From positions 10,104 through 74,103 of the forward strand of contig CACWKS010000003.1 of NCBI GenBank assembly GCA_902761535.1: DNA of 64,000 bases. Reading direction: 5' to 3'. This DNA comes from an uncultured Pseudomonadota bacterium. GTDB lineage: Bacteria; Pseudomonadota; Alphaproteobacteria; RF32; CAG-239. Position numbers and translations under genes: made by a program. Below the pieces are notes generated by a model. It made no database searches and was not told the origin of the DNA. It saw nothing but the letters and a program-made list of their open reading frames with translations. Every line of letters begins with the position of its first letter. The stretch's first letter is position 1. Shown here one piece after another: positions 1-64,000 of the stretch.

Positions 1-3
1 AGC

Positions 4-34
4 GAAAGCGAACGAAGTAAGGCATCTTCGAATT
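4..34 (+). repeat. 31-bp repeat, left copy, upstream of flagellin
   Basis: This 31-bp stretch is identical to positions 1930-1960 on the far side of the flagellin gene, in the same orientation. The sequence that follows (57-92, TTATTCG...GGCTCAGG..TGACA) resembles 2045-2080 of the right copy. It therefore looks like a partial copy of the same palindromic element, cut by the window edge. No coding function is seen. Confidence 0.8.
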
Positions 35-112
35 ATTTAAAAATTCGTAGCCCCCTTATTCGCCTCATTTCAATCGGCTCAGGGGTGACAAGTATATCGG
101 AAGGAGGGTGTT

Positions 113-1897
113 ATGGCAGTTAACATAACATTGACCTCCTCGATGCGGAGCAACTTGTGTGCGTTGAAGAATCTCACCACCCAGATGAACAAGACGCAGA
201 ACAGGTTAGCAACCGGATTGAAAGTAAACACAGCAATTGACAATGCCAGCAGTTATTATCAGGCACGTGCGCTTAATAATCGAGCGAGCGATTTGGATGC
301 TTTGTTAGACAGTATGGGACAGAGCATACAAATCATAAACACAGCGATAAAAGGATTAGAAAAATCGGGAGAGATGCTGGAGCAAGCGGCGGTGATAGCC
401 GAGCAAGCCTATGAGGCCGCAATTATACCGGAGAAAGCATGGTTTGAAGCCCAAGTCGGACCGAACGGTGCGGTTGTATCAACAGCACAAGAATTGAAAG
501 ATGCGGTAAACTCTGGCAAAGAAACGATTTGTGTGTATGGTAAGATTGATTATTTTGAAGATCAAACTTTGACTATGAAAGCCAATCAAAAATTAGTGGG
601 AACCGAATATTTTACCGGCTACACTGGCAACAAGAAATTCTCGGAAATTAATTTTAAGGGAACGCAACAAAATGCTATAAATACGGGTGAAAATAGCTTA
701 ATTTCTGATTTATGTTTAAATTTTGAGAGTAATAGTTTAACAACTTCAAATTTTATAGCGGCTAGTTCTGTTGAGAAAGTTTATTTAATAAACCTTGATA
801 TCAATCATAATGTTTATAGCTCCATTAATGGAAATTTGCAGGGAGTTATTAAATCTATTGATAATGCGAAAATAAATGTAGGGGGAATAGTAAATATTAA
901 TAGTTTAGGTGCAAGATCTGGATTTGCTTTAGATAATTCTGCGCAACTGACCATAGATGAAAATGCTAAAGTAAATATAATATGCAAAGATACTACTTGG
1001 GGAATGGCATTAGTCTATAATAATTCAGCTATTAATATATATGGTAAATTAAATGCTATGACAGATTATTATTGTATTTTGGGAAATAAAACGAATGGCG
1101 GTGCACAATTAAATATTTACAAAGATGCTGAATTAACAATAAAACATCTTTATGTAAGACTGGGTAAGAGTAATGAAGATATTTATAATAAAATTGATAT
1201 AGAAGAAGGTGCAAAAATTAATATAAATGACAGCAAAGGAAAAGTTTATTTATTAAGTCGTGGTTATCAATATACTAATAGTACTGATTCTAATGTTAAT
1301 ATTTATTCTACGACTTTAAAAAATAGTAACAAATTTAAATCTTATAGTGCTGTTATAAATTGGGATAATTTTGCTAATACTGAGGTGGACGAGGCAGAAG
1401 ATGAAAAAGTTTTAGCACAAAGCTTTGAGCAATACGGCACGATGATGAATTCGTTTGATGAGATAGTTGAAGAGAGCAGTTATTTGGGAGTTAATTTGTT
1501 GACCGGCGGGGCAATGACAACAATATTCAATGAAAATCGAGATCATAGTTTTGTGGTACAAGGCGAAGATATGAGAGCCGAGAGTTTAGGAATTACGATG
1601 AGAGAGTGGAACACACGCGAAGACATAGCAGCAAGCATTAAAGAGATAAAAGCGGCGATGGGCAAAGTTCGCGATATGGTAGAAAGTTTAGGTAATAATT
1701 TGAGCATAATTCAGACGAGAGAAAACTTCACCGACAAGCTGATAGATGTTTTACAGACCGGAGCTGATGATCTGGTTTTGGCAGATATGAATGAGGAATC
1801 GGCGAATTATCTCGCCTTGCAAACCCGCAACAATTTAGCGGTTAATGCTTTGGCTTTGACCGCACAAAGTGGAAATGCCGTATTAAAACTATTCTAA
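113..1897 (+). CDS. Flagellin with beta-helix-like variable domain
   Basis: Filament subunit exported by the flagellar type III system. Residues 1-105 have the heptad-rich flagellin N-terminus (RLATGLKVNTAIDNASS), and about 430-594 form the matching C-terminal D1/D0 part ending QTRNNLAVNALALTAQSGNAVLKLF-like. Between them, about residues 118-425 are not a normal flagellin D2/D3. They begin with STAQELKDAV and continue with many short strands of the type INIYGK, LNIYKDAELTI, KIDIEEGAKINI, as in right-handed beta-helix (pectate lyase-like) folds. This block is much richer in A+T than both ends. The start is supported by AAGGAGGG at 101-108. No other flagellar gene is in the window. Flagellin identity is firm; the beta-helix reading rests on strand pattern only. 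Confidence 0.88.
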   Translation: MAVNITLTSSMRSNLCALKNLTTQMNKTQNRLATGLKVNTAIDNASSYYQARALNNRASDLDALLDSMGQSIQIINTAIKGLEKSGEMLEQAAVIAEQAYEAAIIPEKAWFEAQVGPNGAVVSTAQELKDAVNSGKETICVYGKIDYFEDQTLTMKANQKLVGTEYFTGYTGNKKFSEINFKGTQQNAINTGENSLISDLCLNFESNSLTTSNFIAASSVEKVYLINLDINHNVYSSINGNLQGVIKSIDNAKINVGGIVNINSLGARSGFALDNSAQLTIDENAKVNIICKDTTWGMALVYNNSAINIYGKLNAMTDYYCILGNKTNGGAQLNIYKDAELTIKHLYVRLGKSNEDIYNKIDIEEGAKININDSKGKVYLLSRGYQYTNSTDSNVNIYSTTLKNSNKFKSYSAVINWDNFANTEVDEAEDEKVLAQSFEQYGTMMNSFDEIVEESSYLGVNLLTGGAMTTIFNENRDHSFVVQGEDMRAESLGITMREWNTREDIAASIKEIKAAMGKVRDMVESLGNNLSIIQTRENFTDKLIDVLQTGADDLVLADMNEESANYLALQTRNNLAVNALALTAQSGNAVLKLF

Positions 1898-1903
1898 TAA
1901 ACA

Positions 1904-2083
1904 AAAACCTGTCATGCCCTTAAGGGAGTGAAAGCGAACGAAGTAAGGCATCTTCGAATTTTTTTAAATAAAGCAAAAATAAGGAAGTATTTTATCCCCT
2001 CTTATCCCCTTGCTTGCAAGGGGAAGGACAAAACGGAAGATGCCTTATTCGCGGTTTGCAACCGCTCAGGCATGACAGGTTTT
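1904..2083. repeat. MITE-like palindromic element
   Basis: The ends are a perfect 15-bp inverted repeat, AAAACCTGTCATGCC at 1904-1918 against its complement at 2069-2083. An inner inverted pair, TAAGGCATCTTC at 1944-1955 and its complement at 2036-2047, lies inside. The element carries the 31-bp sequence also present at 4-34. An open frame through it (1928-2173) is repeat-derived and shows no protein features. The pattern fits a small non-autonomous mobile or palindromic repeat. Confidence 0.7.
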
Positions 2084-2089
2084 AAATTT

Positions 2090-2129
2090 GCCGAGATTGC
2101 CTCGGCGATTTTATCGCCTCGCAATGACG
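2090..2129. repeat. Palindromic 'cctcgcaatgacg' repeat
   Basis: The stretch reads GCCGAGATTGCCTCGGCG..CGCCTCGCAATGACG, with CCGAG/CTCGG and GGCGAT/ATCGCC pairing within it. Dispersed repeats with a CTCGCAATGAC core are common in alphaproteobacterial and other genomes. It directly follows the MITE-like element, so 1900-2170 is a cluster of repeats rather than coding sequence. Confidence 0.6.
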
Positions 2130-2170
2130 TTAAAGGGGCGCCGATTGAGGCGATGACAGATTATAATTTG

Positions 2171-2205
2171 TAAAAAAATCTCGGCTTAATTGAATAAGCC
2201 GAGAT
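2171..2205 (-). terminator. Rho-independent terminator of the BI-1-like gene
   Basis: The inverted repeat ATCTCGGCTTA (2178-2188) / TAAGCCGAGAT (2195-2205) is followed on the minus strand by a run of seven T. It lies 38 bp past the stop of the minus-strand gene at 2243. Confidence 0.85.
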
Positions 2206-2242
2206 ATGTATATTGAATTTAAATCTTTTAAAATTTAGATTT

Positions 2243-2965
2243 TTAGCGACGATCGCCTAAAAAACGAAGCAAATACAAGAACAGATTGATGAAATCAAGA
2301 TATAATTGCAAGGCTCCGCTTAGGGCTTTTTTAGAGGAAATTTCAGTATCGTCGGCAGGGTGATACATCAGTTTAAGAGCTTGGGTATCATAAGCAGTCA
2401 GGCCGCTGAAAATTACTACTCCGATAACGGATAGTGCCCAGTCAAATCCGCTGCTTTTAACAAACAGGTTAACTAACATGGCAATAATAAGTCCGATTAG
2501 TCCCATATGTAAGAAAGCACCCATGCCGGTTAAGTTACGTTTGGTGGTGTATCCCCATAGACTTAATCCTCCGAAAGCACCGGCTGAAATTAAAAATACT
2601 CGAGTAAGGCTGGCTCCGGTGTAAAGCAGTAAAATCGGGGTTAAGCTTATTCCCATAGTGGCGGCATAGCACCAAAAGAGAAGGCGTACCTGAGCAGCAG
2701 TGCCACGACTTATAACCCATCCGAAGGCAAAAACCATAATTAACGGAGCTATAAAGGCAATCCAGCCGAGCACAGACAGAGTTGCTCCGCCGTCGGGAGT
2801 GATGTTAAAAAATACTCCGAGTAGTGAAGTATTAGCGACAAGCCATGCACAAAGAGCTGTCAGGCAAAGACCGGCCGCCATATAATTATATATTTTTTGC
2901 ATATAGCTACGCAGACCTACATCAACAGATGCAGAGGCTGTTTGAGAATAAATTTCGTTTTGCAT
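2243..2965 (-). CDS. Bax inhibitor-1 (YccA/YbhL) family membrane protein
   Basis: A 240-residue integral membrane protein with about seven hydrophobic segments. Family marks include GLSLWGYTTKRNLTGMGAFLHMGLIG and, near the end, TAYDTQALK...ALQLYLDFINLFLYLLRFLG, the usual C-terminal signature of the BI-1/TMBIM family (pH-sensitive calcium leak or stress-linked proteins; in bacteria YccA modulates FtsH). The longer frame begins at 2992, but AAGGA lies 8 nt before the ATG at 2965, so MQNEIYSQ is the better start. It is monocistronic with its own terminator. Confidence 0.9.
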   Translation of the reverse strand: MQNEIYSQTASASVDVGLRSYMQKIYNYMAAGLCLTALCAWLVANTSLLGVFFNITPDGGATLSVLGWIAFIAPLIMVFAFGWVISRGTAAQVRLLFWCYAATMGISLTPILLLYTGASLTRVFLISAGAFGGLSLWGYTTKRNLTGMGAFLHMGLIGLIIAMLVNLFVKSSGFDWALSVIGVVIFSGLTAYDTQALKLMYHPADDTEISSKKALSGALQLYLDFINLFLYLLRFLGDRR

Positions 2966-3051
2966 AGTGTTAATCCTTATAGTTATGTTCATCCAATAAT
3001 ATAGTTTATCGATGATTAAAAATCAATAAAATCATAATAATTTTTGCTGAT

Positions 3052-6000
3052 TTAGGGTATTTCCATCATTTGGGCGGTATTAGTCCATAAGATACATGTG
3101 GTGATTTTTTTGTCAGGGTATATTTCAGAAATTAACTTTTTATAGGCTTTTAACTGTTTGATGTAGCTTAAAGGAACGTCGGCCAAATTCTTAGCAGCGG
3201 GACGATTGGTTTTGTAGTCAATGATCATGACTTCTTGCGGAAGAATGACTAATCGATCGATTTGTCCGGATATTACACGATTATCAACTTTACCCATGAC
3301 AGATACTTCAGAAAGACAATTATGAGAGAATATATCGGAAAATTGCGGAGAATTTACAAGGCGTAAAACTTCGCCAATAATTTTTTCTTGTTCCTGCGGC
3401 GAAAAATCTGTTCCTTGCTTATTAATATATGTGCGAATTATTTTTTCGCGTTCGGATGAATTGCGGGCGGGTAAAAATTGCAACAGTTTATGAATAAGAT
3501 TGCCGCGGGCATAAAGCTTTGCGTTGTTTGTTGATGATAATGGTGATAGTGCAGATATATTTTGCTCATCAAGATGTGACGGGGTTAAGGGTTTTGACAA
3601 AGGAGTTTCTGTTTTGGGATTATTATTAACCCAAGGAGCAGAAATAGGAGAATGCGAGCTATTGTCAGAGATTTTGTTCGGACTGAGATTTGTTAAAGAT
3701 TTAATGTCGTAAACAAAATTTCCGGAGGAGTCAGCGTTTGATATTTTACTTAAGCTTTGTTTGCATATTTCATACCAGGAATTTTCGTTGGGAGAATTTT
3801 TGCCGGTATAGCCGCAAATGAAAAGTTGTTCGCCGGCACGAGTAAGGGCAACATACAGCAATCGATTATATTCTTCTATAATGGAATTTTGTTGTTTGTT
3901 TTGCAATTGGATACATTTTTCATCGTAATAATCCTTGCCTAAAGGATATAGCAAAGAATTATCATCTTTTTGCCAGCCGGCTTCCTGTTTGGCAGTTTTG
4001 AAACGTACAGTATCAGGAAGAATAACTACCGGAGCTTGAAGGCCTTTAGAACCGTGTACGGTCATAAGGCGGACAGCGTCAATGTTATTTTGTTCTAAGC
4101 TGCGTTTTATTTCCATATCATCGCTATCCATCCATTCAACGAATGTTTGTAAAGTTGGTATTCGTTCTTGTTCAAAAGATAAAGTTAAATTAATAAATTC
4201 ATCGAGAGCATCTTCACATTCCATACTTAAACGAGCGATAAATTTACGACGCCCTTGAAGATTGTTCAGTATATAACTGAAAAATTCAAAAGGACGAATA
4301 TTGCCGGACATAGCATAAAGATTTTGTAATATTAAGCAAGTAGAAGCAAAAGATGGATTTTGTTGTAATTGTTGCCATACGGAATTATTGCCGCGTTGAT
4401 AACATAATTGGAAAAGGTCGTCATCATTATGTCCGAAAAGAGGAGATTTGAGCAAGCAACAAAGATTTAAATCATCGTCGGGAAGTAAAACAAAACGAGC
4501 TGCCGACATTAAATCCATTACTACAATTTGTTCATTAAGATTGATTTTATCAATACCGGTAATGTTAACATTGGCATTTTTGCAGGCTCGAACCATTTCT
4601 TCAGCAAAAGAATTACGTCTTTGAATTAAAATTAAAAAATCGCTGTAACGCAGAGGAGTTCCGTCAGCTTTGAGTTCATGAGAAGTTACTTTGTGATGGA
4701 TTAATTCGGCAATTTTTTGGGCTAAAACCGATGAAGCTGATTGGACGGTCAGACGCTCAACAGGGGGGAGCCATATATCATCTGAAGTGTTTTCCGAATG
4801 CGGATAGGTTAATTCCCAAAGTTCAACATGTCCACATTCACCAATTCGTGAGGGAATGTGATGGATATTTTGATGCGGAGAAACTACACCTTTTATGGCA
4901 GATGAGTCGGTAAAAACGGTGTTTACCATATCTAATACGGCTGAAGTTGAACGAAATGAAGTTTCCATGTTAACGGTTTGAAAATTAGGTGTTGATGCGG
5001 CAAAATAATCATGCATTTTCTCAAATGCTTTGACATCAGCACCTTGGAATGAATAGATTGATTGTTTGCGGTCGCCTACGACAAAAACGGTGGGTGATAG
5101 AGATTTGCTGCCGTTACCGGCAAAAAATTCTTTTGACAATGCTTGGATGATTGACCATTGTTCAGGTGATGTGTCCTGCGCTTCATCAATTAGAATGTGG
5201 TCAATGCCGCCATCAAGTTTGTAAAGTACCCAATCAGCCACCTGAGGAGAGTGTAGTAATTGAGAAGTTTTGGTAATTAAATCATTGTAGTCCATTTTGG
5301 ATTTTGCAGTTTTGGCTTGGCGATATCTTTCGATTATTTCACGAGCCAGTGTCAGCACGGCAGTTGTGGCATCTCGCAAATTGATGCTGCGCAATGATTG
5401 ATTGCAAGCGATTGTGCGATTACATTCGTTAAGATAAATTTGAGACGCATCGGGAAAAAGTTCTTGAGATTTTTTTACCAGAAAATTTTTTTGGGGAGAA
5501 TCTTTTTGAGTCAGCAAAATAGAATGATAGGCTTCAAAATCTTGGGCAATAACGGCATCTTGTAATTGTTGGCCGATTGTTTGAGATTTCGGTGTTCCTG
5601 CATCAAGGGCTTGTAATAGGATTTGTATGTTATTTTGAGGTAAATCTTCCCAAAATTGTTTTAGTAGTGATGAAGCAGTTAAATTTTCGGGCAGATTTAA
5701 TGTTAAGGATATATGATTTAAGGCCTGCTTAAAATCAGGAAATGAGTTAAAATAACTTTCCAGCATATTACAATTATCGGTTATTGACGATAAAATTTTA
5801 GGAAAGGAATATTCGCTGCAATTAGCGGCAAGATAGCTTAATGCTGATATCAGATTGTCAGGAGGAAAGTTTAAAATATCTTGTTTTATTTGGGTTAAAG
5901 TTTCCTGAGTTTCGCGGTCATCCATAACCTCAAAATAGGGTGATATTTTAGCTTCTAAAGGAAAACGTTTGAGAATTTCTTGGCAAAAGCTGTGAATGGT

Positions 6001-6378
6001 TTGAATTTTTATCCCATCAGGTGTGTCGAGTACTAAAGCAAATAATCGACGGGCTTGTGCCATAGAATCGATGTCGGCAGGCAGTTTTTGTAATTCTTTT
6101 ATCAATTCTTTATCGTCAATTACAGCCCATTGAGAAAGTTTGTCAAGTATGCGGTTGTTCATTTCTGAGGCGGCGGCTTTAGTATAAGTCAGGCATAATA
6201 TACGAGAAGGATTTGCTCCTTCAAGCAAAAGACGTAATACGCGATCTGATAATACTTTGGTTTTACCACTGCCGGCAGAAGCTTCTACCCATATTGATTT
6301 TGAGGGATCTGAAGCGTTTTGTTGTTGCGATGAAGCTAAAGCTATAAGATGTTCTTTTTGGGCTTTTAGATCTGTCAA
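3052..6378 (-). CDS. addA: AddA, helicase-nuclease subunit A
   Basis: Large subunit of the AddAB helicase-nuclease that resects double-strand ends for RecA recombination. About 1108 residues, normal for alphaproteobacterial AddA. UvrD-type motifs are clear: Walker A ASAGSGKT near residue 36, LIDEAQDTSPEQW (Walker B), VVGDRKQSIYSFQGAD, and MTVHGSKGLQAPVVILPD. The C-terminus has the RecB-like nuclease motif GQIDRLVI...MIIDYKTNRP. The start appears to be TTG at 6376-6378, overlapping the TGA stop of addB as TTGA with AAGGAGAT upstream, so translation is probably coupled. Confidence 0.95.
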   Translation of the reverse strand: MTDLKAQKEHLIALASSQQQNASDPSKSIWVEASAGSGKTKVLSDRVLRLLLEGANPSRILCLTYTKAAASEMNNRILDKLSQWAVIDDKELIKELQKLPADIDSMAQARRLFALVLDTPDGIKIQTIHSFCQEILKRFPLEAKISPYFEVMDDRETQETLTQIKQDILNFPPDNLISALSYLAANCSEYSFPKILSSITDNCNMLESYFNSFPDFKQALNHISLTLNLPENLTASSLLKQFWEDLPQNNIQILLQALDAGTPKSQTIGQQLQDAVIAQDFEAYHSILLTQKDSPQKNFLVKKSQELFPDASQIYLNECNRTIACNQSLRSINLRDATTAVLTLAREIIERYRQAKTAKSKMDYNDLITKTSQLLHSPQVADWVLYKLDGGIDHILIDEAQDTSPEQWSIIQALSKEFFAGNGSKSLSPTVFVVGDRKQSIYSFQGADVKAFEKMHDYFAASTPNFQTVNMETSFRSTSAVLDMVNTVFTDSSAIKGVVSPHQNIHHIPSRIGECGHVELWELTYPHSENTSDDIWLPPVERLTVQSASSVLAQKIAELIHHKVTSHELKADGTPLRYSDFLILIQRRNSFAEEMVRACKNANVNITGIDKINLNEQIVVMDLMSAARFVLLPDDDLNLCCLLKSPLFGHNDDDLFQLCYQRGNNSVWQQLQQNPSFASTCLILQNLYAMSGNIRPFEFFSYILNNLQGRRKFIARLSMECEDALDEFINLTLSFEQERIPTLQTFVEWMDSDDMEIKRSLEQNNIDAVRLMTVHGSKGLQAPVVILPDTVRFKTAKQEAGWQKDDNSLLYPLGKDYYDEKCIQLQNKQQNSIIEEYNRLLYVALTRAGEQLFICGYTGKNSPNENSWYEICKQSLSKISNADSSGNFVYDIKSLTNLSPNKISDNSSHSPISAPWVNNNPKTETPLSKPLTPSHLDEQNISALSPLSSTNNAKLYARGNLIHKLLQFLPARNSSEREKIIRTYINKQGTDFSPQEQEKIIGEVLRLVNSPQFSDIFSHNCLSEVSVMGKVDNRVISGQIDRLVILPQEVMIIDYKTNRPAAKNLADVPLSYIKQLKAYKKLISEIYPDKKITTCILWTNTAQMMEIP

Positions 6379-9257
6379 TTGTCATCTCCTTCATCTTTAA
6401 CCGACCATTCTTTGACGCGGGCTAAGTGTTCATAATCGGAATATTCAGGAACGTGTTTGGGATTAGGACGACTTAAATAACCGGTTTCAACATGGGCAAA
6501 AAGATTAATTATTTCGATAAGATGTTCTTTGGTTTTGTCAAGCAATTGCTCTAAATTATCGGTAATACTAACGATTTTATCACCTAATTTCCAATACATA
6601 AGTCGGTTAATTTCTGCGGGTGGCAGGTTTGTAAATCCACCTGTTTGGGCGATAAGTGCTTCAATGGGGAGTTGAGGAGCATAGCCGGCTTTTACTTCTT
6701 TGGCAGAACGAGCTCGACCGGTTTTATAATCTATAATATTATATTTTTTATCATAAGTCAGATCTATACGGTCAGCTTTGGCATAAATTTCGAACGTTCC
6801 CATGAGGGTATTTTCTAAGAACAGTTTGCCCCATATTTCGCTATGGATATGAGCTATTTGTTGACGATAATTTTTCTCTTGAGCAATAATCCATTCAATT
6901 ATTTGTTTAAATTTCGGCAGCCAAAATGTAGTTTTTTCGGCGGAAAAATCCGCTTGTTGAAAAGCGACATCGCCCATTGATAAGAGTATCTCTTCGGCGT
7001 TTTCCGGAAGTTGTTCGGGGTATTTGCGAGCAAAATCGTTAAGGACCTGATGAACTAAATTACCGAAATCAGATTGGTCAGCGGTGGTATCTAATTCATC
7101 AAGAGGTTTTAATTGCAAAATATATTCGGCAAATACACTATATGGATCACGCAAGAGCTTTTCAAATGCAGTTGCCGAAAGTTTGTGAGGACGGGCATCT
7201 AAAGGAGGGTGCGGATTGGGCGGTAACAATTTAATGATTTCAGATGGCTGAGGTTGATCGATATATTGACATAATTGAGTGTAATAAGTATCTTGAAGTC
7301 GGATTATATCTATATTTAAGGCTTGCAGAACCGTAGTGAGACGAAGCCACCAACGCGATTTTAGAGTTTGGGCACCGTCGTTCATTTGACTACGAGAAAG
7401 GTAGACAGTTTCAGCACCCAATAAATTAGAAAAATCAAGAGCCGATACTCCGATTTGTTGTTCAGGTTGATTAAGCCCGAAATCGCGTTTCATCGGACGC
7501 GACATCCAAGGGTCATTTTCCGGTGACTGCGGCCAAATTCCTTCGTTACATCCTCCGATAACAATTATATCATAGTGATTTAAGCGAGCTTCCAGAGAAC
7601 CGAGAATTTTTATTCTGGGATGTGTTGCAACAGAGTTGCGGACAGTAATGCCACTCATAAGTTTTTCAAGAAGGCTTATATAATCCTCAGGTGTTACGGT
7701 ATCTATGAGATTAGATTTATCTAATAGTTCAGCAATAAAATCAGCACCGGCTTTGCCATCGTCATTTTGCCAAAGAGTTAATTGTCGAGAGGATGTCTGG
7801 CCGCTTAATTTTTCGCAGATACTTATGTGTTGTTGTAACAAGTCGCCAAAGGCAACCGAAGGTTGATTTAAAAGCTCGGTAAGAGGTTGGATAGTTTCAA
7901 GTATCGAATCTAAAAAGTTTTGAGCTTCATTATCAGATTGTTTAAGGCGCCATATGATTTTATCCACTTTTTCGGCATCGGCTCGATTATTTTTACAAGC
8001 ATCATATAAAAAACAATTTTTAAGCAGAGCTAAACAAATCGGTTTTGATGACGGGTTCATGGCTGCTGAAGCGACCAAGCGTATAAATATTCCCCAAGGG
8101 GATAAAGACAAAGGAATTCCGGCAGAATCGTCAACACTTATATTCCAACGACGAAGTTCTCCACATACGCGACGGGCTAAATTACGATCCTGAGTGACCA
8201 AAGCAATGGTTTTATTCGGGGATTCAAGGGTATGACGGATTAACAGAGCAATACTGAGAGCTTCTTCGCGAATATCGTTGCATTCCATAAGATGAAGACC
8301 TGTTATGGCATCAGTGGTTATTGAATTATTTAAATTACGCCATAAATGTGACATTTGAGCAGGACGCATAATTTCACTGATGAGTTTTTCGCGCATAATG
8401 TTTTGAGGAGGAACTAAATCAACTATTTGCGAGCGATTTAATTGCAGAAAATCCAACAATTGTTTGAGCTCGTATTGCGGGTGGGATTCATCAATACATT
8501 CCCAAGCATCATTGTCTAAAAATTTATCCAGACCGGCTAAATAAATTTCTCCGTTAGGTAGATGAAAAACAGTATTGACTAATTCTTTCATAATGGGTGA
8601 TACGGCTGTGGTTCCGGCAATAATTATTCTTTGGTCGGTCGGATTAGCTTGCCATATTTCACATTGTTTACGCATTAACAAATTGCGCCGGGTAACGGTA
8701 TCAACAACTGATTGTTCATCCAGTATTTTGGGCCAGTAGTGAGTGAGAATAGTTAAAAATTTGATGGTTTCTTGCCAATGAATAGCATATTCGTCAGGTA
8801 TGATTTTTTCTAAATTGCTCCAATCAAGATTGTGAAGAGAAACATTATCGAGCAGATTTCCCAGTGTGCCGGCTAATTCACAAGCCTGAGAAATGGTTAT
8901 AGCTGTCAGACCAAATTCTTGGTATCGTTTCGTGATGAGTTTGGTGAGGAGTAAGGTTCTTTCTAAAGGGGATATAGCTCTGGGAATATTCAGGGAATCG
9001 GTGTAACTTTGCGGGTTAACAAGTAGTATTTCATCTTCGTTGATATCTCCGATGGCACGCATTTGCGGCAATAACATCGGCTCCATGCCTTTTAAGCGTA
9101 CGAAAGCATCGGCTAAAGAACGGCAAGCACGGCGGTTAGGCAATAAAATTAAGATATCAACCAAGGATTGGTGGTCATCTGTGCAGTCATTTAGCAGTTT
9201 TTGAGCCAGAGTGTCGACAAAGCAACAAGATGAAGAAATGTTATAGATTTTTGCCAT
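6375..9257 (-). CDS. addB: AddB, nuclease subunit B
   Basis: Partner of AddA in double-strand break repair, about 960 residues. It has the inactivated helicase-like body typical of AddB (LLPNRRACRSLADAF, VIGGCNEGIWPQ) and a C-terminal PD-(D/E)XK nuclease with DRIDLTYDKKYNIIDYKTGRA. No intact Walker A is visible, as in alphaproteobacterial AddB. The longest frame starts at 9266, but the only GGA upstream is 2 nt from that ATG and better placed for the ATG at 9257 (MAKIYNIS). It overlaps the end of rdgB, within the operon glgA-rph-rdgB-addB-addA. Confidence 0.93.
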   Translation of the reverse strand: MAKIYNISSSCCFVDTLAQKLLNDCTDDHQSLVDILILLPNRRACRSLADAFVRLKGMEPMLLPQMRAIGDINEDEILLVNPQSYTDSLNIPRAISPLERTLLLTKLITKRYQEFGLTAITISQACELAGTLGNLLDNVSLHNLDWSNLEKIIPDEYAIHWQETIKFLTILTHYWPKILDEQSVVDTVTRRNLLMRKQCEIWQANPTDQRIIIAGTTAVSPIMKELVNTVFHLPNGEIYLAGLDKFLDNDAWECIDESHPQYELKQLLDFLQLNRSQIVDLVPPQNIMREKLISEIMRPAQMSHLWRNLNNSITTDAITGLHLMECNDIREEALSIALLIRHTLESPNKTIALVTQDRNLARRVCGELRRWNISVDDSAGIPLSLSPWGIFIRLVASAAMNPSSKPICLALLKNCFLYDACKNNRADAEKVDKIIWRLKQSDNEAQNFLDSILETIQPLTELLNQPSVAFGDLLQQHISICEKLSGQTSSRQLTLWQNDDGKAGADFIAELLDKSNLIDTVTPEDYISLLEKLMSGITVRNSVATHPRIKILGSLEARLNHYDIIVIGGCNEGIWPQSPENDPWMSRPMKRDFGLNQPEQQIGVSALDFSNLLGAETVYLSRSQMNDGAQTLKSRWWLRLTTVLQALNIDIIRLQDTYYTQLCQYIDQPQPSEIIKLLPPNPHPPLDARPHKLSATAFEKLLRDPYSVFAEYILQLKPLDELDTTADQSDFGNLVHQVLNDFARKYPEQLPENAEEILLSMGDVAFQQADFSAEKTTFWLPKFKQIIEWIIAQEKNYRQQIAHIHSEIWGKLFLENTLMGTFEIYAKADRIDLTYDKKYNIIDYKTGRARSAKEVKAGYAPQLPIEALIAQTGGFTNLPPAEINRLMYWKLGDKIVSITDNLEQLLDKTKEHLIEIINLFAHVETGYLSRPNPKHVPEYSDYEHLARVKEWSVKDEGDDN

Positions 9258-9837
9258 TGAATTCATTATCCAGAAATAGTTTTAAGGCTTTTCCACGATG
9301 AGAGATTGCAGATTTTTCTTCAGTGGTAAGCTCGGCAAAAGTTTTGTTAAAACCATCGGGAATAAATACAGGATCGTAGCCGAAGCCATTGTTACCGTGA
9401 GGGTTTGGAGTAATTATTCCATTAACCCGCCCCTCATAAAAACGAGTAGGATTATCGGGTATTTTGAGAGCAATTACGCATGAAAAGTGAGCAGACCAAT
9501 CTGTGGAAGAAGAAGCTTTTAATTCTTGGAGTAATTTGGTTATGGCAAGGTTAAAGTCTCGATGCGGGGCATAGCGAGCAGAATATATACCGGGACGACC
9601 ATTTAAGGCATCGACACAGAGTCCGGAATCATCGGCCAGGCAAGGTTTTCCGGATATTGATGATAGGACTTCAGCCTTTAGAGCGGCATTTTCTGCAAAG
9701 CTTTGTCCTGTTTCCTCAACATCAGGAAGATTTAAATCATCTGCAGAATATATTTTAACTTTGTATGGAGCCAAAATATTTTTAATCTCGGATATTTTTC
9801 CCGAATTGTGAGAGGCAATAACCAGTTCTTTCAACAT
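9241..9837 (-). CDS. rdgB: RdgB/HAM1 dITP/XTP pyrophosphatase
   Basis: Hydrolyses non-canonical purine nucleotides (dITP, XTP) to monophosphates, keeping them out of DNA. Full length at 198 residues, with family motifs SHNSGKISEI near the start, DDSGLCVDALNGRPGIYSAR, FGYDPVFIPDG and SHRGKALK at the end. It overlaps the end of rph by 7 bp and the start of addB, so the three are translated from one message. rph-rdgB is a common pair in alphaproteobacteria. Confidence 0.95.
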   Translation of the reverse strand: MLKELVIASHNSGKISEIKNILAPYKVKIYSADDLNLPDVEETGQSFAENAALKAEVLSSISGKPCLADDSGLCVDALNGRPGIYSARYAPHRDFNLAITKLLQELKASSSTDWSAHFSCVIALKIPDNPTRFYEGRVNGIITPNPHGNNGFGYDPVFIPDGFNKTFAELTTEEKSAISHRGKALKLFLDNEFNGKNL

Positions 9838-10541
9838 TGCAGGGCCTTTTTTTGCATTTCAATTATTTGTTTGACAGCCGACTGAGCCATTTTTAATAAT
9901 TGATTGAATTCACCTTCAGAGAAAGGTTTTTCTTCGGCAGTTCCTTGGATTTCAACGATTTTGCCGCTTTCGGTAAGAACAAAATTCATATCAACTTGGG
10001 ATGTAGAATCTTCGGAATAGTCAACATCTAAGACAGGTTTACCTGAGCATATATCGCAAGATACAGCAGCTACAAATTCACGTATGGGATTTTGTAGTAA
10101 AGATTTTTCGGCAAGCAGTTTTTGAATAGCTTGATATAAAGCGACAAAACCTCCGGATATTGAGGCAACGCGAGTTCCTCCGTCAGCTTGGATAACATCG
10201 CAATCAATGTAGATACAAAAATCTTTCATTTTTTCCAAGTCGACAACTGCACGCAGAGATCTTCCGATTAAACGTTGGATTTCCTGGCTGCGTCCGGAAG
10301 GTTTTTTGCTTTCTCTTTGGGTGCGGGTTTGAGTGGCACGAGGCAACATTGCATATTCGGCAGTAATCCATCCTTTTTCCGAATCCTTGAGCCATGACGG
10401 TACGTGCGAATCGACAGATGCCGTGCATATTACATGAGTGTTGCCGTATTTAACTAAACAAGATCCCTCGGCATAAGGATTAAAAGAGGGGATAAATTCT
10501 ATAGGCCTTAATTGATTGTCATGACGATTATCGCTACGCAT
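9831..10541 (-). CDS. rph: Ribonuclease PH
   Basis: Phosphorolytic 3' exoribonuclease trimming tRNA precursors. 236 residues, with MRSDNRHDNQLRPIEF, the ERSRQEIQRLIGRSLRA-like segment (SGRSQEIQRLIGRSLRAVVD) and DGGTRVASISGG, all typical. AAGGA lies 9 nt before the ATG and overlaps the glgA stop codon 12 nt upstream, so it is read from the glgA message. Confidence 0.95.
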   Translation of the reverse strand: MRSDNRHDNQLRPIEFIPSFNPYAEGSCLVKYGNTHVICTASVDSHVPSWLKDSEKGWITAEYAMLPRATQTRTQRESKKPSGRSQEIQRLIGRSLRAVVDLEKMKDFCIYIDCDVIQADGGTRVASISGGFVALYQAIQKLLAEKSLLQNPIREFVAAVSCDICSGKPVLDVDYSEDSTSQVDMNFVLTESGKIVEIQGTAEEKPFSEGEFNQLLKMAQSAVKQIIEMQKKALQC

Positions 10542-10553
10542 AAGAAGTTGTCC

Positions 10554-12584
10554 TTAAATATGTCCGGTGTGTAAAAGAGTGTGATATTTTTCCAAAGAGC
10601 CATCAGGAACATCCCAGCTGAAATCTTTATTCATAGCATTGCGCTGCATTTCTTTGATAAGATTGGGAAGTTCATAAAAGGTCAATAAGGCATTTTCTAA
10701 GGTTTCATTATAGGCATTAATATTGTTTTTGAGACGACGTGCATTGATGTTGGAGCCATATACATGGCGGTCTTCACTAAAGAATACTTCAGTGCGGAAA
10801 CCATCAATATGGTCATCAATGGTGTCGACCAAGCCGCCGGTGGACATGGCAATAGGTAAAGCACCTTTAGCCATGGCTTCCATTTGAGTAAGTCCGCAAG
10901 GTTCAAAACGACAAGGCATCATGTAGAAGTCTGAAGCAAGTTGGATAGCATAAGCAAATTGATCTTTATAACCGTGAAACACAAAAATTCGTTTGCCGGC
11001 TTCTTTGTTTATTTTGCATATATTGTCTTTTAAGGTGTTGAGCATTTTAAATAACTCGATATTTCCGGCACCACCTAATATAAATATCGGCATTTCAAAA
11101 TCGTCATCAACATATTTTTTTGTCCATGCAAGAATCGATTGAGCAGCAATATCATATCCTTTTTGTTCAACAAGTCGGGAAGTTGCACAAACAATCGGTA
11201 CTTTTGCCGCGTCTTTTATTGATGATATATCGGCAAATTTATATATATTTATCAGCGGAATTACTTCGTTTTTATATTTTTCATCTTTAGCAATGCGTGA
11301 AATCAGTTTGATAAATTCTTCTTTGTTATGAAGTTTGTTATCTAAAGAGTTTGCATCAAACATACTGAAATCCGTGTCACCAAAATATTCATTTATACTG
11401 CGGATTTTTTCAGCATTGGGAGATATCAGTTTTTTGTTATATCCGTTAACAATTCCGAAAAATGTGCGGTGGTCTTTACGGATTTTCAAGATATCGCGAA
11501 AATCATAACCGAAACCTAATTCTTTAGATACTTCTTCGGAATAATTTTTTGAAACAGTGACTATACGGTCTGCCAGATGAAAATTACAAGAGGCTTGATT
11601 ATAGCAATCATGTACAATTAACGTATTACCGGTGCGCCGGTTGGAATTTTTAATGCTTTTAGCATTTTTAAATATCATGGCAGTAAATTCACCATAAAGT
11701 GAATTAAGGATACGTGCGGTATTTTCATAATCCCAGCCTTGGTAGCCTAAGTGGTGAGCTATGTGAATAATAGGAATGGATCGCAACGAATCGGCAATTG
11801 TTTCGTTAGCAGAGTCTTTTTCAGCTAAAGCTATGGGCAAATATTTAGTCAAACCGGATAATGCTCCGCTATGCCAGTCATTGGCGATAATGACGTTTGG
11901 ACAAGACGGGGTGTTAATAAGTGATTTAAGTAAAATAAAAACTGCTTTGGAAAAGAATGCAAATCTTTCAACTTCATTAACTTTGTGTTTGTTTAATATA
12001 TAGCAACCATCTTGAGCTGAAGGATTATCTTTATGCGGATCAATACAGAAAAAATGTTCGCAATCAAGAAATATATAGTCGGTGTTATCATGATGTCCAC
12101 AGTATATGTTCACTTGGTGGTCGGTAAAAGTTTCGGAATCATCATCGTCAATGAATGGTACAGTGATAGTTTGTTTTTTTTGGACTACGATGTCACAATG
12201 TTCGGAACCGTGATATGTGTTTCCTTCCAAGAAGGCCTTTTTTTTGCCGGTATCACCAATATAGAGCGGAGTTACTACTTTAATGTTTTCTCCGGAGGGA
12301 CCGTATTTTACATTAAAAATATCCGGAAGTTCAGAAGCAATCATGCCCAAACCTCCGGCTTTCATAAAAGTAGCTGTTTCTGCTGAAAGCATCCAACCAT
12401 TAATTTTTGATATGGTCGGCCAAGCATTTTTACCTAAACATTGACTCTTTCCTAAATTTTGAATTTCAAGAATGTATGGAGATGACGGTACTTGATAAGT
12501 TAAGGAAAATTTCTTTCGATTAAAAGTGGCGGGTAAAAAGGTTGTGCATGTGAGAAGTTCGGAGCGCACAGGTAGTTTGGTCAT
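10554..12584 (-). CDS. glgA: Glycogen/starch synthase (GT5), long form
   Basis: Transfers glucose from ADP- or UDP-glucose to alpha-1,4-glucan. The ligand-binding motif KAGGLGMIASELPD (KxGGL) sits near residue 77, and the catalytic MPCRFEPCGLTQMEAMAKGALPI is near the C-terminus with STGGLVDTI after it. At 676 residues it is well above the usual ~480. The excess is an N-terminal stretch of about 65 residues plus insertions before the Rossmann lobes, which is more like eukaryotic-type or long bacterial starch synthases. No glgB, glgC or phosphorylase is nearby. It is the first gene of the operon running into rph, rdgB and addBA, and is divergent from grpE. Confidence 0.85.
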   Translation of the reverse strand: MTKLPVRSELLTCTTFLPATFNRKKFSLTYQVPSSPYILEIQNLGKSQCLGKNAWPTISKINGWMLSAETATFMKAGGLGMIASELPDIFNVKYGPSGENIKVVTPLYIGDTGKKKAFLEGNTYHGSEHCDIVVQKKQTITVPFIDDDDSETFTDHQVNIYCGHHDNTDYIFLDCEHFFCIDPHKDNPSAQDGCYILNKHKVNEVERFAFFSKAVFILLKSLINTPSCPNVIIANDWHSGALSGLTKYLPIALAEKDSANETIADSLRSIPIIHIAHHLGYQGWDYENTARILNSLYGEFTAMIFKNAKSIKNSNRRTGNTLIVHDCYNQASCNFHLADRIVTVSKNYSEEVSKELGFGYDFRDILKIRKDHRTFFGIVNGYNKKLISPNAEKIRSINEYFGDTDFSMFDANSLDNKLHNKEEFIKLISRIAKDEKYKNEVIPLINIYKFADISSIKDAAKVPIVCATSRLVEQKGYDIAAQSILAWTKKYVDDDFEMPIFILGGAGNIELFKMLNTLKDNICKINKEAGKRIFVFHGYKDQFAYAIQLASDFYMMPCRFEPCGLTQMEAMAKGALPIAMSTGGLVDTIDDHIDGFRTEVFFSEDRHVYGSNINARRLKNNINAYNETLENALLTFYELPNLIKEMQRNAMNKDFSWDVPDGSLEKYHTLLHTGHI

Positions 12585-12632
12585 GATTTTTTACTTTCAT
12601 TTTGTTCTTAAGACAAGGAGAAAAATCTAACT

Positions 12633-12670
12633 CTTGACTTGAGATAATTTAACTACTAAATATTTAGTTA
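12633..12670 (+). promoter_or_regulatory. Heat-shock-like promoter with palindrome upstream of grpE
   Basis: CTTGAC at 12633-12638 is followed after 17 bp by CTAAAT (12656-12661). The latter lies inside a perfect palindrome ACTAAA-TA-TTTAGT (12655-12668). The same ACTAAA-NN-TTTAGTTA occurs upstream of groES. The position over the presumed -10 suggests an operator. It is not CIRCE (TTAGCACTC-N9-GAGTGCTAA). Promoter strength and regulator are inferred. Confidence 0.5.
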
Positions 12671-12713
12671 CAGATATATATAAATGGTTTCTTAAATAAT
12701 TTAAAGAGAAAAA

Positions 12714-13289
12714 ATGATGAATAGCAATAAAAAAAATCAAGAGGGACACAATAAAGAGAATCTGCAGGAAAATTGTGAGCCTGATGAACAGATTTCTAAT
12801 GCAGAAAATGAAGACTGTTGTCAGGCTGCAGATACTGATGTTGATGCTATTTTAGCCGAGAATCAAAAGCTTAAAAATGATTTTTTACGAGCTTATGCTG
12901 ATGCTGAAAATACTAAAAAGAGATGTCAAGCAGAGATGGAAAAAGGCTTAAAATTTGCTGTAGCTGATTTTGCAAAGAGTTTATTGCCGGTGGCAGATAA
13001 TTTACAAAGAGCACTTGACGCTTGTAATGGCGGAGAGAGTGATGAAACAGTCAACGGATTATTAAAAGGAATCGAGCTGACACAAAGTGAGCTGTTAAAG
13101 GTTTTTGATAAGTTTGGAATTCATAAAATGGATATTATGGGAAAAGTTTTTGATCCTAATTTCCATCAAGTGGTTCAAGAGGTTGAAGATAAGACTAAAG
13201 AAACCGGTACGGTTATAGCGGAAATTCAGACCGGATATATGATTCATGACAGAATTTTGCGTGAAGCAATGGTAGTTGTTACGAAGTGA
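12714..13289 (+). CDS. grpE: GrpE nucleotide exchange factor
   Basis: Releases ADP from DnaK during chaperone cycling. 191 residues: an acidic, disordered N-terminus (1-45), a long helix (AILAENQKLKNDFLRAYADAENTKKRCQAEME), then the core LLPVADNLQRAL...FGIHKMDIMGKVFDPNFHQVVQEVEDKTKETGTVIAEIQTGYMIHDRILREAMVVV, which matches the GrpE beta domain. In many alphaproteobacteria grpE follows hrcA, divergent from rph. Here no hrcA is present and glgA sits between. A second ATG at 12717 is equally possible. Confidence 0.93.
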   Translation: MMNSNKKNQEGHNKENLQENCEPDEQISNAENEDCCQAADTDVDAILAENQKLKNDFLRAYADAENTKKRCQAEMEKGLKFAVADFAKSLLPVADNLQRALDACNGGESDETVNGLLKGIELTQSELLKVFDKFGIHKMDIMGKVFDPNFHQVVQEVEDKTKETGTVIAEIQTGYMIHDRILREAMVVVTK

Positions 13290-13307
13290 CTTGATTAAAG
13301 GCGGTTT

Positions 13308-13985
13308 ATGCACCGAATTGTTGATAAAATTGTAGAGTTATTTAAATGGCCGGTGGCAATTTTTTTATTGATGTCTTTGCCGGCCTTGTTTAGTGCGTTG
13401 GATTATTTTAATTTTGCCAGTTTGCGTTATATGGCTTTATTCGGAGGTTTTTTATTCTTTTTTGTGGCACGAACCATGATGGATTCATCAGTTCGAACAT
13501 CAATGGAAGTGTTGGCTCATGAAATGACGCATGCTTTTTTTGCATTGTTGACGCTGCACAAAGTAAAGGGATTGAAGATTAATTCCGACGACAGCGGTGG
13601 AAGTATGTGTTTTGAAGGTGAAGGAAATTGGCTTATAATTATTGCACCTTATTTTTTTCCGTTGTTTGGTTTTATAGCAATGTTAACCATAACAGTTTAT
13701 CAATGGTTTGCACCTATGAATATTTTGGTTATTATTACGTTTGGATATGTCATCGGTTATCACGTTGATACGGTTTGTTCGCAAATTCATGAAAAACAAA
13801 CGGATTTGCCAAAAGTCGGTTATGCTTTTTGTGCGGTTTTTTTGTTGCCGGCAAATTTGTGGATGATAGGGTGGATGTTGGTTTTTAATTCGCGCGGTTG
13901 GAGCGGAATTCCTATTTTTAACAGCTTAATATGGCAGTTAGATAAGAAGTTTTTCAGTTATGCTTTGAATTTGATAGGTTTTTAA
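13308..13985 (+). CDS. Membrane protein with HEMTH zinc-peptidase-like motif
   Basis: 225 residues with five or so hydrophobic segments. HEMTH at residues 71-75 lies at the end of a helix (SSVRTSMEVLAHEMTHAFFALL), as in site-2-protease-like M50B peptidases. A later segment GYHVDTVCSQIHEKQTD could give a third metal ligand. It starts 18 bp after grpE with AAAGGCGG before the ATG, so it shares the grpE transcript. Its last 4 bp overlap the end of the convergent Mur ligase gene. Substrate is unknown; a loss of protease activity cannot be excluded. Confidence 0.65.
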   Translation: MHRIVDKIVELFKWPVAIFLLMSLPALFSALDYFNFASLRYMALFGGFLFFFVARTMMDSSVRTSMEVLAHEMTHAFFALLTLHKVKGLKINSDDSGGSMCFEGEGNWLIIIAPYFFPLFGFIAMLTITVYQWFAPMNILVIITFGYVIGYHVDTVCSQIHEKQTDLPKVGYAFCAVFLLPANLWMIGWMLVFNSRGWSGIPIFNSLIWQLDKKFFSYALNLIGF

Positions 13986-15340
13986 CTTATTTCGCGGAGT
14001 ATTGCTCGAGAGAAATCAGCTAAAGAATTGTCGTGAGCTCCCATGATGACGATTTTATCACCTGATTGTTGATGTTTTTTTATGAAATCTAAGGTGTAAT
14101 CTTTAGATGGTGAGAAGAAAGCATTAGAGTGACCGTTTTGTCTGATACGATTGATAATATCCTGAGAAGATATGTCGGTATCTTCGGGGGCTATTTCATA
14201 GATTTCCTGCATAATCATTATATCTTCGGGAGCCAGTGCTCGTGCAATAACAGCGGCAGTTTCTTCACCGGTGTTGCGAGCGGAAAAAGAAGTGTGTGGT
14301 TGATACATGGCAATAATTCTGCCGCCACCTGACTTTAGGGCAAGAAGTGATGCTTCTATTTTGCTCGGGTTATGGGCAAAGTCGTTGAAAACGGTAATGT
14401 TTTTTGTTGAGCCGATTTTTTCTAATCGAGTTTTAACTCCTTTGAAATTTTCCAGAGCCTTTGCGGCATCAAAAATATCAATACCGAGTTTAAAACATAC
14501 GGCAATAGCGGCGAGAGCATTGGCTACGTTAAATTTACCAATTAAAGGAAGGGTAAAGGTGCGATTTTGTAAAGTGTAAGTGATAGAATCGCTGTTTAAT
14601 ATTATGTTATCGGCATAAAAATCGGCTTGTGGATTATTAAGCGAAAAGGTGGTTAAATGAGGGTGAGTGATTTTGGCATGATTAGGAAAATCTAAGCTGA
14701 TAACTAAATTTTGTGAGTGTTCAGCAAATACGCTGAAATAGGAAAAAAGTTTTTCCATAGAAGTATGGTCGTGAGAAATATTGGTGATTAAACCGATGAA
14801 CGGGTGGTATTTTTGAATTGAGCCGTCGCTCTCATCTGCTTCAATGACACAAATCTCGTCTTCATTATATATATAGTTGGGTATACCTTTGTCAGTCGGG
14901 TAATTACACAAAGCTCCGCCGTTAATCATGCAAGGTTTTTTGCCCAAAACATCGAGAATATAGCCAATCATTGCGGTAACGGTGGTTTTTCCGGCAGTAC
15001 CACCTACGGCAACTCCGTAGCGATAAGATGATAATATTTCCAATAGTAAATCCGAACGATATTTAACCGGAATACCGATTTTACGGGCAGCAACTACATC
15101 AGGATTGTCTTCCTTTACGGCGGCGGATACGCATAAATATTCAATATCAGGTGTTATCATAGATCCATCTTGAGGACAGATGTGAATTCCGGCTTTTTCG
15201 AGAGCAGTTTTGCGGTCAATGTCTTTTCCGATATCAAAACTATAATCAGAGCCGTAAACATCATAACCTTTGCAGACCATAATTTGTTCAAGAGGGCTTA
15301 TACCGTTGCCGGCGGCGCCGCTAAAAGATATTTTTTTCAT
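13982..15340 (-). CDS. Mur ligase family protein (MurC/Mpl-like)
   Basis: 452 residues with all three Mur ligase domains: an N-terminal Rossmann part (FSGAAGNGISPLEQIMVCKGYDVYGSD), the central ATPase with P-loop GGTAGKTTVTAMIGY and EADESDGSIQKYHP, and the C-terminal domain with FNDFAHNPSKIEASL. MurC and Mpl normally have GTHGKTT and an AHHP motif; here the P-loop His is Ala and the second His is Asn. It could be Mpl (recycling ligase), MurC, or a divergent relative. AAAGGA precedes the ATG. It lies 12 bp behind the secreted-protein gene at 15353-16213, in one operon. Confidence 0.75.
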   Translation of the reverse strand: MKKISFSGAAGNGISPLEQIMVCKGYDVYGSDYSFDIGKDIDRKTALEKAGIHICPQDGSMITPDIEYLCVSAAVKEDNPDVVAARKIGIPVKYRSDLLLEILSSYRYGVAVGGTAGKTTVTAMIGYILDVLGKKPCMINGGALCNYPTDKGIPNYIYNEDEICVIEADESDGSIQKYHPFIGLITNISHDHTSMEKLFSYFSVFAEHSQNLVISLDFPNHAKITHPHLTTFSLNNPQADFYADNIILNSDSITYTLQNRTFTLPLIGKFNVANALAAIAVCFKLGIDIFDAAKALENFKGVKTRLEKIGSTKNITVFNDFAHNPSKIEASLLALKSGGGRIIAMYQPHTSFSARNTGEETAAVIARALAPEDIMIMQEIYEIAPEDTDISSQDIINRIRQNGHSNAFFSPSKDYTLDFIKKHQQSGDKIVIMGAHDNSLADFSRAILREIS

Positions 15341-15352
15341 TTAACAGTCCTT

Positions 15353-16213
15353 TTATAGTGCATCAATAGTGTTATTCTCAAGTTGTTTGATTATGTTAAG
15401 GTTGCGATATTCAATTACCAAATAACTTTGATTATCACCGTTTACGCCGATACTGAGTACGGCTTCTACTTCGTCATTGTGATAGGTTGAATACAGAACA
15501 GCAGTTCCGGAAGCTAACTGTGATAAGAAATCTGAATTGCCTAAAGGTGCGGGCTCTTCAATAGTGGTTTCTTTTTCTTTATCTTTTTCATCAGGTATAG
15601 TTTTGGTAATAAGAGCAGGGCTGAATTGTTGTTGCATATTGCCGTATTTTTTATCAAGATATTCTGAATAAGTATGATAGTGACCTAAGATTTTTGAAGC
15701 TGAAGAATCATCATCAATCGGTTTTGAATAAGCGATTATACGATATAGTTGATCTGACAATCCGTAGGTGACAAATACCCGTTCAAAAAAGTTTATTGAT
15801 TTCGGCAAATCAAAAGCTTCATAAGAATTGGGATAATCTTTCATATCTACCAAATTTAGTTTTATGCCTTGTTCGCGGGTGGAAGTAATTGACGAATTCC
15901 AAAAAAGTCCGAAAGGTGCGGCAGAAACAGCTCTTTTGTGAGTTTGTTTAGGTGATTGAGAAGCAGATGCTGTCGGTGGTAAGCCCTTGATGGTAAGGCG
16001 ACGAGGAGTTTGACGTAATAATTCTTTGGCTTTTTTAATGGCTTGAAATTTGTTTTTATCGGTAGGAGTTTCGGTTGGGGCTTGAGTCGGAGCGGCACGT
16101 ACGATTATATCTGCATCATCGAACAGAGTGTTTTGTGACACAATGCCGTCATCGGCGGCTAAAACGTTTGTGATCCAAAGAAAATTTACCAAAAACAAAA
16201 TAAAATTTCTCAT
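15353..16213 (-). CDS. Secreted protein of unknown function
   Basis: 286 residues with a signal peptide (MRNFILFLVNFLWITNVLA, cleavage after ALA). A Pro/Thr-rich linker with APTQAPTETPTDK follows, then a basic helix, then a mixed domain from about residue 100 (APFGLFWNSS...) to the end. No family is recognised. AAGGA lies upstream of the ATG. It is first in a two-gene minus-strand operon with the Mur ligase, which hints at a cell-wall role, but that is inference only. Confidence 0.7.
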   Translation of the reverse strand: MRNFILFLVNFLWITNVLAADDGIVSQNTLFDDADIIVRAAPTQAPTETPTDKNKFQAIKKAKELLRQTPRRLTIKGLPPTASASQSPKQTHKRAVSAAPFGLFWNSSITSTREQGIKLNLVDMKDYPNSYEAFDLPKSINFFERVFVTYGLSDQLYRIIAYSKPIDDDSSASKILGHYHTYSEYLDKKYGNMQQQFSPALITKTIPDEKDKEKETTIEEPAPLGNSDFLSQLASGTAVLYSTYHNDEVEAVLSIGVNGDNQSYLVIEYRNLNIIKQLENNTIDAL

Positions 16214-16326
16214 ATAAAAATCCTTGTAGTAGATTGCAAAATTAAATTGAATCCGAATACTAATGTGTTTAATATAATCACAGGTTTATGCAATTTGCAA
16301 TTTTTTTATTGAAATAGTTCAAAGCG

Positions 16327-16944
16327 ATGGAAAGTAAAGACGAAAGATTAAAAAGATTTGTGCATGAAAAGATGAAAAAGAGCCTGTTGACGACAGGACG
16401 AAAAATGGTAGCAGAGGGCGGAGTTGAGGCGTTGAGTGCACGCAAGTTAGCGTCTAAGGCTAATTCTTCGGTAGGAATGATTTATAATCTTTTCGGAACA
16501 ATGGATAATTATATTTCCGAACAAAATGTTATAACTTTGCGTGAATTGTATAATCAGTTGCAAAAAGTGAGTATGGGGAGTAATGCCTTTAATAATTTGA
16601 ATCGTTATGCCGATGTTTTGGCCGCTTATATTATTGCTAATCCTAATTTATGGACATTATTGTATAATCGGCACTTATCGGCGGGGGCAGCTAAAAGTTC
16701 TACGGCAGAAGCGAGAATTATAAAGAAAATTGATTTGCTTATATGTTGGCAAGTGGCCGGTTTAATCGGAGATATAAGTGTTAAAGAAAAACGGATGATG
16801 ATAAAAGTTTTAGAGATGAGTTTGTTTGCGGTGAGCGGATATTTGTTGGGAAATAAGCTGAATAAAAACTCGGGAATTAATAAGCGTAATCTGTGCAAAT
16901 TGCTGATGAATACTTATGTCGCAGGATTGTATAGTTTGAGGTAG
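16327..16944 (+). CDS. TetR/AcrR family regulator
   Basis: 205 residues. The N-terminal helix-turn-helix is clear: GRKMVAEGGVEALSARKLASKANSSVGMIYNLFGTMDNYI (about residues 24-63), the TetR DNA-binding pattern. The C-terminal ligand domain is divergent. The stop lies 1 bp before the ATG of the following HELMH membrane protein, so the two are translated together and it may regulate that gene. No operator is obvious in the short AT-rich upstream region. Confidence 0.85.
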   Translation: MESKDERLKRFVHEKMKKSLLTTGRKMVAEGGVEALSARKLASKANSSVGMIYNLFGTMDNYISEQNVITLRELYNQLQKVSMGSNAFNNLNRYADVLAAYIIANPNLWTLLYNRHLSAGAAKSSTAEARIIKKIDLLICWQVAGLIGDISVKEKRMMIKVLEMSLFAVSGYLLGNKLNKNSGINKRNLCKLLMNTYVAGLYSLR

Positions 16945-16945
16945 G

Positions 16946-17512
16946 ATGGAAAATATTTGGTTTATTATTCAACTGAAAATTTTGCAGTTTTGGGATTATT
17001 TGAATTCTGCGGAATTTTTAGATGCATTTTTTAATAATCGCTTTTATTTGATTTTGATGGCGGTGGGGTTGGTTCATTTGAAACAGGCTACTTATAAATC
17101 GATGTTTTGGGCGGCGGTTATAAATATTCCGGGAACTTTGTTACATGAGTTAATGCATTTTATTGTCGGGTTGGTTTTGAATGCAAGGCCTTGCAATTTT
17201 ACGATTTTCCCAAAGAGATGTCCGGAAGGATATGTGATGGGAAGTGTGGGTTTTCGTAATGCTGCTTTTTATAATGCTCTGCCATCGGCATTAGCACCTT
17301 TGGCATTGCTGCCACTGGGATATTATATAAATAAATACGTGTTGCCGGAATTAGAACCTACTTTGGTTAACTGTGTTTTATATGTGTTGTTGCAGATTAT
17401 ATTGATAGAAAATGCCATGCCGTCGAAAACCGATTTTAAGGTGGCAAGAATGTATAAAAGCGGAGTGATTTTTTATTTGATAATTGGAATCGCTGCGTTA
17501 TCAATGTTGTGA
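16946..17512 (+). CDS. Membrane protein with HELMH motif
   Basis: 188 residues, four to five hydrophobic segments. HELMH at residues 67-71 follows a hydrophobic helix (FWAAVINIPGTLLHELMHFIVGLVLNARP), and a glycine-rich stretch PEGYVMGSVGFRNAAFYNALPSALAPL follows. This resembles membrane metallopeptidases of the M50 type or inactive relatives. GAGG precedes the ATG within the end of the TetR gene. It is the second protein of this type within 4 kb but shares little direct sequence with the one at 13308. Confidence 0.6.
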   Translation: MENIWFIIQLKILQFWDYLNSAEFLDAFFNNRFYLILMAVGLVHLKQATYKSMFWAAVINIPGTLLHELMHFIVGLVLNARPCNFTIFPKRCPEGYVMGSVGFRNAAFYNALPSALAPLALLPLGYYINKYVLPELEPTLVNCVLYVLLQIILIENAMPSKTDFKVARMYKSGVIFYLIIGIAALSML

Positions 17513-17662
17513 AATCAGACTGTAATTCTTTCTAACCTCAGAACCTTTTTAGTAAGACTTTGTGTGAGTTAGCAGAGGCAATCGGCAAGTCTGCGTCTTT
17601 AACGGATGCTTGAAGGGGACCGCTTGTGGTTGCAAGCTGTCTCCTTCTATTTTTTTTTTTAA
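17513..17662 (+). terminator. Strong terminator, possibly the end of a small RNA
   Basis: A 13-bp stem with two single mismatches, GAAGG-GAC-GCTTG (17612-17626) against CAAGC-GTC-CCTTC (17633-17647), closes on loop TGGTTG and is followed by T-rich DNA with about ten T. Another pairing, AGACTT (17555-17560) with AAGTCT (17587-17592), lies just upstream. The 100 bp between the HELMH gene and this terminator have no open frame, so a small RNA is possible. I cannot match it to 6S, SRP or a known riboswitch. The rest of 17663-17829 is the hppA leader. Confidence 0.7.
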
Positions 17663-17724
17663 TAAAATTTCAGCATTGCAGTGTCGTTGGTAAAGACGGA
17701 AAAATTAATTGATTTTTTAGACTC

Positions 17725-17754
17725 TTGTCATTATGATTTGTTTCATAATATAAC
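17725..17754 (+). promoter_or_regulatory. Possible hppA promoter
   Basis: TTGTCA at about 17725-17730 with TATAAC at about 17749-17754 gives an 18-bp spacing. It lies some 75 bp before the hppA start. The -10 match is fair, so confidence is limited. Confidence 0.35.
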
Positions 17755-17829
17755 GAATCGGCAAGCCGAAGTTTAAAGGGTTGTGAGGTTATATTTGTTA
17801 TTTGTGTTTAAACTATTAAGGAATCTAAA

Positions 17830-20250
17830 ATGATAAACTTTAAAAAAGTAAGTGCGTGGGCTGCCGCCATTTTGTTGGCAACAGCTAACGGTGCTTTTGC
17901 TTCCGAGATGGATTTGAAAGTTCCGTCATTGGATGTAGCTTATGACATTTTCGGTTACTCAATTACGGGTTCACAGATTTTGTTGTATGGCTTAGGTCTT
18001 TGCGCATTCGGAATGTTGTTCGGATTGTGCGAATTTTTCGGCATTAAAAAGTTGCCCGCACATGAGGCTATGTTGCGTGTTTCGAATACCATTTATGAAA
18101 CTTGCAAAACCTACATGCGTCAACAGGCTAAGTTGTTGGTTGTATTAGAAGTATTTATTGCAGCTTGCATTTTCTACTACTTCTACTATTTGAATCATAC
18201 ACCGTTGCCCAAAGTTTTGACTGTTTTGGGTTGGTCATTGTTGGGTATTTTGGGATCGTTCTCGGTTGCATGGTTCGGCATGAGAATCAACACTTATGCA
18301 AACTCTCGCACAGCATTTATGTCGCTCAAAGGTAAACCTTATCCGGTTATGAACTTGCCGTTGCGCTCCGGTATGTCAATCGGTGTTTTGTTGGTTTGCG
18401 TTGAACTCATTATGATGATTTCAATTTTGCTCTTTGTTGACAAAGAAAATGCCGGTGCTTGTTTCATCGGATTTGCTATCGGCGAATCGTTAGGTGCTTC
18501 AGCCTTGCGTATTTGCGGCGGTATTTTCACCAAGATTGCCGATATCGGTGCTGACTTGATGAAAATCATTTTCAAAATTGATGAAGATGATGCTCGTAAC
18601 CCGGGTGTGATTGCTGACTGTACCGGTGATAATGCCGGCGACTCAGTCGGACCTACCGCCGATGGTTTTGAGACTTATGGTGTTACCGGTGTGGCTTTGG
18701 TCAGCTTTATCGTTTTAGGTGCCGGCATGATGTATGCCAACAACGGTGATTTGGTATTGATGGCTAACGGCGTTGATATTCAAGCTCGCTTGATTGTTTG
18801 GATTTTCACCATGCGTTTGTTGATGATTTTAACCTCAATCGTTGCTTATTGGTTGAACGGCATTTGCTCAAAGGCTGTTTACGGCAACAAAAAGGCTTTC
18901 GATTTTGAGAAACCTTTGACCAGCTTGATTTGGTTGACTTCGTTGATTTCAATTGCGGTAACATTCGGTGTTTCTTACATCATGATCGGCGGATTGGATG
19001 CTGATTTGTGGTGGAAGTTGTCGGTTATCATTTCCTGCGGTACTTTAGCTGCAGCTTTGATTCCGGAATTTACCAAAATCTTTACCTCGTCAAAATCAAA
19101 GCATGTTGAAGAAGTGGTTAATGCTTCGCGCGAGGCCGGTGCTTCGTTGAACATTATTTCCGGTATTGTTGCCGGTAACTTCTCAGCCTTTTGGCAAGGT
19201 TTGGTTATGGTCGGTTTGATGGCAGTTGCCTTCTTTACCGCACGTACCGGATTAGACGGATTTATGGTTTATCCGACCGTATTTGCCTTTGGTTTGGTTG
19301 CTTTCGGTATGCTCGGTATGGGTCCTGTTACTATTGCAGTTGACAGCTATGGTCCGGTTACCGATAATGCTCAATCAGTGTTTGAACTTTCACAAATTGA
19401 GAATATCAAAGGCATTGCCAAAGATATTCAAAAAGAATATGGCTTCAAACCTGATTTTGAAGGCGGTAAGCACCATTTGGAATCCAATGACTCTGCCGGT
19501 AATACCTTTAAGGCTACGGCTAAACCGGTATTGATCGGAACTGCGGTTATCGGTGCAACAACCATGATTTTCTCAATCATTTTGTTGTTGAACTTAAAGT
19601 TGAACTTGCTGGATCCGGAAGTTTTGTTCGGTATCATCTTGGGTGGTGCGGTAATCTTCTGGTTCTCGGGTGCTTCGATGCAGGCGGTATCTACCGGTGC
19701 ATATCGTGCAGTTAACTATATTAAGAAACACATTAAACTTAATACAGCTAAAGCTGCTTCGATTGAAGATTCGAAAAAAGTTGTTCAAATTTGCACATTG
19801 TATGCACAAAAAGGTATGTTTAATATCTTTATCGTAATTTTCTCGTTTACGATTGCTTTTGCTTGCTTTGATGCAAACTTGTTTGCCAGTTATTTGATTT
19901 CAATCGCCGTATTCGGTTTGTTCCAGGCTTTGTATATGGCTAATGCCGGCGGTGCATGGGATAATGCCAAGAAGGTGGTTGAAGTTGACTTGAACGAAAA
20001 AGGCACTCCGTTGCATGATGCATCGGTTGTAGGCGACACCGTTGGTGATCCTTACAAAGATACTTCATCAGTGGCCTTAAACCCTATTATTAAATTTACC
20101 ACTTTGTTCGGATTGTTGGCAGTTGAAATGGCCGTATCCGCTCCGAAGTGTGTATCAATGGGCTTAGGTATTGCCTTCTTTGTATTGGGCTTGATCTTTG
20201 TATGGAGATCGTTCTATTGCATGCGGATTGAACCCAAAGTCAAAGACTAA
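17830..20250 (+). CDS. hppA: Membrane-bound ion-pumping pyrophosphatase
   Basis: Couples pyrophosphate hydrolysis to export of H+ and/or Na+ across the inner membrane. 806 residues, about 16 membrane segments. It starts with a hydrophobic signal-like segment ending AFA. The substrate site reads NPGVIADCTGDNAGDSVGPTADGFETYG; the usual H+-PPases have [25 protein letters not shown]. This variant resembles the group known from Bacteroides-type Na+,H+ pumps. The second acidic cluster is AGGAWDNAKK...DASVVGDTVGDPYKDTSS. GNFSAF stands where GNTTA(A/K) decides potassium dependence, with Ala in that place. It is monocistronic, followed by a nested palindrome. Confidence 0.93.
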   Translation: MINFKKVSAWAAAILLATANGAFASEMDLKVPSLDVAYDIFGYSITGSQILLYGLGLCAFGMLFGLCEFFGIKKLPAHEAMLRVSNTIYETCKTYMRQQAKLLVVLEVFIAACIFYYFYYLNHTPLPKVLTVLGWSLLGILGSFSVAWFGMRINTYANSRTAFMSLKGKPYPVMNLPLRSGMSIGVLLVCVELIMMISILLFVDKENAGACFIGFAIGESLGASALRICGGIFTKIADIGADLMKIIFKIDEDDARNPGVIADCTGDNAGDSVGPTADGFETYGVTGVALVSFIVLGAGMMYANNGDLVLMANGVDIQARLIVWIFTMRLLMILTSIVAYWLNGICSKAVYGNKKAFDFEKPLTSLIWLTSLISIAVTFGVSYIMIGGLDADLWWKLSVIISCGTLAAALIPEFTKIFTSSKSKHVEEVVNASREAGASLNIISGIVAGNFSAFWQGLVMVGLMAVAFFTARTGLDGFMVYPTVFAFGLVAFGMLGMGPVTIAVDSYGPVTDNAQSVFELSQIENIKGIAKDIQKEYGFKPDFEGGKHHLESNDSAGNTFKATAKPVLIGTAVIGATTMIFSIILLLNLKLNLLDPEVLFGIILGGAVIFWFSGASMQAVSTGAYRAVNYIKKHIKLNTAKAASIEDSKKVVQICTLYAQKGMFNIFIVIFSFTIAFACFDANLFASYLISIAVFGLFQALYMANAGGAWDNAKKVVEVDLNEKGTPLHDASVVGDTVGDPYKDTSSVALNPIIKFTTLFGLLAVEMAVSAPKCVSMGLGIAFFVLGLIFVWRSFYCMRIEPKVKD

Positions 20251-20252
20251 AA

Positions 20253-20378
20253 TAAAACCTCGCTTAGAGGTCATCTAATACAGAAAAATCTCCTTTTGTT
20301 CGGTTACGTACGCTTAAAGTACGCGCCCTTCACAAAAGGAGGTTTTTCTTATTATCTGACTCACTAATCGAGGTTTTA
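20253..20378. repeat. Nested palindrome / terminator after hppA
   Basis: Outer arms TAAAACCTCG (20253-20262) and CGAGGTTTTA (20369-20378) are perfect complements. Inner arms AAAAATCTCCTTTTGT (20284-20299) and ACAAAAGGAGGTTTTT (20332-20347) pair with one G-T. The inner loop has GTAC twice. The inner stem with its T-run can serve as a hppA terminator. A similarly built nested palindrome follows polA (31415-31520). Confidence 0.75.
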
Positions 20379-20489
20379 ATTGTATGCTATTTATGTCTAT
20401 CTACACTAAAATTTTATCCCCTCTTATTTTAACTCTATCTGAACCATTCTCCGCAGTTTTTAAGAATCTTTTTCTTTTGATAAATACTG

Positions 20490-20517
20490 TTGATTTTAAT
20501 TTGTGAATTGATATGCT
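20490..20517 (+). promoter_or_regulatory. Promoter of the radical SAM operon
   Basis: TTGATT (20490-20495) and TATGCT (20512-20517), 16 bp apart, lie just ahead of GGAGGGG and the ATG at 20537. This placement excludes the longer reading frame that would begin at 20513. Confidence 0.5.
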
Positions 20518-20536
20518 AAAAACATGGAGGGGTAGA

Positions 20537-21097
20537 ATGAAAAAATATCTTAAATTTATATTTTGTTTTCTTTTAGCGCAATTATCGTTTTTGGGTGTGG
20601 TAGTGAGAGAAGGGTATGCACAAGCTCAAGCGCGCTCCTATTCTACATTGTATGGGACAATATCTGTAGAACCTGTTTCCATTCTTATGTTTAAGCTCTT
20701 ATATGACTGGTATATTTGTTATATTTTGTGGTTGGGAATAAAAAAAATACGCGCGAAAGAAAATAAATCAAGGTTAATGCTATCGCTTTTGTGGTTGTTT
20801 TATATTTTGTTCGGCTTAATGGCGGCATGGATATTATTGTGTGTTTCTTCTATTAGTTGGGATCTTATCAAAGGTAAAATCGTTATTGAGTTGTTATGGG
20901 GAATAATGGAGATAGTATTTCCTCTTTTGATATTTTTATTTTTGTTTTTGGCAATATGGGGAATTAAAAAACTTAGTCGTCGGGAAAATAAAGGTTGGAT
21001 TGTAAAAACAACTCTGGGTTTGTTGTATGTTATCTGCAGTATTCCGGTAATAGGACCATTGGGTATAATTATAATGTCTATAATAAAGCGTTTATGA
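20537..21097 (+). CDS. Membrane protein A, two copies of an LWGIKK module
   Basis: 186 residues from the ATG at 20537 (GGAGGGG 6-11 nt upstream). It opens with a signal peptide (MKKYLKFIFCFLLAQLSF...GYAQA). The mature part repeats itself: ILWLGIKKIRAKENKSRL..LSLLWLFYIL and AIWGIKKLSRRENKGWI..TLGLLYVIC, each a helix, a short basic loop and another helix. The next gene has one copy of the same unit and a near-identical signal peptide. Family and function are unknown. It is first of three genes ending in a radical SAM enzyme. Confidence 0.65.
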   Translation: MKKYLKFIFCFLLAQLSFLGVVVREGYAQAQARSYSTLYGTISVEPVSILMFKLLYDWYICYILWLGIKKIRAKENKSRLMLSLLWLFYILFGLMAAWILLCVSSISWDLIKGKIVIELLWGIMEIVFPLLIFLFLFLAIWGIKKLSRRENKGWIVKTTLGLLYVICSIPVIGPLGIIIMSIIKRL

Positions 21098-21115
21098 TAA
21101 TAAATTGAGGTGATT

Positions 21116-21448
21116 ATGAAAAAATATCTTAAATTTATATTTTGTTTTCTTTTAGTGCAATTATCGTTTTGGTGTTTGGTTGTGCGAGATGGTTATTCAC
21201 AGACGACGGGAAGTGTTATGGGAACGGCTTATGGGGCAAGGGCGTTAAATCCATGGAATGCAATAGCTATCGTGACAGGGTTATTGGCAATTCCATTTAT
21301 TTTATCATTATGGGGAATTATCAAATTACGTAATTGGAAAAGAGCGGTAATGTGGTGGAAGTTAGTCGTTGTTTTGTTGTATGTAATTTGTATTTTAACC
21401 GGTATTGCCTTGATAGGGTTGTGGGGACGTATTTTGTATATATATTGA
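21116..21448 (+). CDS. Membrane protein B, one copy of the LWGIKK module
   Basis: 111 residues from the ATG at 21116, with GAGGTGATT directly upstream. The first 20 codons match those of the preceding gene almost base for base (MKKYLKFIFCFLL.QLSF), and the cut site would be near GYSQ. The mature part has SLWGIIKLRNWKRAV..WKLVVVLLYVIC, one copy of the module doubled in protein A. Between signal peptide and module the two proteins differ fully. It looks like a shortened paralogue. Function is unknown; the stop lies 12 bp before the radical SAM gene. Confidence 0.6.
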   Translation: MKKYLKFIFCFLLVQLSFWCLVVRDGYSQTTGSVMGTAYGARALNPWNAIAIVTGLLAIPFILSLWGIIKLRNWKRAVMWWKLVVVLLYVICILTGIALIGLWGRILYIY

Positions 21449-21460
21449 GATTAAAGAAAA

Positions 21461-22657
21461 ATGACTTTCTGTTCGAAAAATGTAAAAACTGCGGTTTGGG
21501 AACTGACTTTAAGATGTAATGCTAAATGTATTCATTGCGGGTCGGCGGCAGGTGAAGATCGTTTGGGAAATCTGACATTTGAACAGGCTAAAGATGTTGT
21601 GCGACAGCTAAACGATTTGAAATGCGGACATTTAACGCTGATTGGCGGAGAATATTTTTTATATCCTAAATGGAAAGAGTTGCTGGAAGAATTTGCTAAG
21701 ACAAAGATAAAAGTGGGGATTGTGACAAATGCATTGGCTCTTAATCCCGAGAAATTGGATATTTTAAAATCATTCGGAATTGAGGTTTTAGGTATAAGCA
21801 TTGATGGGGCAACAGCCAAGACTCATGATTATATTAGAAGAATTCCGGGATGTTTTGATAATGCTTGGAAAATTGCTGAATTGAGTAAAGAAAAAGATAT
21901 TCCGGTAACTGTTATTACAACAATTAATCGTTTAAATATTACAGAATTAAAGAGTTTTCGTGATAAGTTGATTGCATCAGGGATTGTTTCTTGGCAATTA
22001 CAGCATTCGACATTGTTCGGGCGGATGAAAGAAGAATTGGCTTTAGATGATTTCGGTTATTACATAGTCGGAATATTTTGTGCGCAGTGTTTTAAAATTT
22101 ATGCAAAGAAGCAATTATCTTTACAGGTTATGCATTCGATGGGGTATTATTCATCGGTTATTCCCAATCATACACCAAATCGTTATTGGATGGGATGCAT
22201 GGCTGGAAAATATAATCTGGGTATTCGATCCGATGGTAGTGTTTTGGGGTGTTTGTCTTTGTATGATGATAAGTATATAGAAGGAAATGTTAAAGGGGAG
22301 TCTATCAAAGAAATTCGTGAAAGAAAAAATTTTTGTTCTTGGAATCATAGAATTGCTAAATATAAGAATTTAGCAGGATTTTGCAAAGAGTGTGTTTACG
22401 GATTGGCTTGTTTGGGTGGGTGCGAGTCTTATACACCGGCACAACATAAATGTTATTATGAAATAGAAAGTAAATGGAAAAATAGTGTACCGGTATCGGA
22501 GGTTGATGAGTTGTTGCAAAAAATTACGCAAGGACACATGGCTGAAGACGGGACGTTTTATTTGAGTGATAATACGGAAATTACCGATAAATTTGTAAAT
22601 TCGATAAGTTTAGATGATTATCATAAGGAAATTCTTCGGCAAATCGTTGTAAGATAA
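21461..22657 (+). CDS. Radical SAM/SPASM enzyme
   Basis: 398 residues. The 4Fe-4S/SAM motif CNAKCIHC has Cys 19, 23 and 26; GGEYFLYP follows in the place of the GGEP motif. The C-terminal part carries an SPASM-like set of cysteines: GCMAGKYNLGIRSDGSVLGC, NFCSW, FCKECVYGLACLGGCES. Such enzymes modify peptides or proteins (RiPP maturases, anaerobic sulfatase activators) using auxiliary clusters. The two small membrane proteins in the same operon are candidate substrates or partners, which is inference. No typical short precursor peptide was seen nearby. SD sequence is weak. Confidence 0.85.
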   Translation: MTFCSKNVKTAVWELTLRCNAKCIHCGSAAGEDRLGNLTFEQAKDVVRQLNDLKCGHLTLIGGEYFLYPKWKELLEEFAKTKIKVGIVTNALALNPEKLDILKSFGIEVLGISIDGATAKTHDYIRRIPGCFDNAWKIAELSKEKDIPVTVITTINRLNITELKSFRDKLIASGIVSWQLQHSTLFGRMKEELALDDFGYYIVGIFCAQCFKIYAKKQLSLQVMHSMGYYSSVIPNHTPNRYWMGCMAGKYNLGIRSDGSVLGCLSLYDDKYIEGNVKGESIKEIRERKNFCSWNHRIAKYKNLAGFCKECVYGLACLGGCESYTPAQHKCYYEIESKWKNSVPVSEVDELLQKITQGHMAEDGTFYLSDNTEITDKFVNSISLDDYHKEILRQIVVR

Positions 22658-22661
22658 TGTG

Positions 22662-22703
22662 AAAAAAACTCCGGCTTTTGGGGTAAGCCGAGAAGTCGGA
22701 GTT
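22662..22703. terminator. Bidirectional terminator
   Basis: AACTCCG with GGCTT (22667-22677) pairs with AAGCC and CGGAGTT (22685-22703). The minus-strand reading ends in seven T, serving the 22709 gene; it may also stop the radical SAM operon. Confidence 0.75.
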
Positions 22704-22708
22704 GGGGT

Positions 22709-22987
22709 TCATTCAGTTTGAGTTTCTTGTTCAGCCTGCTCTTTTTTTTTGTAAAAACGGGATGCACCCATGATAAGGCATACTACGATTGTAACCAATA
22801 AAATCCATTGGATTATTTTTGGCAGCTCGAGAGGAATTTCAAGCATCGTGTAAATTCCCAATGCTACAACAGTTCCAGAGAGAGCGTAGCTCAGCCACGG
22901 ATTTTCCTTTAATTTCTTGCTGAGACTGACAAAGTTGAATACACCTGTTATGATAATCAATATCCCAGTAGTCATTGCATCATTCAT
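22709..22987 (-). CDS. Small three-helix membrane protein, unknown
   Basis: 92 residues with three hydrophobic stretches (TTGILIIITGVFNFVS, WLSYALSGTVVALGIYTML, IIQWILLVTIVVCLIMG) and a charged tail KKKEQAEQETQTE. No family is recognised. No Shine-Dalgarno is present before the ATG; instead there is an AT-rich leader with TTAATTATTAAC. A promoter TTGACA (23050-23055) / TAGCAT (23028-23033), 16 bp apart, reads into it. It is one of several SD-less unknown genes in the window. Confidence 0.6.
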   Translation of the reverse strand: MNDAMTTGILIIITGVFNFVSLSKKLKENPWLSYALSGTVVALGIYTMLEIPLELPKIIQWILLVTIVVCLIMGASRFYKKKEQAEQETQTE

Positions 22988-23159
22988 AATAATATTTTTT
23001 GTGGTTAATAATTAATTTGGTGAGGAGATGCTATCAGTTTTATTTTTTTTGTCAATATTTTTTAATCCGTAAAAACGGCAAATTTGATAACAAAGAAGCA
23101 AGATTTTCAGATGATGAAAGTTCAGCTTTTTTATTTGAATTCTTAAAAGATAAAATTTG

Positions 23160-23188
23160 TTTACATAATTTGTAAAATAGTGTATCAT
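23160..23188 (+). promoter_or_regulatory. Promoter of the 23217 gene
   Basis: TTTACA (23160-23165) and TATCAT (23183-23188) with 17-bp spacing lie 29 bp ahead of the start codon of the following gene. Confidence 0.55.
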
Positions 23189-23216
23189 GAAAAACGGTAT
23201 TTAAGTGAGGTGATCG

Positions 23217-23975
23217 ATGAAAAAGTTAGCGGAGAAGATTAAAGAAGATTTGGTTAATGAGGCGATGGAATGTCAAATTGACAGCAATATTCCGTTGAGT
23301 GATGAAGATAAAAGCTTGCTTTATCAATTGAATCAGTTTGCGGTTATGCAGGTGGAAGATGATGCCGAAGTTTTGCGCGATCCGCGTAAAATTTTTTATA
23401 AGGCTGATGAAGAGTTAAAAACAGGTTTAGTGGCTTTGAGTTTGGCGATAGCTTTAACTAAACATTATTCGCGCAAAGTGTATAGCAAGGAATTTTTGGC
23501 GGATAATATAAGGATAGAAAATAAACATCCCGGTGACATTAAAAGAATTGATTTCGGCAATATCAACAGTGAATTGGCAGCAGATATTTTGGAAGAAGGG
23601 TTGATATTTGATTGGATGGTTTATCGCGATAATAAAGGACGCGGAATTATGGGATTGGCGGATTATAAAGGGGTTGATCTGGAAGCAGATAGCGAATTTC
23701 GCCGAGGAGGGACTCCGGTTTATGAATTTGCCAGATTTGAGCGAAAATATTATAAATATATGCGGGAAAAAGTAAGTCGTCAAAAAGATGATATGCAAGA
23801 TGCTTTTCGCAAGGTGTTTGCCGAAGAAGCAGCCAAACAATTAGCCGCACAAATTAATCCTGTAGAATTTGCAGCAAAATTGTTCAGCAGTAATAATCCG
23901 GCAAAAGAAATATCAAATATGTTAAAATCAATCGAAAATAAATCAGATGTTTTGCGTATTGAACATAAAAAGTAG
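23217..23975 (+). CDS. Cytoplasmic protein of unknown function
   Basis: 252 residues, charged and largely helical with no signal peptide or membrane segment. The middle has a compact mixed stretch (SELAADILEEGLIFDWMVYRDNKGRGIMGLADYKG), and the C-terminal 80 residues form a basic then helical tail (ARFERKYYKYMREKVSRQKDDMQDAFRKVFAEEAAKQLAAQ). No family is recognised. AGTGAGGTGATC precedes the ATG. It is monocistronic, with its own promoter. Confidence 0.7.
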   Translation: MKKLAEKIKEDLVNEAMECQIDSNIPLSDEDKSLLYQLNQFAVMQVEDDAEVLRDPRKIFYKADEELKTGLVALSLAIALTKHYSRKVYSKEFLADNIRIENKHPGDIKRIDFGNINSELAADILEEGLIFDWMVYRDNKGRGIMGLADYKGVDLEADSEFRRGGTPVYEFARFERKYYKYMREKVSRQKDDMQDAFRKVFAEEAAKQLAAQINPVEFAAKLFSSNNPAKEISNMLKSIENKSDVLRIEHKK

Positions 23976-24094
23976 TTGTAAAATTCAAATTATATAAAAA
24001 TTTCCAAAAAACAACTTGATTTTTGTCTAGCAATGTGCTATTTTCACAATATAACGTACAGTTATTATCGTATAATAAATGAAGGGAGTTATTT

Positions 24095-24583
24095 ATGGCA
24101 GATGTAGAAAATTATAAAATAGAGTATTTTTCTGACGGAGAAGATGCTTCTAATAAAATGTTGAAATACGGAAAACCGGTTAAACGAATTAAGTTTGTTA
24201 ATAACGCTATAAAATATGGCATTGAGTATAATTCTATAAAAAATAATTATGAGATGCGTGAAGATGGTTTGGTTATAGCCGAGTTTGCTTTTAAGAATGG
24301 TAAATTACACGGAAAATTTTGTCGCTATGAAATGTTTCCTTGCGGAATTTCCGGGGCAGATTATTGTCCTGAAATTGTAGAAGAAGGACATTATATTAAT
24401 GGTAAGAAGGTAGGAAAATGGCATTTTTATGAATATTCTCCGACTGCATGGGTTAATAATGAAAAGCCAAAATGTACTTCTAAGGTTTTTTGTGGTGATG
24501 AAGATGTGACACACCTGTTTGATAATCCTGATTGTAGAATGCTGAGATTGCAAATGTTGAAAAAATCGCAAAATAGACGATGA
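24095..24583 (+). CDS. MORN/YwqK-like repeat protein
   Basis: 162 residues. The central part holds MORN-type strands: FKNGKLHGKFCRYE and EEGHYINGKKVGKWHFYEY, the pattern G-x-x-x-G-x-W seen in YwqK-family proteins. The N-terminus (YFSDGEDASNKMLKYGKPVKRIKF) is degenerate repeat. Such proteins are often scaffolds, and some are annotated as antitoxins of the YwqK type, but no partner toxin lies next to it. AAGGGAG precedes the ATG. A strong terminator follows. Confidence 0.6.
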   Translation: MADVENYKIEYFSDGEDASNKMLKYGKPVKRIKFVNNAIKYGIEYNSIKNNYEMREDGLVIAEFAFKNGKLHGKFCRYEMFPCGISGADYCPEIVEEGHYINGKKVGKWHFYEYSPTAWVNNEKPKCTSKVFCGDEDVTHLFDNPDCRMLRLQMLKKSQNRR

Positions 24584-24601
24584 TAATTTAGAGGTTATAT
24601 G

Positions 24602-24636
24602 AAAAAGGAGATACAAGGTTGTATCTCCTTTTTTGA
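24602..24636 (+). terminator. Terminator after MORN-like gene
   Basis: AAAGGAGATACAA and TTGTATCTCCTTT form a long perfect stem with a short loop, followed by six T. The ackA gene ends just beyond on the other strand, so it may serve both. Confidence 0.85.
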
Positions 24637-24655
24637 TTAGCAAATTATTTTATTG

Positions 24656-25840
24656 CTAAGCGGTAAGTTGATAAGTGTCTTCTGCGATAACCAATTCCTC
24701 GTCAGTAGGAATAACCCAGATTTTGACTTTGCTGTCGGGGGTGGAAATCTCTTTGGTTTGACCTTTCATATTGTTGGCTTGGACATCTATTTTCAGCCCT
24801 AAATAAGCTAATTTTTCGCAGACTTTTTGGCGTAGGAGCGGCGAATTTTCACCGATGCCGGCAGTAAATACAATTGCGTCAACTCCGCCCAGAACCGCAA
24901 CATAAGCTCCGATATATTTGATAATGCTGTGAATATAAACATCATAGGCGGTGATGGCTTGTTCGTCGCCGGCAAGATAACGATCTTCAACATCGCGACT
25001 GTCGGAATAACCGCCGGATAGAGCATATAGACCGCATTCTTTGTTGAGCATAAGATGGACTTCATCGGCAGTTTTGTTTTGTGATTGCATGATATAGAGC
25101 GGAACAAAACCATCGATATCGCCGCAACGAGTGCCCATAGTAACACCGGATGTGCCGGTAAATCCGAGAGAAGTATCAATGCTTTTGCCGTCTTTGATGG
25201 CGGTAATTGAGCCGCCGGAGCCTAAGTGGCAAGTGATAACTTTGCGAGCAGAAGGCATTAATTTTTGCAATTCACGAGATACGTAATAGTGTGAAGTGCC
25301 GTGAAAACCATAACGGCGGATTTTATGTTTGGTATATTGTTCCTGCGGCAAGGCATAAAGAAAAGCTTCCTTAGGCATGGTTTGATGAAAGGCGGTGTCA
25401 AATACCGCGACTTGAGGGATATCGGGAAGCAATTTTTGCATGGCGTCAATACCGAGCATAAAGGCTTTGCCGTGCAGAGGCAAAAGCTCTTGGGCTTGAC
25501 GAATTTGTTCAATGTTGTCTTGGGTGATAACGGTTGATTGTTTAAATATTTCCCCACCGTGACCGAGACGATGACCGACTGCCGAAAGCTCATTTAAGGA
25601 ATTTAACACACTGCCTAAGAGAAGCTTGAATATCTCTTGTAAGGCGACTTCATGATTAGGCAGGTCGAGAGAGAATTTTTGTTTGTCTTGACCGGTGGTT
25701 TGAAAAGTCAAGATAGAATTACCGATACCAATGCGTTCGGCTAAACCTTTGGCTAAAAGTTTTGATTGGGCAGCGTCAAAGGCGAATAAGCGATATTTTA
25801 ATGATGATGAACCGGAATTGAGAACTAAAATTTTTTTCAT
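24656..25840 (-). CDS. ackA: Acetate kinase
   Basis: Makes ATP and acetate from acetyl phosphate, or the reverse. 394 residues, normal. Motifs: VLNSGSSSLKYRLF near the start, VGHRLGHGGE, FHGTSHYYV, HLGSGGSITAI, GTRCGDIDG and FTAGIGENSPLLR. No pta gene is next to it, unlike the common ackA-pta pair. It is monocistronic on the minus strand. Confidence 0.96.
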   Translation of the reverse strand: MKKILVLNSGSSSLKYRLFAFDAAQSKLLAKGLAERIGIGNSILTFQTTGQDKQKFSLDLPNHEVALQEIFKLLLGSVLNSLNELSAVGHRLGHGGEIFKQSTVITQDNIEQIRQAQELLPLHGKAFMLGIDAMQKLLPDIPQVAVFDTAFHQTMPKEAFLYALPQEQYTKHKIRRYGFHGTSHYYVSRELQKLMPSARKVITCHLGSGGSITAIKDGKSIDTSLGFTGTSGVTMGTRCGDIDGFVPLYIMQSQNKTADEVHLMLNKECGLYALSGGYSDSRDVEDRYLAGDEQAITAYDVYIHSIIKYIGAYVAVLGGVDAIVFTAGIGENSPLLRQKVCEKLAYLGLKIDVQANNMKGQTKEISTPDSKVKIWVIPTDEELVIAEDTYQLTA

Positions 25841-25924
25841 CAGAAAGTCCCTCGTAATATGAATTATAAAGTGATGTTAACATCAAAAAAATTTTTAGCA
25901 ATAGAAAAAAGAAAGGCGGAAGGC

Positions 25925-26171
25925 TTGACTTTTAAGATATAAGTTATATTGTTTATATCGGGTAGGCGATGTCTGCCTGAGGTGTGGAAACCTCTAACAA
26001 AGCGTTTTGATGCAAATACGAAATTTTGCATGCCTGACGGTCTGTTTTTTGACTGGAAGGCGGCAGAATAAGCCATGCGGTAAATATGCCGCACTATTCT
26101 TTGTTATAGTTTCCAACTTCCAGTCGCCATTTTGGCGACTTTGTTGTTAATTCGAACTGAAGGCGGCTAAT
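25925..26171 (+). ncRNA. Structured leader or small RNA, unknown family
   Basis: About 245 bp between ackA and a truncated gene holds many pairings: GAGGT/ACCTC near 25978-25993, ATGCAAA/TTTTGCAT near 26010-26031, TCTGCC/GGCAGA, and TGCGG/CCGCA near 26075-26092. GACTGGAAG (26051-26059) pairs with CTTCCAGTC (26117-26125), which overlaps the 5' arm of a perfect 7-bp stem AGTCGCC/GGCGACT (26122-26140) followed by TTGTTGTT. These two folds exclude each other, as in an attenuator. TTGACT at 25925 may be a -35 site. I could not match it to a known RNA family. Confidence 0.45.
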
Positions 26172-26321
26172 ATGGATAGTGCGAGTAAAAATAAAATACC
26201 GGTGGATTTGGTGTATCTGTGGTGTAGTGATGCTGATGAGAATTGGCACAACAAAAGATTAAAATTTCTGATACGAGAAAAAGGACTTGATGAACAAGCA
26301 GCGCATCCTTGCCAAGGTTGA
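26172..26321 (+). pseudogene. 5' fragment of a Stealth-like phosphotransferase gene
   Basis: 49 codons starting with ATG at 26172, with GAAGGCGG upstream. The text KIPVDLVYLWCSDADENWHNKRLKFL resembles the first conserved region of Stealth-family capsular sugar-phosphate transferases (typically DVVYTWVDGSDPEW). It stops after DEQAAHPCQG, just where the intact family continues. The last 20 bases and the following bases match tRNA-Gly. So the gene has lost its 3' part, probably by recombination. Family assignment is from the short motif only. Confidence 0.5.
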
Positions 26322-26338
26322 TGTCGTGGCTCCTCATC
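26301..26338 (+). repeat. tRNA-Gly-like fragment in inverted orientation
   Basis: These 38 bases match the anticodon and T-arm region of the nearby minus-strand tRNA-Gly (26396-26470) with about five differences, including an exact 22-base run (CCTTGCCAAGG...TCGTGG). It lies in opposite orientation, about 80 bp from the tRNA gene, at the break point of the Stealth-like fragment. Confidence 0.7.
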
Positions 26339-26360
26339 TGTTGCCGCTGACCTTTAAAAC

Positions 26361-26394
26361 AAAAAAAGCTCCACTAAAGGGAGCTTTTTTGTTA
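26361..26394 (-). terminator. Terminator of tRNA-Gly
   Basis: AAGCTCC-ACTAAA-GGGAGCTT, read on the minus strand just after the tRNA, is followed by a run of T. Confidence 0.8.
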
Positions 26395-26395
26395 T

Positions 26396-26470
26396 TGGAG
26401 CGGGCAATGGGATTCGGACCCACGACATCAACCTTGGCAAGGTTGCGCTCTACCCCTGAGCTATACCCGC
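26396..26470 (-). tRNA. tRNA-Gly (GCC)
   Basis: The minus strand reads GCGGGTATAGCTCAGGGG..., with a 7-bp acceptor stem (one G-T), anticodon loop TTGCCAA (anticodon GCC, Gly), a T-arm with TCCGAAT, and an encoded 3' TCCA. Cloverleaf stems are complete. Confidence 0.95.
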
Positions 26471-26545
26471 ATCTCTTAAGATGTGCTATTTTAATAGCAC
26501 ATAATTTTTATTTTGCAAGTATTATTTTTATTTTTTTGTGTATTT

Positions 26546-26911
26546 TTATATTTCAGCCAAAGTTTGCAAGTCAAGATTGTTTAATATGGTATCAGCAGAG
26601 ATAATTGCCCATCCTAAAATGAGAGCGGTTGCAATGCGTAATATCCATATAACTAATCTGTTACCACTTAAAATGCAACCGTTAGCACTGTGATTTACTA
26701 AAAATATTTCTAAAGTTGCCCAGACAGCAGTAAATAATAACGGAATAAAAAGCATATAGGGTGAGATAAGTGTCATTACCAGTTGGGTAAGACCGCGTTT
26801 CCAATAGCCGATATAAAAATTATGGATACCGATACTGCCTAAGAAAAATGCTAATACGATGTAGATTATGCCGTTATGAGTAGATTCAAAACTTAAAAGT
26901 TGGCGATGCAT
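26546..26911 (-). CDS. TM2-domain membrane protein
   Basis: 121 residues with about four hydrophobic segments. The first pair with the turn FFLGSIGIHNFYIGYWKRGLTQL is the TM2 domain signature (GxxGxHxFYxG). The second half adds two more helices. Such proteins have no settled function. The ATG (26909-26911) abuts the duplicated tRNA-Arg tail at 26911-26981, and no good SD is visible, so the native upstream region may have been replaced. Confidence 0.75.
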   Translation of the reverse strand: MHRQLLSFESTHNGIIYIVLAFFLGSIGIHNFYIGYWKRGLTQLVMTLISPYMLFIPLLFTAVWATLEIFLVNHSANGCILSGNRLVIWILRIATALILGWAIISADTILNNLDLQTLAEI

Positions 26912-26981
26912 GGCAAATCCCGTTGTTTACAAAAAAATCCCTGCCAGAGGGACTTTTGTTATTGGCGCGCCCGGCGGGATT
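26911..26981 (-). repeat. Duplicate of the tRNA-Arg 3' end and terminator
   Basis: 71 bp identical, except for one base, to 27094-27164, which contain the last 19 bases of tRNA-Arg and its terminator. The copy includes the terminator stem TCCCT/AGGGA and the acceptor arm, then diverges within the T-loop. The pair is directly repeated 183 bp apart, as for an att-flanked insertion or a tandem duplication. Confidence 0.85.
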
Positions 26982-27093
26982 ATTACGCTTAAGCTTCATT
27001 CACTGCGCTCATCGCTTTCAGCGACCGGCATACTTGCGTCTGCCTTTCGCTTGTAGTCGAACTCACTTTTGTGAGTTCTCATCCCGCAACAGG
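26982..27093. repeat. Short palindromic insert between tRNA-Arg tails
   Basis: This 112-bp insert is bounded by GCGGGAT (in the left repeat) and ATCCCGC (about 27080-27086), an inverted pair. It includes the hairpin GAACTCAC-TTTT-GTGAGTTC, which mirrors the tRNA T-arm bases. No open frame of note. It may be a miniature repeat element placed in a duplicated tRNA end. Confidence 0.5.
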
Positions 27094-27111
27094 TGGCAAA
27101 TCCCGTTGTTT

Positions 27112-27143
27112 ACAAAAAAATCCCTGCTAGAGGGACTTTTGTT
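27112..27143 (-). terminator. Terminator of tRNA-Arg
   Basis: TCCCT (27121-27125) and AGGGA (27131-27135) form the stem; seven A precede it on the plus strand, giving a T-run on the minus strand. The same terminator is copied at 26938-26952. Confidence 0.75.
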
Positions 27144-27145
27144 AT

Positions 27146-27222
27146 TGGCGCGCCCGGCGGGATTCGAACTCACAACCTTCTGATCCGTAGTCAGATGCTC
27201 TATCCAATTGAGCTACGGGCGC
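27146..27222 (-). tRNA. tRNA-Arg (ACG)
   Basis: The minus strand reads GCGCCCGTAGCTCAATTGGATAGAGC..., with anticodon loop CTACGGA (ACG, read ICG after deamination), T-arm TTCGAAT, acceptor stem GCGCCCG/CGGGCGC and encoded GCCA. One A-C mismatch lies in the T stem (GTGAG against CCCGC). Confidence 0.94.
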
Positions 27223-27436
27223 ATCTTTCGTTGACAAGGTTTTTTAATAAATCATTATATTTTAAAAAGCAAGTTTTTTTTTCAAAAAAATATAATTTGT
27301 TTACCAATAATTCATTTATGGCATATATAATCAATTTCAGAATGGTTTTATTATGCGGTTTTGTAAAAAAAATCTTTACAAAATCGTATGATAGTGTAAA
27401 ACCAATATTGTAGATGTTTTTATAGGGTGCTATTAA

Positions 27437-28537
27437 ATGATGAAATTATCAAAATTATCTTATATAGCGGTTGCGGCGGCTTTGTGCGGTTGCGCTTATT
27501 CAAGTGATGCGATTTTTCCTTCGTTATTCGGAACGGATGTTCAGGAAAATTCGGTTAATGATAATGATGCAGCGGCAGCGGGAATCGTTTTAGGGACAAC
27601 TGATTTTAAGCCGGTTAATGTTTCCTCTGTCAGTGATACGGGGACTTTTGTCGGACAAAAGGTTATGACATTCCGTAATGAATTGAGCCAGTTGCAAAAG
27701 TCTATTCGTAATAATAACGAACAGTTGCAAAATGTTCGTAAGTCAGTAGTTTCAAATGCTTTACAATATCACAAAACCGTCGGTATGATGGAAGCAAAGT
27801 TGCAAGTCGGCACAACTCCGGGGAATCCGAGAATGTTTGATTTGTTAAATTCGGCTCAAAATAATATTCAGACCATGAGTTCTAATTTGGCGAGTCTGAA
27901 TCAGTTAACGGCTTCGGTTGCTGCAGATGCGGCCAACACCGATTATTTGTCGGAGGCTATTCGTTCGGCTTATAGTATATCGGGGGCGGTTGATGAAGAT
28001 CATGCTCATTTAAGAACACTCGAAAATGAAGCGAATCAGACTTCGGTTTTAATGCATTCGTTGATGGCTGAGGTTAATGGTGATGTTGCTCGTCAACAAC
28101 AATATATTGATACTGCCAATAATAATTTGGCAGCCCTTAATGATGCTATTAAGGTTGGCAGTTATGGTGTTAATAATGCGGTTATGGCAACCGGTGCACC
28201 GTCAGGTTTTATCAGGCGTGCGCCGCTTAGTAAAGCCGGAAATTCAGCTCCGGCCGTTGTTTCGGGAAGACCTTTGTTCAGCGTCAGTTTTGCAAACAAG
28301 AATGTTAACTATAAAGAAGGTTTGAAACAAGCTGTCGGCAATGCCGTTGCCAAGAAAAACAATGTTATGTTTGATGTGGTTGCAGTCAATCCGTTAAAGG
28401 GTGTAAGTGCACAAAATTATGCGTCAGATGTGTTCCAACAAATTGTCGGCATGGGTGTAAGTGCAGACAGAGTGAATATATCTTCAAGAACTGATGTTGC
28501 GGCATCGGCTCCGTCAGTTCAGGTTTTTGTAAGATAA
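27437..28537 (+). CDS. Lipoprotein with coiled coil
   Basis: 366 residues with a lipoprotein signal (LSYIAVAAALCGC, lipobox ALCGC, Cys 19). From about residue 75 to 235 the protein is helical and heptad-rich (FRNELSQLQKSIRNNNEQLQNVRKSV), likely a coiled coil. The final 90 residues (PLFSVSFANKNVNYKEGLKQAVGNAVAKKNNVMFDVVAVNP...VGMGVSADRVNISSRTD) resemble a divergent OmpA-like domain, though that is uncertain. Likely anchored in the envelope. A strong terminator follows. Confidence 0.7.
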   Translation: MMKLSKLSYIAVAAALCGCAYSSDAIFPSLFGTDVQENSVNDNDAAAAGIVLGTTDFKPVNVSSVSDTGTFVGQKVMTFRNELSQLQKSIRNNNEQLQNVRKSVVSNALQYHKTVGMMEAKLQVGTTPGNPRMFDLLNSAQNNIQTMSSNLASLNQLTASVAADAANTDYLSEAIRSAYSISGAVDEDHAHLRTLENEANQTSVLMHSLMAEVNGDVARQQQYIDTANNNLAALNDAIKVGSYGVNNAVMATGAPSGFIRRAPLSKAGNSAPAVVSGRPLFSVSFANKNVNYKEGLKQAVGNAVAKKNNVMFDVVAVNPLKGVSAQNYASDVFQQIVGMGVSADRVNISSRTDVAASAPSVQVFVR

Positions 28538-28555
28538 CTTTTCTTAATTTTATGC

Positions 28556-28586
28556 AAACTCCCCGAAAGAATCGGGGAGTTTTTTT
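28556..28586 (+). terminator. Terminator after lipoprotein gene
   Basis: ACTCCCCGA (28558-28566) and TCGGGGAGT (28572-28580) pair around loop AAGAA, followed by seven T. Confidence 0.92.
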
Positions 28587-28672
28587 ATGGTCAAATTTGT
28601 GAATTGGCATAGTTTAATTCTTGGCATAAGACTAAAGATTATTTATATTAAAGATATAATAAGGAGTTGGCT

Positions 28673-31414
28673 ATGGCAAAAAAAATTTGTTTGATTGACG
28701 GATCAGGATATATTTTCAGAGCTTTTTACGGATTGCCGCCGTTGAATGCGCCGGACGGGACACCGGTCAATGCCGTATTCGGCTTTACCAATATGTTTCT
28801 CAAACTTACTCAAAAAATTGCTTGTGATTATTGCTTAGTACTTTTTGATGCCAAAAGGGAAAATTTTCGCAATCAGATATTTGCCGATTATAAAGGAACA
28901 CGCAAAGAAACTCCCGAAGAATTGATACCGCAGTTTCCGATTATCCGTGAGGCGGTGGATGCCTTAAATATTTGCCAGCTGGAAATGGAAGGATATGAGG
29001 CTGACGATTTGATAGCCACTTATGCCAAGTTAGCCAGAGATAAAAATATCGATGTGGTGGTGGTATCCGGCGACAAAGATTTGATGCAGTTGATACGTGA
29101 TGGAGTGGAATTTTATGACCCGATGAAAGATAAGTTTTTCACGCCTGAAGATGTGCACGAAAAATTCGGAGTCTATCCGGATAAGGTAACCCAAGTGCAA
29201 GCTTTGTCCGGCGATACGATAGATAATGTTCCCGGCGTGGCTGGAATCGGACCTAAAACAGCGGCATTACTGATAAATGAATATGGCAATGTTGAAGAAT
29301 TGCTGGCTCATGCCGGTGAAATAAAACAGGAAAAAAGGCGACAGAGTATTATTGATAATGCCGAAAATGCACGCATATCGCTAAAATTAGTTACCTTAAA
29401 AGATGATGTGGCGGTGGAAAAGCAAGTTACGGATTATGTTTGTCGCTGTCCCGAACATGATAAGGTGTTTGCTTTTATTGATAAATACGGATTTAATTCA
29501 ATTAAAAGCAGAGTAGAAAAGTGGTTTGAGCAAAGATGCGCTGATGTGGGTAAACAATCACCGGCACCGAAAAAAGAAGTTATAAAGCAATATAAAATTG
29601 TAAACGATGAAAACGAATTGCAAGCATTAAGTAAAAGAATTTGTGAAAAAGGGATAATGTCGCTGTTGGTTGCGGCAAGCGGAAATAATCCTAATTTTGA
29701 TAATATAGAAGGATTGGCAATAGGTGTTGATGAGGGAGAAGCTTATATGCTTCCTTTAGGAGAATCGCCGAAAGAAAATTTGGATTTATTTGCAGATGTT
29801 AATCGGCAATGGGGTATTAACAAGGAGTTGTTTGAGCGGTATTTGTGTCCTTTGTTGCAGAGTAAATCTATATTGAAAGTCGGGCATAATATTAAAGAGG
29901 TTATGCATTTTTTGAGTAATAAATTCGGTGAAACGGATTTTACACCTTATGATGATACGGAGATAATGTCGTATGATTTGGACAGTTCGGATCATCCGCA
30001 CAATTTGGAAGCATTGGTTAAGATTTATTTTGATGAAGATAGAGCGAATTTGGCAGATTTGTTGCGGAGCGGTAAAAACAAGCTGACTTTTAGTCAATTG
30101 GAAACAGATGTGAGATTGCAGTATTTAGCTTCCGGTGCTGATTATGTTTTGAGGCTGTATAAAGTGTTATACCAAAGGCAAATTGAGGAACGAAAGACAA
30201 ACGTTTATCAGATGTATGATCGTCCGTTGATTAACACTTTGTATAAAATGGAAAGACGCGGAGTGAAAGTTAATGCGGCTGATTTGAAAAATTTGAGTGA
30301 TTATTTTGACGGACAAATTCGGGAATTGGAAAATAATATTTTCGCTGTGTCAGGAGAGGAATTTAATGTCGGATCGCCTAAACAAATCGGTGAAATTTTA
30401 TTCGGTAAGATGGGGTTGAAAGGCAAAAAGACCGCATCAGGAGCATGGGCAACCGGAGCTGATGTATTAGAAGATTTGGCAACAGATGGGGTGAAATTGG
30501 CCGGTTTGATTCTTGAATGGCGGGAAATGAGTAAACTGAAATCAACTTATACCGATGCTTTGGCTAATCTTTTGGATAAGGAATCGCGGGTGCATACGAC
30601 TTATGCGATTGCGGCTACCAATACCGGAAGATTGGCTTCAAGCAATCCTAATTTACAAAATATTCCTATCAGGAGTGAGGAGGGTAAAAAAATTCGCTCA
30701 TGCTTTATTGCTAAGGAAGGGTATAAAATTATTTCCTGTGATTATTCGCAAGTGGAATTGCGTCTATTGGCAGAGGTTGCCGATGTAAAACGGCTTAAAC
30801 AAGCATTTGCCGAAGGTGTGGATGTGCATGCGGCAACGGCCAGCCATGTTTTCGGAGTGCCGCTTGATAAGGTTGATTCAGGTTTAAGACGACAGGCAAA
30901 AGCGATTAATTTCGGGATTGTTTACGGGATATCGGCTTATGGATTGGCAAAAAATATCGGAGTGGAGCCGGCACAAGCTAAGGCATATATTGATGCGTAT
31001 TTTGCACAAATGCCGGAGATTAAAGATTATATGAATAAAACTATAGAATTTGCCCATAAAAACGGCTATGTGGAAACTCCGTTCGGGCGGAGATGTTCGA
31101 CTTTCGGTATTAATGACAGCAATAAGCGAATCGTTGCAAATGCCGAGCGAGCGGCAATAAATGCACCAATTCAGGGAGGAGCGGCAGATATTATCAAATT
31201 GGCAATGAATAAGATGGAACGAGTTTTAACCGAGGGCAGATATAAAACCAAAATGTTGTTGCAAGTGCATGATGAGCTGATTTTTGAAGCTCCGGTTGAT
31301 GAGGTTGAAAAAGTGATGCCTTTGATAAAAGAGGTTATGGAAAATATTATTACATCTACCGTGAAGTTTGCGGCAGAAGCAGGGGTGGGGGATAACTGGA
31401 CTCAAGCCCACTAA
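28673..31414 (+). CDS. polA: DNA polymerase I, proofreading site degenerate
   Basis: Gap-filling and primer-removal polymerase. 913 residues from the ATG at 28673 (AAGGAG at 28661-28666; the frame could be opened by TTG at 28667). The 5'-3' nuclease domain is intact (LIDGSGYIFRAFYG, EADDLIATYAK, SGDKDLMQL, IGPKTAA). The polymerase domain has SCDYSQVELRLLAEV, RRQAKAINFGIVYG and LLQVHDELIFEAP. In the middle 3'-5' exonuclease domain the DxE motif is replaced (LLVAASGNN) and the second motif lacks its Asp (VGHNIKEVM), so proofreading is probably lost. Confidence 0.96.
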   Translation: MAKKICLIDGSGYIFRAFYGLPPLNAPDGTPVNAVFGFTNMFLKLTQKIACDYCLVLFDAKRENFRNQIFADYKGTRKETPEELIPQFPIIREAVDALNICQLEMEGYEADDLIATYAKLARDKNIDVVVVSGDKDLMQLIRDGVEFYDPMKDKFFTPEDVHEKFGVYPDKVTQVQALSGDTIDNVPGVAGIGPKTAALLINEYGNVEELLAHAGEIKQEKRRQSIIDNAENARISLKLVTLKDDVAVEKQVTDYVCRCPEHDKVFAFIDKYGFNSIKSRVEKWFEQRCADVGKQSPAPKKEVIKQYKIVNDENELQALSKRICEKGIMSLLVAASGNNPNFDNIEGLAIGVDEGEAYMLPLGESPKENLDLFADVNRQWGINKELFERYLCPLLQSKSILKVGHNIKEVMHFLSNKFGETDFTPYDDTEIMSYDLDSSDHPHNLEALVKIYFDEDRANLADLLRSGKNKLTFSQLETDVRLQYLASGADYVLRLYKVLYQRQIEERKTNVYQMYDRPLINTLYKMERRGVKVNAADLKNLSDYFDGQIRELENNIFAVSGEEFNVGSPKQIGEILFGKMGLKGKKTASGAWATGADVLEDLATDGVKLAGLILEWREMSKLKSTYTDALANLLDKESRVHTTYAIAATNTGRLASSNPNLQNIPIRSEEGKKIRSCFIAKEGYKIISCDYSQVELRLLAEVADVKRLKQAFAEGVDVHAATASHVFGVPLDKVDSGLRRQAKAINFGIVYGISAYGLAKNIGVEPAQAKAYIDAYFAQMPEIKDYMNKTIEFAHKNGYVETPFGRRCSTFGINDSNKRIVANAERAAINAPIQGGAADIIKLAMNKMERVLTEGRYKTKMLLQVHDELIFEAPVDEVEKVMPLIKEVMENIITSTVKFAAEAGVGDNWTQAH

Positions 31415-31520
31415 CATATTGGATTTAATGGATTTCTACTTGTATCCTCTTTAGCTCATGTAGCTATGTGTACACTACGCTAAAGAGGATGCGGCGTATT
31501 AATCTCATTAAATCCAATAT
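31415..31520. repeat. Nested palindrome after polA
   Basis: Outer arms ATATTGGATTTAATG (31416-31430) and CATTAAATCCAATAT (31506-31520) are perfect complements. Inner arms ATCCTCTTTAGC (31444-31455) and GCTAAAGAGGAT (31479-31490) are also perfect, around a loop with GTGTACAC. The build matches the element after hppA, though the arm sequences differ. The 31521-31628 stretch holds no recognised feature. Confidence 0.8.
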
Positions 31521-31628
31521 GCGGAAAACTGCGTCTAGCTGGCAACTAATACAGAAATTGCAAGATGGCGGCTCGGTCATGTACCTCTTATAGAGCAATT
31601 TTATAATTAAATATTAAAATGCGGGGTA

Positions 31629-32840
31629 TTATCTTCCTTGTTGTCTGAAACGATTAGGATAAAGAGTTTTTCCATTTTTCAGATTTTGAAGTTTAAGGCG
31701 ACTGCGTTTATCAATTGAATTTAAGAAATCATCATCAATTTGAGGTGCATTTAACATTATGACACCTTTAGTCATGCAGGCAATCATCAGGCGAGCTTTG
31801 AATTCGGGAGTTTGGATATTGCTGAAATTAATTGTTTTATGATTATCCAAAGCGTTTTGAGCTAATTCATAAAATATTTTTTGTTCGGGAACAATCGGAT
31901 CGCCATCATTATCTTGGGCACTCAAAGAGATATTGTTGGCAGAAGTTGCCTGAATGAAAGTAGTTGATTTTTCTGTGGTTATGGTGGCAGAAAAAATATC
32001 ATCGTCAATATCTTCTTCATCAAAGGAGGCGTCGAGTTTGTTTGCTAATCTATTAGTAAATCGCCGCCAAATTAATTTAGTATTGTGACTATTATCGGGG
32101 GAAGGAGAAGGTAAATTCTCATCTTTATCTTCAACCGATAAGGTCTGTTTACTTTCTTGAGAAGAGTCAACAGAATCTGTTGCCGGGGTTGATGTTTCTT
32201 TTTCTTTAGCTTTCTGTTTGTTTTTTTCTGATTCAAGAATATCGGCTAGTTGCGCAGCGGAATCTAAAAACTCCGGCATTGCTTCGTAAGGGGAATCGTT
32301 TTTAGCTGATTGGAGTATTGCTTTGATTATTTGAGTATGAGTTTCTTTATTATTTTCATATAATTGGTCAATTAAGGGATTTTCACTCAATGCTGCTAAT
32401 TTTTTTTTGATGGCTTGACGCATTTTGTTTTTATCTTCATCAGTGCGTTTGGTTTTGTTGTATTCTCTGAATTTTTGACGCATAAACTCGTAAAGAGCGA
32501 TTTGATTTTTTAAGATGTTTTCAGATGATAAATCAGGATTGTTTTGGAGTAACTTTCTTGCTAAATTATGTAATATTACGATATCAGCTTCGCGAAGCCC
32601 ATGAGGATTGATTCTTTTAAATATTTCCAGTTCCTGGTATTGGTCGATAATGGGAGCTGACAAGCGAAATTTACGTTGTTTGGGTGATGAATGGGGAGAT
32701 TGTTTTTTTGTTTTCGGTGTTGACTGATTGTTTTGCTGTTGGTTGGTTTGTTTGTTTTGGTGATCAGAAGCGGAGTTGTTTGGAAGCAAACTGCTTAAAT
32801 CACTTAAGTCGTGAAATGTATTTGGGTGATTCTTAGCCAT
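31629..32840 (-). CDS. Large charged protein of unknown function
   Basis: 403 residues from the ATG at 32840 (GGAG 9 nt upstream; a longer frame starts with TTG at 32855). The first 60 residues are Asn/Gln/Lys-rich and disordered. A helical part follows (about 65-215), then an acidic, Ser-rich linker. The last 90 residues, IFYELAQNALDNHKTINFSNIQTPEFKARLMIACMTKGV, loosely recall polyvalent-protein domains such as LPD7 found with relaxases; this is a weak impression. No signal peptide. Monocistronic on the minus strand. Confidence 0.6.
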   Translation of the reverse strand: MAKNHPNTFHDLSDLSSLLPNNSASDHQNKQTNQQQNNQSTPKTKKQSPHSSPKQRKFRLSAPIIDQYQELEIFKRINPHGLREADIVILHNLARKLLQNNPDLSSENILKNQIALYEFMRQKFREYNKTKRTDEDKNKMRQAIKKKLAALSENPLIDQLYENNKETHTQIIKAILQSAKNDSPYEAMPEFLDSAAQLADILESEKNKQKAKEKETSTPATDSVDSSQESKQTLSVEDKDENLPSPSPDNSHNTKLIWRRFTNRLANKLDASFDEEDIDDDIFSATITTEKSTTFIQATSANNISLSAQDNDGDPIVPEQKIFYELAQNALDNHKTINFSNIQTPEFKARLMIACMTKGVIMLNAPQIDDDFLNSIDKRSRLKLQNLKNGKTLYPNRFRQQGR

Positions 32841-32972
32841 TTTATCAATCTCCAAACAGGTAACATCATTTAAAATTATGCCTTGATTATACCTTAATTG
32901 TCTAATTTTGTCAACATGAATTGAATAAAAAAATAATAGCCTAAAGATTGTGGAAAATATTTGATTTTATGG

Positions 32973-33001
32973 TTGATTGAGGGGAATTTTTCCTATATAT
33001 T
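32973..33001 (+). promoter_or_regulatory. gyrB promoter
   Basis: TTGATT (32973-32978) and TATATT (32996-33001), spaced 17 bp, lie 47 bp ahead of the gyrB start. Confidence 0.5.
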
Positions 33002-33029
33002 TTATACCTAAATTTGATATGTTTTTTAA

Positions 33030-35477
<2,448 letters not shown>

Positions 35478-35494
35478 AAATTGAATTAGATAGT

Positions 35495-35532
35495 AAACCC
35501 CCGCGGTCGGTGAAGACGGCGGGGGTTTGGTT
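35495..35532 (+). terminator. gyrB terminator
   Basis: AAACCCCCGC (35495-35504) and GCGGGGGTTT (35519-35528) pair around a 14-base loop. A T-rich tail TTTGGTTT follows. Confidence 0.85.
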
Positions 35533-35549
35533 TAGGGTTACTCTGGTCG

Positions 35550-36155
35550 TTAGTCAACGACGCAGAGGATATAGTCGATATCTGATATGGGGACCACTTT
35601 TGTTTCTCCGGTGGCGATATCGAGCCGAGTACACATGGTGTAGCTCGGGTCGATAGTATCGTGGAGATAGTAGACGTGGTCTCTGATGTCGAGGAGACCT
35701 GAGACGCCCTCGACGGCGGAGAAGCCGCGTTTAAGCCCTTTAAGGATTTTGTTTAAATCCATGTAGGCTTTTTGGCAAGTAAACTTGCCCCAGTCAGCAA
35801 GAGTTATAGGGTGACAACTAGCCCACAACTGTTGAGCCTCTTCCATGAGGTCGGCAACAGTTTGGACAGTTTTCTTGCCCTTAATTGGGTAAAGGAACAG
35901 CTTTACTCCGAGATGGGCGATGACGGGGTCGCCTTCCTCCAACTTACTCAGGTGAGTAGTCAGTACAGTTGGCAGACCATTCTGTTCCTCGTCAGGGTCG
36001 TGCCCTATATACTCTACTTTGCAAGGCAGGGTGTCTGCCTTGCGGGCGGAATATTCCATAATCCATTCCCTTATTCTTGCCAAATCCTCCACTGTTAAAT
36101 TGAGGACATCCATAAAACGGAACAGTCCTTCCTTTTTTAATTCAATTTTTTTCAT
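35550..36155 (-). CDS. Unknown protein with atypical composition
   Basis: 201 residues, soluble, without signal or membrane segment: MKKIELKKEGLFRFMDVLNLTVEDLARIREWIMEY... ending DIDYILCVVD. No family recognised. The coding sequence is GC-richer (CTC, GTC, CCC codons) than the neighbours. No Shine-Dalgarno is present; the leader is ATTATTAATCAATTAATTT followed by nine A. A promoter TTGACA (36221-36226) / TAACTT (36199-36204) with 16-bp spacing reads into it. It belongs with the SD-less unknown genes at 22709, 44610, 50742 and 51309. Confidence 0.65.
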   Translation of the reverse strand: MKKIELKKEGLFRFMDVLNLTVEDLARIREWIMEYSARKADTLPCKVEYIGHDPDEEQNGLPTVLTTHLSKLEEGDPVIAHLGVKLFLYPIKGKKTVQTVADLMEEAQQLWASCHPITLADWGKFTCQKAYMDLNKILKGLKRGFSAVEGVSGLLDIRDHVYYLHDTIDPSYTMCTRLDIATGETKVVPISDIDYILCVVD

Positions 36156-36316
36156 ATTTTTTTTTAAATTAATTGATTAATAATTTGCTTTGCCAGTTAA
36201 GTTATCATTTGGACGAAATTTGTCAAGAAAAAAGTTGAAAGAAACGGGCGGATAAATATATTGACTATAAGTTTTATGATAATAAACTGAATGAGTTATT
36301 ATAATAAGGAGGTATG

Positions 36317-37393
36317 ATGAAGGCAGTTTGGGCAATAAGTTTGTTGGGAGTGTTGGCGGCAGAGGCGGTTCAAGCCGGAGAGTGGATTTACGGCACAGAA
36401 GGGCAATTGAGCGGGACTTACGGATATTCGGAAGTAAAAAAACATCATCACGGAGTCGGTAAGGGAAATATTGATACTTTTGCCGGTTATGAGTTTGATG
36501 AGAATAATTCGGTGATGTTGCATGCTGATTTTATGGCGGGAATCGATAAAGAACTGAAAGACTATAACCAAGGTGATTGGGGCGAAGAGGTTTACGGAAT
36601 TGTTGACAGCGAATACGGACAATTGATGGTGGGGCAGGTTTATAATGTTGCTTCGCTTTTTCATAATGGGGCGCCGAGTGCCGGAATTTTGAGTTCCAAC
36701 AGTAATGTGGCGGATTTTTTGCATAATCCTAACTGGAAGAGAAATGAAAAAGAGACACGTTTTGCAACACTGCCGACAACCGATATCAATACTGACGGAG
36801 TGGCGGCGAAGATTAACTATATTACACCGGAAGTTTACGGAACGGCCTTAGGGGTATCTTGGACACCGGATAGCTATAATCGCAGAGGATTAGAAAATAA
36901 ACATGCCGGTTATGCTCATAAAGACGGAGTGGCAACAGCGATTTATTCCGACCATAGAATCGGAAATATTAACAGCAAAACATCGCTGGGATACGGGCAA
37001 TATCATGGTAATGACAAAGAATTTTCCATCAGTCAAAGTTTGAGCCGCGGTAACTGGACAATCGGAGCAGGGGCACGTAAGACTTACATTGACGGTGATG
37101 ATAAGTCAAAAGCGAATCGGAGATTGCCGGAAGATTTTGACGGATATCGCGAAGGCTATGCTTGGAATGTCGGCGTGGGATATGAGATAGGTCCGTTCAG
37201 TTCGGCACTGTCGTATTTTAAGAGCAAGCAAAAGGGAAAAGATAATCAAAATGAAGTGATTGTTTGGTCAAATGCTTATCAGATTAATAAATATGTTGAT
37301 GTTAATGTAGCGGCGGCCGGTTTGAAATATCGTGATAACGGTGAAAAAGATAAAGGTTGTGCCGGTGTTTTGGGTGTGGGAGTTAAGTTCTGA
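36317..37393 (+). CDS. Outer-membrane porin
   Basis: 358 residues with signal peptide (MKAVWAISLLGVLAAEAVQAGEW). The mature part alternates short polar and aromatic strands (YGTEGQLSGTYGYSEV, TFAGYEFDENNSVMLHADF, SSALSYFKSKQK) and ends with a beta-strand closing in Phe (AGVLGVGVKF), the usual BAM signal. This is a Gram-negative general porin. AAGGAGG at 36306-36312 is too near the first ATG (36314), so 36317 is preferred. The stop overlaps the ATG of the response regulator as TGATG-like coupling at 37393. Confidence 0.85.
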   Translation: MKAVWAISLLGVLAAEAVQAGEWIYGTEGQLSGTYGYSEVKKHHHGVGKGNIDTFAGYEFDENNSVMLHADFMAGIDKELKDYNQGDWGEEVYGIVDSEYGQLMVGQVYNVASLFHNGAPSAGILSSNSNVADFLHNPNWKRNEKETRFATLPTTDINTDGVAAKINYITPEVYGTALGVSWTPDSYNRRGLENKHAGYAHKDGVATAIYSDHRIGNINSKTSLGYGQYHGNDKEFSISQSLSRGNWTIGAGARKTYIDGDDKSKANRRLPEDFDGYREGYAWNVGVGYEIGPFSSALSYFKSKQKGKDNQNEVIVWSNAYQINKYVDVNVAAAGLKYRDNGEKDKGCAGVLGVGVKF

Positions 37394-37995
37394 TGCCGAA
37401 AGTTTTGATGTTGTCACAGAATGAAGTTTTTAAGAACGATTTAGTCAGTCAGATAAAATATCATGCGCCGGAGTTTGCAATTTGCAGAGAAGAAGATTGT
37501 CCCGATGTGGTGGTGATAGATAATAACGGTTCACTGGCGGAAGAGTGGAGAGAGAAAAAGATTCCTCTGATTTATTTGAATAATAAAGATGCTGATTTTG
37601 TTTTGCCGGACGGGCAAGTGTTGAATAAACCGATAAATTTGGAAACGTTTTTGGATGCTTTGAAAGCGGCAAGCAGATTGTTTGAAAATTCGCAAAGCGG
37701 AAGTTTGGAATTTGGTAATTATATTCTTTATCCAAGTCAAAGGGAAATTGTTGATGTTGTAACAGATAAAGTTTGTAAATTGACCGAAAAAGAAGTAGCA
37801 ATTATTAAATATCTGTATAAAAACGCCGGAAGTTATGTTTCTAAACAAGATTTGTTGCGTGAAGTTTGGGAATATGCTGATGATGCAACTACTCATACGG
37901 TGGAAACGCATATTTATCGATTGAGGCAAAAAGTTGAAGATGGCAGAGAACAGCTGATTGAGACTTCGGAAGGAGGATATAAGCTCAAGATATAA
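37393..37995 (+). CDS. OmpR-type regulator with reduced receiver
   Basis: 200 residues. The C-terminal half is a winged-helix domain (LEFGNYILYPSQREIVDVVTDKVCKLTEKEVAIIKYLYKNAGSYVSKQDLLREVW...THTVETHIYRLRQKVE). The N-terminal 95 residues look like a shortened receiver: the VVVIDNN Asp and a terminal LNKPIN Lys are there, but the Thr/Ser position and the acidic pair near the start are lost. It may bind DNA without phosphorylation. It overlaps the porin gene by 1 bp, and no histidine kinase is near, so it may sense porin expression or be fed by a distant kinase. Confidence 0.8.
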   Translation: MPKVLMLSQNEVFKNDLVSQIKYHAPEFAICREEDCPDVVVIDNNGSLAEEWREKKIPLIYLNNKDADFVLPDGQVLNKPINLETFLDALKAASRLFENSQSGSLEFGNYILYPSQREIVDVVTDKVCKLTEKEVAIIKYLYKNAGSYVSKQDLLREVWEYADDATTHTVETHIYRLRQKVEDGREQLIETSEGGYKLKI

Positions 37996-38025
37996 AAAAA
38001 ACCGCAGTTACAGGACTGCGGTTGG
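37994..38025. terminator. Bidirectional terminator
   Basis: AACCGCAGT (38000-38008) / ACTGCGGTT (38015-38023) with eight A before it: on the minus strand this gives a T-run after rpmJ, and it also closes the regulator gene. Confidence 0.85.
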
Positions 38026-38044
38026 AAATATTCGACCTCAACAA

Positions 38045-38170
38045 TTAACCTTGACGAGCTTTCATCTTAGGATTCTTTTTGTTGATTACGTATACGCGAC
38101 CTTTGCGACGAACAATTTGGCAATCTTTATCGCGGTTTTTCTTGCTTTTTAAGGAACTATAGATTTTCAT
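38045..38170 (-). CDS. rpmJ: Ribosomal protein L36
   Basis: 41 residues, [41 protein letters not shown]-like, the alphaproteobacterial form lacking the zinc-binding Cys/His set (only one Cys). A longer frame from 38230 is ignored: GGAG lies 9 nt before the ATG at 38170. It sits alone, followed by a terminator. Confidence 0.95.
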
Positions 38171-38324
38171 TTTTTTTACTCCACAAGTATAATTTAGTCG
38201 CAAACTATTATAAAACGGCTTGATTGTCAACTTGTTTTTTGATTTTTTATGAAAAAATAACTAAAATGCTGGATTTTGCTATGATTGAAGTTATAATAGA
38301 GTTGGTTGGCGGAGAAGTAGATTT

Positions 38325-38834
38325 ATGAAAAAGTTACTGGTTTTGTTATTGATGTTATGGAGTTTTGAAGCTGAGGCACAGATTTCTTATATGGATGAGG
38401 CAAAAGCTTTGGGAACAATTGCCGGTCAAGGGTTGGCTTGTCAGGCTGCGAAATATCATACATTTGAGCTCTTGGCCAGGGCAATAATTTTAACTAAATC
38501 ACCTTCGGATTATTTGCAAGGTGAGGCTTTAAGAGCTTATATGGAAGAAAAGGCCAATGTGTTTGTAGCTAAACAGATGGATGGTTCTTATGATTGTCCG
38601 GAAATTGCCGCACGTTTTGATAATCAGGATATTTTTAAGGCAACTTTGTATGCCGACGGTACAATTAAAATGCCTGACGGACAGGTGATTACTCCGCGAC
38701 AGGCTTATGATGCAACGGCTATTTATGATGTGAATGCGCGTGATTTTGAAAGTGCAAGCAAAATTTATAATCGCGATATGAGTAAAGTTAAAAAGGTGGA
38801 ATTCAAAGATAATTCTGCGGCGTTAGAAAATTAA
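38325..38834 (+). CDS. Periplasmic protein of unknown function
   Basis: 169 residues with a signal peptide (MKKLLVLLLMLWSFEAEAQ). The mature part is mostly helical (MDEAKALGTIAGQGLACQAAKYHTFELLARAIILTKS) with two Cys that could pair. No family recognised. GGCGGAGAAG precedes the ATG. Convergent with trmJ. Confidence 0.7.
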   Translation: MKKLLVLLLMLWSFEAEAQISYMDEAKALGTIAGQGLACQAAKYHTFELLARAIILTKSPSDYLQGEALRAYMEEKANVFVAKQMDGSYDCPEIAARFDNQDIFKATLYADGTIKMPDGQVITPRQAYDATAIYDVNARDFESASKIYNRDMSKVKKVEFKDNSAALEN

Positions 38835-38845
38835 GCAAAGATAAT

Positions 38846-39571
38846 TTAAGATTTTGACAGGTGATTGATAATGCCGTAGAGTGTGTTAAGCTCTTGTTCG
38901 GTGAGTTCGGCTCGTGTAAATATGTTGCGTAAATTTAATATTGATTTTTCTCTTTTGGATTCATCACGAAAAATTATAAAATCTTGCGCGAGTTTTTCTA
39001 AATGTTGGCAGAAAAGCAAAACTTTTTCTTTGGAGGCAACCGAAGAATGGTTGGTTTCAAAAAATGGTACCGGCGACGAGTTTTGAGTTTTATAAAATTC
39101 ATAACAAGTTAAGAGTACGGCTTGAGATAAATTGAGCGAGCAGTGCTGAGGATTGAGAGGAATGTTGATAATAGCATCACTCATGCAAACATCTTCATTG
39201 CGCAGACCGGTTCGCTCGGGACCATAGATAATTCCGCATTTTTCTCCGGATTTAATTTTTGAACATAAGGTAATAGCGGCAGCATCAGCATTATAAACTT
39301 TTTTGGTTTGATCGCGATGACGTGCGGTAGTGGCTAAAACATATTGCAGGTCGGCTATCGCTTCGGCAAGGCTGGAGAATATACGTGCATTTTGCAGTAT
39401 TTCTTGGGAGTTTGATGAGGCTGAGACTGCTTTAGCAGAAAGGTGGTCTTCACGCGGATTGACCAAACGCATTTCGGTTAGAGCACAGTTCTTCATGGCA
39501 CGAGCAGCCATACCGATATTTTCGGAAAGCTGCGGTTCGACCAGAATAATGCAAGGCAAGTTACTGGACAT
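38846..39571 (-). CDS. trmJ: tRNA 2'-O-methyltransferase (TrmJ family)
   Basis: SPOUT methyltransferase for tRNA position 32. 241 residues from the ATG at 39571 (a TTG one codon earlier is less likely). Motifs: ILVEPQLSENIGMAARAMKNC, CGIIYGPERTGLRNEDV, NIPLNPQHCSLNLSQAVLL. The first bases overlap the end of the secreted-protein gene, last in the minus-strand run cysE - 40084 - 39561 - trmJ. Confidence 0.9.
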   Translation of the reverse strand: MSSNLPCIILVEPQLSENIGMAARAMKNCALTEMRLVNPREDHLSAKAVSASSNSQEILQNARIFSSLAEAIADLQYVLATTARHRDQTKKVYNADAAAITLCSKIKSGEKCGIIYGPERTGLRNEDVCMSDAIINIPLNPQHCSLNLSQAVLLTCYEFYKTQNSSPVPFFETNHSSVASKEKVLLFCQHLEKLAQDFIIFRDESKREKSILNLRNIFTRAELTEQELNTLYGIINHLSKS

Positions 39572-40079
39572 CAATATCTGCTTTAGTCGGTTGTGGTTGA
39601 TCCTTTACATCAGCACGATCAAAAATATAATCATTCATTTGTTTATTGCTGTCGGGATCAATTTTGGGTTTGGGCAACGTTTCAGCAATTTTAGAAGCTT
39701 CTTTAAAAGATAATCCTTGTTTTTGCAGATTGCGACGCAAAGTTACTTTATCGATATAATTATTTACTTCCAAAAGTTTTACTCTCGATTTATGATCGTC
39801 ATTTTTGGCGGTATTACGCAAATTATCACGCAATGTATCATCTTCAGCGGCTAATTGCTCTTCGCTGAGTTTGGCTGGTACTAATATTTTAACTTCTTCG
39901 TCAGTAGCTTGTGCTTCAGTAGAATCGGAAGTATTTTTTGTTGTGGTGGCAATTGTTTCCTTAGCCGGAGAAGCAATAGTTTGAGATTTGCTTGAAACGT
40001 CAGTCGGTAATATTTGCGAAAAAGCCGCAGATATCGGTAATAAAGTAATTACGCTTAAAAATACAAATAATTTTTTCAT
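39561..40079 (-). CDS. Secreted unknown protein
   Basis: 172 residues with signal peptide (MKKLFVFLSVITLLPISAAFS). A Ser/Thr-rich linker follows, then a charged helical part (KLSEEQLAAEDDTLRDNLRNTAKNDDHKSRVKLLEVNNYIDKVTLRRNLQKQG) and PKPKIDPDSNKQMNDYIFDRAD. No family recognised. It lies 4 bp behind the 40084 gene and overlaps trmJ, so it is operonic. Confidence 0.7.
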   Translation of the reverse strand: MKKLFVFLSVITLLPISAAFSQILPTDVSSKSQTIASPAKETIATTTKNTSDSTEAQATDEEVKILVPAKLSEEQLAAEDDTLRDNLRNTAKNDDHKSRVKLLEVNNYIDKVTLRRNLQKQGLSFKEASKIAETLPKPKIDPDSNKQMNDYIFDRADVKDQPQPTKADIDVQ

Positions 40080-40083
40080 GATT

Positions 40084-40656
40084 TTAGTCCTGTTGAATTA
40101 AATCAATGCTATTGAACATAATGTTGCTTACATCAAGTCCGGTAAAATTTTCAAAGGCATCAATCATGCCATTGAACATGGTGTCGAAAGGGTTGTTTTG
40201 ACGTCCAAGTCCACTGTAGGCATTACGTAATTCCGAAGTGTAATCTTGTAAAAAATTATTGAATCCGTCATCGTAACTTGCCGGTATTGAATAGCCGAGT
40301 TGGCGTAAATGCTGAATCATTACGTTCATATTGTGGTTGTTTACTTCAGGAGCTAGCATTTCCTGACCTTGGGCTTTGCCATATGTGGTGACTTCGCCGG
40401 TGTAACCTAATTGAGAAAAACGACCGGTGCCGCGCCAACCTGAAGGAGCAGAAGACTGTGTTGCTTGCGGTGTCAAGCGTGGGTTAGCAATATCTGTTTG
40501 GGCAGATGCGGAAGAGTTTGATACAGTAGCCGGTGTTTGGTTCGGGCTGATTGATGTTGATTGTGCAGCCCAAGGATTGGCAGGCAACTGGGCATTTGCC
40601 GCAACAGGATGTAACAAGGCTAATGTGCAACAAAGTAAACAAACTTTTTTCAACAT
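40084..40656 (-). CDS. Secreted unknown protein
   Basis: 190 residues from ATG 40656, placed by AGGAGGTGTT. Signal peptide MLKKVCLLCCTLALLHPVAANAQ. A Pro/Ser/Gln-rich stretch (PWAAQSTSISPNQTPATVSNSS) precedes a C-terminal part from GWRGTGRFSQLGYTGEVTTYGKAQGQEMLAPEVNNHN onwards with an amphipathic tail. No family recognised. It is followed at 4 bp by another secreted protein. Confidence 0.7.
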   Translation of the reverse strand: MLKKVCLLCCTLALLHPVAANAQLPANPWAAQSTSISPNQTPATVSNSSASAQTDIANPRLTPQATQSSAPSGWRGTGRFSQLGYTGEVTTYGKAQGQEMLAPEVNNHNMNVMIQHLRQLGYSIPASYDDGFNNFLQDYTSELRNAYSGLGRQNNPFDTMFNGMIDAFENFTGLDVSNIMFNSIDLIQQD

Positions 40657-40734
40657 AACACCTCCTAACAACTCTCTTTCAGACTTTATTATAACACAAA
40701 ATTTGCAATTAGTGTATTACAAAATTGTTATAAT

Positions 40735-41394
40735 TTATTTAATTTTCTTTTTTAATCGGGTGAGTTCTTTTTCGATGAGGCGCAGGCGACAATCAACCGG
40801 ATCATCATCGTTTGAACAGGCAGCATAGGCAGTAAATACAGGCTGTGAAGATGTTTTTTTATCAACCGGACGAGCCGGAATACCGACAACGGTTTTACCG
40901 GCAGGTACATCGTGCAAAACTACCGCATTAGCACCGATTTTGGCATTGTTGCCGATAATAATTGGACCGAGAATTTTAGCACCGGCACCGACTATAATAT
41001 TATTTTTTAAGGTGGGGTGGCGTTTATTCATTTGTTTGCCGTGAGAATCGAAAACGGTAGTTCCGCCTAAGGTTACACCATGGTATAATGTGACGTTGTT
41101 GCCGATTTGAGAAGTTTCGCCGATAACGACTCCCATGCCGTGATCAATGAAAAAACCTGAACCAATTTGGGCGGCAGGATGGATTTCAATTCCAGTTAAA
41201 AGACGAGTTAACTGCGATATTGCACGAGCTGTAAGCCGCCAATTTTTTTGCCATAGCCAATGACATAATCGATAAGATATTATAGCATGCAGACCGCTGG
41301 AGAACAGAAAAGCCTGAAATAAATTCGGAGTCGCGGGATCACGGGCAACAATTGCACGGGCGTCTTGTAAAATTATCTTGAAATTTGATTCCAT
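40735..41394 (-). CDS. cysE: Serine acetyltransferase
   Basis: Makes O-acetylserine for cysteine synthesis. 219 residues: helical N-terminus with FLFSSGLHAIISYRLCHWLWQKN, then left-handed beta-helix repeats GIEIHPAAQIGSGFFIDHGMGVVIGETSQIGNNVTLYHGVTLGGT and ILGPIIIGNNAKIGANAVVLHDVP. Active-site His (DHGMGVVIGE) is present. The C-terminal 40 residues are a charged extension. No cysK is near. Confidence 0.93.
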   Translation of the reverse strand: MESNFKIILQDARAIVARDPATPNLFQAFLFSSGLHAIISYRLCHWLWQKNWRLTARAISQLTRLLTGIEIHPAAQIGSGFFIDHGMGVVIGETSQIGNNVTLYHGVTLGGTTVFDSHGKQMNKRHPTLKNNIIVGAGAKILGPIIIGNNAKIGANAVVLHDVPAGKTVVGIPARPVDKKTSSQPVFTAYAACSNDDDPVDCRLRLIEKELTRLKKKIK

Positions 41395-41479
41395 TTTGTG
41401 CTACAGTCCTCAAAAGTTATTTTTTAACTATTCTAGGTATATATAATAATTAAGGCAACAAGTTTTAGGTGAGTTGTTA

Positions 41480-42292
41480 ATGACAGAGGTTTTGTTTAAC
41501 GGACACGCCGGAAGATTAGAAGGGCGTTATCATCAAAGTGAAAATCCAAATGCGCCGATTGCGTTGATTCTTCATCCGCATCCGCAATATGGAGGAACTA
41601 TGAATAACAAGGTGGTTTATACTTTGTTCAGTGTTTTTCAGAGTTTGGGATTTTCGGTTTTAAGATTTAATTTCCGCAGTGTGGGACGTTCACAAGGCGA
41701 ATTTGAAGATGGAATCGGCGAGTTATCGGATGCAACGGTTGCGTTAGATTGGTTGCAAGCGATGAATCCGGATGCCAGACAATGTTGGATTGCAGGTTAT
41801 TCGTTTGGGGCTTGGATCGGTTTGCAGTTGCTGATGCGTCGTCCGGATATCAATAATTTTATTGCGGTTTCTCCTCCGGCAAATGAGAAAGATTTTTCGT
41901 TTTTGGCACCGTGTCCGACATCGGGTTTGATTACTCAAGGCAGTATTGATGAAATTGTTAATCCGGCAAGTGTTACTACTTTGGCAAGAAGGTTAAATAC
42001 ACAGCGTAATGTGGAAGTAGGTTATGCCTTAATTGAAGGGGCGGATCATATGTATAATAATCACCTGATTGATTTATATAAAATTTCGGGACATTATATT
42101 ATTGATGCGCTTAAGAAAGGCGGTCCTACACGCAAGCGGCGCGGAAGACGCAGAAAAAGCGAGATTGAGAGTGAAAATGAGACCTTGCTTTTGGAAAGCG
42201 ATGAAGCTAATGATTCTTTAGAAGATGATGCCGGTGATTTTGCAGATGAGGCAGATGACTTTGCAGATGATGATTTTGCTGATGAAGATTAA
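41480..42292 (+). CDS. Alpha/beta hydrolase with acidic repeat tail
   Basis: 270 residues from the ATG at 41480 (AGGTGAG upstream; TTG at 41474 is ruled less likely). Core: LILHPHPQYGGTMNNKVVYTL, FNFRSVGRSQGEF, nucleophile motif GYSFGAW, and GADHMYNN with the catalytic His. This is the family of HPHPxxGG hydrolases found across alphaproteobacteria. After residue 215 a basic stretch (RKRRGRRRKS) and then an Asp/Glu-rich repeat tail (FADEADDFADDDFADED) follow. Confidence 0.85.
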   Translation: MTEVLFNGHAGRLEGRYHQSENPNAPIALILHPHPQYGGTMNNKVVYTLFSVFQSLGFSVLRFNFRSVGRSQGEFEDGIGELSDATVALDWLQAMNPDARQCWIAGYSFGAWIGLQLLMRRPDINNFIAVSPPANEKDFSFLAPCPTSGLITQGSIDEIVNPASVTTLARRLNTQRNVEVGYALIEGADHMYNNHLIDLYKISGHYIIDALKKGGPTRKRRGRRRKSEIESENETLLLESDEANDSLEDDAGDFADEADDFADDDFADED

Positions 42293-42316
42293 TCTGTAAA
42301 GTAAAAAAGATTATTA

Positions 42317-42346
42317 AAAAACCGTCTTTTTAAAGACGGTTTTTTG
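42317..42346 (+). terminator. Terminator after hydrolase gene
   Basis: AAACCGTCTTT (42319-42329) and AAAGACGGTTT (42332-42342) with six T. It overlaps the last codons of the convergent 42330 gene. Confidence 0.85.
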
Positions 42347-42971
42347 TTGAAGGAAGACTATGAGGAAAGCCTAAGAGCGGATTGGGATTTTTGCGAATTT
42401 TAACAGGTTGTTTATCTAAAGTTGCCGTATCAGTTACAATCAACAGAGCATTTTTAATTCTTTGAGCATAAAGAGAATATCGGTCTTGAGCGGCTCTTAA
42501 AGCTTTTTTATCGGAAACGTTAAGAGTTTGAGTCTTGTTGATGAAGTTGTTCAGAATTTGCCCGATATTGCTTAAATCGCTTACATCGGTATAATAATCA
42601 ACTTTGAGCGAGCCATAAGGTACACCTTTATTAAACATTCGAATTGAACAACCGGCGGGGTTGTTGCTACGGCGGATGCCAACGTCATATTTATTTTCAG
42701 GACGGCCGGTAATCTGAATTAAAGTTTCATTATTTTCCTGACTTTGCGGAGATAATATGAATATTGATGAAGATACCAGTTTATCTTCTTTGCCGAGCAC
42801 AGTGTAGCAATTATTTTGGCTTAAATGCTTTATGTTATTGCTTGATGCAACGATGTATTCGCAACCATTTTTGGTCGTTTTGCAATATTCGGTAAAACGA
42901 GTATTGTTATCAGGATACATTTTTTGAAATCGTTTGTTGATTTTTTCTAATATTTCATCGTTAGCAGACAT
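42330..42971 (-). CDS. Unknown protein
   Basis: 213 residues, no signal peptide. Mixed composition with YIVASSNNIKHLSQNNCYTVLGKEDKL, SIRMFNKGVPYGSLKVDYYTDV and a helical tail. No family recognised. AAGGAGAACGTT precedes the ATG at 42971. Convergent with the hydrolase gene. Confidence 0.65.
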   Translation of the reverse strand: MSANDEILEKINKRFQKMYPDNNTRFTEYCKTTKNGCEYIVASSNNIKHLSQNNCYTVLGKEDKLVSSSIFILSPQSQENNETLIQITGRPENKYDVGIRRSNNPAGCSIRMFNKGVPYGSLKVDYYTDVSDLSNIGQILNNFINKTQTLNVSDKKALRAAQDRYSLYAQRIKNALLIVTDTATLDKQPVKIRKNPNPLLGFPHSLPSTKNRL

Positions 42972-43035
42972 AACGTTCTCCTTTGGCTATACTTATGTTC
43001 GGTATGGTAACAAAGAAGTATTAAGAAAAAATGAA

Positions 43036-43254
43036 TTAAGGCTGGGGAATTTCCTTGATGAGTTCTTTCAGGACAAAAACTCTTATGGCACTTGAGAGGT
43101 TTTTGGTATGTTTACTCTTGTCAATTTCAGTAATAATTTCGTTAATACTTTGATGGCGCATAAAAGATATGCGTTTGAGTTCAAACAGAAATTCTTCTTC
43201 CAGACAGATACTGGTAGAATGGCGTCCGGCGATAACAACAGAGATTTTTTTCAT
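43036..43254 (-). CDS. Ribbon-helix-helix protein
   Basis: 72 residues: ISVVIAGRHSTSICLEEEFLFELKRISFMRHQSINEIITEIDK...NLSSAIRVFVLKEL. This is the RHH_4-type domain common in alphaproteobacteria (strand RHSTSI, then two helices), likely a DNA-binding dimer or adaptor. ATG overlaps the sspB stop as TAATG, so it is translated with sspB. Confidence 0.85.
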   Translation of the reverse strand: MKKISVVIAGRHSTSICLEEEFLFELKRISFMRHQSINEIITEIDKSKHTKNLSSAIRVFVLKELIKEIPQP

Positions 43255-43697
43255 TATTTTTTCCGTAGAGAGTCAATTGATATGACATCAGCTGTGCCGC
43301 CACTGACTTTTTTATGCTGAGTTGAAGATTTGTTTTCAACAGACGGTTCGGCAAAACTCAAGGCAAAACGAGCGTAAGGATCGGCAAAATAAGTGATGGC
43401 ATCAAAGGGAATACGCAGACTATGAGGAATATTATTGAAACTTAAATCTACTTCAAAATATTTTTCACTAATCATTAGATTAGCAAATTGATGTTGCAAA
43501 ACAATTGTCATGCTTTCGGGATATTGATTGAGTAATGCCGTGTCCATGCGAACATCAGGGTGGGTGGTATTGAAAGTAATGTAAAAGTGATTAGTGCCGG
43601 AAAGACCTTCTTCAGCAGCATATTTCAAAGCCTCAACAACCACATGTTTGAGTGCTTTTTCCATCAATAAGTCATAATTTATTTCGTTTTCAGCCAT
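43254..43697 (-). CDS. sspB: SspB-like ClpXP adaptor
   Basis: Delivers ssrA-tagged proteins to ClpXP. 147 residues: MAENEINYDLLMEKALKHVVVEALKYAAEEGLSGTNHFYITFNTTHPDVRM..LLNQYPESMTIVLQHQFANL, a compact SspB alpha fold with DPYARFALSF, then a linker and a C-terminal tail (VISIDSLRKK) suited to bind ClpX. AAGGAGACATA precedes the ATG. The tmRNA gene lies directly upstream on the same strand, so adaptor and tag share a locus. Confidence 0.92.
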   Translation of the reverse strand: MAENEINYDLLMEKALKHVVVEALKYAAEEGLSGTNHFYITFNTTHPDVRMDTALLNQYPESMTIVLQHQFANLMISEKYFEVDLSFNNIPHSLRIPFDAITYFADPYARFALSFAEPSVENKSSTQHKKVSGGTADVISIDSLRKK

Positions 43698-43739
43698 TAT
43701 GTCTCCTTATGTTTAACGAGGCTTTTCTGTTGTTGGGAG

Positions 43740-44066
43740 AGCCTCATAACCCCACTTAAAGAACTCCAAGTCTCTAAGAATTGATAGTGTTGCTAACCAC
43801 TATTAAGCGGCTAAAGCAACAGGAGCTACGTTATTATCGTTAGCATTCATTTTAAGTTGAACCGATAACGGTGGTATCTCACCGGACACAGCATTTGGCT
43901 ATCTTTATTGATACCTGTCAAACCTATATCGCCCCCGTTAAAAACGCGCAATACGAGCGGATTTTGGCGTCGATTGCTATGATTGGTGGAGGCGCCGGGT
44001 TCTGCCCCCGGGTCCAAATATCCTATTTCATAGTGCCTCTAGTGTCATAGTCAGAGTTTCCCCTGG
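43740..44066 (-). ncRNA. ssrA: Circularly permuted two-piece tmRNA
   Basis: On the minus strand the acceptor piece comes first (about 44066 to 43984), ending CGCCTCC-ACCA with encoded CCA. After a 47-base loop that is cut out, the coding piece starts with GGGGGCG at 43936. Acceptor stem GGGGGCG/CGCCTCC has 7 bp with a G-U at the third pair, as needed for AlaRS. The tag frame (43844-43803) reads ANDNNVAPVALAA then TAA. The T arm is CCGGG-GGCAGAA-CCCGG, a loop unlike TTCRANN. The 5' and 3' ends are approximate. Confidence 0.93.
43984..44011 (-). other. tmRNA acceptor end with odd T-loop
   Basis: T stem CCGGG (44011-44007) and CCCGG (43999-43995) enclose GGCAGAA rather than the TTCRAN loop of tRNAs. 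CCA lies at 43986-43984. Confidence 0.8.
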
Positions 44067-44074
44067 CAAAAAGT

Positions 44075-44102
44075 AATATAATACCTTACAAAAAAAATGC
44101 AA
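44075..44102 (-). promoter_or_regulatory. tmRNA promoter
   Basis: On the minus strand TTGCAT (44102-44097) and TATATT (44080-44075) lie 16 bp apart, just ahead of the acceptor piece. Confidence 0.6.
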
Positions 44103-44109
44103 GAGATTT

Positions 44110-44138
44110 TTGTTTTGAAAAAAAATAGAAAATATAAT
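44110..44138 (+). promoter_or_regulatory. Promoter of the 44180 gene
   Basis: TTGTTT (44110-44115) and TATAAT (44133-44138), 17 bp apart. It is divergent from the tmRNA promoter. Confidence 0.5.
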
Positions 44139-44179
44139 ATCGTTGTAACATATTATATTATTAATTAAATTATCTATTA

Positions 44180-44455
44180 TTGGTTGAATATCAAGAAATT
44201 AGTAATGATTTGCAAAAAAGCTTGTTTACCGAAATGGCGCGTTCGTGCGATGATGTGAATGCAAGAGAACGTCAATTAGCTAAGATTCGTGCATATATCG
44301 TGAAACATCGACTTTGCGGAGATGCTGAAGTTGAAATGGTTCAACGACCGGAAAAAGAGTTGGCTGAGATAATTGATCGTTATGCCTTTAAGTGGGGTTT
44401 TTGTTCTCAGGTGCAAAGCGGATTGCTTTGGCGGTTGGTCAGACGAATTGGTTGA
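44180..44455 (+). CDS. Small unknown protein
   Basis: 91 residues if started at TTG 44180; an ATG at 44234 (MARSCDD) would shorten it to 73. No SD is present at either; the leader is ATTATTAATTAAATTATC, like the other SD-less unknown genes. Helical, charged, with KELAEIIDRYAFKWGFCSQVQSGLLWRLV at the end. No family recognised. A perfect terminator follows. Confidence 0.5.
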   Translation: MVEYQEISNDLQKSLFTEMARSCDDVNARERQLAKIRAYIVKHRLCGDAEVEMVQRPEKELAEIIDRYAFKWGFCSQVQSGLLWRLVRRIG

Positions 44456-44469
44456 AGTCTTGTGAATAA

Positions 44470-44506
44470 AATCCCTTCGTGATGTGATATCATGAAGGGA
44501 TTTTTT
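44470..44506 (+). terminator. Terminator after 44180 gene
   Basis: AATCCCTTC-TGAT (44470-44483) pairs with ATCA-GAAGGGATT with one G-T, followed by six T. Confidence 0.85.
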
Positions 44507-44530
44507 AGTGAATATAATCATGTTTATTGG

Positions 44531-44558
44531 TTGACATATGATTATAGCCTTTTATAAT
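44531..44558 (+). promoter_or_regulatory. Consensus promoter of the 44610 gene
   Basis: TTGACA (44531-44536) and TATAAT (44553-44558), both perfect, spaced 16 bp. Confidence 0.75.
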
Positions 44559-44609
44559 TAATTATAATGTTAATTTTTATTTCAATTATTAATTAAAATA
44601 TTAAAGCCT

Positions 44610-45290
44610 ATGACAAAGCAAGACTTTATTCTTGCGGCACTGAGACAAACATTGACGCAAGAGCAGGTAAATTGGTTGTTTACTCAACCCGAAGCAGATG
44701 TTAGAATGGTCCTTGTAAATTTAGCAAAAAGAAATGATTGGGCAGGATTCACTTCGGATTTTGAGCAAAAAATCGATAATCTTTGCAATTCTAATCAAGC
44801 TTGGGTGTGGTATATGCAATATTACATTTGCACTATTAATACCGAAACCAATCCTTGGACTATCAGAAACTTAAGTCCTTCGGCTCAAATCAGAGTGTTG
44901 GGGCTGTCTGGTATTACCTATTTGATAGGGGAGTATGCGAAACATCATTATTTCTGTGAGCGGGCGTTGGAAACACTGTTTGAGAATAAGCAGTATTTTA
45001 ATGCTTATGTTTCATATCGCAAACTTGATAAAACTGGTTTTATCAAAATGCTGACATCCTTGCACAAAGAAGAATTATTAAAGATTTATAGTTGTCGTTA
45101 CAAGCTTTCCGAAAAAAATGAACTTGAGATGGTTAAACGTATTTCAGCTCTTTCTCCGGTGTTGGAAGAGTATATGACTACGCATATGCTTTCACCTAAA
45201 GTTCAGAACTTGCTTTTGCTACAATTGATGCAAGAGCTTAGAAAGTTGAAAAAGCAAGTCGTATCGAAGGTACCTGTTAAGTTAGGGTGA
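44610..45290 (+). CDS. Unknown helical protein with SD-less leader
   Basis: 226 residues, soluble and helical (MTKQDFILAALRQTLTQEQVNWLFTQPEADVRMVLVNLAKRN...), with no known family. The leader CAATTATTAATTAAAATATTAAAGCCT has no Shine-Dalgarno. A consensus promoter precedes it and a perfect terminator follows, so it is a single-gene unit. Confidence 0.65.
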   Translation: MTKQDFILAALRQTLTQEQVNWLFTQPEADVRMVLVNLAKRNDWAGFTSDFEQKIDNLCNSNQAWVWYMQYYICTINTETNPWTIRNLSPSAQIRVLGLSGITYLIGEYAKHHYFCERALETLFENKQYFNAYVSYRKLDKTGFIKMLTSLHKEELLKIYSCRYKLSEKNELEMVKRISALSPVLEEYMTTHMLSPKVQNLLLLQLMQELRKLKKQVVSKVPVKLG

Positions 45291-45295
45291 ACGAG

Positions 45296-45332
45296 TCTCT
45301 TCGTGATGAAAGATCACGAAGAGATTTTTTTT
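45296..45332 (+). terminator. Terminator after 44610 gene
   Basis: TCTCTTCGTGAT (45296-45307) and ATCACGAAGAGA (45313-45324) form a perfect 12-bp stem, followed by eight T. Confidence 0.92.
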
Positions 45333-45337
45333 AAGAT

Positions 45338-45572
45338 ATTGACAAAAATAATTAAGGTAATATAAACTGGTAGCAAAATTAATTATTAATTAAAAAATTA
45401 TTGATAAGAATAAAGATATTTTTATTACTGGCTGTAGCCAAGCAACTCGCTATTACCATATGGCGTATGTGAGAAAATACTGACTAAGCGATAGTATGCG
45501 AGATATAATGCTCACTACGCTATTTAACTGATTGACATAACAAAACCCGGCTTGAAAAAGTCGGGTTTTGTT
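45338..45572 (+). ncRNA. Promoter and AT-rich leader without an ORF; possible RNA
   Basis: TTGACA at about 45342 with TATAAA 16 bp on, then the leader AAAATTAATTATTAATTAAAAAATTATTG resembles those of the SD-less genes. But no open frame of more than a few codons follows. Instead there is a palindromic part near 45455-45525: GCGTA-GTGAG against CTCACTACGC, with ATACT/AGTAT inside. The region ends with the terminator AACAAAACCCG/CGGGTTTTGTT (45539-45572), which also serves groEL. It may be a small RNA or the remains of a lost gene. Confidence 0.4.
45539..45572. terminator. Bidirectional terminator of groESL
   Basis: AACAAAACCCG (45539-45549) and CGGGTTTTGTT (45562-45572) pair perfectly around a 12-base middle part. 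Confidence 0.85.
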
Positions 45573-45591
45573 GGTTATTTGGAGTTAATAA

Positions 45592-47241
<1,650 letters not shown>

Positions 47242-47248
47242 TTATCAA

Positions 47249-47539
47249 TTATTCTTCAACTACACCTAAAATATCGGCTTCTTTCATAATCAAACGTTCT
47301 TCACCGTTTAATTTTACTTCGGTGCCTGACCATTTGCCGAACAAAATCTTGTCACCTACTTTTACGTTTAGCGGGATGATTTTGCCGTCTTCGGCACGCA
47401 TTCCGTCGCCAACGGCTTCTACAATACCCTCGGAGGGTTTTTCTTTGGCAGTGTCAGGGATAATAATACCTCCGGCAGTGCGATTGTTTTCTTCTAATCT
47501 TTTGACCAAAACGCGGTCATGTAACGGTCTGATTTTCAT
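47249..47539 (-). CDS. groES: Co-chaperonin GroES
   Basis: Lid of GroEL. 96 residues, [35 protein letters not shown]...[31 protein letters not shown], standard, with the mobile loop [13 protein letters not shown] lies before the ATG. First gene of groESL. Confidence 0.97.
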
Positions 47540-47559
47540 TTTTTATCTCCATTAGTTTT

Positions 47560-47600
47560 AACTAAACCTTTAGTTAGTTATCGGATTGGGGGTTGTCAAG
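47560..47600 (-). promoter_or_regulatory. groES promoter region with AACTAAA palindrome
   Basis: Perfect inverted repeat AACTAAA-CC-TTTAGTT at 47560-47575. On the minus strand CTTGAC (47600-47595) lies 20 bp upstream of it, and CTAACT falls 17 bp from CTTGAC. The ACTAAA-NN-TTTAGTTA core also occurs at the grpE promoter. No CIRCE is present. The regulator is unknown. Confidence 0.5.
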
Positions 47601-47722
47601 AGAGGTCAAAAAAAATATTAAATCTTTTTGATATAAAAAAGGGGAATTTTTTGAGGTTGGAGCGTAATTAAGAAAAATGTTGTTAACTTTTAAACAGGTG
47701 AATCGATTTTAAAGCCGATTTT

Positions 47723-47752
47723 TTGACTGTGGAGCAGAATCATGGGTATAAT
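47723..47752 (+). promoter_or_regulatory. gyrA promoter
   Basis: TTGACT (47723-47728) and TATAAT (47747-47752), spaced 18 bp, 80 bp ahead of gyrA. Confidence 0.6.
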
Positions 47753-47832
47753 TGGTTAAAAAAAGTGGCGGTAAATAAGAAAAAATACTACAATCACGGC
47801 AGTTTAATCGTAGAAAATAAAAGGAAAATAAA

Positions 47833-50604
47833 GTGGAAGAAAATAATTTAGTGGAAAATACTCAAGATATTGCGCCGATTGAGATTTCTTATGAGATGAA
47901 AAGGTCGTATCTTGATTATGCGATGAGTGTTATTGTATCGCGTGCATTGCCTGATGTGCGTGATGGTTTGAAACCGGTGCATCGTCGTATTATCTATTCA
48001 ATGTTTGAGAACGGATATGATTATAATCGCCCGTTTAGAAAGTCAGCCCGTATCGTCGGTGATGTTTTGGGTAAATATCACCCGCATGGTGACAGTTCGG
48101 TTTATGGAGCGATGGTGCGTTTGGCACAACCGTTTGCGATGCGTGTGCCTTTGGTTGACGGACAAGGAAACTTCGGTTCAATGGATGGTGACTCGGCCGC
48201 TGCGATGCGTTATACCGAAGCGAGATTGGCCAAAGTTGCTCATACCATGATTGAGGATATTGACAAAGACACGGTTGATTTTATGCCCAACTATGATGAG
48301 TCTTTGCAAGAGCCGACAGTTTTGCCGGCAAGATTCCCCAACCTTTTGGTTAACGGAACTAACGGTATTGCGGTGGGTATGGCAACCAATATGCCGCCGC
48401 ATAATTTGTCGGAAGTTTGTGATGCCTGCTGTGCTTATATTGATAATCCGGATATTACAATTGAAGATTTAATCAAAATTATTCCGGGACCGGATTTTCC
48501 GACCGGAGGTTTGATTTTGGGACATTCCGGTGCTCGTTCTGCCTATTTGACAGGCAGAGGTTCGGTAATGATGAGGGCAAAATGCACTATTGAAGAATTG
48601 CATAAAGATAAAGAGGCAATCATTGTTCACGAAATTCCTTACCAAGTAAATAAGGCCGAGATGATTCAACGAATTGCCGAATTGTCGAAGGAAAAGAAAA
48701 TCGAAGGTATTGCCGAAATCAGAGATGAGTCCGACCGTCAAGGGGTGCGTGTGGTAATAGAGATAAAGCGCGATTTTCAGGCAGATGTTATTTTGAATCA
48801 GCTTTATAAATTCACGCCGTTGCAGACCAGTTTCGGTATGAATATGTTGGCGATTTATAACGGACGGCCGATGCTCTTAAACTTGAAAGACATTATCAAG
48901 GCGTTTATTGAGTTTAGAGAAGAAATTATTCGTCGTCGCACTATTTTTGAACTGAATAAGGCACGTGATCGGGCTCATACTTTGGTCGGCTTGGCGATTG
49001 CAGTTGAGAATATTGATCCGGTGATTGAGTTGATACGCACGGCTCCTACGCCGCAAGATGCTAAAGATGCTTTGCTTGCCAAGGCTTGGCCGGCCGGTGA
49101 AGTTGAAACTTTGGTAAAACTGATTGATGAGCCGGACAGAAAGGTTGAAAACGGAACTTATCGCTTGTCGGAAGCTCAAGCCAAAGCAATTTTGGATTTG
49201 CGTTTGCAAAGATTGACCGGATTGGAGCGCGATAAGATTCATGAAGAATTACGCGATTTGGGCGAGGCAATCAAGGAGTGTTTGTCGATTTTGAGCTCAC
49301 GCGAAAAACTTTATGGAATTATGCGTGATGAATTAGTAGCGGTTAAAGATGAATACGGTAATCCGCGCCGCACCAAGATTGAAGATTTGGAGTATGAAAG
49401 CTCGGATGTCGAATCGTTGATTCAGCGTGAAGAAATGGTAGTTACCGTAACCGAGGCCGGTTATATCAAACGCGTTCCGTTGAATGCTTATCGGGCACAA
49501 AAACGTGGCGGTAAAGGCAAGGCCGGTATGGCGACCAAAGATGAGGATTTTGTAACAAGATTGTTTGTGGCAAGCACTCATACGCCGGTATTGTTCTTCT
49601 CGTCCAAAGGTTTGGTTTATAAAATGAAAGTTTATAAGCTGCCTTTGGGTTCACCGACCTCAAAGGGTAAGCCGTTTATCAATTTGTTGCCGTTAGATGC
49701 GGGCGAAAATATTACGACAATTATGAAGTTGCCGGAGAATGAGGCAGAGTGCAAAGATTTGTCGATTATGTTTGCAACCGCATCGGGTAATGTTCGTCGT
49801 AATTCGTTGATGGATTTTGTTAATGTTCAATCAAACGGTAAGATTGCGATGAAGTTGGATGAGGGCGATAAACTTATCAATGTGAGAATCTGCACAGACA
49901 AAGATGATGTTATGTTGGCGGCTAAATCCGGTAAATGCATAAGATTCCCGGTAACAGAAGTCAGAGTGTTTGTCGGACGTAATTCGACCGGCGTGCGCGG
50001 TATTAAGCTCAATGACAAAGATGAAGTTGTTTCGATGTCTATTCTGGAACATGGCGAAGCTACTTCGGAAGAGCGTGAGGCTTATTTGAAGATGAAGCGT
50101 CAGATGAGCGGTGAAGAATTGAGCGATGGGGCAACTTTGCTACCAATGGATAAGTTTGAGGCAATGAAAGCCAAAGAACAATTTATTCTGTCGGTTACTA
50201 CTACAGGATATGGCAAACGTTCGTCATCTTATGAATATCGCGTAACCGGCAGAGGCGGACAAGGTATTGCCAATATGGAAATGTCGGCACGCAATAAAGA
50301 AATTGCCAGCTCATTTCCGATTGAAGATAATAACCAGATTATGATGGTGACCGATCAAGGTCAACTGATCAGAATGCCGGTTGAAGATATCCGAATCGCA
50401 GGACGCAAGACACAAGGTGTTATCTTGTTCAGATTATCAAACGGTGAAAAAGTGGTTTCAGTAACCAAATTGGAGGCTGATGCCGAAGATGAGGAAGAAT
50501 TGGAAGCTCAGGAGGGTTCGGAAGTTTTGGGTGATAATGTTCCCGAAATGGCAGAAGAATCGGAGGTCAGCGAGCCGGAAGTGGTTGAGAACGACGAAGA
50601 ATAA
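47833..50604 (+). CDS. gyrA: DNA gyrase subunit A
   Basis: DNA-cutting subunit of gyrase. 923 residues; GTG start with AAGGA upstream. Active-site Tyr 127 in [11 protein letters not shown]. GyrA box QKRGGKG is present, which separates it from ParC. The quinolone region reads [17 protein letters not shown]: Ser 88 equals E. coli Ser83, while Gly 92 stands where E. coli has Asp87. The six-bladed C-terminal domain ends in an acidic tail (about 45 residues, [17 protein letters not shown]...). Confidence 0.97.
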
Positions 50605-50621
50605 TCGTTGAAAATCAATAA

Positions 50622-50657
50622 GAAAGGCACTTAATTTTAAATTAGGTGCTTTTTTTA
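50622..50657 (+). terminator. gyrA terminator
   Basis: GCACTTAAT and ATTAGGTGC pair (one G-T) around a short loop, with seven T following. Confidence 0.8.
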
Positions 50658-50741
50658 TTTGACAAAATGGACTTTGACCTTTATTTTTTATTCTCAAAAT
50701 TATTTTTATTAACTTATTATTAACAATTAAAATTAAAAAAA

Positions 50742-51239
50742 ATGGAAGAAAAAGTAAAAGGCATTATTGCCGAAGGGATTTATGTTCCCTTTTTTGAAAA
50801 GCACCTTGGAGGTAGAAATTCCAATCCTTGTGATGCTTTGACGCAGTTGCAACAAAACCCCGCCTTGGTGGGGTTGCGGATCGCAACGGTTACGTATGAT
50901 TTGGAGACGGGAATGTTTTCTCGTTCGTCGTGGCAAGAATACAAGAAAGATTCTTTGCCGGAAATGGTCAGGTATGACTATTTCCAGTTGCGGAAAGGGC
51001 AGGACTTGAGTGATGCTCTGGAAGCTAAGCCAACCCATTACTTTTGGGATGTCTTTTGGAACGTCACTGCCGGCGAGGATCCGGATGTCATCGGCATTGT
51101 GGTGCAGAAAGTTGAGATTGCGCCGACCGGAGAAGACCTCTCCTATGACGAACCCTTCGTCTTGAAGGCATTCGGACAGCCGTGCGACGAGGGAGAGATC
51201 CCGATGCCGGCAGGCCTGCAGAGCAGCCGAATTAAGTAG
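50742..51239 (+). CDS. Unknown protein with atypical composition
   Basis: 165 residues, soluble: MEEKVKGIIAEGIYVPFFEKHLGGRNSNPCDALTQLQQNPALVGLRIATVTYDLETGMFSRSSWQEYK.... No family recognised. The second half uses many GC-rich codons (GTC, CTC, GCC), unlike gyrA. The leader TTATTATTAACAATTAAAATT plus eight A lacks a SD. It is convergent with the 51309 gene and shares a strong terminator with it. Confidence 0.65.
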   Translation: MEEKVKGIIAEGIYVPFFEKHLGGRNSNPCDALTQLQQNPALVGLRIATVTYDLETGMFSRSSWQEYKKDSLPEMVRYDYFQLRKGQDLSDALEAKPTHYFWDVFWNVTAGEDPDVIGIVVQKVEIAPTGEDLSYDEPFVLKAFGQPCDEGEIPMPAGLQSSRIK

Positions 51240-51252
51240 GCTATTACTAAAA

Positions 51253-51295
51253 ACAAAACCCCCTAGGCAATCGAAAGATTGCGAGGGGGTTTTGT
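51253..51295. terminator. Shared bidirectional terminator
   Basis: ACAAAACCCCCT (51253-51264) and AGGGGGTTTTGT (51284-51295), with inner GCAATC-GAAA-GATTGC. Very stable, between two convergent genes. Confidence 0.92.
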
Positions 51296-51308
51296 GTTGG
51301 CGATATTA

Positions 51309-51665
51309 TTAATCGCCACAGTTGGCGTAGTGCCTCAAGAGGTCTCGGATTGCGGCGTATGCTTCTGTGCGGGGTAGGCCCGCAAGCATGCTTTCTGCCT
51401 CTTTCCGCAATGGCAAGGGATATTGCTTTTCTTGCAATTCCCCGAAGCTTTGTACCAAACTCATCGCTCGCTGCATGGCGGTTGCGGGAGTCATTTGGGT
51501 GTAGTGATCGCGTAATTTTCTCGCCCCGGTGAACTTTTCGGGAATTTCGAGATCTTCCATCTGTTTCAAGATGACTGCCTTATCGAGATAGGGGGCGGAC
51601 TTGTATTTTGCCACCAAATCTTCTACGGCGGTGATGGCCTGTTGGCCGTTTTCAAATTTTTCCAT
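51309..51665 (-). CDS. Unknown helical protein with SD-less leader
   Basis: 118 residues, helical: MEKFENGQQAITAVEDLVAKYKSAPYLDKAVILKQMEDLEIPEKFTGARKLRDHYTQMTPATAMQRAMSL.... No family recognised. The leader AATTAATTTATTATTATTAACCTAAAATAT plus eight A has no SD. Promoter TTGCAT (51747-51742) / TCTAAT (51724-51719) with 17-bp spacing. Its leader is close to that of the 50742 gene. Confidence 0.65.
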   Translation of the reverse strand: MEKFENGQQAITAVEDLVAKYKSAPYLDKAVILKQMEDLEIPEKFTGARKLRDHYTQMTPATAMQRAMSLVQSFGELQEKQYPLPLRKEAESMLAGLPRTEAYAAIRDLLRHYANCGD

Positions 51666-51775
51666 TTTTTTTATATTTTAGGTTAATAATAATAAATTAA
51701 TTGTATTTAGTAAAAAGGATTAGATTTCATTTTTGTCTAAAATGCAAGCAAAAAATGACATGAAGGCGATTTTTT

Positions 51776-53455
51776 TTAACGAGTCAGGGTTTTATAGCGG
51801 GTGCGGTGGGGTTTAACCGCATCTTCACCAAGGCGGCGAATCTTGTCTTTTTCATAATCTTCAAAGTTGCCTTCAAACCACTCAACATGGCCGTTGTCTT
51901 CATAAGCCAAGATGTGAGTCGCCAGACGATCCAAAAACCAGCGGTCGTGCGAAGTTACCAAAACACAGCCGGGATAGTTCATAATGCCTTCTTCCAAAGA
52001 ACGGAGAGTATCTACATCCAAGTCATTGGTCGGCTCGTCGAGCAGAATAACATTGGCACCTTTTTTGAGCATTTTGGCCAGGTGAACACGGTTGCGCTCA
52101 CCGCCGGAAAGTTGTCCGACTTTCTTTTGCTGATCCGAGCCTTTGAAATTGAATTGTCCGACATAAGCACGGGAGGGGACTTCAGCTTTGCCTAAAGTGA
52201 CCATATCCAAGCCATCGGAAATCTCTTCCCAAACGTTTTTGTTGGGATCAAGCTCATCACGGGTTTGGTCAACATAGCCCAAATCAACGGTGTCGCCGAG
52301 GCGAATCGTGCCCGAATCGGGTTTTTCCTGACCGGTAATCATACGGAAAAGAGTGGTTTTGCCGGCACCGTTAGGTCCGATAATGCCGACGATTGCTCCC
52401 TTGGGAATACGGAAAGACAAGTCATCAATCAAAATTCTATCACCATAGCCTTTGGTGAGATGTTCGGCTTCAATAACCAAATCACCCAGACGCTCAGTCA
52501 TTGGAATCGTGATGTTGGCGGTGGTGATTTTTTCTTTTTGAGCTTGATTTAATAATTCGTCATAAGCACTGATACGAGCTTTGGATTTGGCTTGACGAGC
52601 CTTAGGATTCTTTTGAATCCATTCCAATTCGTTGGCAAGGATACGCTGGCGGGCGGTTTCTTCACGAGCTTCCTGCTCAAGGCGTTTTTGTTTTTGTTGC
52701 AGCCATGATGAATAATTGCCCTCATAAGGAATACCTTGTCCGCGGTCGAGTTCCAGAATCCAGCTGGTTACATTGTCGAGGAAATAACGGTCGTGAGTAA
52801 CCATAACCACTGTGCCGTGATAATCTTTGAGGTGATGTTCGAGCCAGGCAACCGACTCGGCGTCTAAATGGTTGGTGGGTTCATCAAGCAACAACATATC
52901 AGGTTGTTGTAACAATAAGCGGCACAAAGCGACGCGACGTTTTTCACCGCCGGAAAGTTTGGTAACATCAGCGTCAGAGGGGGGACAACGCAGAGCGTCC
53001 ATGGCAATTTCAATGGTGCGTTCCAAATCCCAACCGTTGCAAGCGTCAATTTTTTCTTGCAGTTCGGCTTGTTCTTCAATCAGGGCATTCATTTCGTCAT
53101 CGGTGAGTTCTTCGGCAAAACGGGCAGAAACTTCTTCGTATTTTTTGAGGAGGTCGCGAGTTTCGCCCAAACCGTCCATGATGTTTTCCATAACATTTTT
53201 AGACGGGTCTAATTTTGGTTCTTGTTCGAGATAGCCTACTTTTATACCTTCGGCGGCCCATGCTTCACCATTAAAATCTTTATCGACTCCGGCCATAATT
53301 TTAAGCAAAGTTGATTTACCGGCACCGTTGACACCCAAAACGCCGATTTTGGCTCCGGGGAGAAATGAAAGAGTGATGCCCTTAAACAGTTCTTTGCCGC
53401 CGGGGAAAACTTTGGTTAAATTTTGCATAACAAATACATATTGGACTGCAGCCAT
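51776..53455 (-). CDS. ettA: ABC-F translation factor EttA
   Basis: Ribosome-binding ABC-F ATPase that gates the first steps of elongation by energy state. 559 residues from the ATG at 53455 (GGAG 6 nt upstream; 53467 also in frame). Two ABC domains with Walker [13 protein letters not shown] and [12 protein letters not shown], signatures [32 protein letters not shown] and [16 protein letters not shown]...[10 protein letters not shown], and the EttA arm region between. No membrane part. Confidence 0.95.
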
Positions 53456-53522
53456 ATCAAACTCCATAAATTAAACTTTGATTCATGCGGGCAATATAAG
53501 GTAAGATATAAGTAAAAGCAAC

Positions 53523-53554
53523 AAAAAAAAAGAGCAAGGCTTCGGGCCTTGCTC
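53523..53554 (-). terminator. rplQ terminator
   Basis: GAGCAAGGC and GCCTTGCTC with loop TTCGG, then a T-run on the minus strand. Confidence 0.9.
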
Positions 53555-53576
53555 GGATATTTGATAAATAAGAAAA

Positions 53577-54128
53577 CTATTCAGCTGTTTTGTCAGTTGA
53601 TTTTTTAGCTGTGGTTTTCTTTTCTTTAGTTTCTGCCTTTTCTTTCTTTTCAGCTTTTTTCTCGGCTTTTTCTTCTTTAGCAACTTCGGCAGAAGCGGCT
53701 TTTTCAGCTTCAGCGGCAGCAGCTTTTTCAGCAGCTACGCGAGCCAAGTCGGCAGCACCTTTGGCATTAACATCGCGGTCAACCAATTCAATGATGGCCA
53801 TTTCGGCACAGTCGCCATAACGGTAGCCGGCATGAAGAACGCGAGTATAACCGCCGTTGCGATTTTTGTAACGTTCGGCCAAAGTTGAGAATAATTTGGC
53901 AACAACCTCTTCATCACGCAAGAAAGACAATGCCTGACGGCGATTGTTTAACTGACCTTTTTTGCCCAAAGTAATCATATTATCAACAAAAGTGCGCAAA
54001 ACTTTAGCGCGAGGCAAAGTGATTTTGATTTGTTCATGACGCAAAACAGCGGCAGTCAAGTTGGAGAACAAAGCTTTGCGAGCATTGGTGTCCATATTTA
54101 ATTTTTTTTGTTTCATTCCATGTCTCAT
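53577..54128 (-). CDS. rplQ: Ribosomal protein L17 with long tail
   Basis: 183 residues. Residues 1-120 are L17 (MRHGMKQKKLNMDTNARKALFSNLTAAVLRHEQIKITLPRAKVLR...). The final 60 residues are a Lys/Glu/Ala tail (AEKAASAEVAKEEKAEKKAEKKEKAE), longer than the ~120-140 of most L17. AAAGGA precedes the ATG. The usual partner rpoA is not upstream; a 215-bp leader (54129-54342) with no ORF separates it from an unrelated gene. Confidence 0.93.
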   Translation of the reverse strand: MRHGMKQKKLNMDTNARKALFSNLTAAVLRHEQIKITLPRAKVLRTFVDNMITLGKKGQLNNRRQALSFLRDEEVVAKLFSTLAERYKNRNGGYTRVLHAGYRYGDCAEMAIIELVDRDVNAKGAADLARVAAEKAAAAEAEKAASAEVAKEEKAEKKAEKKEKAETKEKKTTAKKSTDKTAE

Positions 54129-54295
54129 GGCATTTTCCTTTCAATAAGCTGGCGGCTTGCAAGGGCAAGCCCGATAAAACTTTTCACAGATACTACCTTC
54201 ATAAATACCCGTGCATATCCTTAGCGAGCAAAAAGACTCGCAAGTTGAGCGAAATATAGATGATATTTTTGAATAATGCAAGAGTTTTTTGTATT
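54129..54295 (-). other. rplQ leader, uncharacterised
   Basis: No gene is seen. On the minus strand there is a short hairpin GCGAG-TCTTTTT-GCTCGC and GGGCTTGCCCTTGCAAGCC pairing near the gene. It could hold the rplQ promoter or an autoregulatory site, but I see no clear signal. Confidence 0.3.
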
Positions 54296-54324
54296 TAAAA
54301 AGCTCACGATGCTTTTCGTGAGCT
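54296..54324 (-). terminator. Terminator of the 54343 gene
   Basis: AGCTCACGA (54301-54309) / TCGTGAGCT (54316-54324), then T-rich on the minus strand. Confidence 0.8.
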
Positions 54325-54342
54325 TCTTAAATGAAATATGAT

Positions 54343-56016
54343 TTATTTTTCCTTATTGCTATATTTCTTTATTATTGTTTGCTGAATTTTGTTTAATGGT
54401 TTTTTACTCTCTGTTTTGGTAACTTTTTCAATATCTCTTACTTCATAACCTTGTGCAATCTTATCTGCAATTTTGGAAGCAACAACGGTTCCGTTGAGAA
54501 CATTTCCTTCTTGCAATTCTTCAGCTCGTTCGGTTAATCTTGCTTTAACTTCAGATTTCTTTTTGGAGATATCTTCTTTACTCATTTTTTCTTTATTATC
54601 TAAAACCTTTTTGCGTTCGGGATTATATTCATGATTAAAAGATTGTGCAAGGATGTTTAAGGCTTCTTTATATCCTTGAGGTTTGAATTTGTCATAATCT
54701 TTGATTAATGTGTCAAACATAAATTGTTTGATTCCGTCAGGTTGAAATTCTTTTTCAAATTGTTTATCATATGACATAACTTCGGCTAGAGAATTTAATG
54801 CGTCAACAATGTCTTTGCCTTGTTTTTTGTCGCGTTTAAGAGCTTCCATAATCAAAGCAGCACTTTTGTATTGAGATAAAACAGTTTTTCCGTAAGTTGC
54901 AACAGCCTCAGAGGCACTCATTGTTTTAAATTTATCGGCTTCAGTCTTGTCCATAAAAATTTCCGGTTTGCCGGTTTTTTGGTAAAAATTGAATTTTATA
55001 AGGTCTTGGGTGGCTTTAATTTTAACAACACGCAATAAATCATCAAATTGGACACCTTTTTCATATAACTCAGTTTGTTTCTTATTAATTTCTAGCATAG
55101 CTATATTGGTATCAAATTTAATTAATTCTTTGGAAAATATGATATTTCTAATCAGATCTTTGTTTATTTTGGGGTTTTGAGCGGCTATAACATTGGTTAT
55201 AAAATCGCATTTTAATTCTTCGATGTGACGTTCTTGCTGTTTTTGGGTAGCATCATCAGTCGGATAAGGGGCGTTCCAACGCTTATGTATTTCATTAATA
55301 TTATTTTTATGTTGTTTTATAAGCGTATTGATATGGGCAAAATATTCCTCATAGGGCTTAACCAATTTTTGTTGCTCGGGAGATAAGGGGCTTTTATTAT
55401 TCAATATATCAAATATTTGATGAGCTGATTGATAAGATGAGTAAAAAGATGTTCTTTGTTTTGAAGATAATTGATTAATGGAATCGTAGTATTCTGCGCA
55501 AGCTTTTTTTTGTTCATCAGATAGAGATTGGGTGTAATATTGAAAATTCCTATCTGAGGCTTTAATAGACTTTTTTTTGTCGTTAGGATGCAAAACGTTA
55601 CCTATAGTATAAAATTCATTATCATGGTCCATAAACTGGAATATCATTCTATGCATATCTTCAAAATGAACTGATTGAGACCAATCATCTTGATATTTTT
55701 TTTGTTTTTTAATGTGATTTTCTAAGTTGGAGTTAAATTGTGCAGTATCAAAAGTTAAATCATTTTCTTTCATAAAAGCATTCATGTCGTCAAGGAAATG
55801 ATTTATTTCGGTTTGTTGTGATGAAAATTTGCGGCTTAATTCTTCGGTTTCGCGAATTGTTTGTCCTACAATATTAGTTTTGTTGGAATAATCGCGGAGT
55901 CCTTCATGTTCGCGGCGGCCTATTGTTCCGGTAAGGCCATTATCAAATCTGACTTCAAATTTAAATGAACGACGATCATCCGAATAATCCATAGAATTTA
56001 ATGAATACTGTACCAT
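54343..56016 (-). CDS. Large coiled-coil protein, unknown
   Basis: 557 residues from the ATG at 56016 (AAGGA 8 nt upstream; a frame from 56061 has no SD). The start, MVQYSLNSMDYSDDRRSFKFEVRFDNGLTGTIGRREHEGL, is a small beta-rich part; the rest is helical and charged, rich in Lys, Gln, Asn, with no signal or membrane segment. Many coiled-coil stretches (about 90-430). No family recognised. It could be a structural, phage-derived or secreted protein; nothing decides. Confidence 0.65.
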   Translation of the reverse strand: MVQYSLNSMDYSDDRRSFKFEVRFDNGLTGTIGRREHEGLRDYSNKTNIVGQTIRETEELSRKFSSQQTEINHFLDDMNAFMKENDLTFDTAQFNSNLENHIKKQKKYQDDWSQSVHFEDMHRMIFQFMDHDNEFYTIGNVLHPNDKKKSIKASDRNFQYYTQSLSDEQKKACAEYYDSINQLSSKQRTSFYSSYQSAHQIFDILNNKSPLSPEQQKLVKPYEEYFAHINTLIKQHKNNINEIHKRWNAPYPTDDATQKQQERHIEELKCDFITNVIAAQNPKINKDLIRNIIFSKELIKFDTNIAMLEINKKQTELYEKGVQFDDLLRVVKIKATQDLIKFNFYQKTGKPEIFMDKTEADKFKTMSASEAVATYGKTVLSQYKSAALIMEALKRDKKQGKDIVDALNSLAEVMSYDKQFEKEFQPDGIKQFMFDTLIKDYDKFKPQGYKEALNILAQSFNHEYNPERKKVLDNKEKMSKEDISKKKSEVKARLTERAEELQEGNVLNGTVVASKIADKIAQGYEVRDIEKVTKTESKKPLNKIQQTIIKKYSNKEK

Positions 56017-56090
56017 TGATTTTATCCTTTGTTGTTTGATATTATGAAGAAATTGTAGCATATCAGGCGGCTTATGTCAATTATTTTGTC

Positions 56091-56121
56091 AAAAAAGAGC
56101 CGCTTGGAATTCAAGCGGCTC
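56091..56121 (-). terminator. galU terminator
   Basis: GAGCCGCTTG (56097-56106) and CAAGCGGCTC (56112-56121) perfect, then TTTTTT on the minus strand. Confidence 0.92.
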
Positions 56122-56141
56122 AATTTGCAGCGATGGATATT

Positions 56142-57029
56142 TTATAACAACATGGTATCTAATAATTCGCGGCAATAAGAACGCAAATCCGGATCTTCCA
56201 TTAGAGAAAGTTTTAAGTTGGCTTTTTCCAAATCTTTATTGGTGCCGCAGTCAAAGCGCATACCATCACACAAAACTCCGGTGAGTTTCATGCCGCGTTC
56301 AGCAGCTAACCCCATCGCGTCGGCAAGGTTGATTTCGCCATTGGTGCCTTTTTTAACTTCAGGTAAGACATCCATAATGGCATTGGGCAAAATATAGGGT
56401 CCCATAGAGGCATAATTGGAAGGAACATCTTCCAGTTTAGGTTTTTCGATTTTGCCTTTAGCATGGACGATACGACCTTCGCGAACTGCGCCGGAAAGCA
56501 CTCCGTAGCGGACAAGTTGTTCACGCGGAAATTCCATAATGTTTTCAACCATACCGCCTTCCTTTTCGTAAACATCAAGCAGTTGAGCTAAAACTCCTTT
56601 GCCATGCAGATTGATATAAACATCGTCTACCCACATAACTACAAAGTCGCGTTTTCCGACAATATCTTTAGCCATAAGAATAGCGTGACCATTGCCTAAA
56701 GGTTGAGATTGTTCGGCAAAGGAGAACTTCATTCCGGCAGGAATAATGTCTTGTAAGGATTTGAGAAGATCTAATTTGTTTTTCTCACGCAAGTGATTTT
56801 CCAGCCAAGGATATGGTTTGTAATAGTTTTCGAATAAATGTTTGCAAGATTGATCAGAGTAAACAAAGACAATTTCTTTAATGCCAATTTCTTTACAAGC
56901 ATCAACAGCGTATTGAATAATCGGTTTGCTGTGAAGAGTGAGAAAACCTTTGTGTAAAACTTTGGTTGCCGGCAAGTTACGAGTCGACAATCCGGCCACG
57001 GGAAGAATACATACTTCTGGTTTGGTCAT
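56142..57029 (-). CDS. galU: UTP-glucose-1-phosphate uridylyltransferase-like
   Basis: Makes UDP-glucose for envelope sugars. 295 residues. Motif LPVAGLSTRNLPATKVLHKGFLTL matches GalU GxGTRxLPATKxxPKEMLP loosely: Gly to Ser at position three and the PKEMLP segment replaced by HKGFLTL. Other marks: QSQPLGNGHAILMAKDIV (usual QxxxLGLGHAV), WVDDVYI, CGTNKDLEKANL. So it is a divergent member. AAAGGATG precedes the ATG. It lies 57 bp after asmA on the same strand. Confidence 0.8.
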   Translation of the reverse strand: MTKPEVCILPVAGLSTRNLPATKVLHKGFLTLHSKPIIQYAVDACKEIGIKEIVFVYSDQSCKHLFENYYKPYPWLENHLREKNKLDLLKSLQDIIPAGMKFSFAEQSQPLGNGHAILMAKDIVGKRDFVVMWVDDVYINLHGKGVLAQLLDVYEKEGGMVENIMEFPREQLVRYGVLSGAVREGRIVHAKGKIEKPKLEDVPSNYASMGPYILPNAIMDVLPEVKKGTNGEINLADAMGLAAERGMKLTGVLCDGMRFDCGTNKDLEKANLKLSLMEDPDLRSYCRELLDTMLL

Positions 57030-57086
57030 GATATATCATCCTTTCAATAAATAAATTGATTATGATATAAAGATATAACTATGAGG

Positions 57087-60000
57087 TTAATTTGCAATAA
57101 GATTACTGCCTTTTTTCACAACTCCGAATTTAGGAGATGAGGGGGATGATATATTTATTTTTTCTTTAGTAAAGTCAAGAACACGAACTTTGTCTTGAGA
57201 TACTTCTTCTTGAACGTTTTTTATTTCTTCTAAGTCGCGATTGACTTTTATTACTTTACCGGTTTTTTTGATATGAATACTGCCGGCATTTTCTTGCAGT
57301 AAAGTTTTATTTTTTTCTTTTTCTTGTTGTTCCAGATACTTTTTTTCTTCCTGATCAATTTTTTCAGTTTCAGCAGCATCAAAGATATCAATATTGTTTT
57401 TGAGTTCCTCACGAGTAGATTTGATTTCATCCAACTTGGTATTTAATTCAAGATTGAGATTTTCATAATGTTCTACGGTGGTCTTTGGTGAATTTTGATA
57501 AAAATCATTAATATCTTGATTCATTTTTTCCAAAAAGGCCGATTTAGTAAGAAGTTCATCTTGTTTATCCTTGAATTCATCATCATTTTCAAGCTCATAA
57601 TTCGTTTTAATATTGCTGAGACGTTTTTTGTATTTTTCATTCAGACTGTTGAAATAAAACGATAGCTGTTTGGTCATATTGTATTCTTCAGTTATCTGAT
57701 TTCCGTAATTTTCGGCTTGAATTTTAAGATCGTCAAGGTAAATAGCTCGGAGTTTGGCTGATATATCCTGAATATTGTTATGGGCTAATTTATTAAGCTG
57801 ATTGGCTTTTATAATGTCATCGTCTTTTATTTTGGTAATGTCATATAAATTTATTTTCTCAATAAGTTCGGCCAGATAATTGTTCAGTTCTTGCTTTAGG
57901 GCTGTATAGCGAGCTTTAGACTTGTCGCTGTAGGCTGCTTGGATTTTTTCTTCAATGCTTTTTTCTAAAATTTCCCGAGCTTCCGTAACTAAATTATCGG
58001 CAACTTTTTTCTGTTCTTCAAAAGCAATGGTTCGTTGATTTTGAGTGATGCGATCATGTTGTTCAATTTCAGCGTTTTTACGATCTGCTTTAGATTTGTA
58101 AAATTGGAATAGAGAGTCAACATTAATTTCCAATTCCGGATTAGAAATACTGTCTTTCAACATAAAAGAAAATTCCGGTAAATATTGAGGTTGAGCAAAT
58201 TTAGCATTGAAAAGTGTATTCATGCTCCAATTACCCAAATCTCCATCACCGTATAGTTTTATTTGCAAATTGTCTGCACTCATAAGAGCGTCAGTAATAT
58301 TGAATTTTCCGTCAGATATGTTAATTTGACCAATTATTTCACTGAAAGATGACTTGCCGCTTTTTAAGGCATCGCGGACAGTTTCGGAGAGGCCGGTGTT
58401 ATTTTTTCGCTCTTGCAGATCTTTATAAATGACCAAAGTATTTATACCGTTGACGGTGGTATTGAAGATTTTTATTTCAGCAGTACCGCTGAGATTTTGC
58501 CAAAAATCAGCTAAACTTTTTGCAGAAGATTTTAAATCCCATTGAGCGGAAAATTTACCATCGCGAATTCCATAGGTTTTTCCGTTAAACATAAAATTAT
58601 TTACCGCTGCATCGTTAATTGATCCGGTGAGTGTTGCGACAGGCTCTTCATCCATAACAATACTCAATTCGCTATTCAATGGTGTATCATTATATGTTCC
58701 GGAAAATTCTTTGACAGATAAGGTATTATTGAAAGACTCAAGATAAAAAGAGCAATCTTTTATCAAACTGTCTAACCAAATCAACTCGTCTGCTTTTATT
58801 AAAATTTTTAAGTCGGCTTTTTTATATATATCATAATCAATGATGTCATCAGATGTGTGAGGTCGCGGAAGAAAAGTAATCATGGTATCGTTGTTTTTTT
58901 CGATAGAAGTAGATATGTTTTTGTTTTTAGGCAAAAATTTGGCTATATCAAGGCGATTAAGTTTGAGTTCGGATATGTAGGTAGGTTTGTTATTTATGGT
59001 GTCAAGCGTGATATTTCCTTGAATATCAATCGGGCCGATATTTATGTTTAAATCGCTGATAGTGTAGTCAGTTAAAGAACCTTCTATTTTTGATTTTAAC
59101 TGAAAGAGACCTAAATTGTCGATACTGGGACGATAAGATGATTGAATATTATCTAAAAACTGGTTAAACGAAGGATGTTTAAGACTTAAATTTCCGCTGA
59201 AAGCGGCAATGTCGGCGATATTAATAATTTCGCCGGAATATTCGGTTTGAAGATTACCGATAGCTATATCGGTTTTAATTGTGAGTTTGTTTAAGGGACC
59301 GTTTAGCGAGGCGGTCGCATTAAGATTATTAAATCGTTTATATTCCAGATCGGGTGCTTTTAATTCCAACTTATTGATTAAGGAAGAAATATCCGTACTG
59401 TGGATTTCACAATTGAAATTGTCAAATTGAGGGATATCACCGAAACCTGAAATTTTTCCGTTTGCAATTATTTGCGAGTTTGCAATTTTATCAATACTAA
59501 AGTTTTCTATTTCGGCAATTTGATTAAGAATATTACCTTTTAATTTTACGTTTTCAAAAGGCATATTTTCATATATAATCAAATCGGCTTTAGTGTCTAA
59601 AACCATATCTATATTATTAAGAAAATCTGTTTTTTGAAAACGATAAAGAATTCGTTCTAACCAACTTTTCAGTTTGACTTCATCGGGAAGTGAGCTGATG
59701 TAGTTGTCAAAGTTGATTGTATCGGCTTGAGCGATAATCATAAAGTCCTTCTTATTGCCCAATACTATTCCGGCTTCACCGGATAGAGTTGTTTTATCCA
59801 AGGTAAATTTAAATGGGGATATTTGCATACGATCAAGATTGCCTGAAAATTGAGCGGATAGAAGCAGATTTTTGTAAACGGAAGGTGTAACTTGTTTGGG
59901 TTCAATATTTAACCACTTTAATGTTTGAGCAAGATTTTCTGTGCGAATATCGACTGAACCTTTATAATTTAATGAATTGTCTGCAATAAAAATGCTTCCG

Positions 60001-61202
60001 GAAGCGTTAAGATTAGTGTTTCCCGGCAACAGTATTTGAGATTTTTTGATGTTAAGAGCTTGGTTGACATATTCAAAAGAGATATCTAAGTCACGAAGTT
60101 GCTGTTCATCCTGACGAAGACGAAGTGCTTTTATTTCTCCGATAATAGGAGTTTGCGGAAGATTTGTGAAATTTGAATTTTGGGCAGACAAATCTTTGAG
60201 GATTGTTTGAATTAAGCTAAAATCAATATCGGTAAAATTAAAAGAGGTTTCAATTACAGGTTGTTCGTTATTACGAGGCATAACTAATTTACCGCTTCCA
60301 CTAGTATTGTCGCCGTATTTGAGAACAATGTTGGTTAAGGACAAATTTTGCTGATTAAGCTCAATATCGAATCCTAAAGCAGCTTTAAGATTATATTGTC
60401 CGAAGATTTTAAGAGAGGGAATATTCGCATTAACAAATTTGCCAAAGTTATCAGATTCAGTAATAATACTTCCATTGACTACTTTGTTGGTCGTTTGAAA
60501 TGTTCCGTCAAAACGAATGTAGCTTCCTTTATAATTACCAGATTCAGGATGAGTTATGGTAATGCTTAGCGGGGTTGAAGAAGAATCAGATAATCTGCCG
60601 ATATTTAGCGCAAAACCTTCAAGGGCAGATCCGTTTACATAATTTCCTTCCATGCGAAAAGGTCCGAGCATGCTTTCGGCCGATATTTCACCATTAAGGT
60701 TATTTAAGTGAAAAGATATGTTATTAGTGGCGGATTCAAAAATAATTTCAGCATCTTTTATAACAGCGTTGTTCAGACTGAGATTGCTGTTTTCCATAAA
60801 TTGTTTTTGGTCCGCACTAAGGTCGCTTTGCCAATCGAAACCTTTATCCCAATCAATGTTGAAAATTGCACCATTTAATTCCATTTTAGTTATTTCAAAA
60901 TCTTTTTTGAGTAATGGTTTTAATGCCAATTCAGCATTAAAAGTGCGAATTTCGGCAAAAGGCTTTGCTGTCAAATCTTCATTATTGTATATTTTAACAT
61001 TATCGGCGTGCAGATAAGGGGTAGGAAAAAAGCGGAATCCGATATTACCGTCAAAGCGTATGACTTTTCCGGTGGAATTGTAGAATTGCTCGGATATTTT
61101 ATCCCGGTGTTTGCTTATCCAATCGGTATTCATCAAATAGAAAGCTATCCCGCACAAGGATAAAAATAAAACCAGTAAAAAACCAATTACAATTTTTTTC
61201 AC
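57087..61202 (-). CDS. Giant AsmA-family protein with coiled-coil tail
   Basis: 1371 residues with an N-terminal membrane anchor (VIGFLLVLFLSLCGIAFYLM) and the AsmA start pattern (GKVIRFDGNIGFRFFPTPYLHADNVKIYN). The central 1000 residues are beta-rich repeats of the TamB/AsmA bridge type, with the late AsmA region GTYNDTPLN..., TAEIKIFNTTVNGINTLVIYKDLQERKN. Such proteins carry lipids across the periplasm. Residues from about 1075 on form a long helical, charged tail unusual for the family. GTG start at 61202 with AGAGGTGAT. galU follows. Confidence 0.9.
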   Translation of the reverse strand: MKKIVIGFLLVLFLSLCGIAFYLMNTDWISKHRDKISEQFYNSTGKVIRFDGNIGFRFFPTPYLHADNVKIYNNEDLTAKPFAEIRTFNAELALKPLLKKDFEITKMELNGAIFNIDWDKGFDWQSDLSADQKQFMENSNLSLNNAVIKDAEIIFESATNNISFHLNNLNGEISAESMLGPFRMEGNYVNGSALEGFALNIGRLSDSSSTPLSITITHPESGNYKGSYIRFDGTFQTTNKVVNGSIITESDNFGKFVNANIPSLKIFGQYNLKAALGFDIELNQQNLSLTNIVLKYGDNTSGSGKLVMPRNNEQPVIETSFNFTDIDFSLIQTILKDLSAQNSNFTNLPQTPIIGEIKALRLRQDEQQLRDLDISFEYVNQALNIKKSQILLPGNTNLNASGSIFIADNSLNYKGSVDIRTENLAQTLKWLNIEPKQVTPSVYKNLLLSAQFSGNLDRMQISPFKFTLDKTTLSGEAGIVLGNKKDFMIIAQADTINFDNYISSLPDEVKLKSWLERILYRFQKTDFLNNIDMVLDTKADLIIYENMPFENVKLKGNILNQIAEIENFSIDKIANSQIIANGKISGFGDIPQFDNFNCEIHSTDISSLINKLELKAPDLEYKRFNNLNATASLNGPLNKLTIKTDIAIGNLQTEYSGEIINIADIAAFSGNLSLKHPSFNQFLDNIQSSYRPSIDNLGLFQLKSKIEGSLTDYTISDLNINIGPIDIQGNITLDTINNKPTYISELKLNRLDIAKFLPKNKNISTSIEKNNDTMITFLPRPHTSDDIIDYDIYKKADLKILIKADELIWLDSLIKDCSFYLESFNNTLSVKEFSGTYNDTPLNSELSIVMDEEPVATLTGSINDAAVNNFMFNGKTYGIRDGKFSAQWDLKSSAKSLADFWQNLSGTAEIKIFNTTVNGINTLVIYKDLQERKNNTGLSETVRDALKSGKSSFSEIIGQINISDGKFNITDALMSADNLQIKLYGDGDLGNWSMNTLFNAKFAQPQYLPEFSFMLKDSISNPELEINVDSLFQFYKSKADRKNAEIEQHDRITQNQRTIAFEEQKKVADNLVTEAREILEKSIEEKIQAAYSDKSKARYTALKQELNNYLAELIEKINLYDITKIKDDDIIKANQLNKLAHNNIQDISAKLRAIYLDDLKIQAENYGNQITEEYNMTKQLSFYFNSLNEKYKKRLSNIKTNYELENDDEFKDKQDELLTKSAFLEKMNQDINDFYQNSPKTTVEHYENLNLELNTKLDEIKSTREELKNNIDIFDAAETEKIDQEEKKYLEQQEKEKNKTLLQENAGSIHIKKTGKVIKVNRDLEEIKNVQEEVSQDKVRVLDFTKEKINISSPSSPKFGVVKKGSNLIAN

Positions 61203-61333
61203 TTCATCACCTCTTCGGATGCAATTTTATCCGATGTTTGTATTATTTGCAAATAATCTTTGCAATATTTCGAATATAATTTATTATTGTAAGCGATAAT
61301 ATTAAATAAACATTTAATTTTGAGATGATGATT

Positions 61334-61723
61334 ATGAATAATATTTCTGTATTGTTGAAAGAGGCTAAAAGTGCTGCAAGTCGTGCTTATGCCCCTTATT
61401 CTAAATTTAAAGTCGGTTGTGCCGTTTTAAGTTCTTCGGGAAAAATATATTCGGGATGTAATGTGGAAAATATTTCGTATCCGGTAGGAACTTGTGCTGA
61501 AGCAGGTGCTTTGGCGGCGATGATTAACGGCGGTGATAATAAAATTAAAGAAGTTTTGGTATATGCAGAAAGTAAACATCTGATTTCACCTTGCGGAGCT
61601 TGTCGTCAGCGAATCGCAGAATTTGCTGAAGAGGATGCTCTTGTTCATATGACTGATGCGACAGGAGAGGTTAAGTCAATGAGTATAGGAGATTTATTGC
61701 CAATGGGTTTTAAGGAATTTTAA
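61334..61723 (+). CDS. cdd: Cytidine deaminase
   Basis: Converts (deoxy)cytidine to (deoxy)uridine. About 129 residues. Zinc and catalytic marks: VGTCAEAGALAAMINGG and SPCGACRQRIAEF. The frame has several ATGs (61325, 61328, 61334); GAGATGATT right before 61334 resembles the SD of the 21116 gene, so 61334 is chosen. First gene of cdd-deoC-deoA. Confidence 0.95.
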   Translation: MNNISVLLKEAKSAASRAYAPYSKFKVGCAVLSSSGKIYSGCNVENISYPVGTCAEAGALAAMINGGDNKIKEVLVYAESKHLISPCGACRQRIAEFAEEDALVHMTDATGEVKSMSIGDLLPMGFKEF

Positions 61724-61785
61724 CAGGAATTCGTGTTATATAAGTTAAGGTTTTAACAGGATATAGAAAACGAGGAAATGAATAT

Positions 61786-62514
61786 ATGGATAATGTAACA
61801 GCAGCTAAATTGATGTTATCATGTTTAGATTTAACTTCTTTACATGATAACGATACCGATGATACTATAAAAGAGTTTTGCAAATTGGCAGATACGCCTT
61901 ATGGGATGCCGGCAGCACTATGTGTGTATAGTCGTTTTGTGCCTGTGGTTAAAAGAGAATGTCCTGAAATAAAAACGGCTACGGTGATTAATTTTCCGCA
62001 AGGTGTTTGTAATATAAAAATTTTAGAGGATGAAATTCCGGCTGCTATAGAACGCGGGGCTGATGAATTGGACGTGGTATTGCCGTATAAAGCATTGTTA
62101 GATGGGAAAATTGATGAAGTTAACAATTATTTGAGAGTAGCCAGACATTTGTGTAATCGTAAAACAATGAAGTTGATAATTGAAAGCGGAGAGTTAGGGG
62201 CAATAGATAAAATTGTTAAGGCAACCATGATGGGAATAGAAGCAAAAGTCGATTTTATAAAAACTTCAACCGGTAAGACAAAGATTTCAGCAACTCCGGA
62301 GGCGACAAATGCAATTTTGGAAACCATTAGAGCAAGCGGAAAAAATGTCGGATTTAAGGCTTCAGGGGGAATAAAAAAATTTTTAGAAGCAAAAAGTTAC
62401 TTGGTTTTAGCCCAGAGTATAATGGGGACAAATTGGATTAAACCTGAACATTTTCGTTTAGGTGCAAGTTCATTGTTGGTTGATTTGTTAAAGACATTAG
62501 ACGAGGGGTATTAA
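61786..62514 (+). CDS. deoC: Deoxyribose-phosphate aldolase
   Basis: Splits deoxyribose-5-phosphate to acetaldehyde and glyceraldehyde-3-phosphate. 242 residues with the catalytic Lys motif VDFIKTSTGKTKISATPEA and the second Lys in VGFKASGGIKKF; ELDVVLPYKALLDG is also typical. GAGGAAATG precedes the ATG. It lies 62 bp after cdd and 1 bp before deoA. Confidence 0.96.
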   Translation: MDNVTAAKLMLSCLDLTSLHDNDTDDTIKEFCKLADTPYGMPAALCVYSRFVPVVKRECPEIKTATVINFPQGVCNIKILEDEIPAAIERGADELDVVLPYKALLDGKIDEVNNYLRVARHLCNRKTMKLIIESGELGAIDKIVKATMMGIEAKVDFIKTSTGKTKISATPEATNAILETIRASGKNVGFKASGGIKKFLEAKSYLVLAQSIMGTNWIKPEHFRLGASSLLVDLLKTLDEGY

Positions 62515-62515
62515 T

Positions 62516-63829
62516 ATGCTTGTTTCGGAAATTATTCGTAAAAAAAGAGATGCACAGACTTTAACTGCTCAGGATATACAAGAATTTGTAAATGGTGTTA
62601 CCGATAAGTCAGTTGGCGATGCGCAGATTGCAGCGATGACAATGGCAATTTTTTTGAATGGAATGACTAAGGAAGAAACAGCGGCATTGACTTTGGCAAT
62701 GAGAGATTCCGGTGATGTTATGTGCTGGGATGATATTGACGGGGTTGTAGTGGATAAACATTCATCAGGCGGGGTAGGAGATAAAGTAAGTTTGATGTTG
62801 GCTCCGATGATTGCGGCATGCGGCGGATATGTTCCAATGATATCGGGACGAGGTTTAGGACACACCGGAGGAACATTGGATAAGTTTGATTCAATAGCAG
62901 GTTATCAAACGGCTCCTTCCAATGAATTGTTTCGTAAAACAGTGAAAGAAGTGGGTTGCGCAATTATCGGACAGACCGGAAATTTGGCACCGGCAGATAA
63001 GAGAATATATGCGGTAAGAGATGTTTGTGCCACGGTAGAATCGATTGATTTAATAACGGCATCAATCTTATCTAAAAAATTAGCTGCAGGATTAGATTGT
63101 TTGGTAATGGATTTGAAATGCGGAAACGGAGCTTTTATGGCATCATTGGAAAGTGCCGAAGCTTTGGCTAAGTCTATAGTGCGGGTTGCCGATGCGGCAG
63201 GAACAAAGACTAAGGCGGTTATTACCGATATGAATCAGGTTTTGGGATATAATGTAGGTAATGCTTTAGAGGTAGCAGAAGCTGTTGATTATTTGCAAGG
63301 AAAAAACGTAAATCCACGTTTGCATAAAATTAATATGGAATTATGTGCTGAACTGTTGGTATCAGCAAAGATTACTCAGTCGTGCGATGAGGCCAAGGTC
63401 AAATTACAAAAAGTTTTGGACAGCGGAGAAGCATTGGAAAAATTTGCTAAAATGGTTGCAAGTTTGGGAGGTCCGACAGATTTTTGTGATGATGTTTGGA
63501 AATATTTGCCAAAGTCGAAAATAGTTCGTCCGGTTTATGCAAAGAATTCAGGATATGTGATCGGTATGGATACTCGAGGTATAGGGTTGAGTGTTATAGA
63601 ATTGCATGGAGGCAGGACTTTACCTGAGCAAAAAATAGATTATGCTAACGGGTACAGCGATTTTTGCCAAGTTGGAGATTGGGTTGATAATCAACATCCT
63701 TTGGCGGTGGTTCATGCTAACAGTGAAGATGAATTTGATGTTGCTGAGCAAAATTTGCAAAAATTAGTGATTATAGGAGAGAAACAACTGGTTCAAGCAA
63801 ATTGTATTATAAAGAAAATCAATCAATAG
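62516..63829 (+). CDS. deoA: Thymidine phosphorylase
   Basis: Phosphorolysis of thymidine and deoxyuridine. 437 residues: VDKHSSGGVGDKVSLMLAPMIAACGGYVPMISGRGLGHTGGTLDKFDSI, the pyrimidine phosphorylase signature, and AVRDVCATVESIDLITASILSKKLAAGLDCLVMDLKCG. The start is 1 bp after the deoC stop. A terminator follows. Confidence 0.96.
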   Translation: MLVSEIIRKKRDAQTLTAQDIQEFVNGVTDKSVGDAQIAAMTMAIFLNGMTKEETAALTLAMRDSGDVMCWDDIDGVVVDKHSSGGVGDKVSLMLAPMIAACGGYVPMISGRGLGHTGGTLDKFDSIAGYQTAPSNELFRKTVKEVGCAIIGQTGNLAPADKRIYAVRDVCATVESIDLITASILSKKLAAGLDCLVMDLKCGNGAFMASLESAEALAKSIVRVADAAGTKTKAVITDMNQVLGYNVGNALEVAEAVDYLQGKNVNPRLHKINMELCAELLVSAKITQSCDEAKVKLQKVLDSGEALEKFAKMVASLGGPTDFCDDVWKYLPKSKIVRPVYAKNSGYVIGMDTRGIGLSVIELHGGRTLPEQKIDYANGYSDFCQVGDWVDNQHPLAVVHANSEDEFDVAEQNLQKLVIIGEKQLVQANCIIKKINQ

Positions 63830-63848
63830 ATGGAATTTAAATACAAAA

Positions 63849-63879
63849 AAATACGGGAATTATTCCCGTATTTTTTTTG
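63849..63879. terminator. deoA terminator, bidirectional
   Basis: AAATACGGGAA (63849-63859) / TTCCCGTATTT (63863-63873), then T to 63878. The A-run before the stem gives a T-run in the other direction. Confidence 0.92.
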
Positions 63880-63888
63880 CAGATATTT

Positions 63889-64000
63889 TTACAAACTGAT
63901 GAAAACTACACGATGTAATTTGGTGATTTCTTCATCAGAAAAGTTAATTTTTTCATCAGGATTCCAACGTATTCCGCAAAGTTGACCGTTTTCGTTTTCG
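63889..64000 (-). CDS. 3' end of a gene cut by the window
   Basis: Read on the minus strand, about 37 codons end in TAA at 63889-63891: ..ENENGQLCGIRWNPDEKINFSDEEITKLHRVVFISL. The start is beyond the window. The text is too short for a family. Confidence 0.5.
   Translation of the reverse strand, partial: ENENGQLCGIRWNPDEKINFSDEEITKLHRVVFISL

Follow-up and report, generated by a model that had tools for sequence, protein, structure and literature searches.

The flagellin encoded at the start of the window (the whole stretch of 64,000 nucleotides analysed here, from an uncultured Pseudomonadota bacterium, an alphaproteobacterium of ruminant-gut type) is probably a filament-forming protein whose D1 domain carries a pectate-lyase-like adhesive beta-helix between the helices ND1a and ND1b, and which belongs to a dispersed family displaying binding surfaces. 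Under this proposal, the two ends would form the packed part of the filament, a beta-helix would project outward from the ND1a-ND1b turn of every subunit, and its long sheet-and-groove surface would bind polysaccharide or glycoprotein at high avidity without cutting it, candidate targets being the pectin of plant fibre, mucin or the surface of another cell. Dispersed genes with like ends and diverging coils, if co-expressed in mixed filaments, would provide one cell with several such binding surfaces. The reading frame itself is a flagellin as judged from its homologous D0/D1 ends, and its product would be expected to be exported and polymerized. The gene is composed of the following features:

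101 to 110, forward strand: ribosome-binding site AAGGAGGGTG, read off the sequence directly
113 to 1897, forward strand: flagellin gene with inserted beta-helix, 594 aa (open reading frame, Pfam matches of the ends, model)
113 to 421, forward strand: N-terminal filament core, ND0 and ND1a helices, residues 1-103 (Flagellin_N, model, near-identity among paralogs)
422 to 607, forward strand: conserved beta-helix entry with connector, helical cap and first coil, residues 104-165 (invariant residues, model)
467 to 1342, forward strand: predicted right-handed parallel beta-helix, residues about 119-410 (AlphaFold2 and structural comparison)
608 to 1402, forward strand: hypervariable AT-rich coils, residues 166-430 (GC 0.277, GC3 0.17)
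1424 to 1894, forward strand: ND1b helix, D1 beta-hairpin, CD1 and CD0 helices, residues 438-594 (alignment to FljK/L/M/N, model)

The ribosome-binding site was graded good, and a similar sequence, AAAGGAGGGGGTT, stands before relatives in genome G010. Pfam identified Flagellin_N at residues 17-99 (E 5e-9) and Flagellin_C at residues 510-594 with an E value of 0.002, under the curated cut-off. In the AlphaFold2 model, for which 40 related flagellins were used, the N-terminal core, which is near-identical among paralogs in several genomes, consists of helices 9-34 and 45-102, and the C-terminal part of helices 428-457, 502-559 and 561-593 with a hairpin at 467-483. Both ends match flagellins of solved structure from Caulobacter and Sinorhizobium (FljK-N, FlaA); the C-terminal part was aligned to residues ~115-272 of FljK/L/M/N, and superposition of the model on FljL resulted in an rmsd of 2.8 over 190 residues. 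The agreement of Pfam and of the solved alphaproteobacterial flagellins bears out the description of both terminal domains as normal in the earlier note on this sequence. The gene is solitary, with adjoining genes of non-flagellar function (a Bax1-I membrane protein, AddA- and AddB-like genes, Ham1, RNase PH and a starch-synthase-type gene), and FliF and FliG are encoded elsewhere in the 1.44-Mb genome. Short dispersed repeats, AAGGCATCTTCGAATT and GGCATGACAGG with their complements, lie at positions 1-42, 1927-1968, 2036-2047 and 1904-1918/2069-2083 of the window; they flank the flagellin on both sides and are also found beside other flagellin copies of the genome.

The region between the two ends had been described in the earlier note as resembling a pectate-lyase-type right-handed beta-helix over about 300 residues, for which structure prediction and fold comparison had been suggested. 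The AlphaFold2 model has a mean pLDDT of 78.9, with values mostly between 75 and 96 in the middle, and places a helical cap at residues 125-133; some ten rungs of short, roughly regularly spaced strands come after it and extend to residue ~410. The best structural matches obtained with VIA-align were the binding regions of the serine-rich repeat protein (SRRP) adhesins of Lactobacillus reuteri, 5ny0 (Z 21.0, spanning model residues 109-414) and 5nxk (Z 20.2), at an identity of 15-20%. Pectate and pectin lyases came next with Z values of 18-19 (pectate lyase A, PL1, Z 19.2), followed by tailspikes, alginate lyases and epimerases. Foldseek alone was weak, its best beta-helix match being pectate lyase A (E 0.01). 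The middle of the window flagellin gave no significant sequence match in Pfam, NCBIfam or PDB, and PF20585 (Pectate_lyase_5, a putative pectate lyase-like adhesive domain) did not match it at E 0.1. The same family matched the middles of four of the 40 relatives (best E 1.2e-6) and, below the cut-off, a sister flagellin in genome G016, so that the link of the window gene to pectate lyases is drawn from its predicted structure together with the PF20585 matches of its relatives. A second model was obtained for a flagellin of another species (L147 in G010), whose coils are about 18% identical to those of its own sister gene; it matched pectate lyase A with Z 16.2 and the SRRP region with Z 15.9, and was confident for only about half of the middle, the second half being poor. 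Taken as predictions, these data support a pectate-lyase-type parallel beta-helix fold for the window middle, with three-sheet coils forming one continuous domain. The early interpretation of the fold is thus upheld, as a usual D2/D3 flagellin domain was not obtained, and the borders then proposed (residues 118-425) were correct to within about 15 residues.

The location of the block has to be revised, however. It had been regarded as lying in place of the variable domain, but in the model it sits after residue ~103 and before residue ~428, that is, between ND1a, which ends at residue 102, and ND1b, which corresponds to the helix 428-457. Residues 13-84 of the window flagellin align to the first 85 residues of Caulobacter flagellins, and residues 443-594 align unbroken to FljL-N from about residue 119, i.e., from ND1b onward; the Flagellin_N match is interrupted at position 95 of the 139 profile positions. 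Given the model and the unbroken Caulobacter alignments of both flanks, we place the insert in the ND1a-ND1b turn. The usual D2/D3 slot, following ND1b and the beta-hairpin and preceding CD1, is nearly empty in the window flagellin and likewise in those of Caulobacter. With an insert that precedes ND1b, the protein falls outside the flagellins with a usual D2/D3 variable domain. In FlaA of S. meliloti, the variable domain is located after ND1b, and a short paralog on contig C6 of the window's genome aligns to FlaA and has its extra residues after ND1b. Two kinds of Flagellin_N match occur in the genus, those that span the full profile, mostly from frames of about 280-460 aa, and those that end near profile position 90-116, mostly from frames of about 380-860 aa. 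Compared with the structures aligned here, the ND1a-ND1b insertion site is unusual. The region contacted by TLR5 lies close to this turn.

A beta-helix fold alone is no proof of binding, because tailspike depolymerases, epimerases and lyases score nearly as high as the adhesins. The domain might instead be a filament-borne enzyme, such as a polysaccharide lyase or hydrolase, comparable to the protease flagellinolysin. Such an activity would be in line with the high structural ranking of PL1, PL6 and further lyases and hydrolases, and 61 domain families, some of them enzymatic, have been reported in the hypervariable regions of flagellins (PMC5595980). The pattern of conservation points elsewhere. 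Among 40 sequences, the invariant residues of the middle (A120, V122, L128, A131, I139, I145 and Q159) are all located in the entry segment, the conserved positions of the coils are hydrophobic, aromatic, small or Asn/Asp, and no conserved Lys, Arg, His or Glu was found in the coils at the 60% level. Two aspartates are fairly conserved, D199 (32 of 40) and D229 (28 of 40), and stand next to conserved Ser, Asn or Leu; judging by these surroundings, both look structural. Since the coils lack a conserved charged catalytic residue, adhesion fits better than lyase activity, and as the two best structural matches are binding regions and not enzymes, we regard an enzymatic role of the family as improbable, while individual beta-helix flagellins may have an active site.

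Multivalent binding of glycans is favoured here because the nearest solved folds are those of gut adhesins and no conserved enzyme site is present. The earlier suggestion that a beta-helix on the filament would suit adhesion or glycan binding remains the best reading in view of the adhesin-like fold and the absence of a conserved charged catalytic residue, the binding as such being what we infer from them. The SRRP53608 binding region of L. reuteri binds mucin, epithelium, polygalacturonic acid and rhamnogalacturonan I (PMC6973325). It shares with the window protein the pectate-lyase-like beta-solenoid and the association with gut bacteria, but it is part of a Gram-positive serine-rich cell-surface adhesin, whereas the window domain is inserted within an alphaproteobacterial flagellin. 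PL1 pectate lyases (PelA/PelC), which are characterized by a conserved catalytic Arg and calcium-binding acidic residues, have the same fold and differ in that no conserved catalytic or charged site was found in the coils of the window family. Flagellinolysin carries a metallopeptidase domain in the usual flagellin hypervariable region (Eckhard 2017, PMC5595980). It has in common with other domain-insertion flagellins and with the window protein that normal ends surround a foreign surface domain, but its insert is a gluzincin in the usual hypervariable region, in contrast to a beta-helix at ND1a/ND1b in a family of paralogs. Pfam gave no peptidase match in the window flagellin, which is thus no flagellinolysin.

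The middle had also been noted to be much richer in A+T than the ends, and this holds: with the cuts proposed at the time, GC is 0.470 at positions 113-463, 0.288 at 464-1388 and 0.415 at 1389-1897, so that the base composition is far from equal across the gene. None of 612 sampled 925-base stretches elsewhere in the window was as AT-rich (lowest GC 0.304). GC3 of the coils was 0.17, compared with 0.55 and 0.43 for the N- and C-terminal ends, respectively, and with 0.357 +/- 0.061 (minimum 0.253) for 34 open reading frames of the window. A coil GC of 0.334 is expected from the amino-acid composition, as against the observed 0.277; composition therefore accounts for part of the dip, and the remainder is due to synonymous sites. 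A lower GC3 in the coils than in the ends was found in nearly all long paralogs compared, in many species of the genus. The recurrence of this contrast indicates that the AT-richness of the coils is a lasting regional property, and we rejected low GC as the mark of a recent foreign insert for the same reason.

The window gene is one of at least two beta-helix flagellins in its genome, the other being located on contig C8 and 67% identical overall. The C8 paralog (L015:5059-5226 and 5166-6656) has a roughly 30-base deletion and a frameshift near the C-terminus, close to the point where contigs C4 and C14 also break, and this disruption may reflect a pseudogene or an assembly artefact at a repeat. 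The genome also encodes a lectin-type flagellin on C22 and the short flagellin on C6, and fragments of flagellin ends are found at the ends of contigs C4, C11, C14, C18 and C20, as would be expected if near-identical ends disrupt short-read assembly. In other species of the genus, long flagellins are mostly single genes on separate contigs, and Flagellin_N matches numbered 20 in G013, 18 in G021, 17 in G023, 16 in G012 and 15 in G020, copy numbers that are approximate given metagenome-assembled genomes (1.4-1.7 Mb). Paralogs within a genome of a multi-copy species often share 93-99% identity in their ends and typically 15-35% in their coils. Median identities of N end, coils and C end were 0.97, 0.35 and 0.85 in G020, 0.96, 0.18 and 0.95 in G010, and 0.97, 0.19 and 0.95 in G003. 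G012 was less extreme, with coils 63% identical, and the four copies compared in the window's own genome diverge more throughout.

Between the window gene and C8, dS was 0.36 in the N end, 0.55 in the C end and 1.17 in the coils; in G012 it was 0.16 and 0.31 in the ends and 0.72 in the coils. Coil values are perhaps inflated by alignment error and end values perhaps lowered by codon bias. Lower dS in the ends fits gene conversion, a process that would homogenize them, or codon constraint there. The coil dN/dS was roughly 0.1-0.5 in close pairs and below 1 in every closely related pair examined; diversifying selection on the coils is therefore without support, and values above 1 were not found in any close pair. 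Such ratios would also fit the weak constraint expected if the insert were passive and made the filament thicker as a spacer or stiffener, for instance for swimming in viscous rumen contents, and bound no ligand; the persistence of the fold despite drifting coil sequences would fit as well. A spacer, however, needs neither as many as 20 paralogs in a genome nor a retroelement acting on a sister module (see below), and the closest folds are adhesins; we consider this explanation very improbable.

Paralogs of one species often have related 5' leaders and differing 3' flanks, a pattern that favours transcription of each copy on its own over a single expression site. In the genomes G003, G013, G020, G021 and G030, a DnaA-box-like TTATCCACA or TGTGGAAAA was observed 74-145 bases upstream of flagellin starts. 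It precedes most long flagellin genes of these five species at a fairly fixed distance, with about 0.05 sites expected per 220 bases, the copies being related and hence not independent. A search of the window's genome revealed no silent middle-only cassettes, the middles being located only inside the two flagellin frames, and silent donor cassettes for antigenic switching were therefore dismissed for this genome.

In several flagellins of the genus, the middle contains a C-type-lectin-like (Lcl_C) module. One of these, a 786-aa flagellin at locus L266 on contig C2 of G016, has both an Lcl_C match and the weak PF20585 match mentioned above, and is accompanied by the following features:

3520 to 5880, reverse strand: flagellin with Lcl_C and weak Pectate_lyase_5 matches, putative retroelement target
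4436 to 4554, within the flagellin: variable repeat
6160 to 6510, reverse strand: bAvd gene (PF22296, E 1.5e-16)
6434 to 7837, reverse strand: reverse transcriptase gene (RVT_1, E 3e-16)
7856 to 7974, beside the reverse transcriptase and bAvd genes: template repeat, 119 bases

Of the 15 mismatches between template and variable repeat, 13 fall on template adenines. By these sequence criteria, the locus is a diversity-generating retroelement aimed at a flagellin. Flagellin is named once in a published list of retroelement targets (PMC6642488), and we therefore present this locus as a lead and not as a first. In G013, variation among ten lectin-type flagellin segments (L124, L125, L127, L128, L131, L133, L134, L195, L202 and L221) is concentrated in the first two codon positions, and most of the codons concerned end in C or T; this pattern is the one predicted for an AAC/AAT template and was read as a retroelement footprint, with no reverse transcriptase found in the G013 assembly. 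In other species of the genus, genes for RVT_1 proteins resembling that of G016 were observed at L272:3891-5156 (G032), L273:5803-7068 (G011), L275:7041-8712 (G007, also with a bAvd gene) and L276:6247-7092 (G005). In the window's genome, the C22 flagellin (L016:6591-8417, 609 aa) has an Lcl_C-like middle (E 1e-4) instead of the beta-helix, with a YWSSS...VRAF segment that resembles the G016 variable repeat. No template copy for this gene was found in the genome; two weak matches to its middle on C15 fall in a protein with repeated lectin-like modules (L283:2666-6346, 1226 aa, Lcl-like modules with DNA similarity to the C22 middle). We rejected the idea that a retroelement acts on the window gene, since a search of its genome at E 1e-5 revealed no reverse transcriptase.

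A retroelement directed at a sister flagellin, and paralogs of one genome with conserved ends and divergent coils, would also be expected if the coils were mainly a variable surface that helps the cell evade host antibodies, phages binding to flagella, or predators, with binding being secondary. Against this speak the preserved pectate-lyase scaffold and entry segment and the coil dN/dS below 1 in close pairs, and switching of one copy at a time, as in vls or pilin systems, is unsupported given many paralogs with their own leaders and no silent cassettes found in the window's genome. Immune or phage escape is the main rival to glycan binding and could act on the same coils; as the principal explanation we consider it rather unlikely. 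Conceivable, though less likely than not, is a wider reading in which the filaments of this family of gut Alphaproteobacteria are a variable binding array: dispersed flagellin paralogs whose packing ends are conserved would carry diverging beta-helix or lectin-like modules at a site other than D2/D3, and the lectins would be hypermutated by diversity-generating retroelements in at least one species.

A profile search of the family revealed relatives of the beta-helix middle in 39 of 152 genomes, which represent 12 of its 16 genera. All 28 loci examined have flagellin ends in their reading frames, both ends in 27 and the C-terminal end only in one. Beyond the family, samples of the class (385 genomes) and of the phylum (398 genomes) yielded no relatives, a lineage restriction that applies within samples of the window's own phylum. 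Named relatives include assemblies labelled RUG and SIG57, which we take to be rumen or ruminant metagenomes.

Multiple flagellins per cell are known from Caulobacter, for which six have been described (PMC7591256). The window family resembles this alphaproteobacterial multi-flagellin set, to whose FljK-N its ends align, but the solved Caulobacter flagellins comprise about 273 aa without large outer domains, while in the window family a genome can contain up to about 20 Flagellin_N matches, and the middles of many of these proteins are large and divergent. Flagellins with foreign surface domains are thus known already; in the literature searched, with few subscription journals, we found no report of a beta-helix, beta-solenoid or pectate-lyase domain in a flagellin, nor of a beta-helix adhesin fold between ND1a and ND1b in a dispersed family. 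The earlier note, drawn from the sequence of the window alone, could not reveal that this gene belongs to a large family with like ends and different middles. Should the proposed binding be real, a single organelle would serve both motility and attachment to fibre, mucus or other cells, and the surface with which it binds would be diversified gene by gene in a gut lineage of small genome size. The shared ends and different middles across up to ~20 genes suggest filaments that show many binding surfaces.
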